The notes under the pieces: model-generated
What the model saw: the letters and a program-made list of their open reading frames with translations, nothing else
Told to the model about the DNA's origin: nothing
Database searches by the model: none
Position numbers and translations under genes: made by a program
NCBI RefSeq assembly: GCF_014279895.1
Contig: NZ_CP047954.1
Span: forward strand, 1,550,001 to 1,614,000
DNA: 64,000 nucleotides
Source of the DNA: Synechococcus sp. M16.1
GTDB taxonomy: Bacteria > Cyanobacteriota > Cyanobacteriia > PCC-6307 > Cyanobiaceae
Reading direction: 5' to 3'
Shown here: piece by piece, positions 1 to 64,000 of the stretch
Layout of the letters: each line of letters begins with the position of its first letter
How positions within the stretch are numbered: position 1 is the first letter of the stretch

Positions 1-525
1 CTGCACCGTGGGTGGGCAGTGAATGATCGACTCCTCCCAGACCGTGCCGCGCTGGGAATCGTTCATGTAATGGCACTCATCGAGCACCACCGCTTCCACA
101 TCAGCCAGGGGATCGTCATGCTCATCCGCCTCGGCGTAGAGCATGTTGCGGAAGATCTCCGTGGTCATCACCACGATCGAGGCCTCGCGATTCACGCTGA
201 GGTCACCGGTCATCAAACCCACGTTCTCCGCACCGAAGTGATCGCGGAAATCGCGCAGTTTCTGGTTGGACAGAGCCTTCAGCGGTGTTGTGTAAAAGAC
301 CTTCTGGCCATGGGCCAGGGCGCGATGAATGGCGTATTCCCCGATCAGCGTCTTACCGGATCCCGTAGGGGCACTGACCACGACCGAGTGCCCCTGGTTG
401 AGGGCATCCGTGGCCTCCAGCTGGAAATCATCCAGGGGGAAAGGAAAGATGTCTGAAGCCTTCAGCGGAGCACTGGAATCGACATCGGACTCGGATCGGG
501 GGGTGACCGGTGTCGATTGGTTCAT
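1..525 (-). CDS. Ski2-like DExH-box RNA helicase, N-terminal part (partial)
   Basis: The gene starts at an ATG whose last base is 525 and runs off the left edge, leaving about 175 residues. The visible part carries motif I APTGSGKT (about residues 52-59), motif Ia TTPLKALSNQK and motif II DECHYMND, the order and spelling typical of superfamily 2 Ski2/Mtr4-like helicases found in cyanobacteria. Such enzymes unwind RNA using ATP. The first 30 residues are polar and low in complexity. The C-terminal domains are outside the window, so the exact subfamily cannot be fixed. The neighbour at 772 is divergent, separated by about 245 bases with a promoter-like site and a terminator. Confidence 0.85.
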   Translation of the reverse strand, partial: MNQSTPVTPRSESDVDSSAPLKASDIFPFPLDDFQLEATDALNQGHSVVVSAPTGSGKTLIGEYAIHRALAHGQKVFYTTPLKALSNQKLRDFRDHFGAENVGLMTGDLSVNREASIVVMTTEIFRNMLYAEADEHDDPLADVEAVVLDECHYMNDSQRGTVWEESIIHCPPTVQ

Positions 526-613
526 CGAATGATCTTAAGGAGCCTGGCTGAGCACTCTTTTCAACCAAGCGATAAGCCACGCCAATGCAATCAATCAGAT
601 GTGCCGACCTCCT

Positions 614-642
614 TTGACGGGACCCAACCGAATCATTAAAAA
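614..642 (+). promoter_or_regulatory. Candidate sigma70-type promoter
   Basis: TTGACG at 614-619 and TAAAAA at 637-642 are separated by 17 bases, matching the -35/-10 layout (5 of 6 and 4 of 6 consensus bases). The expected start would be near 650, just before the terminator at 662-691 and 120 bases before the GTG of the gene at 772. No experimental support. Confidence 0.35.
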
Positions 643-661
643 TGTTGAAGAGAATGTATCG

Positions 662-691
662 AGCTCTGGCAAGCACACCAGAGCTTTTTTT
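662..691 (+). terminator. Rho-independent terminator between two divergent genes
   Basis: Perfect 8-bp stem AGCTCTGG (662-669) / CCAGAGCT (678-685) with an 8-base loop, followed by a run of seven T (685-691). The T run lies on the + strand side only, so it terminates rightward transcription. No protein gene ends upstream on this strand, so it either ends a short RNA or acts as an attenuator before the gene at 772. Confidence 0.75.
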
Positions 692-771
692 GTGCCTGCA
701 ATTAAGCGGTCGAAATGGTGACAGCGGCACTTCGCCGGTGCCATGACAGAGGAGAACGAACGCCACGGCCT

Positions 772-1002
772 GTGACCAGCACCCAGCTCACCAAGCCGCG
801 GCCGGCTGAAGACACCCTGATCGATGCCCTGAGGGGCTGCCGCGACGTGAAGGAGCTGAAGGCCCTCGAACAACGCCTGGCATCCACAACCGATGCGCCG
901 CCGCTGTTCACCTGGATCTGCGATCTGCTCGTGGCACGACGCATCTCCCGTGGCCTCGCCGCCCGCCTGCTGTTTGAACTCCACAACGGGGACTCGACCT
1001 AG
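772..1002 (+). CDS. Small conserved-looking protein of unknown function
   Basis: The frame opens at a GTG preceded by an AGGAG-like sequence about 15 bases upstream and encodes 76 residues. A longer version from 715 is possible but its N-terminus looks like non-coding translation. The product is mostly helical, with a charged centre (KELKALEQRLA) and a C-terminal hydrophobic helix containing ARRISRGLAARLLF; there is no signal peptide or clear membrane segment. I do not recognise the family. Its stop overlaps the 3' end of the convergent transporter gene by four bases. Confidence 0.55.
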   Translation: MTSTQLTKPRPAEDTLIDALRGCRDVKELKALEQRLASTTDAPPLFTWICDLLVARRISRGLAARLLFELHNGDST

Positions 1003-1919
1003 GGCGAGCGGCGCCTCCACACGGCAGCAAGGGCACTGCCGATCAGGCAGTGAATCACTGCAGAGATGGCACCCGGCAACGCCGTAAGGGGACTGGCGAA
1101 CCCGCCACTGCGGGCGAGCACCACGGCCAGTCCCGAGTTCTGCATGCCCACCTCGATGCTGATGGTGCGCTGAGCCTGCACGCTCTGCCCCGCCAGCAGG
1201 GGAATCAGCCAGCCGAGCAGGAAGCCGCCGCCATGCAGCAGCAGGCAAGCCAGGATCAGCACAGGCCCCTGCTGACGCAGCACAGCCGTCTGGCTGCCCA
1301 CGATGCTGGAGACGATCATCACGATGGCCATCACCGCCAGGGGAGGCATCACCGGCTCAATCCGCTGGGCCACACCAGGCAGACCACGCTTGAGTACAAC
1401 CCCAACGGTGACCGGCAGCAACACCACCTGAAGCACGGCCAGGAACAGAGCCCAACCGTCCACCGGCACGTACTGGCTGGCCAACACCTGCGTGAGACGC
1501 GGGGTCAACACCACCGCCGCCAGGGTGCTGATCGTGGTCATGACCACCGACAGCGCCACATCGCCACGGCCGATCAGAGCCACCACATTGCTGGCGGTCC
1601 CCCCCGGGCAGCAGCCGACCAGAATCAAGCCCACCGCAAGCGGGGCAGGCAGATGAAGAGCCGCCGCGATCCCAGCGGCAAGGCCCGGCATCACCAGAAA
1701 CTGCACCAGCACCCCCAGCAGCATGGCGCGGGGGCGTCGACCCACCCGGACGAAATCAGCGGGTGTCAACCCAACGCCCATGCCGAGCATGATCACGCCG
1801 AGTCCAAGGGCGATCAGTGGCCCCTTGAACCAGATGAACAGCGGGGGATGCAGCAAGGCCAGCAGAGCTCCCAGCAACGTCCAAAGCGGAAAGAGCAGAG
1901 TGAAACGCTCCCAGGTCAT
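999..1919 (-). CDS. Bile acid:sodium symporter family (BASS) transporter
   Basis: A 306-residue integral membrane protein with about nine to ten hydrophobic segments. The pattern GVIMLGMGVGLTPADF followed by LILVGCCPGGTASNVV and the later EVGMQNSGLAVVLA are hallmarks of the BASS/SBF fold, which couples sodium entry to uptake of organic anions. In cyanobacteria and plastids related proteins move pyruvate, bicarbonate or 2-keto acids, but the substrate cannot be read from sequence. The open frame continues upstream to 2291, but that extension is the antisense of bioF; the ATG at 1919 gives the usual family length. It is divergent from bioF with about 50 bases between starts, so the promoters must overlap. 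Confidence 0.9.
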   Translation of the reverse strand: MTWERFTLLFPLWTLLGALLALLHPPLFIWFKGPLIALGLGVIMLGMGVGLTPADFVRVGRRPRAMLLGVLVQFLVMPGLAAGIAAALHLPAPLAVGLILVGCCPGGTASNVVALIGRGDVALSVVMTTISTLAAVVLTPRLTQVLASQYVPVDGWALFLAVLQVVLLPVTVGVVLKRGLPGVAQRIEPVMPPLAVMAIVMIVSSIVGSQTAVLRQQGPVLILACLLLHGGGFLLGWLIPLLAGQSVQAQRTISIEVGMQNSGLAVVLARSGGFASPLTALPGAISAVIHCLIGSALAAVWRRRSP

Positions 1920-1973
1920 GACGATCAGAGGACTGCGGCCATCCTTGTTCAGGGCGGATTCCAGACTGTTGTG

Positions 1974-3113
1974 ATGCGGGACCACGCTTCTCCCATCCCC
2001 CCAGCCCGCCGCCGACGCCTGCGGAGCTTGAACTCCGGCCAGGAGCCCTGGCAGCTGCAGGATCCCGCCGGAGCCGGTCAGCTGGTTGATCTGGCGAGCA
2101 ACGACTACCTCGGGCTCAGCCGTCATCCCGATGTGCTCGCAGCGGCATCGGAGGCCATGGCCTCCGATGGCGTTGGTGCCGGTGGATCTCGCCTGATCAC
2201 CGGAACCCGACCACGCCATCTGGAGCTGGAAGCAGCTCTCGCCACCTGGCTGAACCGTGACCGGGTGCTGCTGTTCCCCAGCGGATTTCAAGCCAACATC
2301 GCCGCCCTAACGGCCCTGAGTGACAGGCACACCATCGTGTTGGTGGACCGGCTGATCCACCACTCGCTGCTGGCCGGCGTCCGCACCAGTGGGGCGCGGC
2401 TGCAACGCTTTGCCCACAACGATCTTGAAGATCTCGACCAGCGGCTGCAGCGGCTCAAGCCGACAACACGGCCACCACTGGTGGTGACGGAAAGCCTGTT
2501 CAGCATGGAAGGCACCAGCCCTGATCTGCAGGGCATCGCCGACCTTTGTGCCCACCACGGTGCACAGCTTCTGGTGGACGAAGCCCATGGCCTGGGGGTG
2601 CTGGGGCCCGGCGGCCGTGGGCTTTGCCATGGACTTCAACGGCCTGTGGCCTTGGTGTGCGGCACCTTCGGCAAGGCCTTCGGCAGCGGAGGTGCGTTTC
2701 TGGCTGGGGACCACACCACGATGGAGCTGCTGCTGCAAACCAGTGGGGCCTTCCGCTACACCACGGCCCTGGCCCCACCGCTGGTGGCGGGAGCCCAGGC
2801 TGCCCTGCGCCTGATCCAAGCCCATCCCAACTGGGGAAGCGAGCTGAGCCTGCGCTCAGAACGCTGGAGGACAGCACTGGCGCACCAGGGTTGGGCGAAA
2901 CCGGCAGGACACGGCCCCGTTCTCCCGCTGTTGGTCGGGGACGACCAGGACGCGCTCGACCTCCAGCAACAGCTGGAGCAGGCGGGGCTGCTGTCGGTGG
3001 CGATCCGGCCGCCCACCGTGCCGGAGGGGACCGCCCGTTTGCGCCTGGTGCTGCGGCGGGACCTGCCGGAGGGCACATTGGAGCAACTGCTCGCAGCCCT
3101 CGGCTCTCGATGA
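1974..3113 (+). CDS. bioF: 8-amino-7-oxononanoate synthase (biotin synthesis)
   Basis: Condenses pimeloyl-thioester with alanine, PLP-dependent, to give 8-amino-7-oxononanoate in biotin synthesis. The 379-residue product has the alpha-oxoamine synthase pattern: LASNDYLGLSRHP near the N-terminus, GSRLITGT, FPSGFQANIAAL, DEAHGLGVLG (PLP ring and phenol contacts) and the Schiff-base lysine in GTFGKAFGSGGAF. Start: ATG at 1974, with GTG at 1971 directly before it; the long upstream open frame is antisense to the BASS gene. First gene of a compact biotin cluster; its TGA overlaps the ATG of the next gene by one base, implying translational coupling. Confidence 0.95.
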   Translation: MRDHASPIPPARRRRLRSLNSGQEPWQLQDPAGAGQLVDLASNDYLGLSRHPDVLAAASEAMASDGVGAGGSRLITGTRPRHLELEAALATWLNRDRVLLFPSGFQANIAALTALSDRHTIVLVDRLIHHSLLAGVRTSGARLQRFAHNDLEDLDQRLQRLKPTTRPPLVVTESLFSMEGTSPDLQGIADLCAHHGAQLLVDEAHGLGVLGPGGRGLCHGLQRPVALVCGTFGKAFGSGGAFLAGDHTTMELLLQTSGAFRYTTALAPPLVAGAQAALRLIQAHPNWGSELSLRSERWRTALAHQGWAKPAGHGPVLPLLVGDDQDALDLQQQLEQAGLLSVAIRPPTVPEGTARLRLVLRRDLPEGTLEQLLAALGSR

Positions 3114-3799
3114 TGCAGGTCCTGGCGATGCATGGTTGGGCTGGCCAGGCCGGCACCTGGTCCCACTGGCGTCAACGCTTTGAAGACGGGGGAGCGAAAT
3201 GGTCCAGCGCGGACCGGGGCTACAGCGGCGGTGAGACCGTTGCTCCGGCATGGCCCCCCGGCCCAGGACGCAACCTGTTGATCGCCCACTCCCTGGGGCT
3301 GCACCTGCTGCCGGCAGCTTTGCTGGCGCAGGCCGATGCGGTGGTGCTGCTGGGGAGCTTCAGCGCCTTCGTGCCCCACGGGCGCGCAGGGCGCGCGGTG
3401 GCGGTGGCTCTGAAGGGGATGCAGGCGGCCCTGGGCACCGACGAGGAACTGATGATGCTGGAGCGCTTCCTCGACAAAGCCGCTTCACCCCATGCCCGCA
3501 GCGCCCTGCCCCCAGCCCCCCTGCTGCAGGGTTTGACGAGCCTGGGGCGCCAGCGGCTGCAGCAGGATCTGGAGCTTCTGGCGCGCTGCCAGAGCCTGCC
3601 AACGGGCTGGCCTGAAGCGGTGCCTGTGCTGGTGGTGCAGGGCGAACAGGACGCTGTGGTGCACGCCGCATCAGCACAGCAGCTGATCGATGACCTCGGA
3701 GCGCAACCGCTGACCCTGCAGCGGGATCCGAATTGGGGCCACGCACTGATCACACCAACGGTGCTCTCGGTGGTGCAGCAATGGCTGGGGGCCCTGTGA
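3113..3799 (+). CDS. bioK: Alpha/beta hydrolase, probable pimeloyl-ACP methyl ester esterase (BioK-like)
   Basis: A 228-residue alpha/beta hydrolase. The catalytic triad is readable: nucleophile Ser in IAHSLGLHLL, Asp in VVQGEQDAVV, His in NWGHALI; MHGWAGQAGTW supplies the oxyanion HGW strand. The expected job is to cleave the methyl ester from pimeloyl-ACP, ending the BioC-dependent disguise of the fatty-acid intermediate. From published work on non-orthologous replacements of BioH, picocyanobacteria carry BioK in this place; the position between bioF and bioC supports that assignment, which is by context rather than by search. It overlaps bioF by one base and bioC by 4 or 19 bases depending on the bioC start. 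Confidence 0.8.
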   Translation: MQVLAMHGWAGQAGTWSHWRQRFEDGGAKWSSADRGYSGGETVAPAWPPGPGRNLLIAHSLGLHLLPAALLAQADAVVLLGSFSAFVPHGRAGRAVAVALKGMQAALGTDEELMMLERFLDKAASPHARSALPPAPLLQGLTSLGRQRLQQDLELLARCQSLPTGWPEAVPVLVVQGEQDAVVHAASAQQLIDDLGAQPLTLQRDPNWGHALITPTVLSVVQQWLGAL

Positions 3800-4545
3800 T
3801 TCGCCCCGACCAGGTGCTGGAGCGCTTCAGTCGCGCAGCACCGACCTATGCAGGCGAGGCGTTGCTGCAACGGGCCATGGCCTGGCGCCTGGCCCAACTG
3901 AGCCGTCGCTGCTCCATCCGACGCGGCCTGTGGGCTGACCTCGGCAGCGGCACCGGTCATCTGGCCGCAGCCCTGGAAGTCGCTCATCCAGGCCAGCAGG
4001 TAATCCGTCTTGACGGAAGTGCCGCCATGTTGAACAGCCACCCCCATGGAACTCACACCCTGCGGCATGACCTGAGCCGCGGGTTACCGAACTGGAGTGA
4101 GCCTCCGCAACTGCTGGCCTCCAGCTTTGTTTTGCATTGGTTGCCGGATCCAGCCCAGCAGCTTCGGCGTTGGGTGGATGCCCTGCCAAAGGGGGGCTGG
4201 CTGGCCCTGGCGGTGCCGGTGGCTGGAAGTTTTCCGCAATGGCAGCACGCCGCCCGGGCAGCGAATCAAACCTGCACGGCCTTGTCCATGCCGGTGCGGG
4301 AGCAACTGATGGCAGCCCTGCCGGATGGGGTGGTGCAACGGGACGAGTGCCTGAGCTTCACCCAACGCGCCGCCAATCCACTGCGGCTGCTGCGACCGAT
4401 GAGCAACATCGGCGCCTCCGTCACCAACGGGGGCCAGCTCTCCACAGGCCAATGGAAGGCCGTCTTCCGAGCTTGGCCCCAAGCCGATGCATCAGACGAG
4501 TTCGCCCTGACCTGGAGGATGTGGGTCCTGATGGTGAAGCGATGA
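3781..4545 (+). CDS. bioC: Malonyl-ACP O-methyltransferase
   Basis: SAM-dependent methyltransferase that caps malonyl-ACP so it can be elongated to pimeloyl-ACP. The 254-residue protein shows motif I ADLGSGTGHLAAALE, the acidic ribose-binding position in VIRLDGSAAML, and the post-I region FVLHWLPDPAQQLRRW typical of BioC. Starts: ATG at 3781, or GTG at 3796, which would give the 4-base GTGA overlap seen elsewhere in this operon. Its TGA overlaps the ATG of bioD (ATGA, 4542-4545). Confidence 0.9.
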   Translation: MAGGPVIRPDQVLERFSRAAPTYAGEALLQRAMAWRLAQLSRRCSIRRGLWADLGSGTGHLAAALEVAHPGQQVIRLDGSAAMLNSHPHGTHTLRHDLSRGLPNWSEPPQLLASSFVLHWLPDPAQQLRRWVDALPKGGWLALAVPVAGSFPQWQHAARAANQTCTALSMPVREQLMAALPDGVVQRDECLSFTQRAANPLRLLRPMSNIGASVTNGGQLSTGQWKAVFRAWPQADASDEFALTWRMWVLMVKR

Positions 4546-5201
4546 ACGGCAGCGTCAGTCGCCTGGTGGTGTGCGGAACCGACACGGACGTCGGCAAAAC
4601 CGTGGTGAGCGCGTGGCTCGTGCAGGGGCTTCAGGCCAGCTACTGGAAACCGGTGCAAAGCGGACTGGAGGGCGGCGGTGACCGCGAACGGGTGCGGCAG
4701 CTGTTGAACCTCCCGCCGGAACGGATGCTGCCCGAGGCCTATGCCTTCCGAGAGCCGGTCTCCCCCCACTGGGCCGCCGAACTGGACGACACGCCACTCG
4801 ACCCTGCCCAACTCGCCATTCCCCAGCATCAGGGATCCCTGGTGGTGGAGACGGCTGGAGGGTTGATGGTGCCCCTCACCCGCAACTGGCTCCAGATCGA
4901 TCAACTGGTGGAGTGGCAGTTGCCCATCGTTCTGGTGGCCCGCAGTGGACTGGGCACCCTCAACCACACCCTGCTCAGCCTGGAAGCGTTGAGACGGCGG
5001 AATCTCACGGTGTTGGGACTGATCCTCAACGGCCCCCTCCATGCCGACAACCCGGGGACCCTCAAGCAGTTCGGTGACGTCCCCGTTCTGGCGCAGCTCC
5101 CGCCCCAGGCCTCGCTCTCAGCAACGGTTCTGGAGCAGCTTTGGCACGAGCAGAATCTCACCACTACATTCCGAGAAGTGTTGAAGCGCTCGTCCCCGTG
5201 A
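4542..5201 (+). CDS. bioD: Dethiobiotin synthetase
   Basis: ATP- and CO2-dependent closure of the ureido ring of dethiobiotin. The 219-residue product starts with the BioD P-loop CGTDTDVGKT, followed by KPVQSG, VVETAGGLMVPL (the conserved EGAGG-type region) and LVARSGLGTLNHTLL. Length fits the family. Four-base overlap with bioC upstream and a GTGA overlap with the small ORF downstream, so the whole run is probably one transcript. Confidence 0.93.
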   Translation: MNGSVSRLVVCGTDTDVGKTVVSAWLVQGLQASYWKPVQSGLEGGGDRERVRQLLNLPPERMLPEAYAFREPVSPHWAAELDDTPLDPAQLAIPQHQGSLVVETAGGLMVPLTRNWLQIDQLVEWQLPIVLVARSGLGTLNHTLLSLEALRRRNLTVLGLILNGPLHADNPGTLKQFGDVPVLAQLPPQASLSATVLEQLWHEQNLTTTFREVLKRSSP

Positions 5202-5353
5202 CTTCACGTCAAACCCTCGCGACCCTGGCTGTTTCAGCACTCTGCGTTGGGATTCTGGTGCTGTTCACCGACATCGAGGTGCAGCTGGTGCGCTGGGTGA
5301 ACTGCAGCGCCATCGCCACAGAGGCGGAAAAGAACAGTGACGTCTGCCGCTGA
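5198..5353 (+). CDS. Small single-pass membrane protein at the end of the bioFKCD run
   Basis: A GTG at 5198 overlaps the bioD stop (GTGA), which favours it over the longer frame starting at 5141. The 51-residue product has one hydrophobic helix (about residues 7-24, LATLAVSALCVGILVLF) followed by a polar tail with two cysteines (CSAIATEAEKNSDVC) that would face the opposite side of the membrane. I do not recognise the family. Coupling to bioD suggests co-expression with biotin genes, but no function follows from that. Confidence 0.6.
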   Translation: MTSRQTLATLAVSALCVGILVLFTDIEVQLVRWVNCSAIATEAEKNSDVCR

Positions 5354-5357
5354 CCCC

Positions 5358-5618
5358 TCAACCCAGGGCCTTTGAACCGGTAGGGCAGGTGCCCAGACGC
5401 ATCGCGGCATGGCGGACGGCGACCCGCAGCGGCCATCCGTGACTGAGTTCAGCCTGGATCACCTCCAGCTGGGACGACGACCAACCCCGCAGCTCGAGAT
5501 CACTGCGAATCGCTTGCCAGTCGCCCTCAGGGACAACGAGACGTCGCTTGGCCGACGGCTCAGGCCGCGTGGTGGGAACAAAACGCTTGGATTGACGACG
5601 GGTGCGTGGGGCAGCCAT
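5358..5618 (-). CDS. Basic 86-residue protein of unknown function
   Basis: Start chosen at the ATG ending at 5618 because GGAG lies eight bases upstream; the longer frame to 5864 is antisense to bioA. The N-terminal 35 residues are strongly basic (MAAPRTRRQSKRF, then SAKRRLVVPEGDW), followed by a predicted helical part (LEVIQAELSHGW and LRVAVRHAAMRLG). This could be a nucleic-acid-binding protein, but that is inference. It lies head-on to the bioD-side ORF (4 bases apart) and divergent from bioA (31 bases), interrupting the biotin cluster. Confidence 0.55.
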   Translation of the reverse strand: MAAPRTRRQSKRFVPTTRPEPSAKRRLVVPEGDWQAIRSDLELRGWSSSQLEVIQAELSHGWPLRVAVRHAAMRLGTCPTGSKALG

Positions 5619-5649
5619 CCGGGGCATCTCCAACAGCTCCAGATTCAAT

Positions 5650-6948
5650 ATGGCAAAAGCTGCCGCTGCTGCCATGGGGTCGATCCGCCATCCGAATCTT
5701 TGGCCCCCCTTCACCCAGATGGCCAGCGCAGCCAACTCCCAACGGGTGGTGTCTGGAGACGGTGCCCTGCTGATCCGTGAGCAAGGCGAGCCCCTGATCG
5801 ATGCCATCAGCAGCTGGTGGGTCACCCTGCACGGCCATGCCCATCCGGTGTTGGCCAAGGCCATCGCCGATCAGGCCGCCCGCCTCGAGCAGGTGATTTT
5901 TGCCGACTTCACCCATGAGCCTGCGGAACAGCTGGCCGTACGCCTGAGCGGCCTCTGCGGCCTGCAACGGCTGTTCTTCTCCGACAACGGCTCCACGGCG
6001 GTGGAGGTGGCGCTCAAGATCGCCTGCCAGTGGTGGGCCAACCGGGGCCAACCGCGCTATCAGATCGTCGCCTTCGACGGGGCTTATCACGGCGACACCT
6101 TCGGAGCGATGGCCGTTGGCGAACGCAACCTGTTCAGCGCCCCCTTCGAAGACAAGCTCTTTCCCGTCGCCCGAGTTCCCTGGCCGGCCACCTGGTGGGA
6201 CGACGATGCCGTGGAGGCCAAGGAATCTGCGGCACTCGAGGTGCTCGAGCGCGTGCTGGAGACACCGACAGCGGCGGTGATCCTCGAACCGCTGCTGCAG
6301 GGGGCCGGGGGCATGGCCATGGTGCGGCCAGAGTTTCTGAGGCAGGTGGAGGCACGCACCCGCCAGGCGGGAGCCCTGCTGATCGCCGATGAAGTGCTCA
6401 CCGGCTTCGGACGCTGCGGCGACTGGTTCGCCAGCCGGCGAGCGGGCATCCGGCCGGATCTGATGGCCCTGTCCAAAGGCTTGACGGGGGGATGTCTGCC
6501 GATGGGCGTGACCATGGCCAGCGAAGCGGTGTTCGAAGCCTTCGTCGGTGACGACCCCTGCCTGACCCTCTGGCACGGCCACAGCTTCACGGCCAATCCA
6601 CTGGGCTGCGCCGCGGCCAACGCCAGCCTCGACCTGCTGGAGCGCAACCCCGCTGCCTTTCAACAGTTCGAACAACGGCATCGTCCTCATCTGGAGCGGT
6701 TGGCGCGCCATCGGAAGGTGCAACATCCCCGGCTGACGGGGACGGTGGCCGGCTTTGACCTCGTTGTGGAGGGGAGCTCGGGCTACCTCAACCCGGCGGG
6801 GCCGAAGCTGAAACGGCTGGCGATGGAGAACGGCGTCTTCCTCCGCCCCCTGGGCCAGGTGGTTTATCTGCTGCCACCGCTCTGCATCAGCGATGCCCAG
6901 CTGGAACGCTGCTATTCGGTGCTGGAGCAGGCCCTCGATCAGCTCTGA
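5650..6948 (+). CDS. bioA: Adenosylmethionine-8-amino-7-oxononanoate aminotransferase
   Basis: PLP aminotransferase using S-adenosylmethionine as amino donor to make 7,8-diaminononanoate. The class III pattern is clear: HPNLWPPFTQM near the start, FSDNGSTAVEVALKIA (phosphate-binding loop), DGAYHGDTFGAM, DEVLTGFGR with the PLP-binding Asp, and the Schiff-base lysine in LSKGLTGG. About 432 residues from the ATG at 5650; an ATG at 5674 (MGSIRHPNLW) resembles other BioA N-termini better and is an alternative. Its presence means the organism need not use the BioU route known in some cyanobacteria. Separated from bioD by two small ORFs, so it may have its own promoter. Confidence 0.93.
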   Translation: MAKAAAAAMGSIRHPNLWPPFTQMASAANSQRVVSGDGALLIREQGEPLIDAISSWWVTLHGHAHPVLAKAIADQAARLEQVIFADFTHEPAEQLAVRLSGLCGLQRLFFSDNGSTAVEVALKIACQWWANRGQPRYQIVAFDGAYHGDTFGAMAVGERNLFSAPFEDKLFPVARVPWPATWWDDDAVEAKESAALEVLERVLETPTAAVILEPLLQGAGGMAMVRPEFLRQVEARTRQAGALLIADEVLTGFGRCGDWFASRRAGIRPDLMALSKGLTGGCLPMGVTMASEAVFEAFVGDDPCLTLWHGHSFTANPLGCAAANASLDLLERNPAAFQQFEQRHRPHLERLARHRKVQHPRLTGTVAGFDLVVEGSSGYLNPAGPKLKRLAMENGVFLRPLGQVVYLLPPLCISDAQLERCYSVLEQALDQL

Positions 6949-6959
6949 AGCTGCTGGTC

Positions 6960-7232
6960 TCAGGGTCCCGCCTGAATCGCCGCCTCGACATCGGCCCTGG
7001 AGAGGCCATAGGGCAGCGAACACTGCACCATCGCCTCCAGGGAACCCGGGTGCCAGATCACTTTGAGGTCCTCCCGTTCCAGCAGCAACAACGCTCGCCA
7101 TTCAGAACGTTCGAGCATCCACTGGCAGGGGTTGTCGTCCATGCGGACGGCACCCAGCTGCTGGAGCCAGGCCTCAAGCGCCGGGAGAGAGTGCTGATTC
7201 AGCGGGGTGCTCTCCGGGGGCAGGGCGGCCAT
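6960..7232 (-). CDS. DUF3143 family protein
   Basis: A 90-residue soluble protein matching the cyanobacterial DUF3143 pattern: [20 protein letters not shown] at the start and a C-terminus of SRADVEAAIQAGP, as in the family. The ATG at 7232 is preferred; an upstream ATG at 7271 would extend further into the J-domain gene, with which this gene already overlaps by 59 bases. Function unknown. Its link with a J-domain gene suggests co-translation. Confidence 0.8.
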   Translation of the reverse strand: MAALPPESTPLNQHSLPALEAWLQQLGAVRMDDNPCQWMLERSEWRALLLLEREDLKVIWHPGSLEAMVQCSLPYGLSRADVEAAIQAGP

Positions 7233-7713
7233 CAAGTTGCGAACGCACGGATGTGTTCTGAGTCTGCTCATCCGCCAGCCAACTCGGCGACACCTGCCAA
7301 TCGCGGCCCTGGGCAAGCGCCACCCCCAACCCCAACACCAGGCTGAGCAACAGCGCGATGCTCAACAGCACCAGCGAGAACCATTCCCCACCGGAGAGGG
7401 GCCTTCGTTGACCAATGCCCTGCCAGGCATCCGGGCGGGACTCACGCTGCAGTGGCGGGGGCGATGACGGCGCCTGGGCGCCAAGACTGAGGGTTGCCTG
7501 GCTCTGGCGCAGCAGAACGTCGTAGGACTCCTTGAGCTGCTGAAACGCAATGCTGGCCTGCTCGGGCGGCAGTTGCGTGGTGTCGGGATGCAGGGCCTTG
7601 GACTGGCGTCGAAAGGCCTGGCGCAAGGTTTCAGCGTCAACCCCGGGACGCACGCCAAGCCGTTCGTGATGGCTGGGGCGGGCTTCGGACACAGGGGACG
7701 GCCGGTCCTTCAT
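7174..7713 (-). CDS. J-domain (DnaJ-like) membrane-anchored protein
   Basis: A 179-residue protein with an N-terminal J domain (about residues 15-70): [20 protein letters not shown], then the essential HPD in [10 protein letters not shown], then [12 protein letters not shown] low-complexity linker leads to a single membrane helix ([20 protein letters not shown], about residues 115-135). J domains stimulate Hsp70 (DnaK) ATPase activity; the anchor suggests recruitment of DnaK to a membrane. Start at the ATG at 7713, 25 bases from the divergent rsmG. Confidence 0.88.
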
Positions 7714-7738
7714 CCTAAGAAGAGTTGTTGCTGCAGCC

Positions 7739-8470
7739 ATGGCCGCCACCGCGCCTGAACCGGCGTTCTGGGACGCCCTGGAATGGCAGCCATCGCAGGC
7801 GCAGCGCGACCAGCTGATGGAGCTTCAGGGCCTGCTGCAGAGCTGGAATGAACGGGTCAACCTGACGCGCCTGGTGAACGGCGACGATTTCTGGATTGGT
7901 CAGGTGTTCGACAGCCTCTGGCCGCTGGCGGCGGAACTCCAGTCCGCAGACGAGCCGCAGCACTGGATTGATGTGGGAACCGGAGGAGGCTTCCCCGGCC
8001 TCGCCATCGCCATTGCCCTTCCCCAGGCACAGGTGACCCTGCTGGATTCCGTCGGACGCAAGACCGCCGCCGTGGAGGCCATGGCCGGAAGCCTGGGCCT
8101 TGCCGATCGGTTGCGGGTCCGCACCGAGCGGATCGAAACCACCGGGCGCGATCGCCACTTCCGCGGCAGCTTCGATCGCGCCGTAGCCCGGGCTGTGGCA
8201 GCAGCTCCCGTGGTGGCCGAATACCTGGTGCCCTTGCTGAAGAGCGACGGCCAGGCCCTGCTGTATCGGGGCCAGTGGACGGACAGCGATGCCGTGCCGT
8301 TCAACAGGGCCCTGCGGCTGCTTAAGGGCCATCTGATCGAGGTGCAGCACCGGGAACTGCCCGGTGATCGCGGCACGCGGCACCTGCTGCGGGTGCAACC
8401 GAACGGCCCCTGCCCCCGCAGCTACCCAAGGGCCGTGGGAACACCCAGCCGGGATCCTCTGGGGAGCTAA
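7739..8470 (+). CDS. rsmG: 16S rRNA (guanine-527-N7)-methyltransferase
   Basis: SAM-dependent methylation of G527 in 16S rRNA. The 243-residue product has the RsmG pattern: [12 protein letters not shown], then FDSLWPL, the SAM loop [29 protein letters not shown] and [10 protein letters not shown]. The last 25 residues or so are a Pro/Arg-rich extension without homology that I recognise. Translation begins at the ATG at 7739. Confidence 0.93.
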
Positions 8471-8479
8471 AAGGAACGC

Positions 8480-9679
8480 TCAGACGCTCGACAAGCGCAT
8501 CTGGGATTCGCCCTTGAGCCGCTGCTTGAGGCTGCGCAGAATCTCTGGGATGCGCTCACGCCACGGGCTCTCCTGCAGGACGCTCTGCAGCTCTTCGGCA
8601 CTGACCTCCGCATCAAAGCCATCGGCATTGGCCCCGGCAAACCAGTGGCCGCCGGAGCCCAGCAACCCATAGCGGGCCTTGGCATAACTCTCGAGATCCC
8701 AGGCCTCCAGCAGGTTGTACAGCCAAAGCAACACCGGCAGGTTGATCTCCCCAGGCGTCGCATGCCAAGGCGGCAGACCGACGGACCAGGTGGCCATCCA
8801 GTCACGACCCAATGCTTCATCGGCCGCCTGCCGAAGCCGCTGATCCACTGGAGCAACCAAGGACGCTGCCTCCGGCAGAAGGCGCAACGCCTCCAGGTGA
8901 AGCTCGAGATCCTCCGGCCGGGCCGCTCCCACGCTGATGGTGTGAACCCGCGGATCCTGGAGACAGAACAGGTCGTTGAAGACGATGGGATGCAGCGGTG
9001 CACACAGCTCCAACAGCCGTTGGGATGGCGTGTGCAGATGGCCGCCCTTGTCAGTGGGACTGATGATGAACACCCCCATGTCCTGACGGCGGGCCGCATC
9101 CAAGGCAGGGCCGTTGTCCTGGCGGATGTAATACCAGTGCAGATTCACGTAATCGAAGGCACCGGAGTCGCAGGCCTGTGCGATCAAAGCGGTGGGGCCA
9201 TGGGTGGAGAAACCCACGTGACCAATACGGCCCTCCGCCTGCCAGCGGCGCACCACCTCCATGCAGCCCCCGGGTTGAAGGGTCTGCTCAAGATGCTCCG
9301 GCAGGTTGATGCCGTGGATGGCCAGTAAATCAAGGCGATCACAGCCCAACCGCTCAAAACTGAGCTCCAGCTCCGCCTCGAAGGCGTCGGCATCGGGCCG
9401 GGGAGGCACCTTGCTCTGCAGCAGACGGGAGGGGTCGGGTGTGCGCGGCAAGGCCCAGCCCAGCTGACGTTCGGAGCTGCCGTAGTGCCGCGCCGTTTCC
9501 ACATGGTGAAAGCCCAGATCCACCGCGCGCTTCAGAGTCGCCTCGAGCTGGGTCTGCGATGCAGACGTGATCTCATCAGCTGGAAGGTCGGTCCAGCTCT
9601 GCTGAAAGCGCATTCCCCCGAGAGACAACAGGGGGATCTCAAGCTCCGTGCGGCCGAATCGGCGGGTGGGAAGCGCCAT
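8480..9679 (-). CDS. Aldo/keto reductase with a cysteine-free C-terminal domain
   Basis: A 399-residue COG1453-type oxidoreductase. Residues 1-270 form an aldo/keto reductase barrel: FGRTELEIPLLSLGGMRFQ, HHVETARHYGSSE (with the catalytic Tyr), LLAIHGIN and HVGFSTHGP. In family members I know, the C-terminal part binds iron-sulfur clusters through motifs like CxxCxxCxxxCP ahead of a LYN and HWFPG segment. Here the scaffold remains (EINLPVLLWLYN about 310-321, GGHWFAG about 345-351) but every cysteine is gone; all five cysteines of the protein lie in the barrel. The start ATG overlaps the stop of a ferredoxin gene by one base, suggesting a working pair. Substrate unknown. Confidence 0.88.
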   Translation of the reverse strand: MALPTRRFGRTELEIPLLSLGGMRFQQSWTDLPADEITSASQTQLEATLKRAVDLGFHHVETARHYGSSERQLGWALPRTPDPSRLLQSKVPPRPDADAFEAELELSFERLGCDRLDLLAIHGINLPEHLEQTLQPGGCMEVVRRWQAEGRIGHVGFSTHGPTALIAQACDSGAFDYVNLHWYYIRQDNGPALDAARRQDMGVFIISPTDKGGHLHTPSQRLLELCAPLHPIVFNDLFCLQDPRVHTISVGAARPEDLELHLEALRLLPEAASLVAPVDQRLRQAADEALGRDWMATWSVGLPPWHATPGEINLPVLLWLYNLLEAWDLESYAKARYGLLGSGGHWFAGANADGFDAEVSAEELQSVLQESPWRERIPEILRSLKQRLKGESQMRLSSV

Positions 9680-9942
9680 CAACCCTGGGGACGCGGTTGC
9701 AGATTCTGGCGAATCAGGTTTTGCCGCAACGTTTCCAACGATTCAAAGGGAACCCAGTGAATGCAATCCACAGGACAGGTGTCGATGGCCTCCTGAATGC
9801 ATTCGGTGGAGTCACCGTCCTGCCGGATGGCCCTTGAGCGTCCCAGATGCGGCTCAACAACAAAGGTGTTCGCAGCCACGTGAGCGCAGTATCGACAGCC
9901 GATGCAGACGGCTTCATCCACCCAGACAGCCTGATCGCGCAT
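9679..9942 (-). CDS. 4Fe-4S ferredoxin
   Basis: An 87-residue ferredoxin. Cluster ligands are visible in VCIGCRYCAHVA (three Cys) and DTCPVDCIHWV; the cysteine in TECIQEA may be structural. It resembles the single-cluster ferredoxins of cyanobacteria that carry low-potential electrons. The TGA at 9679-9681 overlaps the ATG of the downstream aldo/keto reductase by one base, so the two are translated together; the ferredoxin probably supplies or receives electrons for that enzyme (inference). The 90 bases upstream to 10033 hold its promoter, which I could not define. Confidence 0.9.
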   Translation of the reverse strand: MRDQAVWVDEAVCIGCRYCAHVAANTFVVEPHLGRSRAIRQDGDSTECIQEAIDTCPVDCIHWVPFESLETLRQNLIRQNLQPRPQG

Positions 9943-10032
9943 GTCTCCCCCGAGCAGGGGTTCCCTCCCGGTGGCCTGCTCCTGCGGGCGAGCGGGGGCG
10001 GAAAAGGCGTGAGATGAAGGATCAGCCAGGAT

Positions 10033-10425
10033 TCAGGCGTCCCAGCGGGTCACCACGAGTTCGATCGAACCATCCTCGGTTTGGGTCTGCTCGGCAACCT
10101 GAAATCCTTCCTTAGTGGTTGCAGCCAGAACCGTATTCAGGGCGTAGCGCTGGGTGAGCTTGGAGAGAAAACGTTCCACAGGAATCTGCTGCTTCCACAG
10201 ATCAAGGTCGGTGACCAGCTCATAGGACTCCGATGAGCTGTTCCAGCGGAAACCGATGTCACCACCGTCCTGCACGGCGATGGCCAGATCAGCGGTGACG
10301 GTCTGGCCGCGGTAGCCGCGCACGGGACGTTCACCCTGATCAGGGGCATAGCCCATGTCTTCCAGGGCTTTCACCAGAGGCTCCAGCTGACGCAGTTCGG
10401 TTTTGACGGTGCTGAAATGCGACAT
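10033..10425 (-). CDS. ycf35: DUF1257 / Ycf35 family protein
   Basis: A 130-residue soluble protein starting MSHFSTVKTELRQLEPLVKA, the characteristic opening of the Ycf35 (DUF1257) family found in cyanobacteria and some algal plastids. The later GYRGQTVTADLAI, GGDIGFRWN and DLWKQQIPVERFLSKL segments also match. Function unknown. The start overlaps the stop of the upstream DUF2997 gene by one base, a pairing common in cyanobacteria. Confidence 0.9.
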   Translation of the reverse strand: MSHFSTVKTELRQLEPLVKALEDMGYAPDQGERPVRGYRGQTVTADLAIAVQDGGDIGFRWNSSSESYELVTDLDLWKQQIPVERFLSKLTQRYALNTVLAATTKEGFQVAEQTQTEDGSIELVVTRWDA

Positions 10426-10628
10426 CAGTTCAAATGAGCGGGAAGAGACTGGGACTGGACCTCAGGCTGCAGAAACGCTTCGGATGTGGACTCCTGACGT
10501 TCAACCGTTCCAAGAGCAGCTTCCACTTCTTCAGTGAGCTGCTGGCACGCTTCACCAGCAACACCCTCGACCCGTTCTTCCACACGGCCGTCAGGCCGAA
10601 TGGTGAAACGAATGGTCTTCTGGGGCAT
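10425..10628 (-). CDS. DUF2997 family protein
   Basis: A 67-residue protein with the DUF2997 core: IRFTIRPDGRVEERVEGVAG followed by CQQLTEEVEAALG. In this family the strand-turn-strand region TIRPDGRV is diagnostic. It is translationally coupled to ycf35 (TGATG). Function unknown; the consistent pairing suggests the two proteins act together. Confidence 0.82.
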   Translation of the reverse strand: MPQKTIRFTIRPDGRVEERVEGVAGEACQQLTEEVEAALGTVERQESTSEAFLQPEVQSQSLPAHLN

Positions 10629-10703
10629 CGAAGAAGCGTGTTTTGCGCAGCAATCTAGTGGGGGTCACCCCTGAATGTTGCGTTTGCCGTTACAAGAGCG
10701 GCG

Positions 10704-11516
10704 CTACAGGATGAAACCGTCGTTGATCAGAGCCTGCAGGCGTTCCAGCACCAGCGGATCCTCCAGCTGCTCGAGGGCCGTTCTGGCCTCATCGCGCACG
10801 GAGATCTCCCCGTCATGGAGCAGGGAACTCACCAAGGCTTCAACGATCTCGGCTTGCCGCGGCTGCACCAGCTGATCCATCAAACGGCCCAAAGCCCAGA
10901 TGCAGTTGCTGCGCACCACCGCTTCACTGTCGATGCGCAGACTCACCAGCAATTGCCCCGCTGCGGGATCGGCCTTGACCGGGGAACGGCTGCCGGCTTC
11001 CGCCAGGGATCCCGGACACCAGAGGCGCACCGCTGCGACATCCGTCTGCAGCGCCCGGATCAACGGATTGAGCACCGGAGCATCGGGGAAATTGCCCAGG
11101 CTCCAGGCCGCAGCCTTGCGGACGTAGGCATTGGCATCGAGCTGAAGCAGCTGCAACAGCGGCTCAACAGCCGGCGGCGATGGATTGCGGCCCAAGGCGT
11201 AGACGGCACTCATCCGCTCCACCGGACAGGAGTTCTGGAGCAAGGGCAGCAGCAGGGCAATCGAACGGGGATCACGGTGTTCACAAAACACCTGCAGGCC
11301 CTGCAGCCGTTCTCCGTGGTTGCCACGCAACCAGACCAGGCCCTGGTCACAGGCCCGGGCAATCTCTAGGGAGGAATCCTGCTCGGCGTCATCGAGCTGG
11401 ATTGCATCAAGCGGATCAACGTCGTCTTCCGCCGCCAGCTCACGCGCCAGCAGATCAGGATCAACAGAGAGGCTGGACAGCCCCTGGTCCTTCTGTTGGC
11501 TGCGGTCGTCAGTCAT
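10704..11516 (-). CDS. HEAT-repeat (PBS lyase-like) protein
   Basis: A 270-residue protein built of HEAT-like repeats from about residue 70 onward: RSIALLLPLLQ, RMSAVYALGRN, PPAVEPLLQLLQ, VRKAAAWSLGNF, LNPLIRALQ, VVRSNCIWALGRL and ISVRDEARTALEQL. The first 60 residues are acidic and polar. Related repeats occur in phycobilin lyases of the CpcE/F type and in phycobilisome degradation factors, but no other phycobilisome gene lies nearby, so a scaffold role is all that can be claimed. ATG start at 11516; no overlap with neighbours. Confidence 0.8.
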   Translation of the reverse strand: MTDDRSQQKDQGLSSLSVDPDLLARELAAEDDVDPLDAIQLDDAEQDSSLEIARACDQGLVWLRGNHGERLQGLQVFCEHRDPRSIALLLPLLQNSCPVERMSAVYALGRNPSPPAVEPLLQLLQLDANAYVRKAAAWSLGNFPDAPVLNPLIRALQTDVAAVRLWCPGSLAEAGSRSPVKADPAAGQLLVSLRIDSEAVVRSNCIWALGRLMDQLVQPRQAEIVEALVSSLLHDGEISVRDEARTALEQLEDPLVLERLQALINDGFIL

Positions 11517-11546
11517 GCGGGGATGCTACGGGAGCCATTCCAGGAC

Positions 11547-11672
11547 TCAACCCATCGGGGCTGGAGCCAGCATGTCACCGGGAAGCCAGATGCGGGCACT
11601 CACAGCGAACAACGCCAGGGCAAACAGAAGAACAATCAGAGCCGGCAGAAGCGTGGAACGAAAAAACGACAC
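11547..11672 (-). CDS. Very small single-pass membrane protein
   Basis: A GTG at 11672 opens a 41-residue frame: basic N-terminus (VSFFRS), a strong hydrophobic helix (LLPALIVLLFALALFAV), then ARIWLPGDMLAPAPMG. Charge and hydrophobicity are distributed as in real small membrane proteins. It begins 30 bases after the sodium:solute symporter stop on the same strand, so it may be co-transcribed with it. No Shine-Dalgarno sequence is evident. Confidence 0.5.
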   Translation of the reverse strand: MSFFRSTLLPALIVLLFALALFAVSARIWLPGDMLAPAPMG

Positions 11673-11702
11673 CGGAACAGGCCAATCAAGGCGTCATTCT
11701 GC

Positions 11703-13457
11703 TCAAGAGGGCACGGCATCGACTCGCCGCCGCAGCTGCCAGATCGAGAGGATCAGCACCGACAGACCGATCCAGCCACTCCACTGTTGATGCAACAGGA
11801 AGCCTCCGGTGCCGAGCAGGCCGCCAAACAACACACCACAGGCCAGCATGAAGCGCCGCAGCATGGCCGGCAACGACTCCATCGGCATGACGCCGAAGCG
11901 ATGGCGCAGGCGTGACCACCCGGGGCCCGGAGGACGCACCGTCCGCACAAACCGCTCCAAAACAGCATCCGATTCCGGCGGTGTGCTCAGCATCACCGTC
12001 AACCAGACCACAGCGGAGAGGCCGGTGATCACCGCAATGCGAACCCCGTAATCCTCGATCCGAACCAGGGGCACCACCGAAGTGAACACCCCAACGAAAA
12101 AGCCGCAGAGCATCGCCGACAGCTCCGCGGCTGCATTCACGCGCCACCAGAACCAGCGCAGCACCAGAACCACACCGGGGCCGGACCCGATCGCGATCAC
12201 CAGCCGAAACACCGTGCCGATGCTGTCGCTGATCAAAGCGGTGATCACCCCAAGAACGAGCAGCAGAACCGTGGTGAGTTGTCCCACCAGCAACAGCTCC
12301 CGCGAACCGGCAGAGGGGCGAACAAAGCGCTGATAGAGGTCGTGGGTGAGGTAGCTGGCTCCCCAGTTCACCGAGGTGCTCACGGTGCTCATGAACGCCG
12401 CCACCAAAGAGATCACCACCAGGCCGAGCGCCACCGGGGGCAGCAGTTGCACGGCCAGGGCGGGATAGCCGAGCTCAAGATCAGCGCCAGCCGGCAACAG
12501 CACCAGGGCCGCCAACGCGACCACGATCCAGAGCCAGCTGCGCACGAGGTAATTCACCACCAGAAACACCCAACCCGCCAGCCGCGCCTGCTGCTCATCG
12601 CGGGTGGCCAGCATGCGCTGGATGAACTCGCCACCCCCATCGCTGCGGCGGAAACTCCACCACTGCACAGCGATGTAAGCCGTGAACATCGGGATGCTGA
12701 TGCCGCTGCCCTGCAACCAGTGGAAGCCCGCGTCATCCCAGGTCCAGGGCACCAGAGACAGCAGCTCCGGCCGCTGCAGCGCCTGCAGTTGTTCCAACAA
12801 CGCTGTCATCCCTCCTGCGGCATGGAGGGCAGCCGCAGCCACGGCCAGGGCACCCGCCAACGCCAGCACAAGCTGGACCAGATCGGTGACCACGACGGCC
12901 CAGAGCCCACCGGCCACGGTGTAACTCATCACAAGCAGAGCCACGACCATCAGGAGCCAAACCGTGTCCGTCAGTCCCAGTGCTGCGGGTTGACCCGACA
13001 CCAGCCCCAGCGCTTCCACCACCTTGCGGAGGGCGAGAAAGGCATAGCCGATGCCAATGCAGTTCACCGGCACGGCCAGCAGGAAAGCCTTGATGCCGCG
13101 CAACCAAGCCGCCGCCGCTCCGCCATAGCGCAGCTCGGTGAAGGCGGCGTCGGTGAGCACACCGCTGCGGCGCCAAAGGGGTGCGAAGACAACAGCCATG
13201 GCCACGTGGGCCAAACCAAAGCTCCACCACTCCCAGTTGCCCGCCAGGCCGCGGGCACCCACCAAGCCGGCGACGTAAAGCGGCGTATCGATTGAGAAGG
13301 TGGTGGCCGCCATCGAGGCGCCGGCCAACCAACCGTTCAGACGACGGCCAGCCACGAAATAATCCGCCTCGCCGCTGTTGCGGCGGGCCAGCCACAACCC
13401 CAACACCAGGGTGAGAACGAGGTAAGCAGCGAGAAGCAGCCAATCGATCGCTGTCAT
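11703..13457 (-). CDS. Sodium:solute symporter (SSS family)
   Basis: A 584-residue membrane protein with about thirteen to fourteen hydrophobic segments. Typical SSS features are the N-terminal LARRNSGEADYFVAGRRLNG, FSIDTPLYVAGLVGARG, and the helix FMSTVSTSVNWGASYLTHDL, which in this family carries sodium ligands (Ser/Thr). Substrates range from sugars and amino acids to acetate and urea; the sequence does not decide. Residues 490-530 form a charged cytoplasmic loop. The ATG at 13457 lies 7 bases after a perfect 15-bp hairpin (13465-13497), leaving no room for an unpaired Shine-Dalgarno site. Confidence 0.9.
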   Translation of the reverse strand: MTAIDWLLLAAYLVLTLVLGLWLARRNSGEADYFVAGRRLNGWLAGASMAATTFSIDTPLYVAGLVGARGLAGNWEWWSFGLAHVAMAVVFAPLWRRSGVLTDAAFTELRYGGAAAAWLRGIKAFLLAVPVNCIGIGYAFLALRKVVEALGLVSGQPAALGLTDTVWLLMVVALLVMSYTVAGGLWAVVVTDLVQLVLALAGALAVAAAALHAAGGMTALLEQLQALQRPELLSLVPWTWDDAGFHWLQGSGISIPMFTAYIAVQWWSFRRSDGGGEFIQRMLATRDEQQARLAGWVFLVVNYLVRSWLWIVVALAALVLLPAGADLELGYPALAVQLLPPVALGLVVISLVAAFMSTVSTSVNWGASYLTHDLYQRFVRPSAGSRELLLVGQLTTVLLLVLGVITALISDSIGTVFRLVIAIGSGPGVVLVLRWFWWRVNAAAELSAMLCGFFVGVFTSVVPLVRIEDYGVRIAVITGLSAVVWLTVMLSTPPESDAVLERFVRTVRPPGPGWSRLRHRFGVMPMESLPAMLRRFMLACGVLFGGLLGTGGFLLHQQWSGWIGLSVLILSIWQLRRRVDAVPS

Positions 13458-13464
13458 GCGCAGA

Positions 13465-13497
13465 CCCCGTTCCTCAGCAGTCTGCTGAGGAACGGGG
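13465..13497 (-). terminator. Perfect 15-bp hairpin between rlmN and the symporter gene
   Basis: CCCCGTTCCTCAGCA pairs without mismatch with TGCTGAGGAACGGGG around a three-base loop (GTC). It lies 14 bases after the rlmN stop and 7 bases before the symporter start, both on the minus strand. There is no T run on either side, so it may stop transcription imperfectly, protect the rlmN mRNA end, or fold over the symporter ribosome-binding region. Confidence 0.6.
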
Positions 13498-13511
13498 CAT
13501 CAGCCCACCCT

Positions 13512-20801
<7,290 letters not shown>

Positions 20802-20843
20802 TTAAGGAAGAAGGAGCGGGGAATCGGTTCGTTCGTTGATCCG

Positions 20844-24137
<3,294 letters not shown>

Positions 24138-24418
24138 GCGGGGACCGGCAGAGAGGACGAAGGGACTGGGGAGGACTGGATTGGCGGCAGAAGCTCACCT
24201 GACAGGACGATTAGACACAACAGCGGCACCGACGGTTTCCAGGACGGAACCGACAGCGCCGCTGCTGCTGTTCAGAAATCGCGGGTCAGATCAGCTGACG
24301 ACGACAAGTGCACCGGAAGGAAATGGACGCTTCAGGCACCACACACAAGACGGAATCCTGCGCATGGCCAGGCCAATACAACATCTTACATATGGACTCG
24401 ACACCCTTGGAACTCCGG
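24138..24418 (-). promoter_or_regulatory. rpoB upstream region with leader hairpin
   Basis: This 281-base gap between tatD and rpoB holds no convincing gene. On the minus strand a weak -10-like TAAGAT lies at 24383-24388 without a good -35, which would give a leader of roughly 230 bases. Within it an imperfect inverted repeat spans 24221-24264, with outer arms CAGCGGC / GCCGCTG and inner arms CGGTT / AACCG. Such leaders can regulate RNA polymerase synthesis, but this is inference from structure only. Confidence 0.35.
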
Positions 24419-25207
24419 TTAAGGGAGTCCGAACAAACGCCGGGCGTTGGCGGTGCTGCTGCAGGCCACGCTGTCGAGATCCACGCCGCGCAGCTCAGCC
24501 ACCCGCGTGGCAACGGAAGCCACGAAGGCCGGCTCATTGCGCTTGCCGCGGCGGGGCACAGGGGCCAGAAAAGGGCAGTCGGTTTCCACCAGGAAACGAT
24601 CCTCCGGCACCTGACGGGCGCAGTCGTGGGTGGACTCCGCCTTGGGGAAGGTGACGGTGCCGCTGAAGCTGATGTAGAAGCCGAGCTCCAGGAACTGGTG
24701 CATTTCATCGGGGGTACCGCCCCAGCAATGCATTACCCCTCCGGGGCAACGGCCCTGCGCCTTGCGGGCCCGCAGTTCCTCCAGCATCGGCTCGGCGGCA
24801 TCCCGGCAGTGAATGATCACCGGCAGGTTCAACTCAACCGCCAGGTCCAATTGAGGGCGCAGCACAGCAAGCTGCTCCTCGAGATTCTTGTCTCGAAAGA
24901 GATCGAGGCCGAGTTCGCCGATGGCGACCACCCGATCATCCTCCAGAGCTGCCCGGCGCAGCACCGCCACCGTGTCATCCCGCCAATGCTCGGTGTCCAG
25001 TGGATGGACGCCGACGGAATAACGCATCTCCGGGAATCGATCCGCCAGGGCGCGGATCGCCGGTATTTCGGAGGGTTCGACGCAGGCGTGCAGCAGTGCA
25101 CCAACCCCAGCCTCACGCCAGCGTGAAGCCACCTCATCGAGGTCGTCGTCAAAGTTGCGGAAGACGATGTGACAGTGGCTGTCAATCAACGTCGGGGTGG
25201 GGGACAC
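24419..25207 (-). CDS. tatD: TatD family metal-dependent hydrolase / deoxyribonuclease
   Basis: A 262-residue TIM-barrel hydrolase with metal ligands in IDSHCHIVF, AIGELGLDLF, VIIHCRDA and VETDCPFLAPV. TatD proteins are 3'-5' exonucleases linked to DNA repair and turnover. The annotated start is GTG at 25207, only 4 bases after a strong hairpin; a TTG at 25189 would give the more usual opening MIDSHCH and is a fair alternative. Downstream of rpsT on the same strand. Confidence 0.9.
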   Translation of the reverse strand: MSPTPTLIDSHCHIVFRNFDDDLDEVASRWREAGVGALLHACVEPSEIPAIRALADRFPEMRYSVGVHPLDTEHWRDDTVAVLRRAALEDDRVVAIGELGLDLFRDKNLEEQLAVLRPQLDLAVELNLPVIIHCRDAAEPMLEELRARKAQGRCPGGVMHCWGGTPDEMHQFLELGFYISFSGTVTFPKAESTHDCARQVPEDRFLVETDCPFLAPVPRRGKRNEPAFVASVATRVAELRGVDLDSVACSSTANARRLFGLP

Positions 25208-25211
25208 AGCT

Positions 25212-25234
25212 GGGCCGAAACGCGCTTTCGGCCC
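25212..25234 (-). terminator. Perfect 9-bp hairpin after rpsT
   Basis: GGGCCGAAA and TTTCGGCCC pair perfectly around a five-base loop. It lies 21 bases after the rpsT stop and ends 4 bases before the GTG proposed for tatD. No T run follows on the minus strand, so termination may be partial; it may also block ribosome access to tatD. Confidence 0.55.
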
Positions 25235-25255
25235 ATTCTGCCGGTTGAAACCGAA

Positions 25256-25624
<369 letters not shown>

Positions 25625-25660
25625 CTAACTTGACCGAACTCTCCCACTGTTCCTTTGTCT

Positions 25661-26968
25661 GTGAGCCAGCCGGCCGTTGCTCCCCTTCGCATCGTGCGGG
25701 ATCTGGACCGGGCCCAGACGGAGCTGAAACGGTTGTCGAGCCGCACCACACAAACCCAGCAGGGTGAAGCCCGTGAGCGGGTTGAAGCCATTCTCACAGC
25801 GGTGCGCGACCGCGGTGATGCCGCCATTGCCGACTTCACCGAACGGTTCGATGGCTTCCGGCCCGAACCAATGGCGGTGTCCCCCGAGGCCCTCGAACAG
25901 GCCTGGACGTCGCTGCCGACCAACCTGCGGGATGCCCTAGAGCTGGCCCATCGCCGCATCACCGACTTCCACCAACGCCAACGTCCCGCCGATCTGGCGG
26001 TGACGGGCCCCCACGGCGAACAGCTTGGGCGGCGCTGGCGGCCGGTGGAGCGGGCGGGTCTCTACGTGCCCGGAGGACGGGCGGCTTACCCCAGCACCGT
26101 GCTGATGAATGCGGTGCCAGCCCGGGTCGCCGGCGTCAAAGACGTGGTGATCTGTTCCCCCGCCGGACGTGATGGTGCGGTGAACCCCGTGGTGCTGGCA
26201 GCGGCCCACCTGGCCGGCGTGAAAACGGTGTTCCGCCTCGGAGGTGCTCAGGCTGTTGCCGCCATGGCCTACGGCAGCGAGAGCGTGCCCAAGGTGGACG
26301 TGATCAGTGGCCCCGGAAACCTCTACGTCACCCTTGCGAAACAGGCGGTGTACGGCCAGGTGGCCATCGATTCCCTGGCGGGACCAAGCGAAGTGCTGGT
26401 GATCGCCGACCACTCCGCCAAGCCCGATCAGGTGGCAGCGGATCTGTTGGCGCAGGCGGAGCACGACCCCCTGGCGGCGGCGGTGCTGATCACCACCGAC
26501 CCTGCACTGGCCGACGGGATCAACGCCGCAGTGGCCGAACAGCTGGCCGATCACCCCCGCCAGGAGATCTGCGAAGCCGCTCTGCGGGACTGGGGGCTGG
26601 TGGTGGTCTGCGACGACCTCGAGAGCTGTGCCCGCCTCAGCGACAGCTTCGCCCCCGAACACCTGGAGCTGCTGGTGGAGCGGCCCGAACCCCTGGCGGA
26701 TCGCATTCAGAACGCCGGAGCCATTTTCCTGGGCCCCTGGTCCCCAGAAGCGGTGGGGGATTACCTGGCAGGCCCAAACCACACGCTGCCCACCTGTGGA
26801 GCCGCGCGTTTCAGCGGGGCCCTCAGTGTTGAGACCTTCATGCGCCACACCTCGCTGATCGGTTTCAACCGGGCCGCCCTGGAAGCAACGGGTTCAGCTG
26901 TGCAGGAGCTGGCCACCAGTGAAGGCTTGCACAGCCACGCTGAATCGGTGCGACGGCGCCTCAGCTGA
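25661..26968 (+). CDS. hisD: Histidinol dehydrogenase
   Basis: Zinc enzyme performing the last two oxidations of histidine synthesis. The 435-residue product includes [67 protein letters not shown], the zinc-site QAEHDPLA and [11 protein letters not shown]. The GTG at 25661 is preferred to a TTG two codons earlier. Its 3' end overlaps that of the convergent rpiA by eight bases. Confidence 0.95.
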
Positions 26969-27680
26969 GGCGCTTCTCCAGGCTGCGGACACCCGCCACA
27001 CCATCGGTGATCTCACCGACCAACACCTCATCGGTGATGTTGACGAACAGGCCGTTCTCCAGCACACCGGGAATGTTGTTGATCGTCTGCTCCAGGGCCA
27101 CTGGATCGCTGATGCCGCCGTCGAGCTTGGCGTCCAGCACCAGGTTGCCCTGATCGGTAACCACAGGGCCGGCCTTGCGCTGGGCCATGCGCAGCTCAGC
27201 GCTGCCCCCGAGGGCTTCAAGCTGCTGCTTCACCTGGCGCCAGGCCCCGGGGAGCACTTCCACCGGCAGCAGAAAACCGAGGTTGAGACGGTCCACCAGC
27301 TTGGTGGAGTCCACCACCACCACAAACCGATCCGCCCGTGCCGCCACGAGTTTCTCCTGCACGTGGCATGCGCCACCACCCTTGATCAATTGGAAGCAAG
27401 GGTCGACTTCGTCGGCACCATCGATGGCCAGATCAATCCGGCTGACGGCGTTGAGACTGAGCAGGGGAATGTTGAGCTCAGCGGCCAGAACCTCTCCTTG
27501 GAAGGACGTGGTGACACCGACGATGTCTTTGAGTTCTCCGCTGGCGAGCTTGGCCCCCAGGCCCTGAATCATCAGAGCGGCGGTGGAGCCTGATCCCAGG
27601 CCCAGCACCATGCCGTCCTTGATCTGTTCCACGGCGGCATCAGCCACCGCCTGCTTCATCTGGGTCTGTAGATCAGCCAT
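26961..27680 (-). CDS. rpiA: Ribose-5-phosphate isomerase A
   Basis: Interconverts ribose-5-phosphate and ribulose-5-phosphate in the Calvin cycle and pentose phosphate pathway. The 239-residue protein shows [12 protein letters not shown] (phosphate loop), [12 protein letters not shown] (catalytic Asp) and [13 protein letters not shown] (catalytic Glu region). Full length with ATG at 27680. Convergent with hisD; the HtrA gene lies 38 bases upstream on the same strand. Confidence 0.95.
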
Positions 27681-27718
27681 CGGGTCACGTCCTTTGGGCG
27701 CGACCGTAGCAAGGGGTT

Positions 27719-28894
<1,176 letters not shown>

Positions 28895-28966
28895 TCAGCA
28901 CCTCCATTGCGATGCGCGGTCGAGCTTGGACATTCCAGCTAGCAAATCAGCAAACGCAGTTTTCGC

Positions 28967-29413
28967 ATGCGTGCACTTCTGGCTCCAGCGGCAGCTCTGC
29001 TTGCCCTGGCTGGCCCGGTTGCCCTCACCCCTCAAGCCTCCGCGGAGAGCACAACGCTCAAGGCGGTGATCTTTGAGGAGGTCAAGCCGCTTTATCACAA
29101 AACAGATGCGGGCTACGAAGGCCTCGGGGTTGACGTTCTTGAACAGATCCGGATCCAGGCCAAGCGCCGCAAGGTGGACTACAGGGTGGCCAAGTCGGTG
29201 AACGACGGCATCGGCGCCGTGATCACCGGCAAAGCCGACATCGCCTGCGGCGGGGGCAACGGCAGCAACAAGTTCTGGGAACACGGCACCCTCGCCGCCA
29301 GCGAAACCAACGCCTGCCGCTTCGGCACCCAGATCCCCACGCAAGTGCTGTTGGAGCGCTTTGAAGAAGGCCCTCCCCTGACGCCACTCACACCCAATCC
29401 ATCGGGGTCTTGA
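28967..29413 (+). CDS. Shortened periplasmic solute-binding protein (family 3-like)
   Basis: A 148-residue exported protein: signal peptide of about 26 residues (LLAPAAALLALAG ... PQASA), then about 65 residues resembling the first lobe of family 3 solute-binding proteins (GYEGLGVDVLEQIRIQAK, DGIGAVITGKADIACG). After that the similarity stops and a Gly/Asn-rich stretch leads to an early stop. Family members have 230 or more mature residues in two lobes, so this is half a binding protein. It may be a degraded gene or a small protein with a new role. No permease or ATPase gene is adjacent. Confidence 0.6.
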   Translation: MRALLAPAAALLALAGPVALTPQASAESTTLKAVIFEEVKPLYHKTDAGYEGLGVDVLEQIRIQAKRRKVDYRVAKSVNDGIGAVITGKADIACGGGNGSNKFWEHGTLAASETNACRFGTQIPTQVLLERFEEGPPLTPLTPNPSGS

Positions 29414-29529
29414 TGCGATCGATCGCTGTTCTGCCCCTTCCAGCCAATGGGCGGGTTTTGATGGCCACCGATCGCACAGCGGCTCTTGCGTCCACTGCTT
29501 AGGGTCGAGCCGTTTTATGAGCTTCACCC

Positions 29530-29787
29530 TTGAGCGAATCCGCCGCTTCACAACGCTGTGAGCTCTGCCAGGTCGTGATCGAAGACCGCCCTGGCCTTTC
29601 CGATGTGGTGACGTTCAGCAATGGCCCCCAGGGCAGCCGCAGCAAACTCTGGAGCCGCGTCTGCCAGTACGTGACCGATCCGGAGCGTCGACGCCTCTGC
29701 ATCAATCAGGATTCCGACGGGCGCGGCGCTGAACAGCCGGGCGACGCCTTTCCCGATGCACCGGCCATCGATCTGGGCAACAGCTGA
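29530..29787 (+). CDS. Small cysteine-containing protein of unknown function
   Basis: An 85-residue frame from a TTG at 29530 (the ATG at 29517 is in another frame). It contains RCELCQVVIED, a single CxxC, followed by SRSKLWSRVCQYVTDPERRR and an acidic C-terminus. This looks like a soluble, possibly metal-binding cyanobacterial protein, but I do not recognise a family. It precedes the rimP-nusA cluster by 110 bases. Confidence 0.55.
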   Translation: MSESAASQRCELCQVVIEDRPGLSDVVTFSNGPQGSRSKLWSRVCQYVTDPERRRLCINQDSDGRGAEQPGDAFPDAPAIDLGNS

Positions 29788-29831
29788 CGGCGGGCAGACG
29801 GTCCCGTACATTGAAGGTGTGTCCGACGGGC

Positions 29832-29880
29832 ATCTCCCTGCGGGAGATCGGTCACAACTGAAATGCACGTCGGGCCGACG
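29832..29880 (+). promoter_or_regulatory. Two hairpins in the rimP leader
   Basis: ATCTCCC/GGGAGAT (29832-29848, 3-base loop) and CGTCG/CGACG (29868-29880, 3-base loop) stand just before the TTG start of rimP. There is no T run, so they are not simple terminators. Leaders of nusA-type operons are often regulated by NusA, but no known motif is recognised here. Confidence 0.35.
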
Positions 29881-29897
29881 TCCGCCCTCAGTTCGCG

Positions 29898-30365
29898 TTG
29901 CCTCATCCTCTGCTTCCGGATCTCGAAACGCTGGTCACCGATGTGGCCGCCAGCAAAGGCTTTGCCCTTTGCGGCATTCAGCTGCTCACCCACATGAGCC
30001 CGATGACCCTGGAAGTGCAGATCCGCCACAGCAGTGGAGCGGATGTGAGCCTTGATGACTGCGCCGGTTTCAGTGGCGTGCTGGGGGATGCCCTTGAGGC
30101 CTCCACCCTGCTCACTGACGCGTATGTTCTGGAGATCAGCAGTCCCGGCATCGGCGACCAGCTGTCCAGCGATCGCGACTTTGAAACCTTCCGTGGGTTC
30201 CCCGTGGAGGTTCATCACCGCGACAAGGACGACAGCGAGCAACGCCTGGAGGGCCTCTTGCTCGAACGCGACGCCGACACGCTGCAGATCAACATTCGCG
30301 GGCGAATCAAACGGATTCCCCGGGATTGCGTGATCGGTGTCCGCCTCACGAGTCCAGGCAGCTGA
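29898..30365 (+). CDS. rimP: Ribosome maturation factor RimP
   Basis: A 155-residue protein assisting 30S subunit maturation. The family pattern is visible in the N-terminal alpha/beta domain (HPLLPDLETLVTDVAASKG, MTLEVQIRHSSGADVSLDD) and the core YVLEISSPGIGDQLSSDRDF, where LEVSSPG is diagnostic. A TTG at 29898 is the only suitable start. It opens the conserved rimP-nusA-ylxR-infB cluster. Confidence 0.92.
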   Translation: MPHPLLPDLETLVTDVAASKGFALCGIQLLTHMSPMTLEVQIRHSSGADVSLDDCAGFSGVLGDALEASTLLTDAYVLEISSPGIGDQLSSDRDFETFRGFPVEVHHRDKDDSEQRLEGLLLERDADTLQINIRGRIKRIPRDCVIGVRLTSPGS

Positions 30366-30419
30366 ACCCAGCGTTCACACCCCTGCAACCGCTCCTTTCT
30401 TTTCCCCTAACCCAACGCG

Positions 30420-31859
30420 ATGGCTCTCGTCCTGCTTCCCGGTCTCAGCAACCTGATCGACGACATCAGCGAAGAGAAGAAGCTGCCGCCCCAGGTGGTG
30501 GAGGCGGCCCTGCGGGAGGCCCTGCTGAAGGGCTATGAGCGCTACCGGCGCACCCTTTACATCGGCATCAGCGAAGACCCCTTTGATGAGGAGTACTTCA
30601 GCAACTTCGATGTTGGCCTCGACCTTGAGGAGGAGGGCTACCGAGTTCTCGCCAGCAAGATCATTGTTGATGAGGTGGAGAGCGAAGACCACCAGATCGC
30701 GATCGCCGAGGTGATGCAGGTGGCCGATGACGCCCAGGTAGGCGACACGGTGGTGCTGGATGTCACCCCAGAGAAAGAGGACTTCGGCCGGATGGCCGCC
30801 GCCACCACCAAGCAGGTGCTGGCCCAGAAGCTGCGTGATCAGCAGCGCCGCATGATCCAGGAGGAATTCGCTGATTTGGAGGATCCGGTGCTGACGGCCC
30901 GGGTGATCCGCTTCGAGCGCCAATCGGTGATCATGGCGGTCAGCTCAGGCCTCGGCCGTCCGGAAGTGGAGGCTGAACTCCCCCGGCGCGATCAACTGCC
31001 CAACGACAACTACCGCGCCAACGCCACCTTCAAGGTGTTCCTGAAAGAGGTGAGCGAAGTGCCCCGCCGGGGACCGCAGCTGTTCGTCAGCCGCTCCAAT
31101 GCCGGTTTGGTGGTCTACCTGTTCGAAAACGAAGTCCCCGAAATTCAGGAAGGATCCGTTCGGATCGTGGCCGTGGCCCGTGAGGCCAATCCCCCCTCCC
31201 GTTCCGTGGGCCCCCGCACCAAGGTGGCCGTCGACAGCATCGAACGCGAGGTGGATCCCGTCGGCGCCTGCATCGGCGCCCGCGGCTCCCGCATTCAGCA
31301 GGTGGTGAACGAACTGCGTGGAGAAAAAATCGACGTGATCCGCTGGTCGCAGGATCCAGGCCAGTACATCGCCAACTCCCTCAGCCCCGCTCGGGTGGAA
31401 ATGGTGCGCCTGGTGGATCCCGTGGGCCAGCACGCCCATGTGCTTGTGCCCCCCGATCAGCTGAGCCTGGCCATCGGACGCGAAGGCCAGAACGTGCGTT
31501 TGGCCGCCCGACTCACCGGCTGGAAGATCGACATCAAGAACTCCACCGAATACGACCAAGAGGCAGAGGATGCCGTGGTGGCAGAGCTGATCTCCCAGCG
31601 GGAGGAGGAGGAAGCCCTCCAGCAGCAAGCCGAAGAACGACTGGCCGCCGAACAGGCCGCTCGGGCGGAAGAGGATGCACGCCTGCGAGAGCTGTATCCG
31701 CTGCCCGAAGACGAAGAGGAGTACGGCGAGCAGGAGTTCTCTAAGGAGGAGCCCGCTGAGGTGGAAGCCAGCAGCGAAACCGAGTTCGAGACCGAGGCTG
31801 AAACCACGGACGCAGCGGCTGAGGCCGATGCCGAGCCCGATCAGGAGCAGGTCCGGTGA
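30420..31859 (+). CDS. nusA: Transcription termination/antitermination factor NusA
   Basis: A 479-residue protein with the NusA N-terminal RNA polymerase-binding domain (about 1-125), an S1 domain (VSSGLGRPEVEAELPRRDQL) and two KH domains ending near residue 350 (VGACIGARGSRIQQV, DVIRWSQDPGQYI, LSLAIGREGQNVRLAARLTG). The last 110 residues are an acidic, Glu/Ala-rich tail with a coiled-coil-like start (EEEEALQQQAEERLAAEQAA) in place of the acidic repeats of enterobacterial NusA. Its stop overlaps the ylxR GTG. Confidence 0.95.
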   Translation: MALVLLPGLSNLIDDISEEKKLPPQVVEAALREALLKGYERYRRTLYIGISEDPFDEEYFSNFDVGLDLEEEGYRVLASKIIVDEVESEDHQIAIAEVMQVADDAQVGDTVVLDVTPEKEDFGRMAAATTKQVLAQKLRDQQRRMIQEEFADLEDPVLTARVIRFERQSVIMAVSSGLGRPEVEAELPRRDQLPNDNYRANATFKVFLKEVSEVPRRGPQLFVSRSNAGLVVYLFENEVPEIQEGSVRIVAVAREANPPSRSVGPRTKVAVDSIEREVDPVGACIGARGSRIQQVVNELRGEKIDVIRWSQDPGQYIANSLSPARVEMVRLVDPVGQHAHVLVPPDQLSLAIGREGQNVRLAARLTGWKIDIKNSTEYDQEAEDAVVAELISQREEEEALQQQAEERLAAEQAARAEEDARLRELYPLPEDEEEYGEQEFSKEEPAEVEASSETEFETEAETTDAAAEADAEPDQEQVR

Positions 31860-32134
31860 GTGACCGCCCCGTCCTGCGTCGCTGCGTGGCCTGCCGCCAA
31901 CTCTTGGATCGCCGCCAACTCTGGAGGGTGATCCGCGACCATCAGGACGGAGTTCTCCTCGATCAGGGGATGGGCCGTTCGGCCTATCTCTGCCGCGAGG
32001 AGAACTGCCTTGAGGAGGCGACCCGTCGCAAGCGTCTGCAGAAAGCCCTGCGTTGTCAGGTGCCCGAAACAGTGCTTGCGGTGTTGAAACAGCGGCTTAA
32101 CCAAAGCGTTGGTGAATCCGCTGAGGCAGACTGA
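31856..32134 (+). CDS. ylxR: YlxR (DUF448) family RNA-binding protein
   Basis: A 92-residue basic protein with the YlxR pattern LRRCVACRQLLDRRQLWRVI and GRSAYLCREENCLEEA. Members bind RNA and sit between nusA and infB in many bacteria. GTG start overlapping the nusA stop (GTGA). Confidence 0.9.
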   Translation: MSDRPVLRRCVACRQLLDRRQLWRVIRDHQDGVLLDQGMGRSAYLCREENCLEEATRRKRLQKALRCQVPETVLAVLKQRLNQSVGESAEAD

Positions 32135-32203
32135 ACATTGGCCCCACTTTGTGCGAGGCCACCGCGGCATTCCATGCCCGGACCGATCGGAGACCCGAAC
32201 TGA

Positions 32204-35200
32204 ATGACCAGCAGCGGCAAAGTCAGAATTTACGAGCTGTCCAAGGACCTCGGCCTTGAGAACAAGGACGTGCTGGATGCGGCTGAAAAGCTGTCGATCG
32301 CTGCGAAGAGCCACAGCAGCTCGATCAGTGACGCTGAAGCCGGAAAGATCCGTTCGCTCCTCGGCAAAGGCGGGAATGGTGCGAAACCCGCTGCCGCGGC
32401 CCCTGCCAAGCCCGCAGCTGGCAAGGCCATCCTCTCGGTGAAGAAAGCGGCCCCCGCCGCGCCAAGCAAGCCCGCCCCAGCGGCGAGCAAACCGGTCGCC
32501 AAGCCTGTAGCTGCCAAGCCCGTGGTCGCCAAACCCGTGGCGGCTGCCAAACCGCAGGCGGCCCCGAAGCCTCCCGCAGCGGCCACGCCCAAACCGGTGA
32601 TCAGCAAGCCAGCGGCTGCACCGGTGAAAGCCTCAGCAGCACCGGCGCGGCCCGCCGCTCCTCAGAAACCCCCCGCAGCCCCAGCGCGACCAACGGCGGC
32701 AAAACCCGTTCCACGACCTGCCGCGGCCAAGCCGCAGGTTGTCAGCAAGCCGGCTGCAGGCAAACCGGAACTGGTGAGCAAGCCCAAGGCTGCTGCCAAA
32801 CCCACGGCACCCACGCCGCGACCCACACCAGCTCGCCCGACGCCACGCCCCGCAGGTGCTGGAAGCCCAGCGCGGCCCACCCCTGGCCAGGGGCAACCCA
32901 AGCCACAGATCATCCGCGCAGGCGCTCCATCTCGGCCCGGTGTGCCCACCCGTGCCGGTGCCCCCACAAAGCCAGGTGCACCCTCACGGCCCACTCCGAG
33001 GCCTGAACTGGTGGGCAAACCTGTGCCCCGCCGTCCGGCAGGCACCGGCGTGCCTCAACGCCAGGGCGGTCCAAGCCGTCCCGGAGCCCCCACCCGACAG
33101 GGTCGCCCCGGGATGCCCCCCCGCAGCGGCAACACCCTGGAACTGGTTGGCAAGCCGATTCGTCGCGACGGCAGCACAACCGGTAGCGGTCGTCCTGGTG
33201 CGCCCACCCGTTCGGGAGCTCCTGGACGACCCGGCATGCCCGCTGGAATGCGCAAACCGGTGGCCCCCGGTGAGCTCATGCAGCTGCAGAAGCCTGTGGG
33301 CAGGCCAACGGCACCGGCACCCCGCCGTCCCGATGCACCCACCAAGACCGGTGCGGGTGATGGAACGGCCACCCCGCCCGTGGCGCGTCCAAACGCCCCC
33401 TCGGCACCCCGCCGTCCCAGCTTCCGTCCGGGTGGCCCCGGTGGCCAGCGGCGGCCAGGCCGTCCCGACTGGGATGACAGCGCCCGGCTCGATGCTCTTC
33501 GCAGCCGCTCGCCGCAGAAGCAGCGCCAGAAGGTGCACATCATCGGTGAAAACGATGATTCCCTGGCGGCACAGACCGGCGGCTTCGCTGGCGAACAGGA
33601 GAACATGGTTCTCTCGGCGAGCCTGGCTCGTCCCGCCAAGCCCAAGTCGCAGCAGCGCACCGCACCCAAGCCGGTGGCGGCGATGCGCAAGCGCAAGAAG
33701 GAAACCGCCCGTCAGCGTCAGCGCCGGCGTGCCATGGAGCTGCGGGCAGCCCGGGAAGCCAAGCAGGTGCGGCCCGAAATGATTGTGGTGCCGGAGGACA
33801 ACCTCACGGTGCAGGAACTGGCGGACATGCTGAGCGTCGAAAGCTCAGAGATCATCAAATCCCTCTTCTTCAAAGGGATCATCGCCACGGTCACCCAGAC
33901 CCTGGACATGCCCACGATCGAGGCCGTTGCCGACGAATTCGGTGTGCCGGTGCTCCAGGACGACGTGGAGGAGGCGGCCAAGAAGACCGTCGAAATGATC
34001 GAAGAGGCCGACAAGGCTCACCTGATCCGACGTCCGCCCGTGGTCACCGTCATGGGCCACGTCGACCACGGCAAAACAAGCCTGCTGGATGCCATCCGTC
34101 AGGCCCGCGTCGCTGCGGGTGAGGCCGGCGGCATCACCCAGCACATCGGTGCGTATCAGGTTGAGATCGAGCACAACAACGAGCAGCGCAAGCTCACCTT
34201 CCTGGACACTCCGGGCCACGAAGCCTTCACGGCCATGCGAGCCCGCGGCACCAAGGTGACCGACGTGGCTGTGCTGGTGGTGGCTGCTGATGACGGCGTC
34301 CGCCCCCAGACCCTGGAAGCCATCAGCCACGCCCGGGCCGCTGAAGTGCCGATCGTGGTGGCGATCAACAAGATCGACAAGGAAGGTTCATCGCCCGAGC
34401 GGGTGAAGCAGGAGCTGTCTGAGCAAAACCTGCTGGCGGAAGACTGGGGCGGCGATGTGGTGATGGTGCCGGTGAGCGCCATCAAGGGCGAAAACATCGA
34501 CAAACTGCTGGAGATGCTGCTGCTGGTCACCGAAGTGGAAGACCTGCAGGCCAACCCGGATCGTCTGGCCCGCGGCACCGTGATCGAGGCCCACCTCGAT
34601 AAGGCCAAAGGCCCCGTGGCCACGCTGCTGGTGCAGAACGGCACCCTCAAGACCGGCGACGTCGTCGCCGCTGGTCCGGTGCTGGGCAAGGTGCGCGCCA
34701 TGGTGGACGACAACCGTCAACGCCTCAAGGAAGCGGGCCCCTCCTTTGCTGTGGAGGCCCTGGGCTTCAGCGAGGTGCCCACCGCCGGTGACGAGTTCGA
34801 GGTGTACCCCGACGAGAAATCGGCCCGGGCCGTTGTGGGCGATCGCGCCTCCGATGCCCGCGCCACCCGTCTTGCTCAGCAGATGGCGTCACGACGCGTC
34901 TCGCTCACGGCCATGTCCGGCCAGGCCAATGACGGTGAGCTGAAGGAACTCAACCTGATTCTCAAGGCCGACGTTCAAGGCTCCGTGGAAGCCATCCTCG
35001 GATCGCTCGAGCAGCTGCCCAAGGATGAGGTGCAGGTGCGGGTGCTGCTGTCGGCACCTGGCGAGATCACCGAAACCGACGTCGACCTGGCCGCCGCTTC
35101 CGGCGCGGTGATCGTGGGCTTCAACACCTCCATGGCCTCCGGCGCCAAGAAAGCGGCGGATGCCACTGGGGTGGATGTGCGCGACTACGACGTGATCTAC

Positions 35201-35557
35201 AAGCTGCTGGAAGACATCCAGTTGGCGATGGAAGGTCTGCTGGAGCCGGAACTGGTGGAGGAAGCCCTGGGCGAAGCCGAGGTGCGCGCCGTCTTCACCA
35301 TCGGCAAGAGCGCCGTGGCCGGCTGTTATGTCACCACCGGCAAGCTGCATCGCAATTGCCGGGTGCGGGTGCACCGCGGAAAACAGGTGGTCTACGAGGG
35401 CGACCTCGACTCCCTGCGTCGCAACAAGGACGACGTCAAGGAAGTGGCCACGGGCTTCGAATGCGGTGTCGGCACCGATCGGTTCGCCAACTGGGAAGAA
35501 GGCGATCGCATTGAAGCCTTCAAGATGGTCACCCAACGCCGCAAACTCACCACCTGA
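32204..35557 (+). CDS. infB: Translation initiation factor IF-2
   Basis: A 1117-residue initiation factor that delivers initiator tRNA to the 30S subunit. Residues 1-50 form the IF2 N-terminal domain ([18 protein letters not shown]). Residues 60-430 are a long linker very rich in Ala, Pro, Lys and Arg with repeated AKPV and RPGAPTRxG units. The GTPase domain has G1 GHVDHGKT (618-625), [15 protein letters not shown] and NKIDKEGS, followed by domains II-IV ([18 protein letters not shown]). The linker is longer than in E. coli, as is usual in cyanobacteria. Confidence 0.97.
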
Positions 35558-35571
35558 CCCCGCAACCGATC

Positions 35572-36915
35572 GTGCAGCCCCGCAGCGAGCCCCTGCTCTG
35601 GCTTCAGTGCCTGGCCCTTGGAGCCATTCCCCTGGAGCTGCTGCTGATCCGCCTGGTTCTGGCCGGCGCGGATCCGGGTCCTGTTCCCGGTGTGGAGCGA
35701 TTTCTGATCTGGGGGGTGGGGGTCCTGGCCCCAGCCGTCGCGTTGTGGCGACGGCCCGCCGACTGGGGATCTCTGCTATTCGTGCGTCAGCCGCTGGCCA
35801 GCCGCAACAGCGATCAACTCCGCATCAGTGCATCCCAAGGCGGCTTGAGCAGCCGCGCCGCTGTGGTGATCGCCGCAGTGGTCCTGCTGCCCGTGCTCTG
35901 GTGGATGGACGATTCAGCGGTGCTGGCGAGTGAATTCTCCCCGGTGTCGGGACAATCCCGTCTGGTCACCCTGTTGCTGGTCAGCCCATTGCTGGCCTTG
36001 ATGGTGTGGCAGGTGCAGCAGCTGATTCAAGCCGCAGCACTGTTGCTTGGATCACCAGCAACCGTCGCCCCTGCCGATTCGGCTTTTCGTGCTGATGCTC
36101 TGGCAACGCAACGCACCAGCCTGGGCCTGCAGTTGCTCAACCTCCCTGGCCTGGAGTGGCCGGAGCCTGTGGTGGAGCCGATCAAGCAGGAGCCCGACCA
36201 GGCCATCGGGGTGGAAGACACTGCGTCGGAAACGGACGACAGCACGGATCAAGCCAGTACTGATCAAGCCAGCACTGACAACGAATCACCCGACGGGGAG
36301 AGTTCAGCCGACAATCCGGTAACGGCTGCAGTGTCTGACGAGGCTGATCCCGAAGCCGCTCCTGAGCCCGTCGTTGCCGAGGCTCAAGCTGAAGAAGCTG
36401 CTCCAACACCCGATCAGGACGCCGATGATGCCATGGACGTGGAAGACGAGGAAGACACCACGCCGGAACCGGACGACAGCACTGAACACGTCAACACCGC
36501 CGACATCAGCCCTGACAACGAAGAGCCAGACGACGAAGCACCAGACAACCAAGAGCCAGACAGCAAAAGTTCAGCCATCAACACCGCGACGGCTGAAGAG
36601 TCTGATGACGTCGAGCCCGAAGCGCTGGAACCCGTCGAGACAGAGGATCAAGACGACATGTCGGAAGACGACGACGCTGAAGACATCAGTGCGGTTGATG
36701 CCGACGAATCAAGCGTCGCTGCTGCTGTCCCTGTTGCGGTCGAACCAGAGCAGACCGGTGAAGAGCAGGAGAGCACCCCCCTGGATGCCGAAGTCAGCCA
36801 GATCGACAGTGTCGCCGGCGGAAGCACGGAAAGCCATCGTGAACAGGCCGAGTCCAGCGGAAGCAAAGAGAGCAAACCAGACGAGCCGTCTGAGCCCACG
36901 CCAGGGGGTCTGTGA
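35572..36915 (+). CDS. Membrane protein with long acidic low-complexity tail
   Basis: A GTG at 35572, 15 bases after infB, opens a 447-residue frame. Residues 1-170 hold four hydrophobic segments (LALGAIPLELLLIRLVLAG, FLIWGVGVLAPAVALW, AAVVIAAVVLLPVLWW, LVTLLLVSPLLALMVWQVQQ). From about residue 205 the chain is almost only Asp, Glu, Ser, Thr, Pro, Ala and Val with local repeats such as TDQASTDQAST. This matches the cyanobacterial group named low-complexity tail membrane proteins. The last 69 codons lie opposite the DUF3493 gene. Function unknown. Confidence 0.8.
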   Translation: MQPRSEPLLWLQCLALGAIPLELLLIRLVLAGADPGPVPGVERFLIWGVGVLAPAVALWRRPADWGSLLFVRQPLASRNSDQLRISASQGGLSSRAAVVIAAVVLLPVLWWMDDSAVLASEFSPVSGQSRLVTLLLVSPLLALMVWQVQQLIQAAALLLGSPATVAPADSAFRADALATQRTSLGLQLLNLPGLEWPEPVVEPIKQEPDQAIGVEDTASETDDSTDQASTDQASTDNESPDGESSADNPVTAAVSDEADPEAAPEPVVAEAQAEEAAPTPDQDADDAMDVEDEEDTTPEPDDSTEHVNTADISPDNEEPDDEAPDNQEPDSKSSAINTATAEESDDVEPEALEPVETEDQDDMSEDDDAEDISAVDADESSVAAAVPVAVEPEQTGEEQESTPLDAEVSQIDSVAGGSTESHREQAESSGSKESKPDEPSEPTPGGL

Positions 36916-36981
36916 TTCCTTGAGCAACCGTTCCCGCAGGGCGGGATCCAGGCCAGATTTGGGGCGGGGATTATCGGGCAA
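36709..36981 (-). CDS. DUF3493 family membrane protein (LPA1/REP27-related domain)
   Basis: A 90-residue protein from a TTG at 36981. After a polar start it shows LRERLLKESQTPWRGLRRLV, then two hydrophobic helices (VWFALFASAGLGLFTMAF and ADFGIQGGALLLFTGLLWF) and a short polar end. This is the DUF3493 pattern, which in plants and algae forms the membrane part of LPA1/REP27, photosystem II assembly factors. The first 66 bases are free; the other 207 are antisense to the acidic tail gene. Assignment is by pattern only. Confidence 0.7.
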   Translation of the reverse strand: MPDNPRPKSGLDPALRERLLKESQTPWRGLRRLVWFALFASAGLGLFTMAFRASAGDTVDLADFGIQGGALLLFTGLLWFDRNRDSSSDA

Positions 36982-37022
36982 ACGTCCAAGTTTGATTCAG
37001 AGCAAATGTTAAATTGCTTGTG

Positions 37023-37097
<75 letters not shown>

Positions 37098-37140
37098 TTT
37101 TAAGCAGTGGCGCATAGAATCAACCAGATTCAATGCGCAT

Positions 37141-37341
37141 CTAATGAACACATAGCCGCTTCAATCCCGAAGACGAGCAGAGATCATTCCCGCTGGTCAT
37201 CCTTCCACTGAGAAGATCATTCCAGGGAACAATCCAGTGATCTGGATACACATCAGCCAACACTTCAGCCGCCTCAGGATTCTGAAGCACCAGGATCCTT
37301 CGCGACCGCAGTTTGAGCTGTCGCCTTAACCAGGGCGTCAT
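37141..37341 (-). CDS. Possible small protein of unknown function
   Basis: A 66-residue frame from the ATG at 37341 (MTPWLRRQLKLRSRR...). The central part, ILVLQNPEAAEVLADVYPDH followed by WIVPWNDLL, has protein-like strand-helix character, and the N-terminus is basic. I do not recognise it, and no Shine-Dalgarno site is clear. It fills most of the gap between tRNA-Thr and sdhC. The remaining 37342-37552 shows only a -10-like TACAAT at 37459-37464 on the + strand. Confidence 0.35.
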   Translation of the reverse strand: MTPWLRRQLKLRSRRILVLQNPEAAEVLADVYPDHWIVPWNDLLSGRMTSGNDLCSSSGLKRLCVH

Positions 37342-37552
37342 GATCGCTTCTTCAACACGGAACCTCAGCCTCACGCCAGCCAGCGTTCACAACCTCCCCA
37401 CGATGACAAGGTTGAACGACGGCGACCAGAACGGAACCAGCCTTTTCCACGATCTGAATACAATTAGACTGGGAGTCAATGACGCCCCTGATGTCGAACC
37501 AACGCGTCGATCGCAGGTATCGTCCCAGCCGAAATCCTGTGGCCTGGGGTTC

Positions 37553-38179
37553 ATGCAGGATCCAACCTTGATGCGCATTGGCTCGGCCATCAGCGGGTTG
37601 CTGCTGGTGCTGTTTCTGGTGGTTCATCTGGCCGGTTTGTTGCCCGCGCTGATAGCACCGGCGCAGTTCGAGCACTACACCACGGCCCTGCATCACCAGC
37701 CATGGCTGCCGGTGTTGGAGGTCGGCCTGGCCGCCACCGCAGCCGTGCATCTGAGCTGCACCATTGCCAAAACGCTGCGGAATCAAGGTGCTGGAAACAC
37801 GGCGGCGCTGCGTAGCCGTCGCGATCGTCCGCTGGACGCTCTGGCCAGCCGCAGCAAGATGGCGGCCGGTGTGATCACCCTTGGATTTCTGGCCCTGCAT
37901 CTGCAACAACTGCGCTGGCCACGCCCGAGCGATGGGCTGGAGCGGGAGCTGCTGCAGCAGGTGCTGCAGCAGCCGATCAGCCTTGTGGTTTATGCCGCCG
38001 GCAGCCTGGCCATTGGCCTGCATCTGCTCCACGGCGCGGAAGCAGCCCACCGCAACCTGGGTCTGCTTAACCCGGCCAACGGCCCCAGCATCCGCTGGGG
38101 AGGTCGCCTCTTGGCGTCGGGAATCGGAGGAGGCTTCCTGCTGATCAGCCTGGGACTGGCCCTCGGAGGGTTGGCATGA
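37553..38179 (+). CDS. sdhC: Succinate dehydrogenase cytochrome b subunit
   Basis: A 208-residue membrane protein with five hydrophobic segments, of the single-subunit cytochrome b558 type found with Bacillus and Wolinella enzymes. Candidate haem-ligand histidines lie in [36 protein letters not shown] and [15 protein letters not shown]. It anchors SdhAB and passes electrons to the quinone pool. The ATG at 37553 is chosen; the frame is open further upstream but the extension looks non-coding. Its stop overlaps sdhA by four bases. Confidence 0.88.
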
Positions 38180-40095
38180 CAAAGGGCCTGCCTGATCCCA
38201 GGATTCCCGCCGGTCCGCTCGCCGATGCCTGGCGACGGACCCGCGAAGGACTGCCGCTGATCAGCCCTCTGCGCAAAGGGCAGATGGACGTGCTCGTGGT
38301 GGGCACCGGCCTAGCGGGCGCTTCCGCCGCGGCGTCTCTGGCCCAACAGGGCTACCGGGTAACGGTGCTCAGCTTTCACGACAGCCCGCGCCGCGCCCAT
38401 TCGGTGGCGGCCCAGGGGGGCATCAATGCCGCACGTTCTGTGGCGGTGGATGGCGACAGCGTCAGCCGCCTGTTCGCCGACACCCTCAAAGGAGGCGACT
38501 TCCGCGCCCGGGAAGCGGGCTGCCAGCGGCTGGCGGAAATCAGCAGCGGCATCATCGATCAATGCGTGGCCCAGGGGGTACCGTTCGCACGCGAATACGG
38601 CGGCAGCCTGGCCACCCGCAGTTTTGGCGGGGCCCTGGTGAGCCGCACCTTTTATGCCCGGGGGCAGACCGGCCAGCAATTGCTTTATGGCGCCTACCAG
38701 GCCTTGATGCGCCAGGTGGAGCTGGGCCGCGTTCAACTGCTCACCCGCCGGGACGTGCTCGAGCTGATCACCGTGGATGGGGTGGCCCGTGGCGTGGTGG
38801 CGCGCCATCTGCTGAGTGGTGAGCTGGAGGTGCACACCGCCCGCACCGTTCTGCTCTGCACCGGCGGTTACAGCAACGTCTACTTCCTCTCCACCAACGC
38901 ACTGAAGTCGAACACCAGCGCGATCTGGAGGGCCCACCGCAAAGGGGCGCTGTTCGCCAATCCCTGCTTCACCCAGATCCATCCCACCTGCATTCCCAGT
39001 GGTGATGTCTTCCAGAGCAAGCTGACGCTGATGAGCGAAAGCCTGCGCAACGACGGGCGGGTCTGGCTGCCCAAGAAACCCGGCGAGACGCGCCAACCCG
39101 ATGCGATACCGGAAGAGGAACGCGACTACTTCCTCGAGAGGCTTTATCCCACCTACGGCAACATGACGCCGCGGGACGTCGCCTCCAGGCGGGCCAGAGA
39201 ACTCTGCAACGCGGGGCGGGGCGTCGGCCCAGGGGGACGCTCGGTTTACCTCGACCTCACCGATGCCATCAGAGCTGAAGGCAAAGACGCCATTGCCGCT
39301 CGCTACGGCAACTTGATGACGATGTACGAGCGCATCAGCGGCGATGACCCCTACAAGAAGCCGATGCGGATTTATCCCGCGCCGCACTACACAATGGGCG
39401 GCCTCTGGGTGGACTACCACCTGATGAGTTCCATCCCCGGCCTGTTTGTTCTGGGGGAAGCGAACTACTCCGAACATGGCGCCAACCGCCTGGGCGCCAG
39501 CGCCCTGATGCAAGGGCTCGCCGATGGCTACTTCATTGCGCCGTCCACGGTCACGGCCTGGCTGGCGGGCAACCCTGCGCAGAATGTGCCCATCGATCAC
39601 CCAGCCTGCCGCGAGGCCTTGGAGAGCACCCGCCGCCGCATCAGTCAATTGATCAACAGCGCAGGCAGCACCCCGGTGGACAGCTTCCATCGCGAGCTGG
39701 GCAGCGTGATGATCGACCGCTGCGGCATCAGCCGCCATGCCGATGGTCTGCGGGAGGGGCTGGAACAGGTGAAGGCGCTGGAGGAGCGGTTCGAAGCCGA
39801 AGTACGGGTGCCAGGCGAAGCCGGCGGCCCCAATGCCGAGCTGGAGAAAGCGCTGCGGGTGAAGGACTTCTTCGGGCTAGCCCAGCTGATGCTGCGGGAT
39901 GCCCTGGCCCGGGAGGAGTCGTGCGGGGCCCACTTCCGCGAAGAACACCAAAGTGACGAGGGCGAAGCCCGACGGGATGACGTGAACTTCGCCCACATCG
40001 CCGCCTGGGAGCACAACACCAACGGTGAGCCGATCCGCCACAGCGAACCGCTGCAGTTCACCGCGCTGCAACCCAGCACCCGGAGCTACAAATGA
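38176..40095 (+). CDS. sdhA: Succinate dehydrogenase flavoprotein subunit
   Basis: A 639-residue flavoprotein oxidising succinate to fumarate. The FAD dinucleotide fold is at about 38-52 ([15 protein letters not shown]); the covalent FAD histidine lies in [14 protein letters not shown]. Substrate residues are in [19 protein letters not shown] and the C-terminal flavin loop is [15 protein letters not shown]. The long form with [11 protein letters not shown] fits the Bacillus/Wolinella-type enzyme matching the b558 anchor. ATGA overlaps with sdhC before and sdhB after. Confidence 0.95.
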
Positions 40096-40820
40096 AACTC
40101 ACCCTGCGCATCTGGCGCCAGAGCAGCGCCGATCAACCCGGTGGTTACCAGAGCCATCAGCTGGAGAACGTCTCCCCCAACCTCTCCCTATTGGAGGCCC
40201 TCGATCAGCTCAACGAACAACTGATCAGCGCCGGGGAACGGCCGGTGAGCTTCGAGCACGACTGCCGCGAAGGCATCTGCGGCAGCTGCGGCTTCCTGGT
40301 GAACGGCCAGGCCCATGGCCCTCGGGCCGCCACCTCCGTATGCCAGCTCTACCTGCGGGAGTTCAACGATGGTGCGGTGCTGACCCTGGATCCATGGCGC
40401 GCCAAGGCCTTTCCTCCGATCCAGGATCTGATGGTGGACCGCTCCGCCTTTGACCGGCTGATCGCCGCCGGCGGCTACTGCTCAACGGGCACCGGCCAGG
40501 CCCCCGATGGCAACGCCCTGCCCGTGGGCCGGGAGCAGGCCACCAGCGCCTTCAGCACGGCAACCTGCATCGGTTGTGGCGCCTGCGTCGCCAGTTGCCG
40601 CAATGCCTCGGCAAGCCTGTTCGTGGCCGCCAAGCTGGCGCACTTGGGGCAACTGCCGCAGGGGCAACCGGAACGGGCCAGCCGCGCCGACGCCATGCAA
40701 CGCCAGATGGAGGCTGAGGGCTTCGGCAGCTGCAGCAGCAACCTCGAATGCGAGGCGGTCTGTCCCCAGGAGATTTCCGCAGACTGGATCAGTTGGATGC
40801 ACCGGGAACGCAGAAGCTGA
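40092..40820 (+). CDS. sdhB: Succinate dehydrogenase iron-sulfur subunit
   Basis: A 242-residue protein with three cluster motifs: [16 protein letters not shown] plus a later Cys (SVCQLY) for [2Fe-2S], [11 protein letters not shown] for [4Fe-4S], and [12 protein letters not shown] for the remaining cluster. It links SdhA flavin to the SdhC quinone site. Ends the sdhCAB operon; the next gene starts 114 bases later. Confidence 0.95.
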
Positions 40821-40933
40821 CTGAGCCAAAACACCACAATCGCTGCTGCGCCAGCCCAGAGATCATCAGAAACTTTTTGCCAATAACCCACAACAAATCA
40901 CTACCGTTTTAAGGATCGACGCAAGCCAAAAGC

Positions 40934-41713
40934 ATGCAATCCAACCCCCAGCCGGAGCAGATCACCAAAACCGTGGTGGGCGTGACCACGGTTTTCATTG
41001 GAGGCATTGCTCTGCTCTCCAGCGTGTTTGTTGTTCCCGCTGGTGAAGTTGGCGTGCTCACCACCCTTGGCAAAGTCTCCAACACGCCAAGAGAGCCGGG
41101 GTTGAACCTCAAACTTCCGTTCATTCAGTCGACCCATAATTTCAGCGTCAGAACGCAGGTCATCCCCGAAAAATTTTCAACACTCACCAAAGACCTGCAG
41201 GTGATCGAAGCCACAGCAACGGTGAAATATGCGGTCAAGCCCGGAGAAGCTCCCAGGATCTACAGCACGATTGCCACCGATGACTCTGCGATTTACGCCA
41301 GGGTGATCCAGCCATCGCTGCTGAAATCACTGAAATCGGTGTTTTCGAAGTATGAACTCGACACCATCGCCACCGACTGGAACAACATTTCCACCCTTGT
41401 GCAGGAAAGCGTCTCCAATGAGCTGAGCAAATTCGACTATGTGGCCGTCAAAGGCCTGGACATCACGGGCCTCAAGATCGCGGAGGAATACCGAGCGGCC
41501 ATCGAGCAGAAGCAGATCGCGCAACAGCAGCTTCTGCGCGCCAAAACAGAGGTTCAGATCGCCGAGCAGGAGGCCCTGAAGTTTCAGACCTTGACCCGCT
41601 CGCTCAATGACAGCGTTCTCTACAAGCTATTCCTCGACAAGTGGGACGGAAAAACAAAGGTGGTTCCGCCCATTCGTGGTGGCAGCACACCACCGGTGAT
41701 TGTTGGCCGATAA
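40934..41713 (+). CDS. SPFH/prohibitin-like membrane protein
   Basis: A 259-residue protein with one N-terminal membrane helix (VVGVTTVFIGGIALLSSVFVV, about 14-34), a band-7 domain (about 35-195; VGVLTTLGKVSNTPREPGLN, AIYARVIQPSLLKSLKSVFS) and a coiled-coil segment (EQKQIAQQQLLRAKTEVQIAEQEA after residue 200, read in parts). Prohibitins form large rings that stabilise membrane proteins and restrain FtsH. An AAGGA-like site stands upstream of the ATG. Confidence 0.9.
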   Translation: MQSNPQPEQITKTVVGVTTVFIGGIALLSSVFVVPAGEVGVLTTLGKVSNTPREPGLNLKLPFIQSTHNFSVRTQVIPEKFSTLTKDLQVIEATATVKYAVKPGEAPRIYSTIATDDSAIYARVIQPSLLKSLKSVFSKYELDTIATDWNNISTLVQESVSNELSKFDYVAVKGLDITGLKIAEEYRAAIEQKQIAQQQLLRAKTEVQIAEQEALKFQTLTRSLNDSVLYKLFLDKWDGKTKVVPPIRGGSTPPVIVGR

Positions 41714-41732
41714 CGGGATGCAACTGGCTGCA

Positions 41733-42005
41733 TCAGAGCCCAGCGCAGCCGCGGGTCGCCACCTGCAGATCAGCAATGGCCTCGGCGCCACGGCCCGCCC
41801 GCAGCTGCTGCATCACCAGATCCGCCTGAACCCCCAACAGCAGGGTCTGGCAGGGATAGGCACTGCGAGCTGACGCCTGTTGCTGCAGGGCCTCCGCCTC
41901 GATCAAGGCCTGTTCACAGAGCTGAGGCCGACGGCCCTCCAAGCAGCGCCTGGCTCGGGCCTGAAAGGCTGCCAAGGGCGACGCACGCACCACAGGGGCC
42001 GCCAT
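41733..42005 (-). CDS. Small, probably exported protein; true start uncertain
   Basis: From the ATG at 42005 the product is 90 residues, cysteine-containing (ARRCLEGRRPQLCEQ, AYPCQTLL, ATRGCAGL) and helical. The frame continues upstream without a standard start, encoding LLARSVTVLLLLAMAAPVVR then A, which reads as a complete signal peptide cut after VVRA. The only plausible start there is a CTG at 42044. Exported cyanobacterial protein of unknown function is the likely identity. Confidence 0.6.
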   Translation of the reverse strand: MAAPVVRASPLAAFQARARRCLEGRRPQLCEQALIEAEALQQQASARSAYPCQTLLLGVQADLVMQQLRAGRGAEAIADLQVATRGCAGL

Positions 42006-42100
42006 GGCGAGGAGCAGCAGGACTGTGACGGAGCGCGCGAGCAGGGCTCAGGGGGGCGATTTGCTGAGATGATGCCTCAACTTCGACCCATCGCCCCGCC

Positions 42101-42220
42101 GTGTACACCGACTGGACCGCCATTGCCCTGCTGCTGTTCACCGCGGTGCCGCTGTTGATCGTTGTGGCGACGGCCACCTACTTCGTGATCCAGAACGATC
42201 AGAAGACTCCCCTGGGCTGA
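42101..42220 (+). CDS. 39-residue single-pass membrane protein
   Basis: GTG at 42101 opens VYTDWTAIALLLF..., with one strong helix (IALLLFTAVPLLIVVATATY) and a polar tail QNDQKTPLG. Size and layout resemble the low-mass subunits of photosystems, cytochrome b6f or NDH-1, but it is not one I can name (not PsbM, PetG, PsaI or PsbX by pattern). It stops three bases before the convergent zinc-finger gene. Confidence 0.6.
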   Translation: MYTDWTAIALLLFTAVPLLIVVATATYFVIQNDQKTPLG

Positions 42221-42223
42221 GGA

Positions 42224-42412
42224 TCAAGCCAGGGGCCGGGTCGGACAGCTGAGTTTGGCCAGACCTGGGGTGTTGATGGGCTGGTGGTTCAACGGTGCCG
42301 ACTGCACCGCTGAACTGATCTGACCGGTCCCCAGACAGACGATGCAGGTGCGGAAGCGGTCCCCCGACACCCGCTGCATCCCACTGCCACCACAGACGGT
42401 GCACGTGCACAT
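42224..42412 (-). CDS. Small DnaJ-type zinc-finger protein
   Basis: A 62-residue protein whose first 30 residues carry paired CxxCxGxG motifs: CTVCGGSGMQ and CIVCLGTGQ, the layout of a half DnaJ cysteine-rich domain. The remainder (residues 33-62) is unstructured. Such small proteins in cyanobacteria are often thiol or assembly helpers; no J domain is present. Confidence 0.75.
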   Translation of the reverse strand: MCTCTVCGGSGMQRVSGDRFRTCIVCLGTGQISSAVQSAPLNHQPINTPGLAKLSCPTRPLA

Positions 42413-42478
42413 GATCCCAAGGATCAGACGATGGATTCAGTGTGGGCGGAAAACCCGCCGCTGATCCCGAAGTGTTCC

Positions 42479-43378
42479 TTAAGAAATCACTGCATTGATC
42501 TCTTGCTGCGTCAAGTGTTCGAGCAACTCTGTTGCACTCAGGCGCGCACCAGGATCCAGCAGCTGAAGCCCTGAGGCCAAACGACCAATCACCGCAGCCG
42601 CATCGAGCCCCGCGGCACGGAGCGGTTCCAGGCCGGAACTGGCCTCACGCTTGGACAGTTTCTGGCCGCTGGCATCACAAAGCAGCGGCCCATGCCGGAA
42701 CTGGGGCGGTGATTCACCCAGGGCCGCAAAGACACTTCGCTGGGCTGGCAGGGCCTCGCGCAGATCAGCACCACGCACCACATCGGTGATGCCGAAGCTG
42801 AGTTCGTCGATCACGGTGGCGAGCTGGTAGGCGATGAAGCCATCAGCTCGCCGCAACACCACATCGCCACTACTGTGGGGATCGTCATCAGCCACCCGCA
42901 GGCGCCAACTGGGGAGCCGCTGCTGCTGCCAGCCCCAGTGGTGCCCCGCCGTCCGGCAGACGCCGGGGTAGATCGGCTGACCGGCAAGCTGCCTTCGGGA
43001 GCAGCGACAGGCGAACAACCATCCGGATCGGCGTAACCACGACAACCAGGAGTGGTAGATGCCACGCCGTTCGCTCTGGAGCAGCACCGGCCCATCCCAT
43101 TCCAGGCCCAGCCAGCGCAAATCGCTTTGGATCGCCTCGATGGCACCGGCGCGGTTGCGCGGCGTATCGAGGTCATCGATGCGCAGCAACCAGGCCCCAC
43201 CGGCCTGACGGGCCGCCAACCACGAGAGCAGAGCCGTTTGCAGGTTGCCGAGGTGGAGCACCCCCGTGGGGGATGGGGCGAAACGGCCGCGGTAGCCACC
43301 GGCGGCTGCCAAGGCTCGCCCCCGCTCCAGATGCTGTTGCAGATGCTCCGGAAGTTCCTTCATCTGAACAGCCATCAT
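42479..43378 (-). CDS. gluQRS: Glutamyl-Q tRNA(Asp) synthetase
   Basis: A truncated glutamyl-tRNA synthetase paralogue of 299 residues that attaches glutamate to queuosine in tRNA-Asp. The HIGH-like motif is in FAPSPTGVLHLGNLQTAL, a zinc site in FACRCSRRQLAG with YPGVCR, and the KMSKS-like KLSKREASS. It lacks the anticodon-binding domain, as the family does. ATG codons at 43378, 43375 and 43363 are all possible starts. Confidence 0.9.
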   Translation of the reverse strand: MMAVQMKELPEHLQQHLERGRALAAAGGYRGRFAPSPTGVLHLGNLQTALLSWLAARQAGGAWLLRIDDLDTPRNRAGAIEAIQSDLRWLGLEWDGPVLLQSERRGIYHSWLSWLRRSGWLFACRCSRRQLAGQPIYPGVCRTAGHHWGWQQQRLPSWRLRVADDDPHSSGDVVLRRADGFIAYQLATVIDELSFGITDVVRGADLREALPAQRSVFAALGESPPQFRHGPLLCDASGQKLSKREASSGLEPLRAAGLDAAAVIGRLASGLQLLDPGARLSATELLEHLTQQEINAVIS

Positions 43379-43392
43379 GTGGAACAGCCATC

Positions 43393-43417
43393 AAAAAAGG
43401 CGACCCACTGGGCCGCC
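43393..43417 (-). terminator. Rho-independent terminator of the HU gene
   Basis: GGCG-A-CCC / GGG-C-CGCC hairpin (43399-43417, one mismatch, 3-base loop) followed on the minus strand by six T (43393-43398). It lies 25 bases after the HU stop and 15 bases before the gluQRS start. Confidence 0.8.
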
Positions 43418-43441
43418 CGGAGAACGAGGTTGAGGCGCTGA

Positions 43442-43717
43442 TCAGCCCTGAACGCGGTCCTTGAACATCTTGCCGGCGGTGAAGGCGGGAACGCGCTTGG
43501 CGGGAATCGCGATCTTCTCGCCGGTCTTGGGGTTCAGACCCTGACGGGCGGAACGCTCACGAGGCTCAAAGGAACCGAAACCGAGGATGGACACCTTCTT
43601 GCCTTCCACCACGGAGTCGATGATCGTGTCGATGGCGGCGTCGACAACCATGGAAACGTCGGTCTTGGTGAGCTCGGTGCGAGCAGCCACCAGATTCACC
43701 AGATCAGCTTTGTTCAT
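43442..43717 (-). CDS. hup: Nucleoid protein HU
   Basis: A 91-residue histone-like protein: MNKADLVNLVAARTELTKTD, VSILGFGSFEPRERSARQGL and the DNA-binding arm NPKTGEKIAIPAKRVPAFTAG. HU dimers bend and compact DNA. Monocistronic, with its own promoter and terminator. Confidence 0.97.
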   Translation of the reverse strand: MNKADLVNLVAARTELTKTDVSMVVDAAIDTIIDSVVEGKKVSILGFGSFEPRERSARQGLNPKTGEKIAIPAKRVPAFTAGKMFKDRVQG

Positions 43718-43796
43718 TGGTTAGAGAGAGTCGGGGGGCGGGAGACGGCTCAGATACGGCGTCGTGGGCTCGCCGCTGCCTTCCCCAAGCGGCCCA

Positions 43797-43825
43797 ATCG
43801 TATGGAGAGCAACCGGTTGCTGCAA
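43797..43825 (-). promoter_or_regulatory. Candidate HU promoter with palindromic spacer
   Basis: On the minus strand TTGCAG (43820-43825) and TACGAT (43797-43802) are 17 bases apart, a good sigma70-type match, about 80 bases before the HU start. The spacer side holds a perfect 12-base palindrome, GCAACCGGTTGC (43809-43820), which overlaps the -35 edge and could be an operator. Confidence 0.5.
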
Positions 43826-43850
43826 GCGAAACGTGTTGTGCCGCAACGCT

Positions 43851-44510
43851 TTAGCAGTTGTCCGCAGCATCGCTCCAACCGCTGAAGGGCACGAGCCGCT
43901 CCCCACGCAAGGCACCAAGCCCAGCCCCAGAAAGCAGTTGGGGACTGGCATCTGAAGGAATCCACTCCCTGAGCCTGGCCAAGCTGTTCAGCTGTCTGGG
44001 CCAGTGGAATGTGCGGGCATGTCGCATCGGCGCGAGCTGACCGGGAGCCCATGGCGTCAGCAAACGCCCGCAGAACAACAGTTCATTTGGTACCGGGGCG
44101 AACACCACACAGCTCCCCGGCGTCGGCCCCGGCGTCCACAACAGCCGCAAACCACTCACCGTGGTGTGTTCCTCGGCAAAGGTGTCCAACGGCTCCACAT
44201 TGGGCAGGAGATAGGCCTCCTGTTCCTGCACCAGAACCGGCCATCCCAGGCGCTCCTGAACGCGACGCAGGCGCCCGTGGCCTTCTCGACTGGTGAGCAG
44301 GATCCTCGGGCTGCGGGTTCCCGCCAGCTGGCACAGAGCCGTGAGGCTGGCCTCCGTCAACGGCGGGCAGTCCACCAGCACGGGCTCGGGATCCAGATCC
44401 AGCCACCAGGAGCTGCCGCCCTGGCTGTCGCGGTTGGGCGGAAACAACCAGAGGTCGTCACGCAGCTGCTGCGGCGGCCGGCCGGCCTCAAGTGTGGTGG
44501 TCATCGCCAT
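43851..44510 (-). CDS. Metallo-beta-lactamase-fold-like protein
   Basis: A 219-residue protein with a beta-lactamase-like strand order: SSWWLDLDPEPVLVDCP, RILLTSREGHGRLRRVQERL, LRLLWTPGPTPGSCVVF and ELLFCGRLLTPW. The zinc motif HxHxDH expected after ILLTS is replaced by REGHGR, so metal binding is doubtful. It may be a non-catalytic relative. Start at ATG 44510 (or 44504). Divergent from glgX. Confidence 0.7.
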   Translation of the reverse strand: MAMTTTLEAGRPPQQLRDDLWLFPPNRDSQGGSSWWLDLDPEPVLVDCPPLTEASLTALCQLAGTRSPRILLTSREGHGRLRRVQERLGWPVLVQEQEAYLLPNVEPLDTFAEEHTTVSGLRLLWTPGPTPGSCVVFAPVPNELLFCGRLLTPWAPGQLAPMRHARTFHWPRQLNSLARLREWIPSDASPQLLSGAGLGALRGERLVPFSGWSDAADNC

Positions 44511-44551
44511 TGGTTCAAAACAACGGACCAAACCACTAGTTTGAAGTCGAG

Positions 44552-46657
44552 ATGCCCCAACGGGCCTTGAGTGGCATTCACCCCGGTTCTCCCTGGCCCC
44601 TGGGCAGCAGCCTCACCCGCCGAGGTGTGAACTTTGTGCTGGCGGCTCCCGGGGCCGACCGCATTGAATTGCTGCTCTACAGCAACGGCAACGACCGCAG
44701 CCCGGAGCGGGTGATCGAACTGGACGGTCGACGTCACCGCTCAGGCGACTACTGGCACGTGGAAGTGGAGGGGGTCGGTGAAGGCTGCTGTTACGGCTAC
44801 CGGGTCTTCGGGCCGCTGGCGCCGGGGGGCCATGGCTTCCAGCCCTCCAAGGTGCTGCTGGACCCCGCCGCCCGTGCCATCAGTGGTTGGGACGTCTACG
44901 ACCGGGTGCTGGCCACCGGCCCCACACCCAACGCCCATGCCTGCCTCAAGGCGGTGGTGTGCGAACGGGATCTGTTCGACTTTCAGGCCCATCCGCGCCC
45001 GCGCCACAGCTGGCAACGCACGGTGATCTACGAGCTGCACGTGGGGGGCTTCACCCGCCGTGAGGATGCCGGGGTCGCCGTGGAACACCGCGGCACCTAC
45101 CTGGGCCTGATTGAAAAGTTGCCCTACCTCAAGGAGCTGGGCATCACGGCGGTGGAGCTGCTGCCGGTGTTCTGCTTCGACCCGGCCGATGCCCCCCCGG
45201 GCCGCGACAACGTTTGGGGGTACAGCCCCCTGAGCTGGTTCACACCCCACCACGGCTACTGCAGCAGTAGCGATCCATTGCAGGCCCGCCATGAGGTGCG
45301 CCAACTGGTGGCGGCCTGCCATGACGCCGGCATCGAAGTGCTGCTGGATGTGGTCTACAACCACACCACCGAGGGCAACCGCCATGGCCCCACCCTGAGC
45401 TGGCGGGGTTGCGCCGACAACGTCTACTACCACCAAAACGAGGCCGGCGACTATCAGGATGTGAGCGGCTGCGGCAACTCGATCGCCGCCAATACGCCGA
45501 TCAGCACCCAGCTGATCCTCGAGTCGATGCGCTGCTGGGCCCTTGAACTGGGGGTGGATGGCTTCCGCTTCGATCTGGGCATTGCCCTGAGCCGCGGCGA
45601 CCAGCTCAAACCCCTGAATGAGCCGCCCCTGTTCGCGGCGATGGAGGCCGACCCACAGCTGAGTGACCTCAAATTGGTGAGCGAACCGTGGGACTGCGGC
45701 GGTCTTTATCGGCTGGACGACTTCCCCGCCAAACGGATCGGCACCTGGAACGGCCATTTCCGCGACGGGGTGCGGCGCTTCTGGAAAGGGGACGACCACA
45801 GCACCTGGAGCCTGGCCCAGCGGTTCAAGGGCAGCCCCGATCTCTATGACGGCAAGCCCGTGGCCCTGGGGCGTTCGGTGAACTTCATCACCGCGCACGA
45901 CGGCTTCACCCTGGCGGATCTGGTGAGCTACAACCGCAAGCACAACCTGGCCAACGGCGAAGACAACCGCGACGGCGAGAACCACAACAACAGCTGGAAC
46001 CACGGCATCGAAGGCCCCAGCAGCAACCCCCTGGTGCAAAGCCTGCGGCGGCGTCAGCAACGCAACCTGCTCAGCTCTCTGCTGCTGGCCCGTGGCGTGC
46101 CGATGCTGCTGATGGGCGATGAAGTGGGCCGCAGCCAAGGGGGTAACAACAACAGCTGGTGCCAGAACAGCCCCCTGGGCTGGATGGTCTGGAATGAAGA
46201 CCAGTGCGACCTGGAGCTGAAGCAATTTCTGCAGCGGCTGCTGCGGCTGCGCCAGGCCCTGCCGCAACTGTTCAATCCATTGGTGCCGCCGCGGGAAAGC
46301 AACCGCAAATCAGCGGAACAACCATCGGAGCAGCGCAGCGATCTCTGGCGTCAATGGCACGGGGTGAACCTGGCCAAACCCGACTGGGCCGCCTGGAGCC
46401 GCACGACGGCCACCAGCCTCCACCGCGGCAGCCGCGGGGCTCTGCTGTGGATGGGCTTCAACGCCTACAAGGAAAGCCTCAGCTTTGAGTTGCCGGTTCC
46501 GGCCTCCCCCTGGAAACGGGTGATCGACACCTCTTTGCCCAGCCCCAAGGATTTCCCAGCCGAGCAAGCCAGCTTCAGCGGCGTTGAAATCCCCTTGCAG
46601 AGCTGGAGCTTCGTGCTGCTGCTCGCCGAGGAGGAAACCTCAGGCCTGCGGTTGTGA
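44552..46657 (+). CDS. glgX: Glycogen debranching enzyme (GlgX/isoamylase type)
   Basis: A 701-residue GH13 enzyme cutting alpha-1,6 branches of glycogen. The N-terminal carbohydrate module (about 15-110) starts PGSPWPLGSSLTRRGVNFVL; barrel motifs are VVYNHTTEG, DGFRFDLGIAL (nucleophile Asp), LVSEPWDCGG (acid/base Glu) and FITAHDGFTL. Residues NNNSWCQNSPLGW are typical for isoamylase-like enzymes. Followed by tRNA-Gly on the other strand. Confidence 0.93.
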   Translation: MPQRALSGIHPGSPWPLGSSLTRRGVNFVLAAPGADRIELLLYSNGNDRSPERVIELDGRRHRSGDYWHVEVEGVGEGCCYGYRVFGPLAPGGHGFQPSKVLLDPAARAISGWDVYDRVLATGPTPNAHACLKAVVCERDLFDFQAHPRPRHSWQRTVIYELHVGGFTRREDAGVAVEHRGTYLGLIEKLPYLKELGITAVELLPVFCFDPADAPPGRDNVWGYSPLSWFTPHHGYCSSSDPLQARHEVRQLVAACHDAGIEVLLDVVYNHTTEGNRHGPTLSWRGCADNVYYHQNEAGDYQDVSGCGNSIAANTPISTQLILESMRCWALELGVDGFRFDLGIALSRGDQLKPLNEPPLFAAMEADPQLSDLKLVSEPWDCGGLYRLDDFPAKRIGTWNGHFRDGVRRFWKGDDHSTWSLAQRFKGSPDLYDGKPVALGRSVNFITAHDGFTLADLVSYNRKHNLANGEDNRDGENHNNSWNHGIEGPSSNPLVQSLRRRQQRNLLSSLLLARGVPMLLMGDEVGRSQGGNNNSWCQNSPLGWMVWNEDQCDLELKQFLQRLLRLRQALPQLFNPLVPPRESNRKSAEQPSEQRSDLWRQWHGVNLAKPDWAAWSRTTATSLHRGSRGALLWMGFNAYKESLSFELPVPASPWKRVIDTSLPSPKDFPAEQASFSGVEIPLQSWSFVLLLAEEETSGLRL

Positions 46658-46661
46658 TCAA

Positions 46662-46732
46662 AGCGGGTGACGGGAATCGAACCCGTGTCATCAGCTTGGA
46701 AGGCTGAGGTCTTACCATTACACAACACCCGC
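46662..46732 (-). tRNA. trnG: tRNA-Gly (anticodon TCC)
   Basis: On the minus strand GCGGGTG (46726-46732) pairs with CACCCGC (46663-46669), and the anticodon stem TCAGC/GCTGA encloses CTTCCAA, giving TCC for GGA/GGG codons. The T loop is GTTCGATTC. No CCA is encoded. Confidence 0.95.
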
Positions 46733-46818
46733 GTAGTACAAACAAACCACTGCCCCAGGGGCTGGTGGTGTCGTGAGCACGCATCCATTATGGCAATCCG
46801 CCTGCCCGAAGCCTCCGC

Positions 46819-48192
46819 GTGACACCGACCGACGCATCCCTGCAGGGATCCCGCCGCAGGCTGATGCTGGCCTACGGCCTGGGCGACGCCGGCACCGGAC
46901 TTGCCGCCACTCAGCTGGGCTTCTACCTCTTTCCGTTTTTCATCTGCGCCGCTGGCCTGCCGGCCTTCATCGCCGGTTCTCTGCTCACGGTGAGCAAGGT
47001 GTGGGACGCGCTGAATGATCCGTTGATCGGCTGGCTCAGCGATCACACCCGCAGCCGCTGGGGCCCGCGCCTGCCCTGGATGCTGACCGCAGCCCTGCCG
47101 CTGGGCATCAGCCTGACGGCGATGTGGTGGGTGCCCCCGGGCGAAACGCTGCAGCGCACCACGTATTACGCGGTGATGGCGGTGTTGCTGATGACCGCAT
47201 ACACCAGCGTCAACCTGCCCTACGCGGCCCTCAGCACCGAACTCACGCCGGACACCGCCATTCGCACCCGCCTGAATGCGGCACGGTTCACCGGATCAAT
47301 CCTGGCGGGCCTGAGCGGACTGATCGTGGCTTCGGTGGTGCTCACCGACGGAGGCGGGGGCTACCTGGCCATGGGCCGGATCACCGGCAGCATCGCCGCC
47401 ACCACCACGCTGCTCTGCTGCTGGGGCCTGGCCCCCTACGCCAAGCGGGCCCAACGGCCGGTGCCCAACAACGAGCCGCCGATGCAGCAGCTCAAACGGG
47501 TGATGGCCAACCCCCGTTTCCGCCAGGTGCTGGGGCTGTATCTGCTGCTCTGGTTCGGCCTGCAACTGATGCAGGTGGTGGCCCTGATCTGGCTGGTGCA
47601 GGTGGTGCATGTGCCCGCCAACCTCTCCACCTGGATCCTGCTGCCCTTCCAGATCGCCGCCCTGCTGGGGCTTCAGCTCTGGAGCAACCTCAGCAACCGC
47701 ATCGGCCGCGTCGCCACCCTGCGCTGGGGCGCGGGGCTGTGGATCAGCGCCTGCTTGCTTTCAATGCTGTTCCCGCCCCTGGCGGCGGATCCCGGCCCGC
47801 TGCAACTGCTGCCGCTGGTGGGGCTGATCGCCCTGGTGGGAGTGGGAGCGGCGACGGCCTATCTGATCCCCTGGTCGCTGCTGCCCGATGCGATCGACGC
47901 TGATCCGAGCAAACCCGCCGGGCTTTACACCGCCTGGATGGTGTTCGGCCAGAAGCTGATCATCGGCCTCACCATGTCGGTGTTTGGCAGCCTGCTCTCG
48001 CTCACCGGCTACATCTCCGCCAAGGGGGGCAACTGCAGCGGGGCACTGAGTTTCATCGCACAACCGGATTCAGCCCTGCTGGCGATCCGCCTCTGCATGG
48101 GTTTGATTCCCGCCATCCTTGTGCTGCTTGGCCTTGTGGTGATGCGAGGCTGGCCTGACCGTGGAGCCCACCTGCACAAGGCCGCCGGATGA
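46819..48192 (+). CDS. GPH-type sugar:cation symporter (MFS-like)
   Basis: A 457-residue protein with about twelve membrane segments. The pattern KVWDALNDPLIGWLSDHTRS, then RWGPRLPWMLTAALPLG and VNLPYAALSTELTPD identifies the glycoside-pentoside-hexuronide symporter family. The substrate is not evident; cyanobacterial members are uncharacterised as far as I know. GTG start at 46819; the stop overlaps the ATG of the permease gene by four bases. Confidence 0.88.
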   Translation: MTPTDASLQGSRRRLMLAYGLGDAGTGLAATQLGFYLFPFFICAAGLPAFIAGSLLTVSKVWDALNDPLIGWLSDHTRSRWGPRLPWMLTAALPLGISLTAMWWVPPGETLQRTTYYAVMAVLLMTAYTSVNLPYAALSTELTPDTAIRTRLNAARFTGSILAGLSGLIVASVVLTDGGGGYLAMGRITGSIAATTTLLCCWGLAPYAKRAQRPVPNNEPPMQQLKRVMANPRFRQVLGLYLLLWFGLQLMQVVALIWLVQVVHVPANLSTWILLPFQIAALLGLQLWSNLSNRIGRVATLRWGAGLWISACLLSMLFPPLAADPGPLQLLPLVGLIALVGVGAATAYLIPWSLLPDAIDADPSKPAGLYTAWMVFGQKLIIGLTMSVFGSLLSLTGYISAKGGNCSGALSFIAQPDSALLAIRLCMGLIPAILVLLGLVVMRGWPDRGAHLHKAAG

Positions 48193-48938
48193 ACACGCCC
48201 CGTCCCATCAAACGCCTGGGCACCAGCCTGCTGATCGGAGGCCAGGCCGTGGCCGCCACCCTGCGCGGTCGCATCAATCGGGGTGAGCTGTTTGAGCAAA
48301 TGCTGGAGGCCGGCCCCGGCAGCCTGCTGATCGTGCTGATCATCTCGGTGGCCGCCGGCTCGGTGTTCAACATTCAGGTGGCCGCCGAACTCACCCGCCA
48401 GGGGGCGGGATCAACGGTGGGCGGCATCCTGGCGATCGGCCTGGCACGGGAGATCGCGCCCCTGCTCACCTCCTGCCTGCTGGCCGGCAAGGTGGCCACC
48501 GCCTACGCCGCCCAGCTGGGGACGATGAAGGTGACCGAACAGATCGATGCGATCACCATGCTGCGCACCGACCCGGTGGAGTACCTGGTGGTGCCCAGGA
48601 TGATCGCGATGGTGGTGATGGCACCGGTGCAGTGCTTCTTCTTCCTCTTCGTGGCGGTGTGGTCGGGCCAACTCACCAGCACGGCCTTCTACAACATCCC
48701 GCCGGCGGTGTTCTGGACCTCGGTGCAGACCTGGATGAACCCGCTGGACCTGCCGTTCATGCTGGTGAAAGCCCTGGTGTTCGGGCTGATCATCGCCACG
48801 GTGGCCTGCGGTTGGGGCCTGACCACCCGCGGCGGCCCCAAGGAAGTGGGCACCAGCACCACCGGCGCGGTGGTGATGATCCTGATCCTGGTGGCACTGA
48901 TGGATGTCGTTCTCACCCAGGTGCTGTTCGGAGCATGA
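48189..48938 (+). CDS. MlaE-family ABC transporter permease
   Basis: A 249-residue permease with five to six membrane helices and the MlaE core GLAREIAPLLTSCLLAGKVA, LGTMKVTEQIDAITML and PVEYLVVPRMIAM. MlaE permeases move phospholipids between membranes; plastid and cyanobacterial relatives (TGD1-like) import lipids. ATPase and MCE-protein partners are not in this window. Overlaps its neighbours by four bases on each side. Confidence 0.9.
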   Translation: MNTPRPIKRLGTSLLIGGQAVAATLRGRINRGELFEQMLEAGPGSLLIVLIISVAAGSVFNIQVAAELTRQGAGSTVGGILAIGLAREIAPLLTSCLLAGKVATAYAAQLGTMKVTEQIDAITMLRTDPVEYLVVPRMIAMVVMAPVQCFFFLFVAVWSGQLTSTAFYNIPPAVFWTSVQTWMNPLDLPFMLVKALVFGLIIATVACGWGLTTRGGPKEVGTSTTGAVVMILILVALMDVVLTQVLFGA

Positions 48939-49360
48939 GTTCAACCCCCACCCCCGTAACCCTCAAGCCGGACGTGCGGCTGCCTTTGCTGGTGGTGGCC
49001 CTTGGCCTGGCACTGCTGCCCCTGCCGCTTTCGCCCTGGCCCACCTTGGTGGTGGTGCTGTTCGGCCTGTTTCTGCTGATCCAGAGCGCCAGCCTTCGCT
49101 TGGAATTCAAGGAAGACGCTCTGATCGTGTGGCAAAACAGCCGCGAACTGCGGCGTTTCTCCTACGACCAATGGCTGAGCTGGCGACTGTTCGCCCCCTG
49201 GCTGCCGGGCCTGTTTTATTTCCGCGAAACCCAGAGCATTCACTTCCTGCCGATCCTGTTCAGCCCCAAGGAGCTGCGGGAACAGCTGGAACTGCGGGTG
49301 GGAGCACTGGAAGTGCCGAACGGCGACCCGGAAGACAGCACGAGCAAAAGCGAGGAATAG
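48935..49360 (+). CDS. DUF3119 family membrane protein
   Basis: A 141-residue protein with two adjacent hydrophobic segments (PLLVVALGLALLPLPL and PTLVVVLFGLFLLIQSA) followed by a PH-like soluble part (LRLEFKEDALIVWQNSRELR, FPYDQW-like FSYDQWLSWRLF). This fits DUF3119 of cyanobacteria and plastids. Its coupling to the MlaE permease suggests a role with lipid transport (inference). Confidence 0.8.
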   Translation: MSSTPTPVTLKPDVRLPLLVVALGLALLPLPLSPWPTLVVVLFGLFLLIQSASLRLEFKEDALIVWQNSRELRRFSYDQWLSWRLFAPWLPGLFYFRETQSIHFLPILFSPKELREQLELRVGALEVPNGDPEDSTSKSEE

Positions 49361-49467
49361 CACGATTTCGACACGATTTCGCGTAGACATCCATGCAATC
49401 TTGTGCGCCCTTGTCGCAGTTGTGATGCCACCTGTTTTTCTGCGGTCTGGTCGGCTGGAATGGAGGG

Positions 49468-50487
49468 ATGGAGAGCACGGCAGCTGACGCAATGCCCGAC
49501 GACAACGACCTGACCCCCAAGGCGCCTGAACCGGAGCAGCCCTCGGCGGAAACCAGCGGCGACACCAGCGCAGAACCCGCCAACACCACCAGCACCGAGC
49601 CCGCCGCCGCAGAAGCCAATCCCGTGATGGAGCTGGCACTGAAAGATCTGCAGGAACGCCGCGATGCACTGGAAGCGGAGATCACCGCCCTCAGCTCCCG
49701 CAAGCAGCAACTCGAGACCGAACTGAAGGCCAACTTCGCGGGCCAGTCCGACGCCATCGCCCGCCGCGTGAAGGGCTTCCAGGAGTACCTGGGCGGCGCC
49801 CTGCAGGACCTGGTGCAGAGCGTGGAAAACCTGGAGCTGGTGGTGCAGCCGATGGTGGTGCAGCCCTCCCCCCTCGATCAGGCGGAAGACAACGCAGCGG
49901 TGCCGGACAAGCCCGGAGAGAGCGCACCGCCTCCCGCGGTGGCCGACACCTTCCGCCCGGACGAAGAGCTGATCCGCCAGACCCTGGAGCGCTTCCTCAA
50001 ACAACCCGACGTCTACGCCGACCCCTGGAACCTGCGGCGCAGCATCGATGCCCGTGACACGGCTCTACTGGAGGACTGGTTCTTCAATCAAGGCGGACGG
50101 GGCGCCCAGCCCAGCCGCGGCACCCGGCCGCGCAACATCCTGGTGAGCGCGGCCCTGATCGCGGTGATCGGCGAGCTGTACGGCGATCAGTTCCAGTGCC
50201 TGGTACTGGCCGGCGGCCCCGAACGGCTCGGCGAATGGCGGCGCGGCCTGCAGGATGCCCTCGGCCTGGGCCGGGAAGACTTCGGCCCCAGCAGCGGCAT
50301 CGTGCTGTTCGAACGCCCGGAAGCCCTGGTGGAGCGGGCCGACCGGCTAGAGGAGCGTGGGGAAGTGCCCTTGATCCTGATCGATGCCGCCGAGCGCAGC
50401 GTCGACATCCCTGTGCTTCAGTTCCCCCTCTGGCTGGCCTTCGCGGCCGGACCAGGTGAACGCCTCGACGACAACGATCTGCTGTGA
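49468..50487 (+). CDS. DUF3086 family protein
   Basis: A 339-residue protein. Residues 1-50 are acidic and low in complexity; 50-95 form a coiled coil (ALKDLQERRDALEAEITAL); the C-terminal part (170-339) is a compact domain with LKQPDVYADPWNLRRSIDAR and LIAVIGELYGDQFQCLVLAG. This matches the cyanobacterial DUF3086 family of unknown function. Its stop overlaps the plsY GTG. Confidence 0.8.
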   Translation: MESTAADAMPDDNDLTPKAPEPEQPSAETSGDTSAEPANTTSTEPAAAEANPVMELALKDLQERRDALEAEITALSSRKQQLETELKANFAGQSDAIARRVKGFQEYLGGALQDLVQSVENLELVVQPMVVQPSPLDQAEDNAAVPDKPGESAPPPAVADTFRPDEELIRQTLERFLKQPDVYADPWNLRRSIDARDTALLEDWFFNQGGRGAQPSRGTRPRNILVSAALIAVIGELYGDQFQCLVLAGGPERLGEWRRGLQDALGLGREDFGPSSGIVLFERPEALVERADRLEERGEVPLILIDAAERSVDIPVLQFPLWLAFAAGPGERLDDNDLL

Positions 50488-51089
50488 CTCAAACAGCCCT
50501 CACTGCCCTGCTGCTCCTGGCCATCGGCTACCTGCTGGGAGCCATCCCCAGCGGTTACCTCGCCGGCCGCTGGCTCAAGGGCATCGACCTGCGCGACTGC
50601 GGCTCCGGCAGCACCGGAGCCACCAACGTGCTGCGCAACGTGGGCAAGGGCCCAGCCCTGGTGGTGTTCCTGATCGATGTGGGCAAAGGCGCCGTGGCGG
50701 TGCTGCTGGCGAAGAGCGTTGGCCTCAGCAACTGGCTGCAGGTGCTGGCGGGCCTGGCGGCGTTGGCGGGTCACATCTGGCCGGTGTGGCTGGGCTGGAA
50801 GGGCGGCAAGGCGGTGGCCACCGGCCTGGGCATGTTTTTGGGATTGGCCTGGCCGGTAGGGCTGGCCTGCTTTGGCCTGTTCATGGCCGTGATCTCGATC
50901 TTCCGGATCGTGTCGCTCTCCAGCGTGGTGGCCGCCATCGGATTACCGCTGTTGATGCTGCTCTCCGGCGGCAGCAGCGCCTACGTGGTGGTGTCGTTGG
51001 TGGCCAGCCTGATGGTGCTCTGGCGGCATCGCAGCAACATCGAGCGGCTGCTGGTGGGCACCGAACCCAAGATCGGGCAGAAGTCTTGA
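50484..51089 (+). CDS. plsY: Glycerol-3-phosphate acyltransferase PlsY
   Basis: A 201-residue membrane enzyme transferring acyl groups from acyl-phosphate to glycerol-3-phosphate, the first step of phospholipid synthesis. Motifs: GAIPSGYLAGRWLKGIDLRD, GSGSTGATNVLRNVGKGPAL and the later GHIWPVWLGWKGGKAVAT. GTG start overlapping the DUF3086 stop. Confidence 0.94.
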   Translation: MTQTALTALLLLAIGYLLGAIPSGYLAGRWLKGIDLRDCGSGSTGATNVLRNVGKGPALVVFLIDVGKGAVAVLLAKSVGLSNWLQVLAGLAALAGHIWPVWLGWKGGKAVATGLGMFLGLAWPVGLACFGLFMAVISIFRIVSLSSVVAAIGLPLLMLLSGGSSAYVVVSLVASLMVLWRHRSNIERLLVGTEPKIGQKS

Positions 51090-51108
51090 GCATTGCCGCC
51101 GGCAGCGA

Positions 51109-51837
51109 TCAGCCAATGAGCTCTGCACAACAGGCGGCAAATGCCGCACTGGGATCTTCAGCCTTGGTGATCGGCCGGCCGATCACCAGCTGACTGGCTC
51201 CTGCTGCAATCGCCTCCGCAGGCCCCATCACCCGGGCCTGATCACCCACGGCAGCACCTTTGGGGCGAATGCCTGGGGTGACCAAGGCAAATGTTTCGGG
51301 GTGCTGCGCCCGCAATGCCGCGGCCTCCAGTGGTGAACACACACACCCACCGATGCCAGCAGTCGCCGACAGCTGCGCCAACGCCGGCACCCGTTCGGCG
51401 ATGCCCTGGGCAATGGAGAGTTCCCGTTGCAGCCGTTGCTCCTCCCAGCTGGTAAGAACCGTCACCGCTAACAGCGTGGGGGCGGGTTGACCAGCACCTT
51501 GAGCTCCTTCCTCTGCCCCGGCCTGGGCTGCCTTGAGTGCTTCGCTGCCGGCGCAGGCATGCACCGTGATCAGCTCGGCCCCCAGCGCCGCCGCCCGCCG
51601 GCAAGCACCCGCCATCGTGGCCGGGATGTCGTGAAATTTGAGATCGAGGAACACCCGCAGCCCCTGCTCGCGCAGCTGGGCCACCACCTCCGGGCCCGCC
51701 TGCACAAACAGCTCCAGGCCCACCTTCACCCAGCGCAGCCCGTCCACCTGGCCGGCAAAGGCCAGCGCCTGCTCGGGCGCCATGCCATCGAGGGCAACGA
51801 TGATCCGATCGGAGGGGTCAGCGGGATGCAAGGTCAT
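51109..51837 (-). CDS. pyrF: Orotidine 5'-phosphate decarboxylase
   Basis: Last enzyme of UMP synthesis, 242 residues. The catalytic DxKxxD array is in [20 protein letters not shown] near the start and VTPGIRP with QLVIGRPIT near the end bind the phosphate. Translationally coupled to tyrS (one-base overlap at 51837) and convergent with plsY. Confidence 0.95.
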
Positions 51838-53084
51838 CAGCCCACCAAACGACGGAAGGTCTTCTTGCCCAATTGCAGCACCTTGCCCTCAAGCTCCGCC
51901 GCTGAGGCGAACTCCTGGTTGGGGTCGGTGATCTTCTCCCCCTCCAGCCGCGCCGCACCACCCTTGATCTGGCGGCGGGCCTCACTGCTGCTGGCGCAGA
52001 TCCCCACGGCACTGAACAGATAAAAGGCCTTGGCCGGGAAATTCACCTCCGCCAGAGACGCCTCGGGAACATCGGCGCCGGCATCACCGCTGCCTCCCAC
52101 CAGCGTGGCGGAATCGCTCTGGGCCTTCTGGGCGGCTTCGATGCCGTGGCGGCTGGCGGTCACCGCCAGGGCCATCGCCTTCTGCTTCTCGCGGGGGTTC
52201 TCCGGCAACGACGCCAGATCCAGGTCGGTCAGCAACGTGACGTAGTCGTCGATCGCCGCATCGCCGACCTTCTCCAGCTTGGAGTACATCGAGAGCGGAT
52301 CCTCCTCAAGCCCCACCACGTTGCCGAGGCTCTTGCTCATCTTCTGCACCCCGTCCAGACCCACCAGAATCGGCAGCAGCAGGCCGAACTGGGTGCCCTT
52401 GTTGAAGTGGCGCTGAAGGTCGCGGCCCATGACCACGTTGAACTTCTGGTCGGTGCCGCCCAGCTCCACATCCGCATTCACCGCCACCGAGTCGTAGCCC
52501 TGCAGCAACGGGTAAAGGAATTCATGCAGGGCGATCGGGGTTCCGCTGCCGTAGCGCTTGGAGAAGTCGTCCTTGGCCAGCATCTGGCCCACGGTGCCGG
52601 TGCCGAGCAGACCGATCACCGCCGGCAGGTCCATGGCCTCCAGCCACTCGGAGTTGTAGCGCACCTCCAGGCGGCCCGGGGTTTCGAAATCGAGCAGCGC
52701 CGTCTCCTTCGGCTGGTCTTGCCCCAACTGGCGCAAATAAGTGGAGGCGTTGGCGGCCACCTGCTCCTTGGTGAGCTGCACGCGCGTGGCGCTCTTGCCG
52801 GTGGGGTCGCCGATCCGCGCCGTGAAATCGCCGATGATCAGCACAGCCGTGTGGCCCGCATCCTGGAAGGCCCGCAATTTGCGGAACAGGATGCTGTGGC
52901 CCAGATGGATGTTGCTGCCGGTGGGGTCAATGCCCAGCTTCACTCGCAGCGGCCTGCCTTCTTTTTCGGCCTGGGCCAACCGGGCCGCCAGGGCCTGATC
53001 CGCATCACTGGGATCCCCGGCGGGGAAGAGGTCGGCCATGCCCCGCGACAGCCAATCCGGCAACGACGGGATGGAGTCCGGCAT
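51837..53084 (-). CDS. tyrS: Tyrosyl-tRNA synthetase
   Basis: A 415-residue class I synthetase of the TyrZ-like bacterial group. HIGH motif in [30 protein letters not shown] for tyrosine and ATP, and [10 protein letters not shown] as KMSKS. The C-terminal S4-like domain ([20 protein letters not shown]) binds the tRNA. ATG at 53084 is preferred to the one at 53096. Confidence 0.95.
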
Positions 53085-53144
53085 GGGGAGGCGCAACGAG
53101 CGAGCGCTGGCGATCGTACGAGTGCTGGTTCAGCTAAGGCTGTT

Positions 53145-53474
53145 TCAACTGGAAGGCGGCTGCTCGATCTGCGCCTTCATCCGCTCGAGGGTGGAGTTCA
53201 TCTGATCGAACATCTGCTCGGGGGTGATGCCGAACTGGCTGAGCTGGGTGCGCAGCTGCTCCACCGTGAGCTTGGCCTGGAAATCCTCCGAGAGTTCAAA
53301 GCGCTTCATGAACACCCGGTAGCGGCCCATCAGCTCTTCCATCGTCTCGATGAACTTCTTCTTGCCCTCCCGGTCGAACTTGCCGTACTCACTGCCCAGC
53401 TGCATCAGCTGCTGGTAATCGCTGAACAGGCGCTTGGCTTCGTCCTGAACGATGTCGGAATCGAAGAAGGCCAT
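53145..53474 (-). CDS. DUF1825 family protein
   Basis: A 109-residue helical protein starting MAFFDSDIVQDEAKRLFSDY, the diagnostic opening of the cyanobacterial DUF1825 family, followed by KKKFIETMEELMGRYRVFMK. Probably soluble; function unknown. It lies 60 bases upstream of tyrS on the same strand. Confidence 0.88.
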   Translation of the reverse strand: MAFFDSDIVQDEAKRLFSDYQQLMQLGSEYGKFDREGKKKFIETMEELMGRYRVFMKRFELSEDFQAKLTVEQLRTQLSQFGITPEQMFDQMNSTLERMKAQIEQPPSS

Positions 53475-53648
53475 CGTCGGCGTTGCTCACTGCTTCGGCA
53501 AAGTCTGCCAAGGATTCGCCAGGGGCAACGGGGGTGATCGCCGCACCTTTGATGGCCGTTCACGCAAAGGTTTTGTACGGTCTTGCTGACCCGCACCACC
53601 CTTCGAGAGCATCCAAATTCATGGTGAGTTTCGGGCCGCCTCCAGGAC

Positions 53649-54383
53649 GTGGACTTCACTGCTCAGCTCGGCGCGATGCGTGAGCTTCCCCAGCGCCATC
53701 GGCATCTGTTGGAGGGCCGCCGCATTGTGGTGGCCTCCGCCGATCGCGTCTTGATCAGCGGCCTGGTACACAGCCTCAACGGCATCGGCTCCCTGGCGGG
53801 GGCCGCCAGCACCGAAACAGAAGCCCTCGCCTGCCTTCGCAACACAGCCGCTGATCTGCTGATCTGCAGCGACCAGCTCGAGCGCGGTACCGGCCCCTCC
53901 CTGGTGGCAGCCGCCAAGGCCCAGCAGCCCTCCCTGCGCTGCCTGATGTTGATTCAGCGCCCGTTGCTCAGCACGATTCACGCCGCGGCCAAGGCGCAAT
54001 GCGAAGGGCTCTGCAGCCATGAGCGCATCGGCAACGGCGGCCTGCTCAGCGTGCTGCGCGCCATGGAGAGCGATGGCAGCCACATGGATCCGGTGATTGC
54101 CGGCGTGGCCAACCACGACCGTGGCCCCAAAGGCGCCGCCCATCCCCTCAGCGACGTGCTGAGCCTGCGGGAAGAGGACGTGCTGCGCGGGCTCTGCAAG
54201 GGCCTCAGCAATCAGGAGATTGCCGATCAGCTGCACCTCTCGATTGAAACCACCAAGCACTGCGTCACCGGACTGCTGCGCAAACTCGATGCCAAAAGCC
54301 GCACCCAGGCGGTGCTGATCGCCTTTCAGCGCAACCTGGTGGATCCACCGCTGCCGATTCCCCGCTGGACCCCCTCGACCTGA
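53649..54383 (+). CDS. LuxR-type regulator with degenerate receiver domain
   Basis: A 244-residue protein. Residues 20-140 look like a response-regulator receiver, but the phospho-acceptor region reads LLICSDQLERGTG, the expected Thr/Ser strand is CLMLIQRP, and the conserved Lys is not seen, so normal phosphorylation is doubtful. Residues 165-230 form a LuxR DNA-binding domain (LSLREEDVLRGLCKGLSNQE, IADQLHLSIETTKHC, GLLRKLDAKSRTQAV). Start GTG at 53649, or ATG at 53676. Target genes unknown; the next gene begins 95 bases downstream. Confidence 0.85.
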   Translation: MDFTAQLGAMRELPQRHRHLLEGRRIVVASADRVLISGLVHSLNGIGSLAGAASTETEALACLRNTAADLLICSDQLERGTGPSLVAAAKAQQPSLRCLMLIQRPLLSTIHAAAKAQCEGLCSHERIGNGGLLSVLRAMESDGSHMDPVIAGVANHDRGPKGAAHPLSDVLSLREEDVLRGLCKGLSNQEIADQLHLSIETTKHCVTGLLRKLDAKSRTQAVLIAFQRNLVDPPLPIPRWTPST

Positions 54384-54478
54384 AGGAACCCGTTCGGTGC
54401 CAGAACAACCAGATGCGCCAGTTGCGCTGACGCAGTCCCTGCACACTCGTTAAGGTCAGCCCAACTCTGCTGAGCAGC

Positions 54479-55048
54479 ATGCCCCGCAGCCACTGGTTGG
54501 ATCCCCTGGCCAGGCGGGTGCTGCAGGCCACCGGACAGCTGCCAGCATCACCCCGGCAGGCCGCCGCGCAACCTTTACCAACACTGCCCGAGCCGCCGGC
54601 TTGGGTGATGGATGTGAACCGGGCCAGCCGCGATCAGTGGCTGCAACTGCCCGGCTGCAGCCAGGACACAGCCGATCTGCTGGTGCGGCTGCAGCGGGGT
54701 GGGGTGCAATTCGCCAGTGCCGATGATCTGTTCCGGCTGCTGGAGCTGCCGAGCGATCTGGCCAGGCTCTGGACCCCCCATCTGCTCTTCCAGTGGCACG
54801 GCGATGCCCCACCGCAGCCGCAGGCCGCTCCCCTCGACCTCAACAACGCCAGCGCCGATCAGCTGGCGCTGCTGGGCTGGCCCGAACAACGGCTGGCCAA
54901 CCTGATGCGCGAACGCCGCCGCGCCGGTTTCAAGGATCTGGCCGATCTGCAGGAGCGGCTCTGCCTTCCCGCCAGCAGCGTGGAAGCCCTGATCGGCCGG
55001 GTGAGTTTCGGCAGCCGCCGCGCCGGGCCCAGCCTGCCGCTGCCCTGA
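54479..55048 (+). CDS. Protein with two ComEA-like helix-hairpin-helix domains
   Basis: A 189-residue protein holding two copies of the ComEA-type HhH motif: VMDVNRASRDQWLQLPGCSQ (about 42-61) and LDLNNASADQLALLGWPEQ (about 120-138), each followed by a RLQRGG- or RRAGF-like turn. HhH pairs bind the DNA backbone without sequence preference. There is no signal peptide or membrane anchor, unlike ComEA of competence systems, so it is probably cytoplasmic. Its TGA overlaps the ATG of the GIY-YIG gene by one base. Confidence 0.85.
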   Translation: MPRSHWLDPLARRVLQATGQLPASPRQAAAQPLPTLPEPPAWVMDVNRASRDQWLQLPGCSQDTADLLVRLQRGGVQFASADDLFRLLELPSDLARLWTPHLLFQWHGDAPPQPQAAPLDLNNASADQLALLGWPEQRLANLMRERRRAGFKDLADLQERLCLPASSVEALIGRVSFGSRRAGPSLPLP

Positions 55049-55620
55049 TGCAGGGGGATCTGTTCTCCACCGGTGCGCTGGCCTTCAACAACGGGCCTGA
55101 CCTGCCCCTGCAACGGGAACAGCTGCTCGCCTGGCAAGCGCGGCTGCATGCCCATCAGGCGCCGCTGTTCCGCGGCGAAAGCGCCAGCACGGCCCAGGGG
55201 GATCTGTTCGGTGCCAGCCCCGATGACGCTGCGGCGGCCATCGATCCACTGGCCCTAACCCCCCTGGCGATGAGTTTCTGGCGCTGGCCGGAACCCTCTC
55301 ACCGCGGAGCAGCGATTTATCTGGTGATGGACAGGCCAGTCCAGCTGGAGCAGCCGCTTCTGCTGTATGTGGGCGAAACCCTGGCGGCCGAGCGCCGCTG
55401 GAAAGGTGATCACGACTGCAAGGCCTACCTCGCGGCCTACGGCGAAGCCCTGCAGCGCTGTGAGCTGAGCGCTCAGCTGAGCATCCGCTTCAGTTGTGAT
55501 GTGCCCAAGGCCACCCGCGCCCGGCGGGCCCTGGAACAACAGCTGATCCAACGCTGGTGGCCGCCGTTTAACAAAGAAACCCGCCAGCGCTGGGCCACCC
55601 CCTTCACCGCAGAGCTTTAG
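55048..55620 (+). CDS. GIY-YIG nuclease-like protein
   Basis: A 190-residue protein with a GIY-YIG-like domain in its second half: AAIYLVMDRP (GIY strand), LLLYVGETLAAERRWKGDH (YIG strand, Tyr and Arg) and ALEQQLIQRWWPPFNKE (catalytic Glu and Asn). All usual active-site residues seem present. The N-terminal 70 residues contain two GDLF repeats (QGDLFSTG, QGDLFGAS) resembling a binding peptide. Coupled to a HhH gene. Confidence 0.78.
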   Translation: MQGDLFSTGALAFNNGPDLPLQREQLLAWQARLHAHQAPLFRGESASTAQGDLFGASPDDAAAAIDPLALTPLAMSFWRWPEPSHRGAAIYLVMDRPVQLEQPLLLYVGETLAAERRWKGDHDCKAYLAAYGEALQRCELSAQLSIRFSCDVPKATRARRALEQQLIQRWWPPFNKETRQRWATPFTAEL

Positions 55621-55676
55621 GGGCCGAGGGCGTCGCACAGGATCGCTACGCTCATCCTTTGTTGATGCGTCCACCC

Positions 55677-57146
55677 ATGCGCTTCTCCCTGTCCTCCGCC
55701 GGTTTGCAGGATTGGAACGGCGATGTGCTGGCGGTGGGGCTGCCCCAGGGCGATGTCGATGCCACGGCAACGGCCCTGGAACAACGCTTTGCCGGCATCA
55801 CCGAGGCCCTCAAGCAGCAGGAGTTCAAAGGCAAGCCCGGTGATCAACTGGTGATCACGCCCCTGGGCGGGGGCCCGCAGCGCCTGGTGGTGCTGGGCCT
55901 GGGCGAGAGCGATGGGATCGACGCCGAGCGCCTGCGCGGCGCCGCCGCCCGAGCCGCCAAGGCCGCCATCGGTTGTGAGGGCAGCCTCGGCCTGCACCTG
56001 CCCTGGGCGGGAACTGAGGCCACAGAAGCCGCCCGCATCTGTGCTGAAGCGGTGCGGCTCTGCCTCTACAAAGACCAACGCTTCCGCAAGGAGCCGGACC
56101 CGCGCCGGATCCCCGAGGGCCTGGAGCTGATCGACCTCGACCCCGCCGCCGAAAGCGGCTTTGCAGCAGTGAATGCCACCTGCGCCGGTGTGGAACTGGC
56201 CCGGGAGCTGGTGGCGGCCCCTCCGAACGTGGTCACCCCAGCGGCCCTCGCCGACACGGCCGCTGGCATCGCCAAGGACCATGGCCTTGAGCTCAAGGTG
56301 CTCGAGCGCAGCGACTGCGAAGCCAAGGGCATGGGGGCCTTCCTGGCGGTGAGCCAGGGCTCCGATCTACCCCCCAAGTTCATCCACCTGATCTATCGCC
56401 CCGAGGGCGAGGTGAAACGCCGCGTTGCCCTGGTGGGCAAAGGCCTCACCTTCGATTCCGGCGGTTACAACCTCAAGGTTGGGGCGGCCCAGATCGACAT
56501 GATGAAGTTCGACATGGGCGGCAGTGCCGCTGTGATCGGTGCCATGCGCAGCATCGCCGAACTCAAGCCGGCCGGCATTGAGGTGCACATGGTGGTGGCC
56601 TCCTGCGAAAACATGGTGAATGGCTCCGCCGTCCACCCCGGCGACATCGTCACGGCCGCCAACGGCATGACGATTGAGATCAACAACACCGACGCCGAAG
56701 GCCGCCTCACCCTGGCCGATGCCCTGCTCTACGCCTGTGAGCAGAAGCCCGATGCCGTGGTGGATCTGGCCACCCTCACCGGAGCCTGCGTGATTGCTCT
56801 GGGGGATGAGATGGCCGGGCTGTGGTCCAACAATGACGATCTGGCGGAGGCCCTCGATGCCGCTGCTCAGACGGGCGGTGAAGGGCTCTGGCGCATGCCA
56901 CTGCGGCAGTCCTACAGGGATGGATTGAAGTCGTTGCTAGCCGACATGAAGAACACCGGCCCGCGGCCCGGTGGTTCGATCACAGCAGCGCTGTTCCTCA
57001 AGGAGTTCGTAGCCAAAGACACCGCCTGGGCCCACATCGACATCGCCGGCCCGGTCTGGAGTGACAAGGGCAAAGGGGTCAATCCCGCTGGTGCCACAGG
57101 CTACGGCGTACGCACCCTGGTGAACTGGGTGCTGGCCCAGTCATGA
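55677..57146 (+). CDS. pepA: Leucyl aminopeptidase (cytosol, M17)
   Basis: A 489-residue M17 aminopeptidase. The two-metal active site is in VGKGLTFDSGGYNLK, DMGGSAAVIGAM and the signature NTDAEGRLTLADAL; the N-terminal domain covers about 1-165. In the family it releases N-terminal amino acids. ATG at 55677 gives the best N-terminus; ATG 55665 and TTG 55659 are alternatives. Its stop overlaps the next small gene. Confidence 0.95.
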   Translation: MRFSLSSAGLQDWNGDVLAVGLPQGDVDATATALEQRFAGITEALKQQEFKGKPGDQLVITPLGGGPQRLVVLGLGESDGIDAERLRGAAARAAKAAIGCEGSLGLHLPWAGTEATEAARICAEAVRLCLYKDQRFRKEPDPRRIPEGLELIDLDPAAESGFAAVNATCAGVELARELVAAPPNVVTPAALADTAAGIAKDHGLELKVLERSDCEAKGMGAFLAVSQGSDLPPKFIHLIYRPEGEVKRRVALVGKGLTFDSGGYNLKVGAAQIDMMKFDMGGSAAVIGAMRSIAELKPAGIEVHMVVASCENMVNGSAVHPGDIVTAANGMTIEINNTDAEGRLTLADALLYACEQKPDAVVDLATLTGACVIALGDEMAGLWSNNDDLAEALDAAAQTGGEGLWRMPLRQSYRDGLKSLLADMKNTGPRPGGSITAALFLKEFVAKDTAWAHIDIAGPVWSDKGKGVNPAGATGYGVRTLVNWVLAQS

Positions 57147-57379
57147 GCCGCTCCCCGGTGCGCTGGTACATCAAGGCCCAGCTGGGGGTGCTGCTGCTCC
57201 CGGTGGGCCTCTGCCTGTTCGGCGAGGCGGTGAGCCGCAAGGTGGTTCAGATGCTGGGCAAGGACGCAGGCCCCTGGTTCTGGTACGGAACCCTCAGCCT
57301 GATCTGCATCAACGCCGGCATCGGCCTGATGATCGACAGCGGACTGACCCGAGGCTTTCCAGGACGACGTCAGAACTGA
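57143..57379 (+). CDS. Small two-helix membrane protein
   Basis: A 78-residue protein with an ATGA overlap to pepA. Two hydrophobic segments, LGVLLLPVGLCLFGEAV and WYGTLSLICINAGIGLMI, flank a short basic loop (SRKVVQMLGKDAG). I do not recognise a family. Coupling to pepA supports a real gene. Confidence 0.7.
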   Translation: MSRSPVRWYIKAQLGVLLLPVGLCLFGEAVSRKVVQMLGKDAGPWFWYGTLSLICINAGIGLMIDSGLTRGFPGRRQN

Positions 57380-57410
57380 TCAGGGTGCCCAGGTTCCGGA
57401 CGAAAAATCC

Positions 57411-57593
57411 TCAGGAAGCAACAGCCTGCAATTCGAGTGTGCGGTCTGGGGTTTCCAATGCATGAATCTGCCACCGTGCTCGCTCGGAGCAGGTTTCCAA
57501 CACCCGATCAAGATCATCCGATGCGTGCTTCGGCGACGCGTAGGGACCGATATGACGGGTGCCAAGACCATCCTTAATGGTCAGCAGATACAT
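57411..57593 (-). CDS. Small protein of unknown function with a strong RBS
   Basis: A 60-residue protein, MYLLTIKDGLGTRHIGPYAS..., preceded by AGGAGGG about seven bases before the ATG, one of the best Shine-Dalgarno sites in the window. The fold seems to be a small alpha/beta domain (IGPYASPKHASDDLDRVLET). Convergent with the pepA-linked gene. Likely picocyanobacterial, function unknown. Confidence 0.65.
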   Translation of the reverse strand: MYLLTIKDGLGTRHIGPYASPKHASDDLDRVLETCSERARWQIHALETPDRTLELQAVAS

Positions 57594-57816
57594 ACAACCC
57601 TCCTCTCACCGCCTGATCGTAAGCATTGGCTCAAGCATCGTCGATGGCCGGAAACCCGTCTGTTCACTGAGAACTTGCTGAATCAATCAAGTTGCCGCGC
57701 TTAATCTTTTCAACAGGTTGGATGTTGGTTTCTTAAGGAATTCGACCAGATTTGATCAAGTAACGGCCGGCGAAATCCCCTGGAGCGATACGGGGTATCA
57801 CTCCATTTCATCGGGC
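57594..57816. other. Intergenic stretch with one hairpin
   Basis: No convincing gene. At 57782-57804 GGAGCGATAC/GTATCACTCC form a hairpin with one mismatch and a 3-base loop, 13 bases after the stop of the small gene at 57817; it may terminate that minus-strand gene, though no T run follows. Confidence 0.4.
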
Positions 57817-57984
57817 TCAGTTGGCTTCAGTGACAGCCGCTGGCGCAGCAGACCTGCCAGACATCTCACGCAAAGAGCCAGCAGCACAGAGGGTTGAAAG
57901 CGCGATCGCAACCAGGGCGGCGCTGTTGATCAGCTTGAGCGCGACGGGCAGATGGGTGTTGACCATCTCGCGAACGTTTGCCAT
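57817..57984 (-). CDS. 55-residue membrane-anchored protein
   Basis: ATG at 57984 opens MANVREMVNTHLPVALKLI..., with one hydrophobic helix (about 15-36, NSAALVAIALSTLCAAG) and a polar Ala-rich tail. No Shine-Dalgarno site is evident. Upstream, TTCATAGTG occurs twice (57994-58002 and 58009-58017), the first copy inside the inverted repeat GTTCA-TAG-TGAAC, which may be an operator. Function unknown. Confidence 0.5.
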   Translation of the reverse strand: MANVREMVNTHLPVALKLINSAALVAIALSTLCAAGSLREMSGRSAAPAAVTEAN

Positions 57985-58144
57985 GGAAAAAAGTTCATAG
58001 TGAACATCTTCATAGTGCGGCCCCTGTCAACGCAGCGAGGGCGCCCGCAGAGCCCGGCCTTTTTGTCGTAATGGCGACGACCAGCCACGGGAGCCCAGGC
58101 CATCCTGCGAGGGCTTCTTTCGGTGAAGGGGCAATGCGTCGAGT

Positions 58145-58176
58145 GGGGGCACTTAGGGAACACCCCCTCTTTTTTT
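58145..58176 (+). terminator. Possible rho-independent terminator
   Basis: GGGGG (58145-58149) and CCCCC (58163-58167) form a short GC stem with a 13-base loop, followed by TCTTTTTTT ending at 58176 on the + strand. No + strand gene precedes it closely, so it may end a short RNA arising between 57985 and 58145. The stem is short, so confidence is limited. Confidence 0.45.
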
Positions 58177-58181
58177 GGGCA

Positions 58182-58334
58182 TCAGGCCACAAGAACAAGG
58201 GCGACGTTGAGAATCGCCAACCCCACCAGGAACACCGCCGCCAGCAACGCGGCTTCGGGGAAGAACTTGGCAATCACAAAACCCACCCCAAGAAACACCG
58301 AGGAGATCACGATGGCGGTGAGATCCGATCCCAT
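58182..58334 (-). CDS. 50-residue membrane protein with two helices
   Basis: From the ATG at 58334: MGSDLTAIVISSVFLGVGF..., with helices at about 6-24 and 30-50 joined by IAKFFPEAAL. It is nearly all hydrophobic and ends in the membrane (LAILNVALVLVA). Likely a small picocyanobacterial membrane protein; function unknown. Confidence 0.6.
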   Translation of the reverse strand: MGSDLTAIVISSVFLGVGFVIAKFFPEAALLAAVFLVGLAILNVALVLVA

Positions 58335-58410
58335 CGGCGAATGCTGACTGGTTCGCCCACAGGATGTCGGGATCTCCCTTGGACCGTGGCTTGCCCCCAT
58401 CCGACTGCCC

Positions 58411-58444
58411 AACAAAACCCCCTGCCCTTAAGAGGGGGCAGGGG
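58411..58444 (-). terminator. Rho-independent terminator of the DUF4278 gene
   Basis: CCCCTGCCC (58419-58427) pairs with GGGCAGGGG (58436-58444). On the minus strand the stem is followed by GTTTTGTT. It is 23 bases after the stop of the DUF4278 gene. Confidence 0.7.
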
Positions 58445-58467
58445 CAGGAACCAACGGGCGCTTCGGG

Positions 58468-58635
58468 CTACTTGGTGTAGGTGACGCCCCGGTAGGTGAG
58501 GGTGCGGCGGCTTTCGCCAATCAGTTCCTGGCGGCAGGTGTTGTAGTGCTCGCGGCGGTAGGTCAATTCAACGCAGGCCTTGGGAGTAGCTGGAGCTGCT
58601 GCGTAGGTGTGGCCTCGATAGAGAAGTGCAGTCAT
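58468..58635 (-). CDS. DUF4278 family small protein
   Basis: A 55-residue protein bounded by two copies of the family motif: LLYRGHTY near the start and LTYRGVTYTK at the end, with LTYRREHYNTCRQE between. ATG at 58635 has GAGGA eight bases upstream. Family function unknown; members are common in cyanobacteria and often stress-responsive (general knowledge, not shown here). Confidence 0.75.
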   Translation of the reverse strand: MTALLYRGHTYAAAPATPKACVELTYRREHYNTCRQELIGESRRTLTYRGVTYTK

Positions 58636-58711
58636 TGGATGTTCCTCGAAGAAATCCAAGTCCCCGTTCCATGGCTTGGAGCATCTGCGCCCCTCAAGAA
58701 GGGGTGAACGT

Positions 58712-58740
58712 TTTGTAGCAACCGCTACAAACCACTTATA
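58712..58740 (-). promoter_or_regulatory. -10 element and operator-like palindrome before the DUF4278 gene
   Basis: A -10-like TATAAG lies at 58735-58740 on the minus strand, and directly downstream a perfect inverted repeat TTTGTAGC-N4-GCTACAAA covers 58712-58731. The repeat would overlap the transcription start, a classical repressor position, or form a 5' stem-loop. A second hairpin, CCCCT/AGGGG, follows at 58691-58705. No -35 was found at the normal distance. Confidence 0.5.
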
Positions 58741-58824
58741 AGACAGCCGTCAAGCCCGTGCCGTTCGCGCGAATACACACCGCCCCTTGATCAAGGCCCC
58801 TACTCGATCAACAGCCCTGCTCGA

Positions 58825-59148
58825 TCAACAGCCGGAAGAGACAGGCGCACTGGTGGGCCATCCATCCATCGACCAGATCACATCAGAGACCGCATCGGCA
58901 TTAATCCATTTGATGACGCCCGTATCCACGTCAGCCACCTGAAACAGCGACGGAAGCCTGGGGTGGCGAGCACTTCCCTCGCAGAAGAGCACCTGCCCCA
59001 TCCACCAATCCCCTTGATCGAGCTGGTCTCCAGCGACGATCACAAAGTGCCCTGGGCGGACGTGGAGAAAGGGAGCCTCCGCCTTCACCGCGAGATCACC
59101 GTGATCAACCGACATGAGCCACCCAGGAATCAGTACGCCTGTACTCAT
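58825..59148 (-). CDS. DUF3104 family protein
   Basis: A 107-residue protein from the ATG at 59148. The segments HVRPGHFVIVAGDQ, DWWMGQVLFCEGSARHP, SLFQVADVDTGVIKWINAD match DUF3104, a family known from marine picocyanobacteria. It resembles a small beta-barrel; function unknown. The family supports placing the organism in that group. Confidence 0.8.
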   Translation of the reverse strand: MSTGVLIPGWLMSVDHGDLAVKAEAPFLHVRPGHFVIVAGDQLDQGDWWMGQVLFCEGSARHPRLPSLFQVADVDTGVIKWINADAVSDVIWSMDGWPTSAPVSSGC

Positions 59149-59346
59149 AGCCATGGCGATATGGGTTTGGCAAGCCGTCAATCGCGCTGGCGTTGAAGCG
59201 CAGGCGTGTTGCCAGACACTGACGTAAGCACTTTTGCTCCCTGGACGTTGACCCGTGGGCGTCTAGGTTTCGACAGTCTTCAGACCCGTAGGCCCCCTTT
59301 CGATCGCACAAGGCCCTGCGCCTGCCGCCGTCGAGAACGCCAATCG

Positions 59347-59499
59347 ATGACTGACCGCACTCTCAGCATTTCCGATGCCCTGCGCGAAGCGCAGCTGCAG
59401 CGCCTGGAAGCCTCCCTGGCCTGCAAGGCGGCATCCAAGCCTCAGGCCACGACACAGCCAGCAAAAGAGAAGGACAAGGACGCCAAAGCAAGCGACTGA
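59347..59499 (+). CDS. Possible 50-residue polar protein
   Basis: From the ATG at 59347: MTDRTLSISDALREAQLQRL, a short helix, then a Lys/Ala/Asp tail ending KEKDKDAKASD. No Shine-Dalgarno site stands out and the composition is simple, but the amphipathic helix is protein-like. Function unknown. Confidence 0.45.
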   Translation: MTDRTLSISDALREAQLQRLEASLACKAASKPQATTQPAKEKDKDAKASD

Positions 59500-59583
59500 T
59501 CGCAACAGTCCCCACGCATTCCTTGATCAGATCGGCATATTGAGGAGCATCCGGCAATTGCCGGTGTCATCAAGTGCTGTGCT

Positions 59584-59697
59584 GTGGAGTCGCTGCTCTC
59601 GATCCTGCTGGGTGTCGCCCTCGCGTGGGTGATCACACGGGTGATCATCTGGCTGAGCGACCGTGCGCGCATCCGGGGGCACTCTGCCGAGGAATGA
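59584..59697 (+). CDS. Possible 37-residue single-pass membrane protein
   Basis: GTG at 59584 opens VESLLSILLGVALAWVITRV then IIWLSDRARIRGHSAEE: one helix followed by a basic anchor and acidic end. No ATG is available in frame and no clear Shine-Dalgarno site. It ends 14 bases before the convergent msrA stop. Confidence 0.4.
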   Translation: MESLLSILLGVALAWVITRVIIWLSDRARIRGHSAEE

Positions 59698-59710
59698 GGC
59701 TGCGGCAGCC

Positions 59711-60334
59711 CTACTTCCCCCAGGCGTTACCGGTGCGAGCGTTGTCGCCCCAGACGCTGTCGAGCCTGCGGTCACGACCGCAGCTGAACCGATAGAAGTT
59801 GTATTTGACGGCGTTGTTCTCCGCATAGTTCTGGTGGTACCCCTCGGCGGGCCAGAAGCGAGTCGCCTGCCGGAGCTCCACCTTCAAAGCAGACCGGGGT
59901 TGTCCGAGCTCACGGGCCGCCTCCGCCGCACTGGCTTCAGCCTCCTGAGCCTGGCCGTCATCAGCCGTGAAGATCACCGGCCGGTAGGAATCACCGCGGT
60001 CGCAAAACTGGCCGCCGCCATCGAGGGGGTCCACATTGCGCCAGTAGCTGCGCAACAGCTCCGCGTAGCTGATCTGATCCGGATCAAAGCGCACCTGCAC
60101 CGCTTCCTGATGCCCCGTCGTCTCACTGCTCACCTGCCGGTAGGTGGGGCGCTCCAGCTGCCCGCCGCTGTAGCCGCTCACGGCATCACGCACCCCGGGC
60201 AGATGCTCCAGGTCGTGCTCCATGCACCAGAAACAGCCACCGGCAAAGACCGCCGTCTGTAGCTCAGCCATGGCGAGCTGGGGCCAGCTGAGCAGCATCA
60301 GGCAGGTGAACAGCAGCAGCAGGGTTCGTTTCAT
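59711..60334 (-). CDS. msrA: Peptide-methionine (S)-S-oxide reductase with signal peptide
   Basis: A 207-residue MsrA. The catalytic site is [36 protein letters not shown] and GYHQNY are typical. Residues 1-23 ([16 protein letters not shown] ... AMA) form a signal peptide, so the enzyme acts outside the cytoplasm, repairing oxidised methionine in exported proteins. Four-base overlap with lpxB, the last step of the lipid A run. Confidence 0.93.
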
Positions 60335-61512
60335 CCGATCACCTGATCCAAGATGGCCTTGGCCGCCCGCTCGGTGACCCCAGGAGCACCCAGGGTGGTC
60401 CGCAGCCGTGCGTACCCCTCCAGCATGGCCTGGCGCTCTGGGGTGTCAGTCAGCAGAGGAAGCGCCCTCTCCACCAAAGCTTCAGCCGTGAGTTCGTCCT
60501 GGAGCAGCTCCGGCACCAACCGCTGCTTGAGCAACAGATTCACCGGCGAGATGTGATCCACCTGGAAGCGCAGCACATGGCGGGCAAGCCAGGCCGTCAG
60601 TCGGCTCACGCGGTACCCCACCACCTGGGGAACCCCCTGCAGGGCCAGCTCCACATTCACCGTGCCGGATTTGCCCAGGGCAAGATCCGCCGCCGCACAG
60701 AAGGTAGTTTTCAACCCATCCGCTTCAGCAGCGGGAATCACCCGGGCGTGGCGCACACCGGCTTCGTGCAGCGCTGCCGCCAGGGGGGCTTCGAACTGCG
60801 CAAGCCCAGCGGGCAACAGCACCTGAAGATCAGGGTGGCGTTGCTGCAACTGGGCTGCCGCCTGGGCCAGCGGTGGCATCAGATAACGCAACTCCTGGAG
60901 GCGCGAGGCCGGCAGCAGCAGCAACACCGGCGCTTCAGGATCCAAACCCAGTTGGCGGCGGGCACTGGCGCGATCGGGCAGGTTCTGGAAGCTGTCAAGC
61001 AGGGGATGGCCCACCCAGCTCACATCCGCACCGCGGGCGGCATAGAACTCGGCCTCTGCCGGAAAGATCGCGAGGATCCTGTCGGTGAAGTCCAGCAGAC
61101 GGGTGGTGCTGCCATCGCCAAAGCGCCAAGCCCACTCCTGGGGAGCGATGTAATACGTGATCGGCAGCTCAGGCTGCTGGCGCCGCAGCCGTGTGCCCAA
61201 ACGCACGTTGGCCCCGACGTAGTCGATCAGCACCACCCCATCAAGGGCCTGTTCCTCCAACAGCGCATCTACCCGGGCCTGCAGCCGCAGCGTGGGAAGA
61301 ATCAACGGAACGGCCTCCCACAGGCCAATGGCTCCCATCGGCGCGGTGTCGGCGATCAACAACGCACCCTCCGCCTCCATGCGCGGGCCACCCAGGGCCA
61401 GCACCTCCAGCTCAAGCCCCCGCCGTTCCGCCTCCAACCGCAAGGCGCGAATCAACAGGCTGCCCTGCAGATCACCGGAGACCTCCCCGGTGCTGATCAG
61501 CAGCCGAACCAT
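60331..61512 (-). CDS. lpxB: Lipid-A-disaccharide synthase
   Basis: A 393-residue glycosyltransferase joining UDP-diacylglucosamine and lipid X. Typical segments: [42 protein letters not shown] and [14 protein letters not shown]. Overlaps lpxA by one base upstream and msrA by four downstream. Confidence 0.94.
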
Positions 61513-62336
61513 CAGCGGCCCTGCACCGGCATCGGCCCCCGGCGCCCCTGCCCCGTGGAGGCTTCAAGGAACCGGCAGAAATGCTCAGCCGCCGGCAGCA
61601 AGGGCTGCCTTCGGGCCTGCTGAAGCGCATCGGCAATCACCAGGTCGGAGCGATACATCAGGGTCCAGATCTCCTGAAGCTGCTTGAGTTCAGCGCCGTC
61701 ATGGTTGGCAGCCAGGCCACGGCGCCGCAGGCCCACGCGGTTCAGCCCACGCACGCGGCCCGGATGGCCTTCCACCAGGCAATAGGGGGGAACATCCCGG
61801 TCGACGCGGGTCATCCCACCGACCATCGCCATCCCACCGATGTGAACGAACTGGTGAATGCCCAGACAGCCACCGATCACCGCACGGTCTTCGATCACCA
61901 CGTGGCCCGCCACCTGAATGGCATTGGACATCACGATGTTGTTGCCGAGATCGCAGTTGTGGCCCAGATGGCAGTAGGCCATCAGCAGGTTGCCGTTGCC
62001 GATGCGGGTCACCTCGCCCTCTTCGGTGGCGCGGTTGATCGTCACGCATTCCCGCAGCGTGTTCCCATCACCAATCAACACCTCGGTGTTGGCACCGCGG
62101 TACTTGAGATCCTGCGGCGGAAGCCCGAGGCAGGCGCCCGGGTACACCTTGTTGTCACGGCCCAGGGTCAGCCGACCATCCAACACGGCATGGGGACCGA
62201 TCCAGGTGTTCTCTCCGATCACCACCTCAGGGCCGACCACCGCACCCGGGCCGATGACCACGCCGGAGGCCAGCTCAGCCTTCGGGTCGACCACCGCCGT
62301 GGGGTGGATTTGCTGTGACGCCGTTTGCTGCGACAT
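61512..62336 (-). CDS. lpxA: UDP-N-acetylglucosamine acyltransferase
   Basis: A 274-residue left-handed beta-helix enzyme, first step of lipid A synthesis. Hexapeptide repeats run through residues 10-185 ([37 protein letters not shown]); the catalytic His is in [15 protein letters not shown]. It lies 5 bases after fabZ. Confidence 0.95.
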
Positions 62337-62341
62337 CCCGC

Positions 62342-62797
62342 TCAGCCCACCAGGGAGAACATCAATTCCCCGGAGCAGGCCAGATCGCCGTCCACTGTGG
62401 CCTCCGCCTTCACCTTGCCGAAACGTTTGCGCTTGAGGCTGAGCAGTTCACAGCGGATCACCAGCTGATCTCCAGGAACCACAGGGCGCCGGAAGCGTAC
62501 CCCGTCAATCCCGGCGAAAACGAACAGTCCCTTCGGCAGATCGGGCATCTGGGTCACGATCAGACCACCCACCTGCGCCATCGCCTCCACAATCAGCACC
62601 CCTGGCATCAGGGGACGCTCGGGGAAATGCCCCTGGAACTGGGGCTCGTTCATGGTCACGTTCTTGATCGCCGTGGCCGAAACCCCGGGCTCATGGGCGA
62701 TGACCCGATCCACCAGCGCGAAGGGGTAACGGTGCGGGAGCAAACCGGCGATCTGCTCGCTGGTGAGCACGACGTTTGGGGTGGTGGATTCAGTCAC
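62342..62797 (-). CDS. fabZ: (3R)-hydroxymyristoyl-ACP dehydratase
   Basis: A 151-residue hot-dog fold dehydratase of fatty acid elongation. [14 protein letters not shown] holds the catalytic His and [20 protein letters not shown] the catalytic Glu. Four-base overlap with lpxC. The lpxC-fabZ-lpxA order is widely conserved and balances fatty acid use for membranes and lipid A. Confidence 0.95.
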
Positions 62798-63621
62798 AAA
62801 GCGGCTGCGAGATCGGTGTGAAGACCATGGGATCCCTTGTACACAAGAACCTGTGCCTGGGGAAAACCGACGAGGGCCAGGTCGCCGATTAGGTCCAAGA
62901 GCTTATGGCGCACAGGTTCATCCTCGAACCGCAGCGGTGGATTCATCCACTGATCACCGTCACAGACCAGGGCATTGTCCAGAGCTCCGCCCTGGATCAA
63001 TCCCGCAGCGCGCAGCTGCTCCACCTGCTCCCGGAAGCCAAAGGTGCGTGCTGGAGCGATCTCATCGACGAAGCGTTGGGGCGTGAGCTCTAGGGCGAAT
63101 TGCTGTCGCCCAATGGCCGCCTGCGGGAAGTCAATTATCCCTACAACGCCAAAGCAATCGGCCGGAGTGGCGGTGATCACACTGTTGCCCCGGGTGCGCA
63201 GCAGGGGTTGCTCCAACTTCGGTGGAGCCGGCCGCGGGGTGGCCGCCGGCACCAACCCAACACTGGCGATCGCCTCCACCCAACCCAGGGCTGAGCCATC
63301 CAGCAGCGGAACTTCATGGCCGTTAAGGCCAATCTCCACATGGCTGAGCCCACAACCTGCAAGAGCCGCAAGCAGATGTTCGACGGTGGCCACCTTGCTG
63401 GAACCCAGATCCAAGGTGGTGCACAACGGGCTGTCGCGCACCTGATCCGGCCGCAGCTGGATGGGCTGCTCCATGCCCGGCAAACGCATGTGGAACCCCG
63501 GCTGATCCGTCGGCCGAAGCTCCACCGTGGCCTCAGCTCCAGTGTGGAGACCAACGCCCGAGCGTGATGTTTGCTCCGCCAGTGTCCAACCAGCGGAGTA
63601 GTCGTGAGGCCAGCTGGTCAC
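62794..63621 (-). CDS. lpxC: UDP-3-O-acyl-N-acetylglucosamine deacetylase
   Basis: A 275-residue zinc deacetylase committing the cell to lipid A. Zinc ligands lie in [13 protein letters not shown] and [23 protein letters not shown] is also diagnostic. The GTG at 63621 overlaps the bamA stop by one base; the longer frame to 63657 lies inside bamA. Confidence 0.93.
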
Positions 63622-64000
63622 TAGAACTTCCAGCCCACGCCCAGATTGAACCGCCAATCGGAGCTGAAGTCCTTACTGGCCACTTCCACACGCAGCGGAC
63701 CCACTGGGGTGGTGACGATCACGCCGGTACCCACGGAAACACCGGAGCCGCTCTTGTCCAAGAGCAAACCGGGCTTGCCGGGCACATCTTTCTGGGTGCC
63801 GATATCAGTACCGGCGTCCATGAACACTTCACCGGAAAAGATGCTGATCAGCGGGAAGCGGTACTCGAGCGTGAGTTCACTGAAAGCCTTCGAAACCGCA
63901 AGATCACAGTCGTACCAACCGCGAATCGAGTTGGATCCGCCCATGCAGAACGCCTCGTACGGGGGCGCTTCACCCATCAAGAGACCACCCTTGATCTGCA
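63621..64000 (-). CDS. bamA: Outer membrane assembly protein BamA/Omp85, C-terminal end (partial)
   Basis: The last 126 or so residues of an Omp85 barrel; the rest lies beyond the right edge. FCMGGSNSIRGWYDCDLAVS contains the conserved IRGW, followed by VFMDAGTDIG and the terminal strand RFNLGVGWKF ending in Phe. It inserts outer-membrane barrels and stands first in the lipid A operon here. Confidence 0.9.
   Translation of the reverse strand, partial: QIKGGLLMGEAPPYEAFCMGGSNSIRGWYDCDLAVSKAFSELTLEYRFPLISIFSGEVFMDAGTDIGTQKDVPGKPGLLLDKSGSGVSVGTGVIVTTPVGPLRVEVASKDFSSDWRFNLGVGWKF

Follow-up and report, generated by a model that had tools for sequence, protein, structure and literature searches.

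The closest described relatives of the protein discussed here are the COG1453-type reductases, aldo/keto reductases (AKRs) with a C-terminal domain that holds two [4Fe-4S] clusters. A literature search returned no characterised function for these reductases (its mention of COG1453 was unrelated) and nothing on point for a cyanobacterial iron-sulfur AKR. A second described system is 'cluster g', the gene order DUF2997-ycf35-fed7, which is found in nearly all cyanobacteria (Table 1, PMC4284462).

The window, a stretch of 64,000 nucleotides from Synechococcus sp. M16.1, contains genes related to both systems. The reductase, called type A here, has the same barrel as the COG1453-type proteins (P0007 from the same genome; Monoglobus WP_320690838.1; Parabacteroides WP_005855423.1) and a homologous C-terminal helical domain. 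In contrast to them, it lacks all eight cysteine ligands and has a four-residue insertion in the cluster-1 loop. Judged by sequence, it is a conserved, cluster-free variant of a reductase family that is itself already known. The ferredoxin and the genes upstream of it match those of Synechocystis Fed7 (Sll0662), and the gene order in the window agrees with cluster g (PMC4284462); picocyanobacteria differ in that type A is added at the 3' end.

The type A reductase and its C-terminal domain

The type A gene (8480..9679, minus strand) starts with the ATG at 9679, stops at 8480 and encodes 399 residues. The protein belongs to the AKR superfamily (PF00248, E 9.2e-16, 58.2 bits against a cut-off of 24) and has orthologues throughout the oxygenic cyanobacteria; no Fer4 domain was found in it with Pfam. 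It shares the TIM barrel and the putative Tyr/Lys/His catalytic positions with other AKRs (e.g. 7ezl and 3n6q); it differs from them in its extra C-terminal domain and in having glutamate in place of the usual catalytic aspartate.

The putative catalytic tetrad (9314..9499, minus strand) comprises E61, Y66, K90 and H122, assigned on the general pattern of the AKR family. All four residues are invariant in the 78 type A sequences aligned. Y66, K90 and H122 would correspond to three members of the usual Asp-Tyr-Lys-His tetrad; the Asp position is Glu61 in type A and is also Glu in the cluster-bearing paralogue, type B. This glutamate forms an ETA motif in both cyanobacterial types (9314-9499 in the window; L002), whereas relatives from other phyla have aspartate.

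The 399 residues include cysteines at 113, 139, 170, 226 and 239 only; the statement in the initial annotation that no cysteine follows about residue 260 is therefore correct. Cys 139, 226 and 239 of the window protein (P0001) are near-invariant in type A (78, 77 and 78 of 78 sequences, respectively), and Cys 226 is also present in type B.

The C-terminal helical domain (8483..8830, minus strand) is homologous to the domain that carries two [4Fe-4S] clusters in the paralogues. When the C-terminal segment of about 118 residues was compared alone with the cluster-bearing paralogues, profile against profile, hhalign gave a probability of 99.8% (E 9e-30); the maximum for 20 column-shuffled control profiles was 1.8%. 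GHWFPG and RYxxL segments are common to the type A domain and the cluster domain.

To follow the fate of the ligands, 78 type A proteins were aligned with 21 of type B. All eight ligand columns are cysteine in every type B protein; the two CxxCxxCxxxCP motifs are not present in the window protein, which retains none of the eight ligands. In the relic of the cluster-1 motif (8756..8797, minus strand), M295, W298, G301 and T308 stand in place of the four cysteines, and the four-residue insertion is found here; Ser, Leu, Trp and Thr, as initially read at the four cluster positions, do not agree with this alignment. In the relic of the cluster-2 motif (8567..8605, minus strand), the four cysteines are replaced by V359, L364, V367 and S371. 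Cysteine is the common residue at the cluster-1 columns in 0 of 78 type A and 21 of 21 type B proteins. At cluster 2, three columns are without cysteine in type A, and the column of residue 367, the third ligand, is still cysteine in 41 of the 78.

Type A proteins share less identity with their orthologues over the C-terminal domain than over the barrel; in type B the reverse is observed. Such a pattern would be expected from the lifting of the ligand constraint while a structural one stayed. The alignments support the view that the type A domain is a degenerate cluster domain, descended from a cluster-binding one. The initial annotation had proposed a cluster domain with replaced cysteines; this proposal stands on the homology, the missing ligands and the vestigial cysteine, and also on the single type A clade and the relatives with both motifs described below. 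If the domain were instead an unrelated helical cap that never bound clusters, and its likeness to the cluster domain due to chance, the lack of a Fer4 match in the window protein would be explained. The profile match, the common GHWFPG and RYxxL segments and the ligand cysteine in 41 of 78 sequences all speak against this; the alignment already refutes it, and we give it practically no credence.

The cluster-bearing paralogue and the ancestry of the ligand loss

The host genome (2.11 Mb) has a second AKR relative (C1:516460-517503), which is 37% identical to the type A protein of the window and carries both cluster motifs, CKQCQACLPCP and CERCGECLPRCP. Its Pfam matches are AKR and Fer4_9, the latter at threshold (27.1 bits, cut-off 27). 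Type A differs from type B in an extra N-terminal segment around residues 26-38.

Relatives were sought at E 1e-15 in a sample of 116 genomes from the phylum. They were found in 53 genomes of the photosynthetic class, nearly all with exactly two each, and were absent at this threshold from the sampled genomes of other classes. Type A is present in 50 and type B in 52 of the 53 photosynthetic genomes. Going by these matches, oxygenic cyanobacteria have two AKRs of this kind, the cluster-bearing type B and the cluster-free type A. A phage or plasmid origin of type A was considered and rejected: the search for phage relatives gave only distant AKRs (a single phage match, 28% identical over 55% of the query), as did the plasmid collection.

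Among relatives from other phyla, five proteins of Bacillota and Bacteroidota have the two cluster motifs. In a maximum-likelihood tree, type A forms a single clade (100/100) with a long stem, and cyanobacterial types A and B together are split from the five proteins (100/100); the outgroup consists of these five sequences only and has long branches. An Acetoanaerobium row in the wrong reading frame was left out of the tree. Type B is either a clade or the stem from which type A arises. Given the motifs in the outgroup, the type A clade and the separation of both types from the outgroup, the ancestor was most simply cluster-bearing and the ligands were lost once. This single loss most simply predates the divergence of the sampled cyanobacterial families. 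The ligands would thus have been gone already in an ancestor shared by nearly all cyanobacteria, well before the ferredoxin came to lie beside the gene.

Fed7 and the conserved gene block

Directly upstream of type A on the minus strand is a gene for an 87-residue [4Fe-4S] ferredoxin (9679..9942; PF13370, E 1.3e-15). It has the CxxCxxC...CP motif of Fed7, with cysteines at residues 13, 16, 19 and 56; context and similarity identify it as the orthologue of Synechocystis Fed7 (sll0662). The last base of its TGA is the first of the type A ATG (TGATG), which confirms the one-base overlap noted in the initial annotation. Further upstream on the same strand are genes for a Ycf35/DUF1257 protein (10033..10425; PF06868, E 2e-39), a DUF2997 protein (10425..10628; PF11211, E 2e-19) and, at the head of the block, a HEAT-repeat protein (10704..11516; HEAT_2). 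The stop of the DUF2997 gene and the start of ycf35 also overlap by one base (10425), giving two such overlaps in the block. On the other side of type A lies the convergent gene rsmG (7739..8470, plus strand; PF02527, TIGR00138), which was used as a control for neutral synteny. Fed7 is present in all 53 photosynthetic genomes sampled, and the DUF2997 and ycf35 genes are beside it in every locus read.

In Cyanobiaceae, Fed7 is directly upstream of type A on the same strand in 60 of 61 loci from many genera. The two genes overlap in 30 of the 60 and are at most 39 nt apart in the rest. Outside this family, 80 named type A loci, which include Thermosynechococcus, Nostoc, Moorena, Crocosphaera and Fischerella, were searched over 5 kb or as far as the contig reached; none has Fed7, ycf35 or DUF2997 in that range. 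Likewise, type A is unlinked to Fed7 in 46 of the 50 type A genomes of the phylum sample. Two genomes from a single related order, G233 and G314, have type A a short way downstream of Fed7, the gap being large enough for one gene; in G233 this gene encodes a methyltransferase.

The loss of cysteines is the same in linked and unlinked type A proteins. As this loss is found without an adjacent ferredoxin, it is independent of the adjacency to Fed7 and earlier than it. The check for co-occurrence of cysteine loss and adjacent ferredoxin, suggested in the initial annotation, shows the adjacency to be essentially restricted to Cyanobiaceae. Homologues with this loss and no ferredoxin beside them are what the initial annotation had named as refuting its idea. 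Replacement by Fed7 is rejected on this pattern as the origin of the cysteine loss, and the earlier proposal of a transfer of the cluster function to the neighbouring gene product is not supported.

The two genes can also exist apart. Fed7 is present without type A in three genomes (G243, G245 and G269) and in genus g30, in which Fed7 directly faces rsmG. At one locus (L140, about 344-1540, minus strand; genome G034), type A is a pseudogene with homology over several frames, and the Fed7 gene beside it is intact. In genus g7 (G128), which lies within Cyanobiaceae, 11 kb separate type A from Fed7, and the two genes face in opposite directions on different strands.

The other neighbours of type A are as stable as Fed7. 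In the Cyanobiaceae loci rsmG is kept in convergent orientation in 59 of 61, against 60 of 61 for Fed7; the HEAT-repeat gene is present in 60 of 61, and DUF2997 and ycf35 are similarly stable. Since rsmG is convergent and can share no transcript with type A, yet is as conserved as Fed7, the adjacency of type A and Fed7 looks like block synteny. This is a caution against taking a conserved neighbour for a partner: the adjacency to Fed7 is real, yet it is not above that of an unrelated convergent gene.

One way to read the adjacency is that Fed7 stands in for the lost clusters and exchanges electrons with the AKR in a two-protein complex. The same-strand placement in 60 of 61 Cyanobiaceae loci, with overlap in half of these 60, and the close downstream position of type A in G233 and G314 would fit such a complex. 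It is made improbable by the greater age of the cysteine loss and its independence from the adjacency, by the survival of Fed7 without type A, by the separation of the genes in genus g7 and by the equal conservation of rsmG. In addition, the reported two-hybrid partners of Fed7 in Synechocystis are FtrC and the DnaJ protein Sll1384, with no AKR mentioned (PMC4284462). It is also very doubtful that the cluster-free domain was secondarily adapted, in Cyanobiaceae only, as a docking surface for Fed7, giving picocyanobacteria a two-protein reductase with a cluster acting in trans in place of the internal ones.

The overlap or tight spacing suggests that fed7 and type A are co-transcribed in picocyanobacteria, and this could reflect a functional link limited to Cyanobiaceae. 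The two genes might then form a lineage-specific operon with a shared role, such as in redox or iron stress, and no physical complex. Fed7 is induced by iron limitation in Synechocystis and is needed under it (PMC4284462); a cluster-free reductase would presumably suit low iron, and the overlap or tight spacing has been kept across many genera. Against this, type A has been lost and Fed7 retained in several genomes, and most cyanobacteria lack the linkage; a shared role is possible, but we regard it as rather unlikely.

Predicted fold, activity and retention of type A

An AlphaFold2 model of the whole type A protein has a pLDDT of 88.4 and a pTM of 0.88. Its C-terminal part is helical, with pLDDT mostly 80-97 except in the last ten residues or so. 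The best matches in a fold search of the PDB are AKRs, e.g. L-galactose dehydrogenase (7ezl) and YghZ/AKR14A1 (3n6q), which cover only part of type A (TMq about 0.55). The 50 best matches are ordinary AKRs, with no two-domain AKR and cluster protein among them, and no solved structure of this kind was recognised by sequence with either type A or type B. Among type A orthologues of the same genus, dN/dS is 0.04-0.11 in the barrel and 0.05-0.16 in the C-terminal domain. These ratios indicate that type A is not a dying gene and that both of its domains are under purifying selection.

We consider it likely that type A is a cluster-free COG1453-type paralogue which lost its ligands once in an ancestor, a putative NAD(P)H-dependent carbonyl reductase or dehydrogenase with a C-terminal cap, and that Fed7 belongs to a separate, older unit. 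The ancestor from which most cyanobacteria living today descend would have had two copies of an AKR whose C-terminal domain held two [4Fe-4S] clusters. Type B would have kept both clusters; type A would have lost its ligands in one ancestral episode, with the helical domain staying as a structural cap. Type A would then depend purely on NAD(P)H and carry out ordinary AKR hydride transfer at the Glu/Tyr/Lys/His centre of the barrel. The cap would not pass electrons but may shape or cover the active site. The DUF2997-ycf35-fed7 unit would be older and separate, with type A placed at its 3' end in the lineage of Cyanobiaceae and G233; this placement would have led to co-transcription, and not demonstrably to a protein complex.

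Type A is a clean example from nature of a two-cluster redox domain that has lost every ligand and whose fold is under purifying selection throughout the phylum. It occurs beside a paralogue which keeps the clusters, and comparison of the two would reveal the role of the clusters in reductases of the COG1453 type.

Seven genomes of genus g38 (G038, G063, G085, G100, G113, G125 and G136; loci L152-L158) have type A and Fed7 and no type B. These genomes are near-complete (1.8-2.0 Mb), and the cluster-free AKR alone has been kept. An in-frame stop is found in single copies of type A in Microcoleus sp. CAWBG506 (L237:5001-6176) and in G286 (L080); these stops could reflect recent loss or assembly error.
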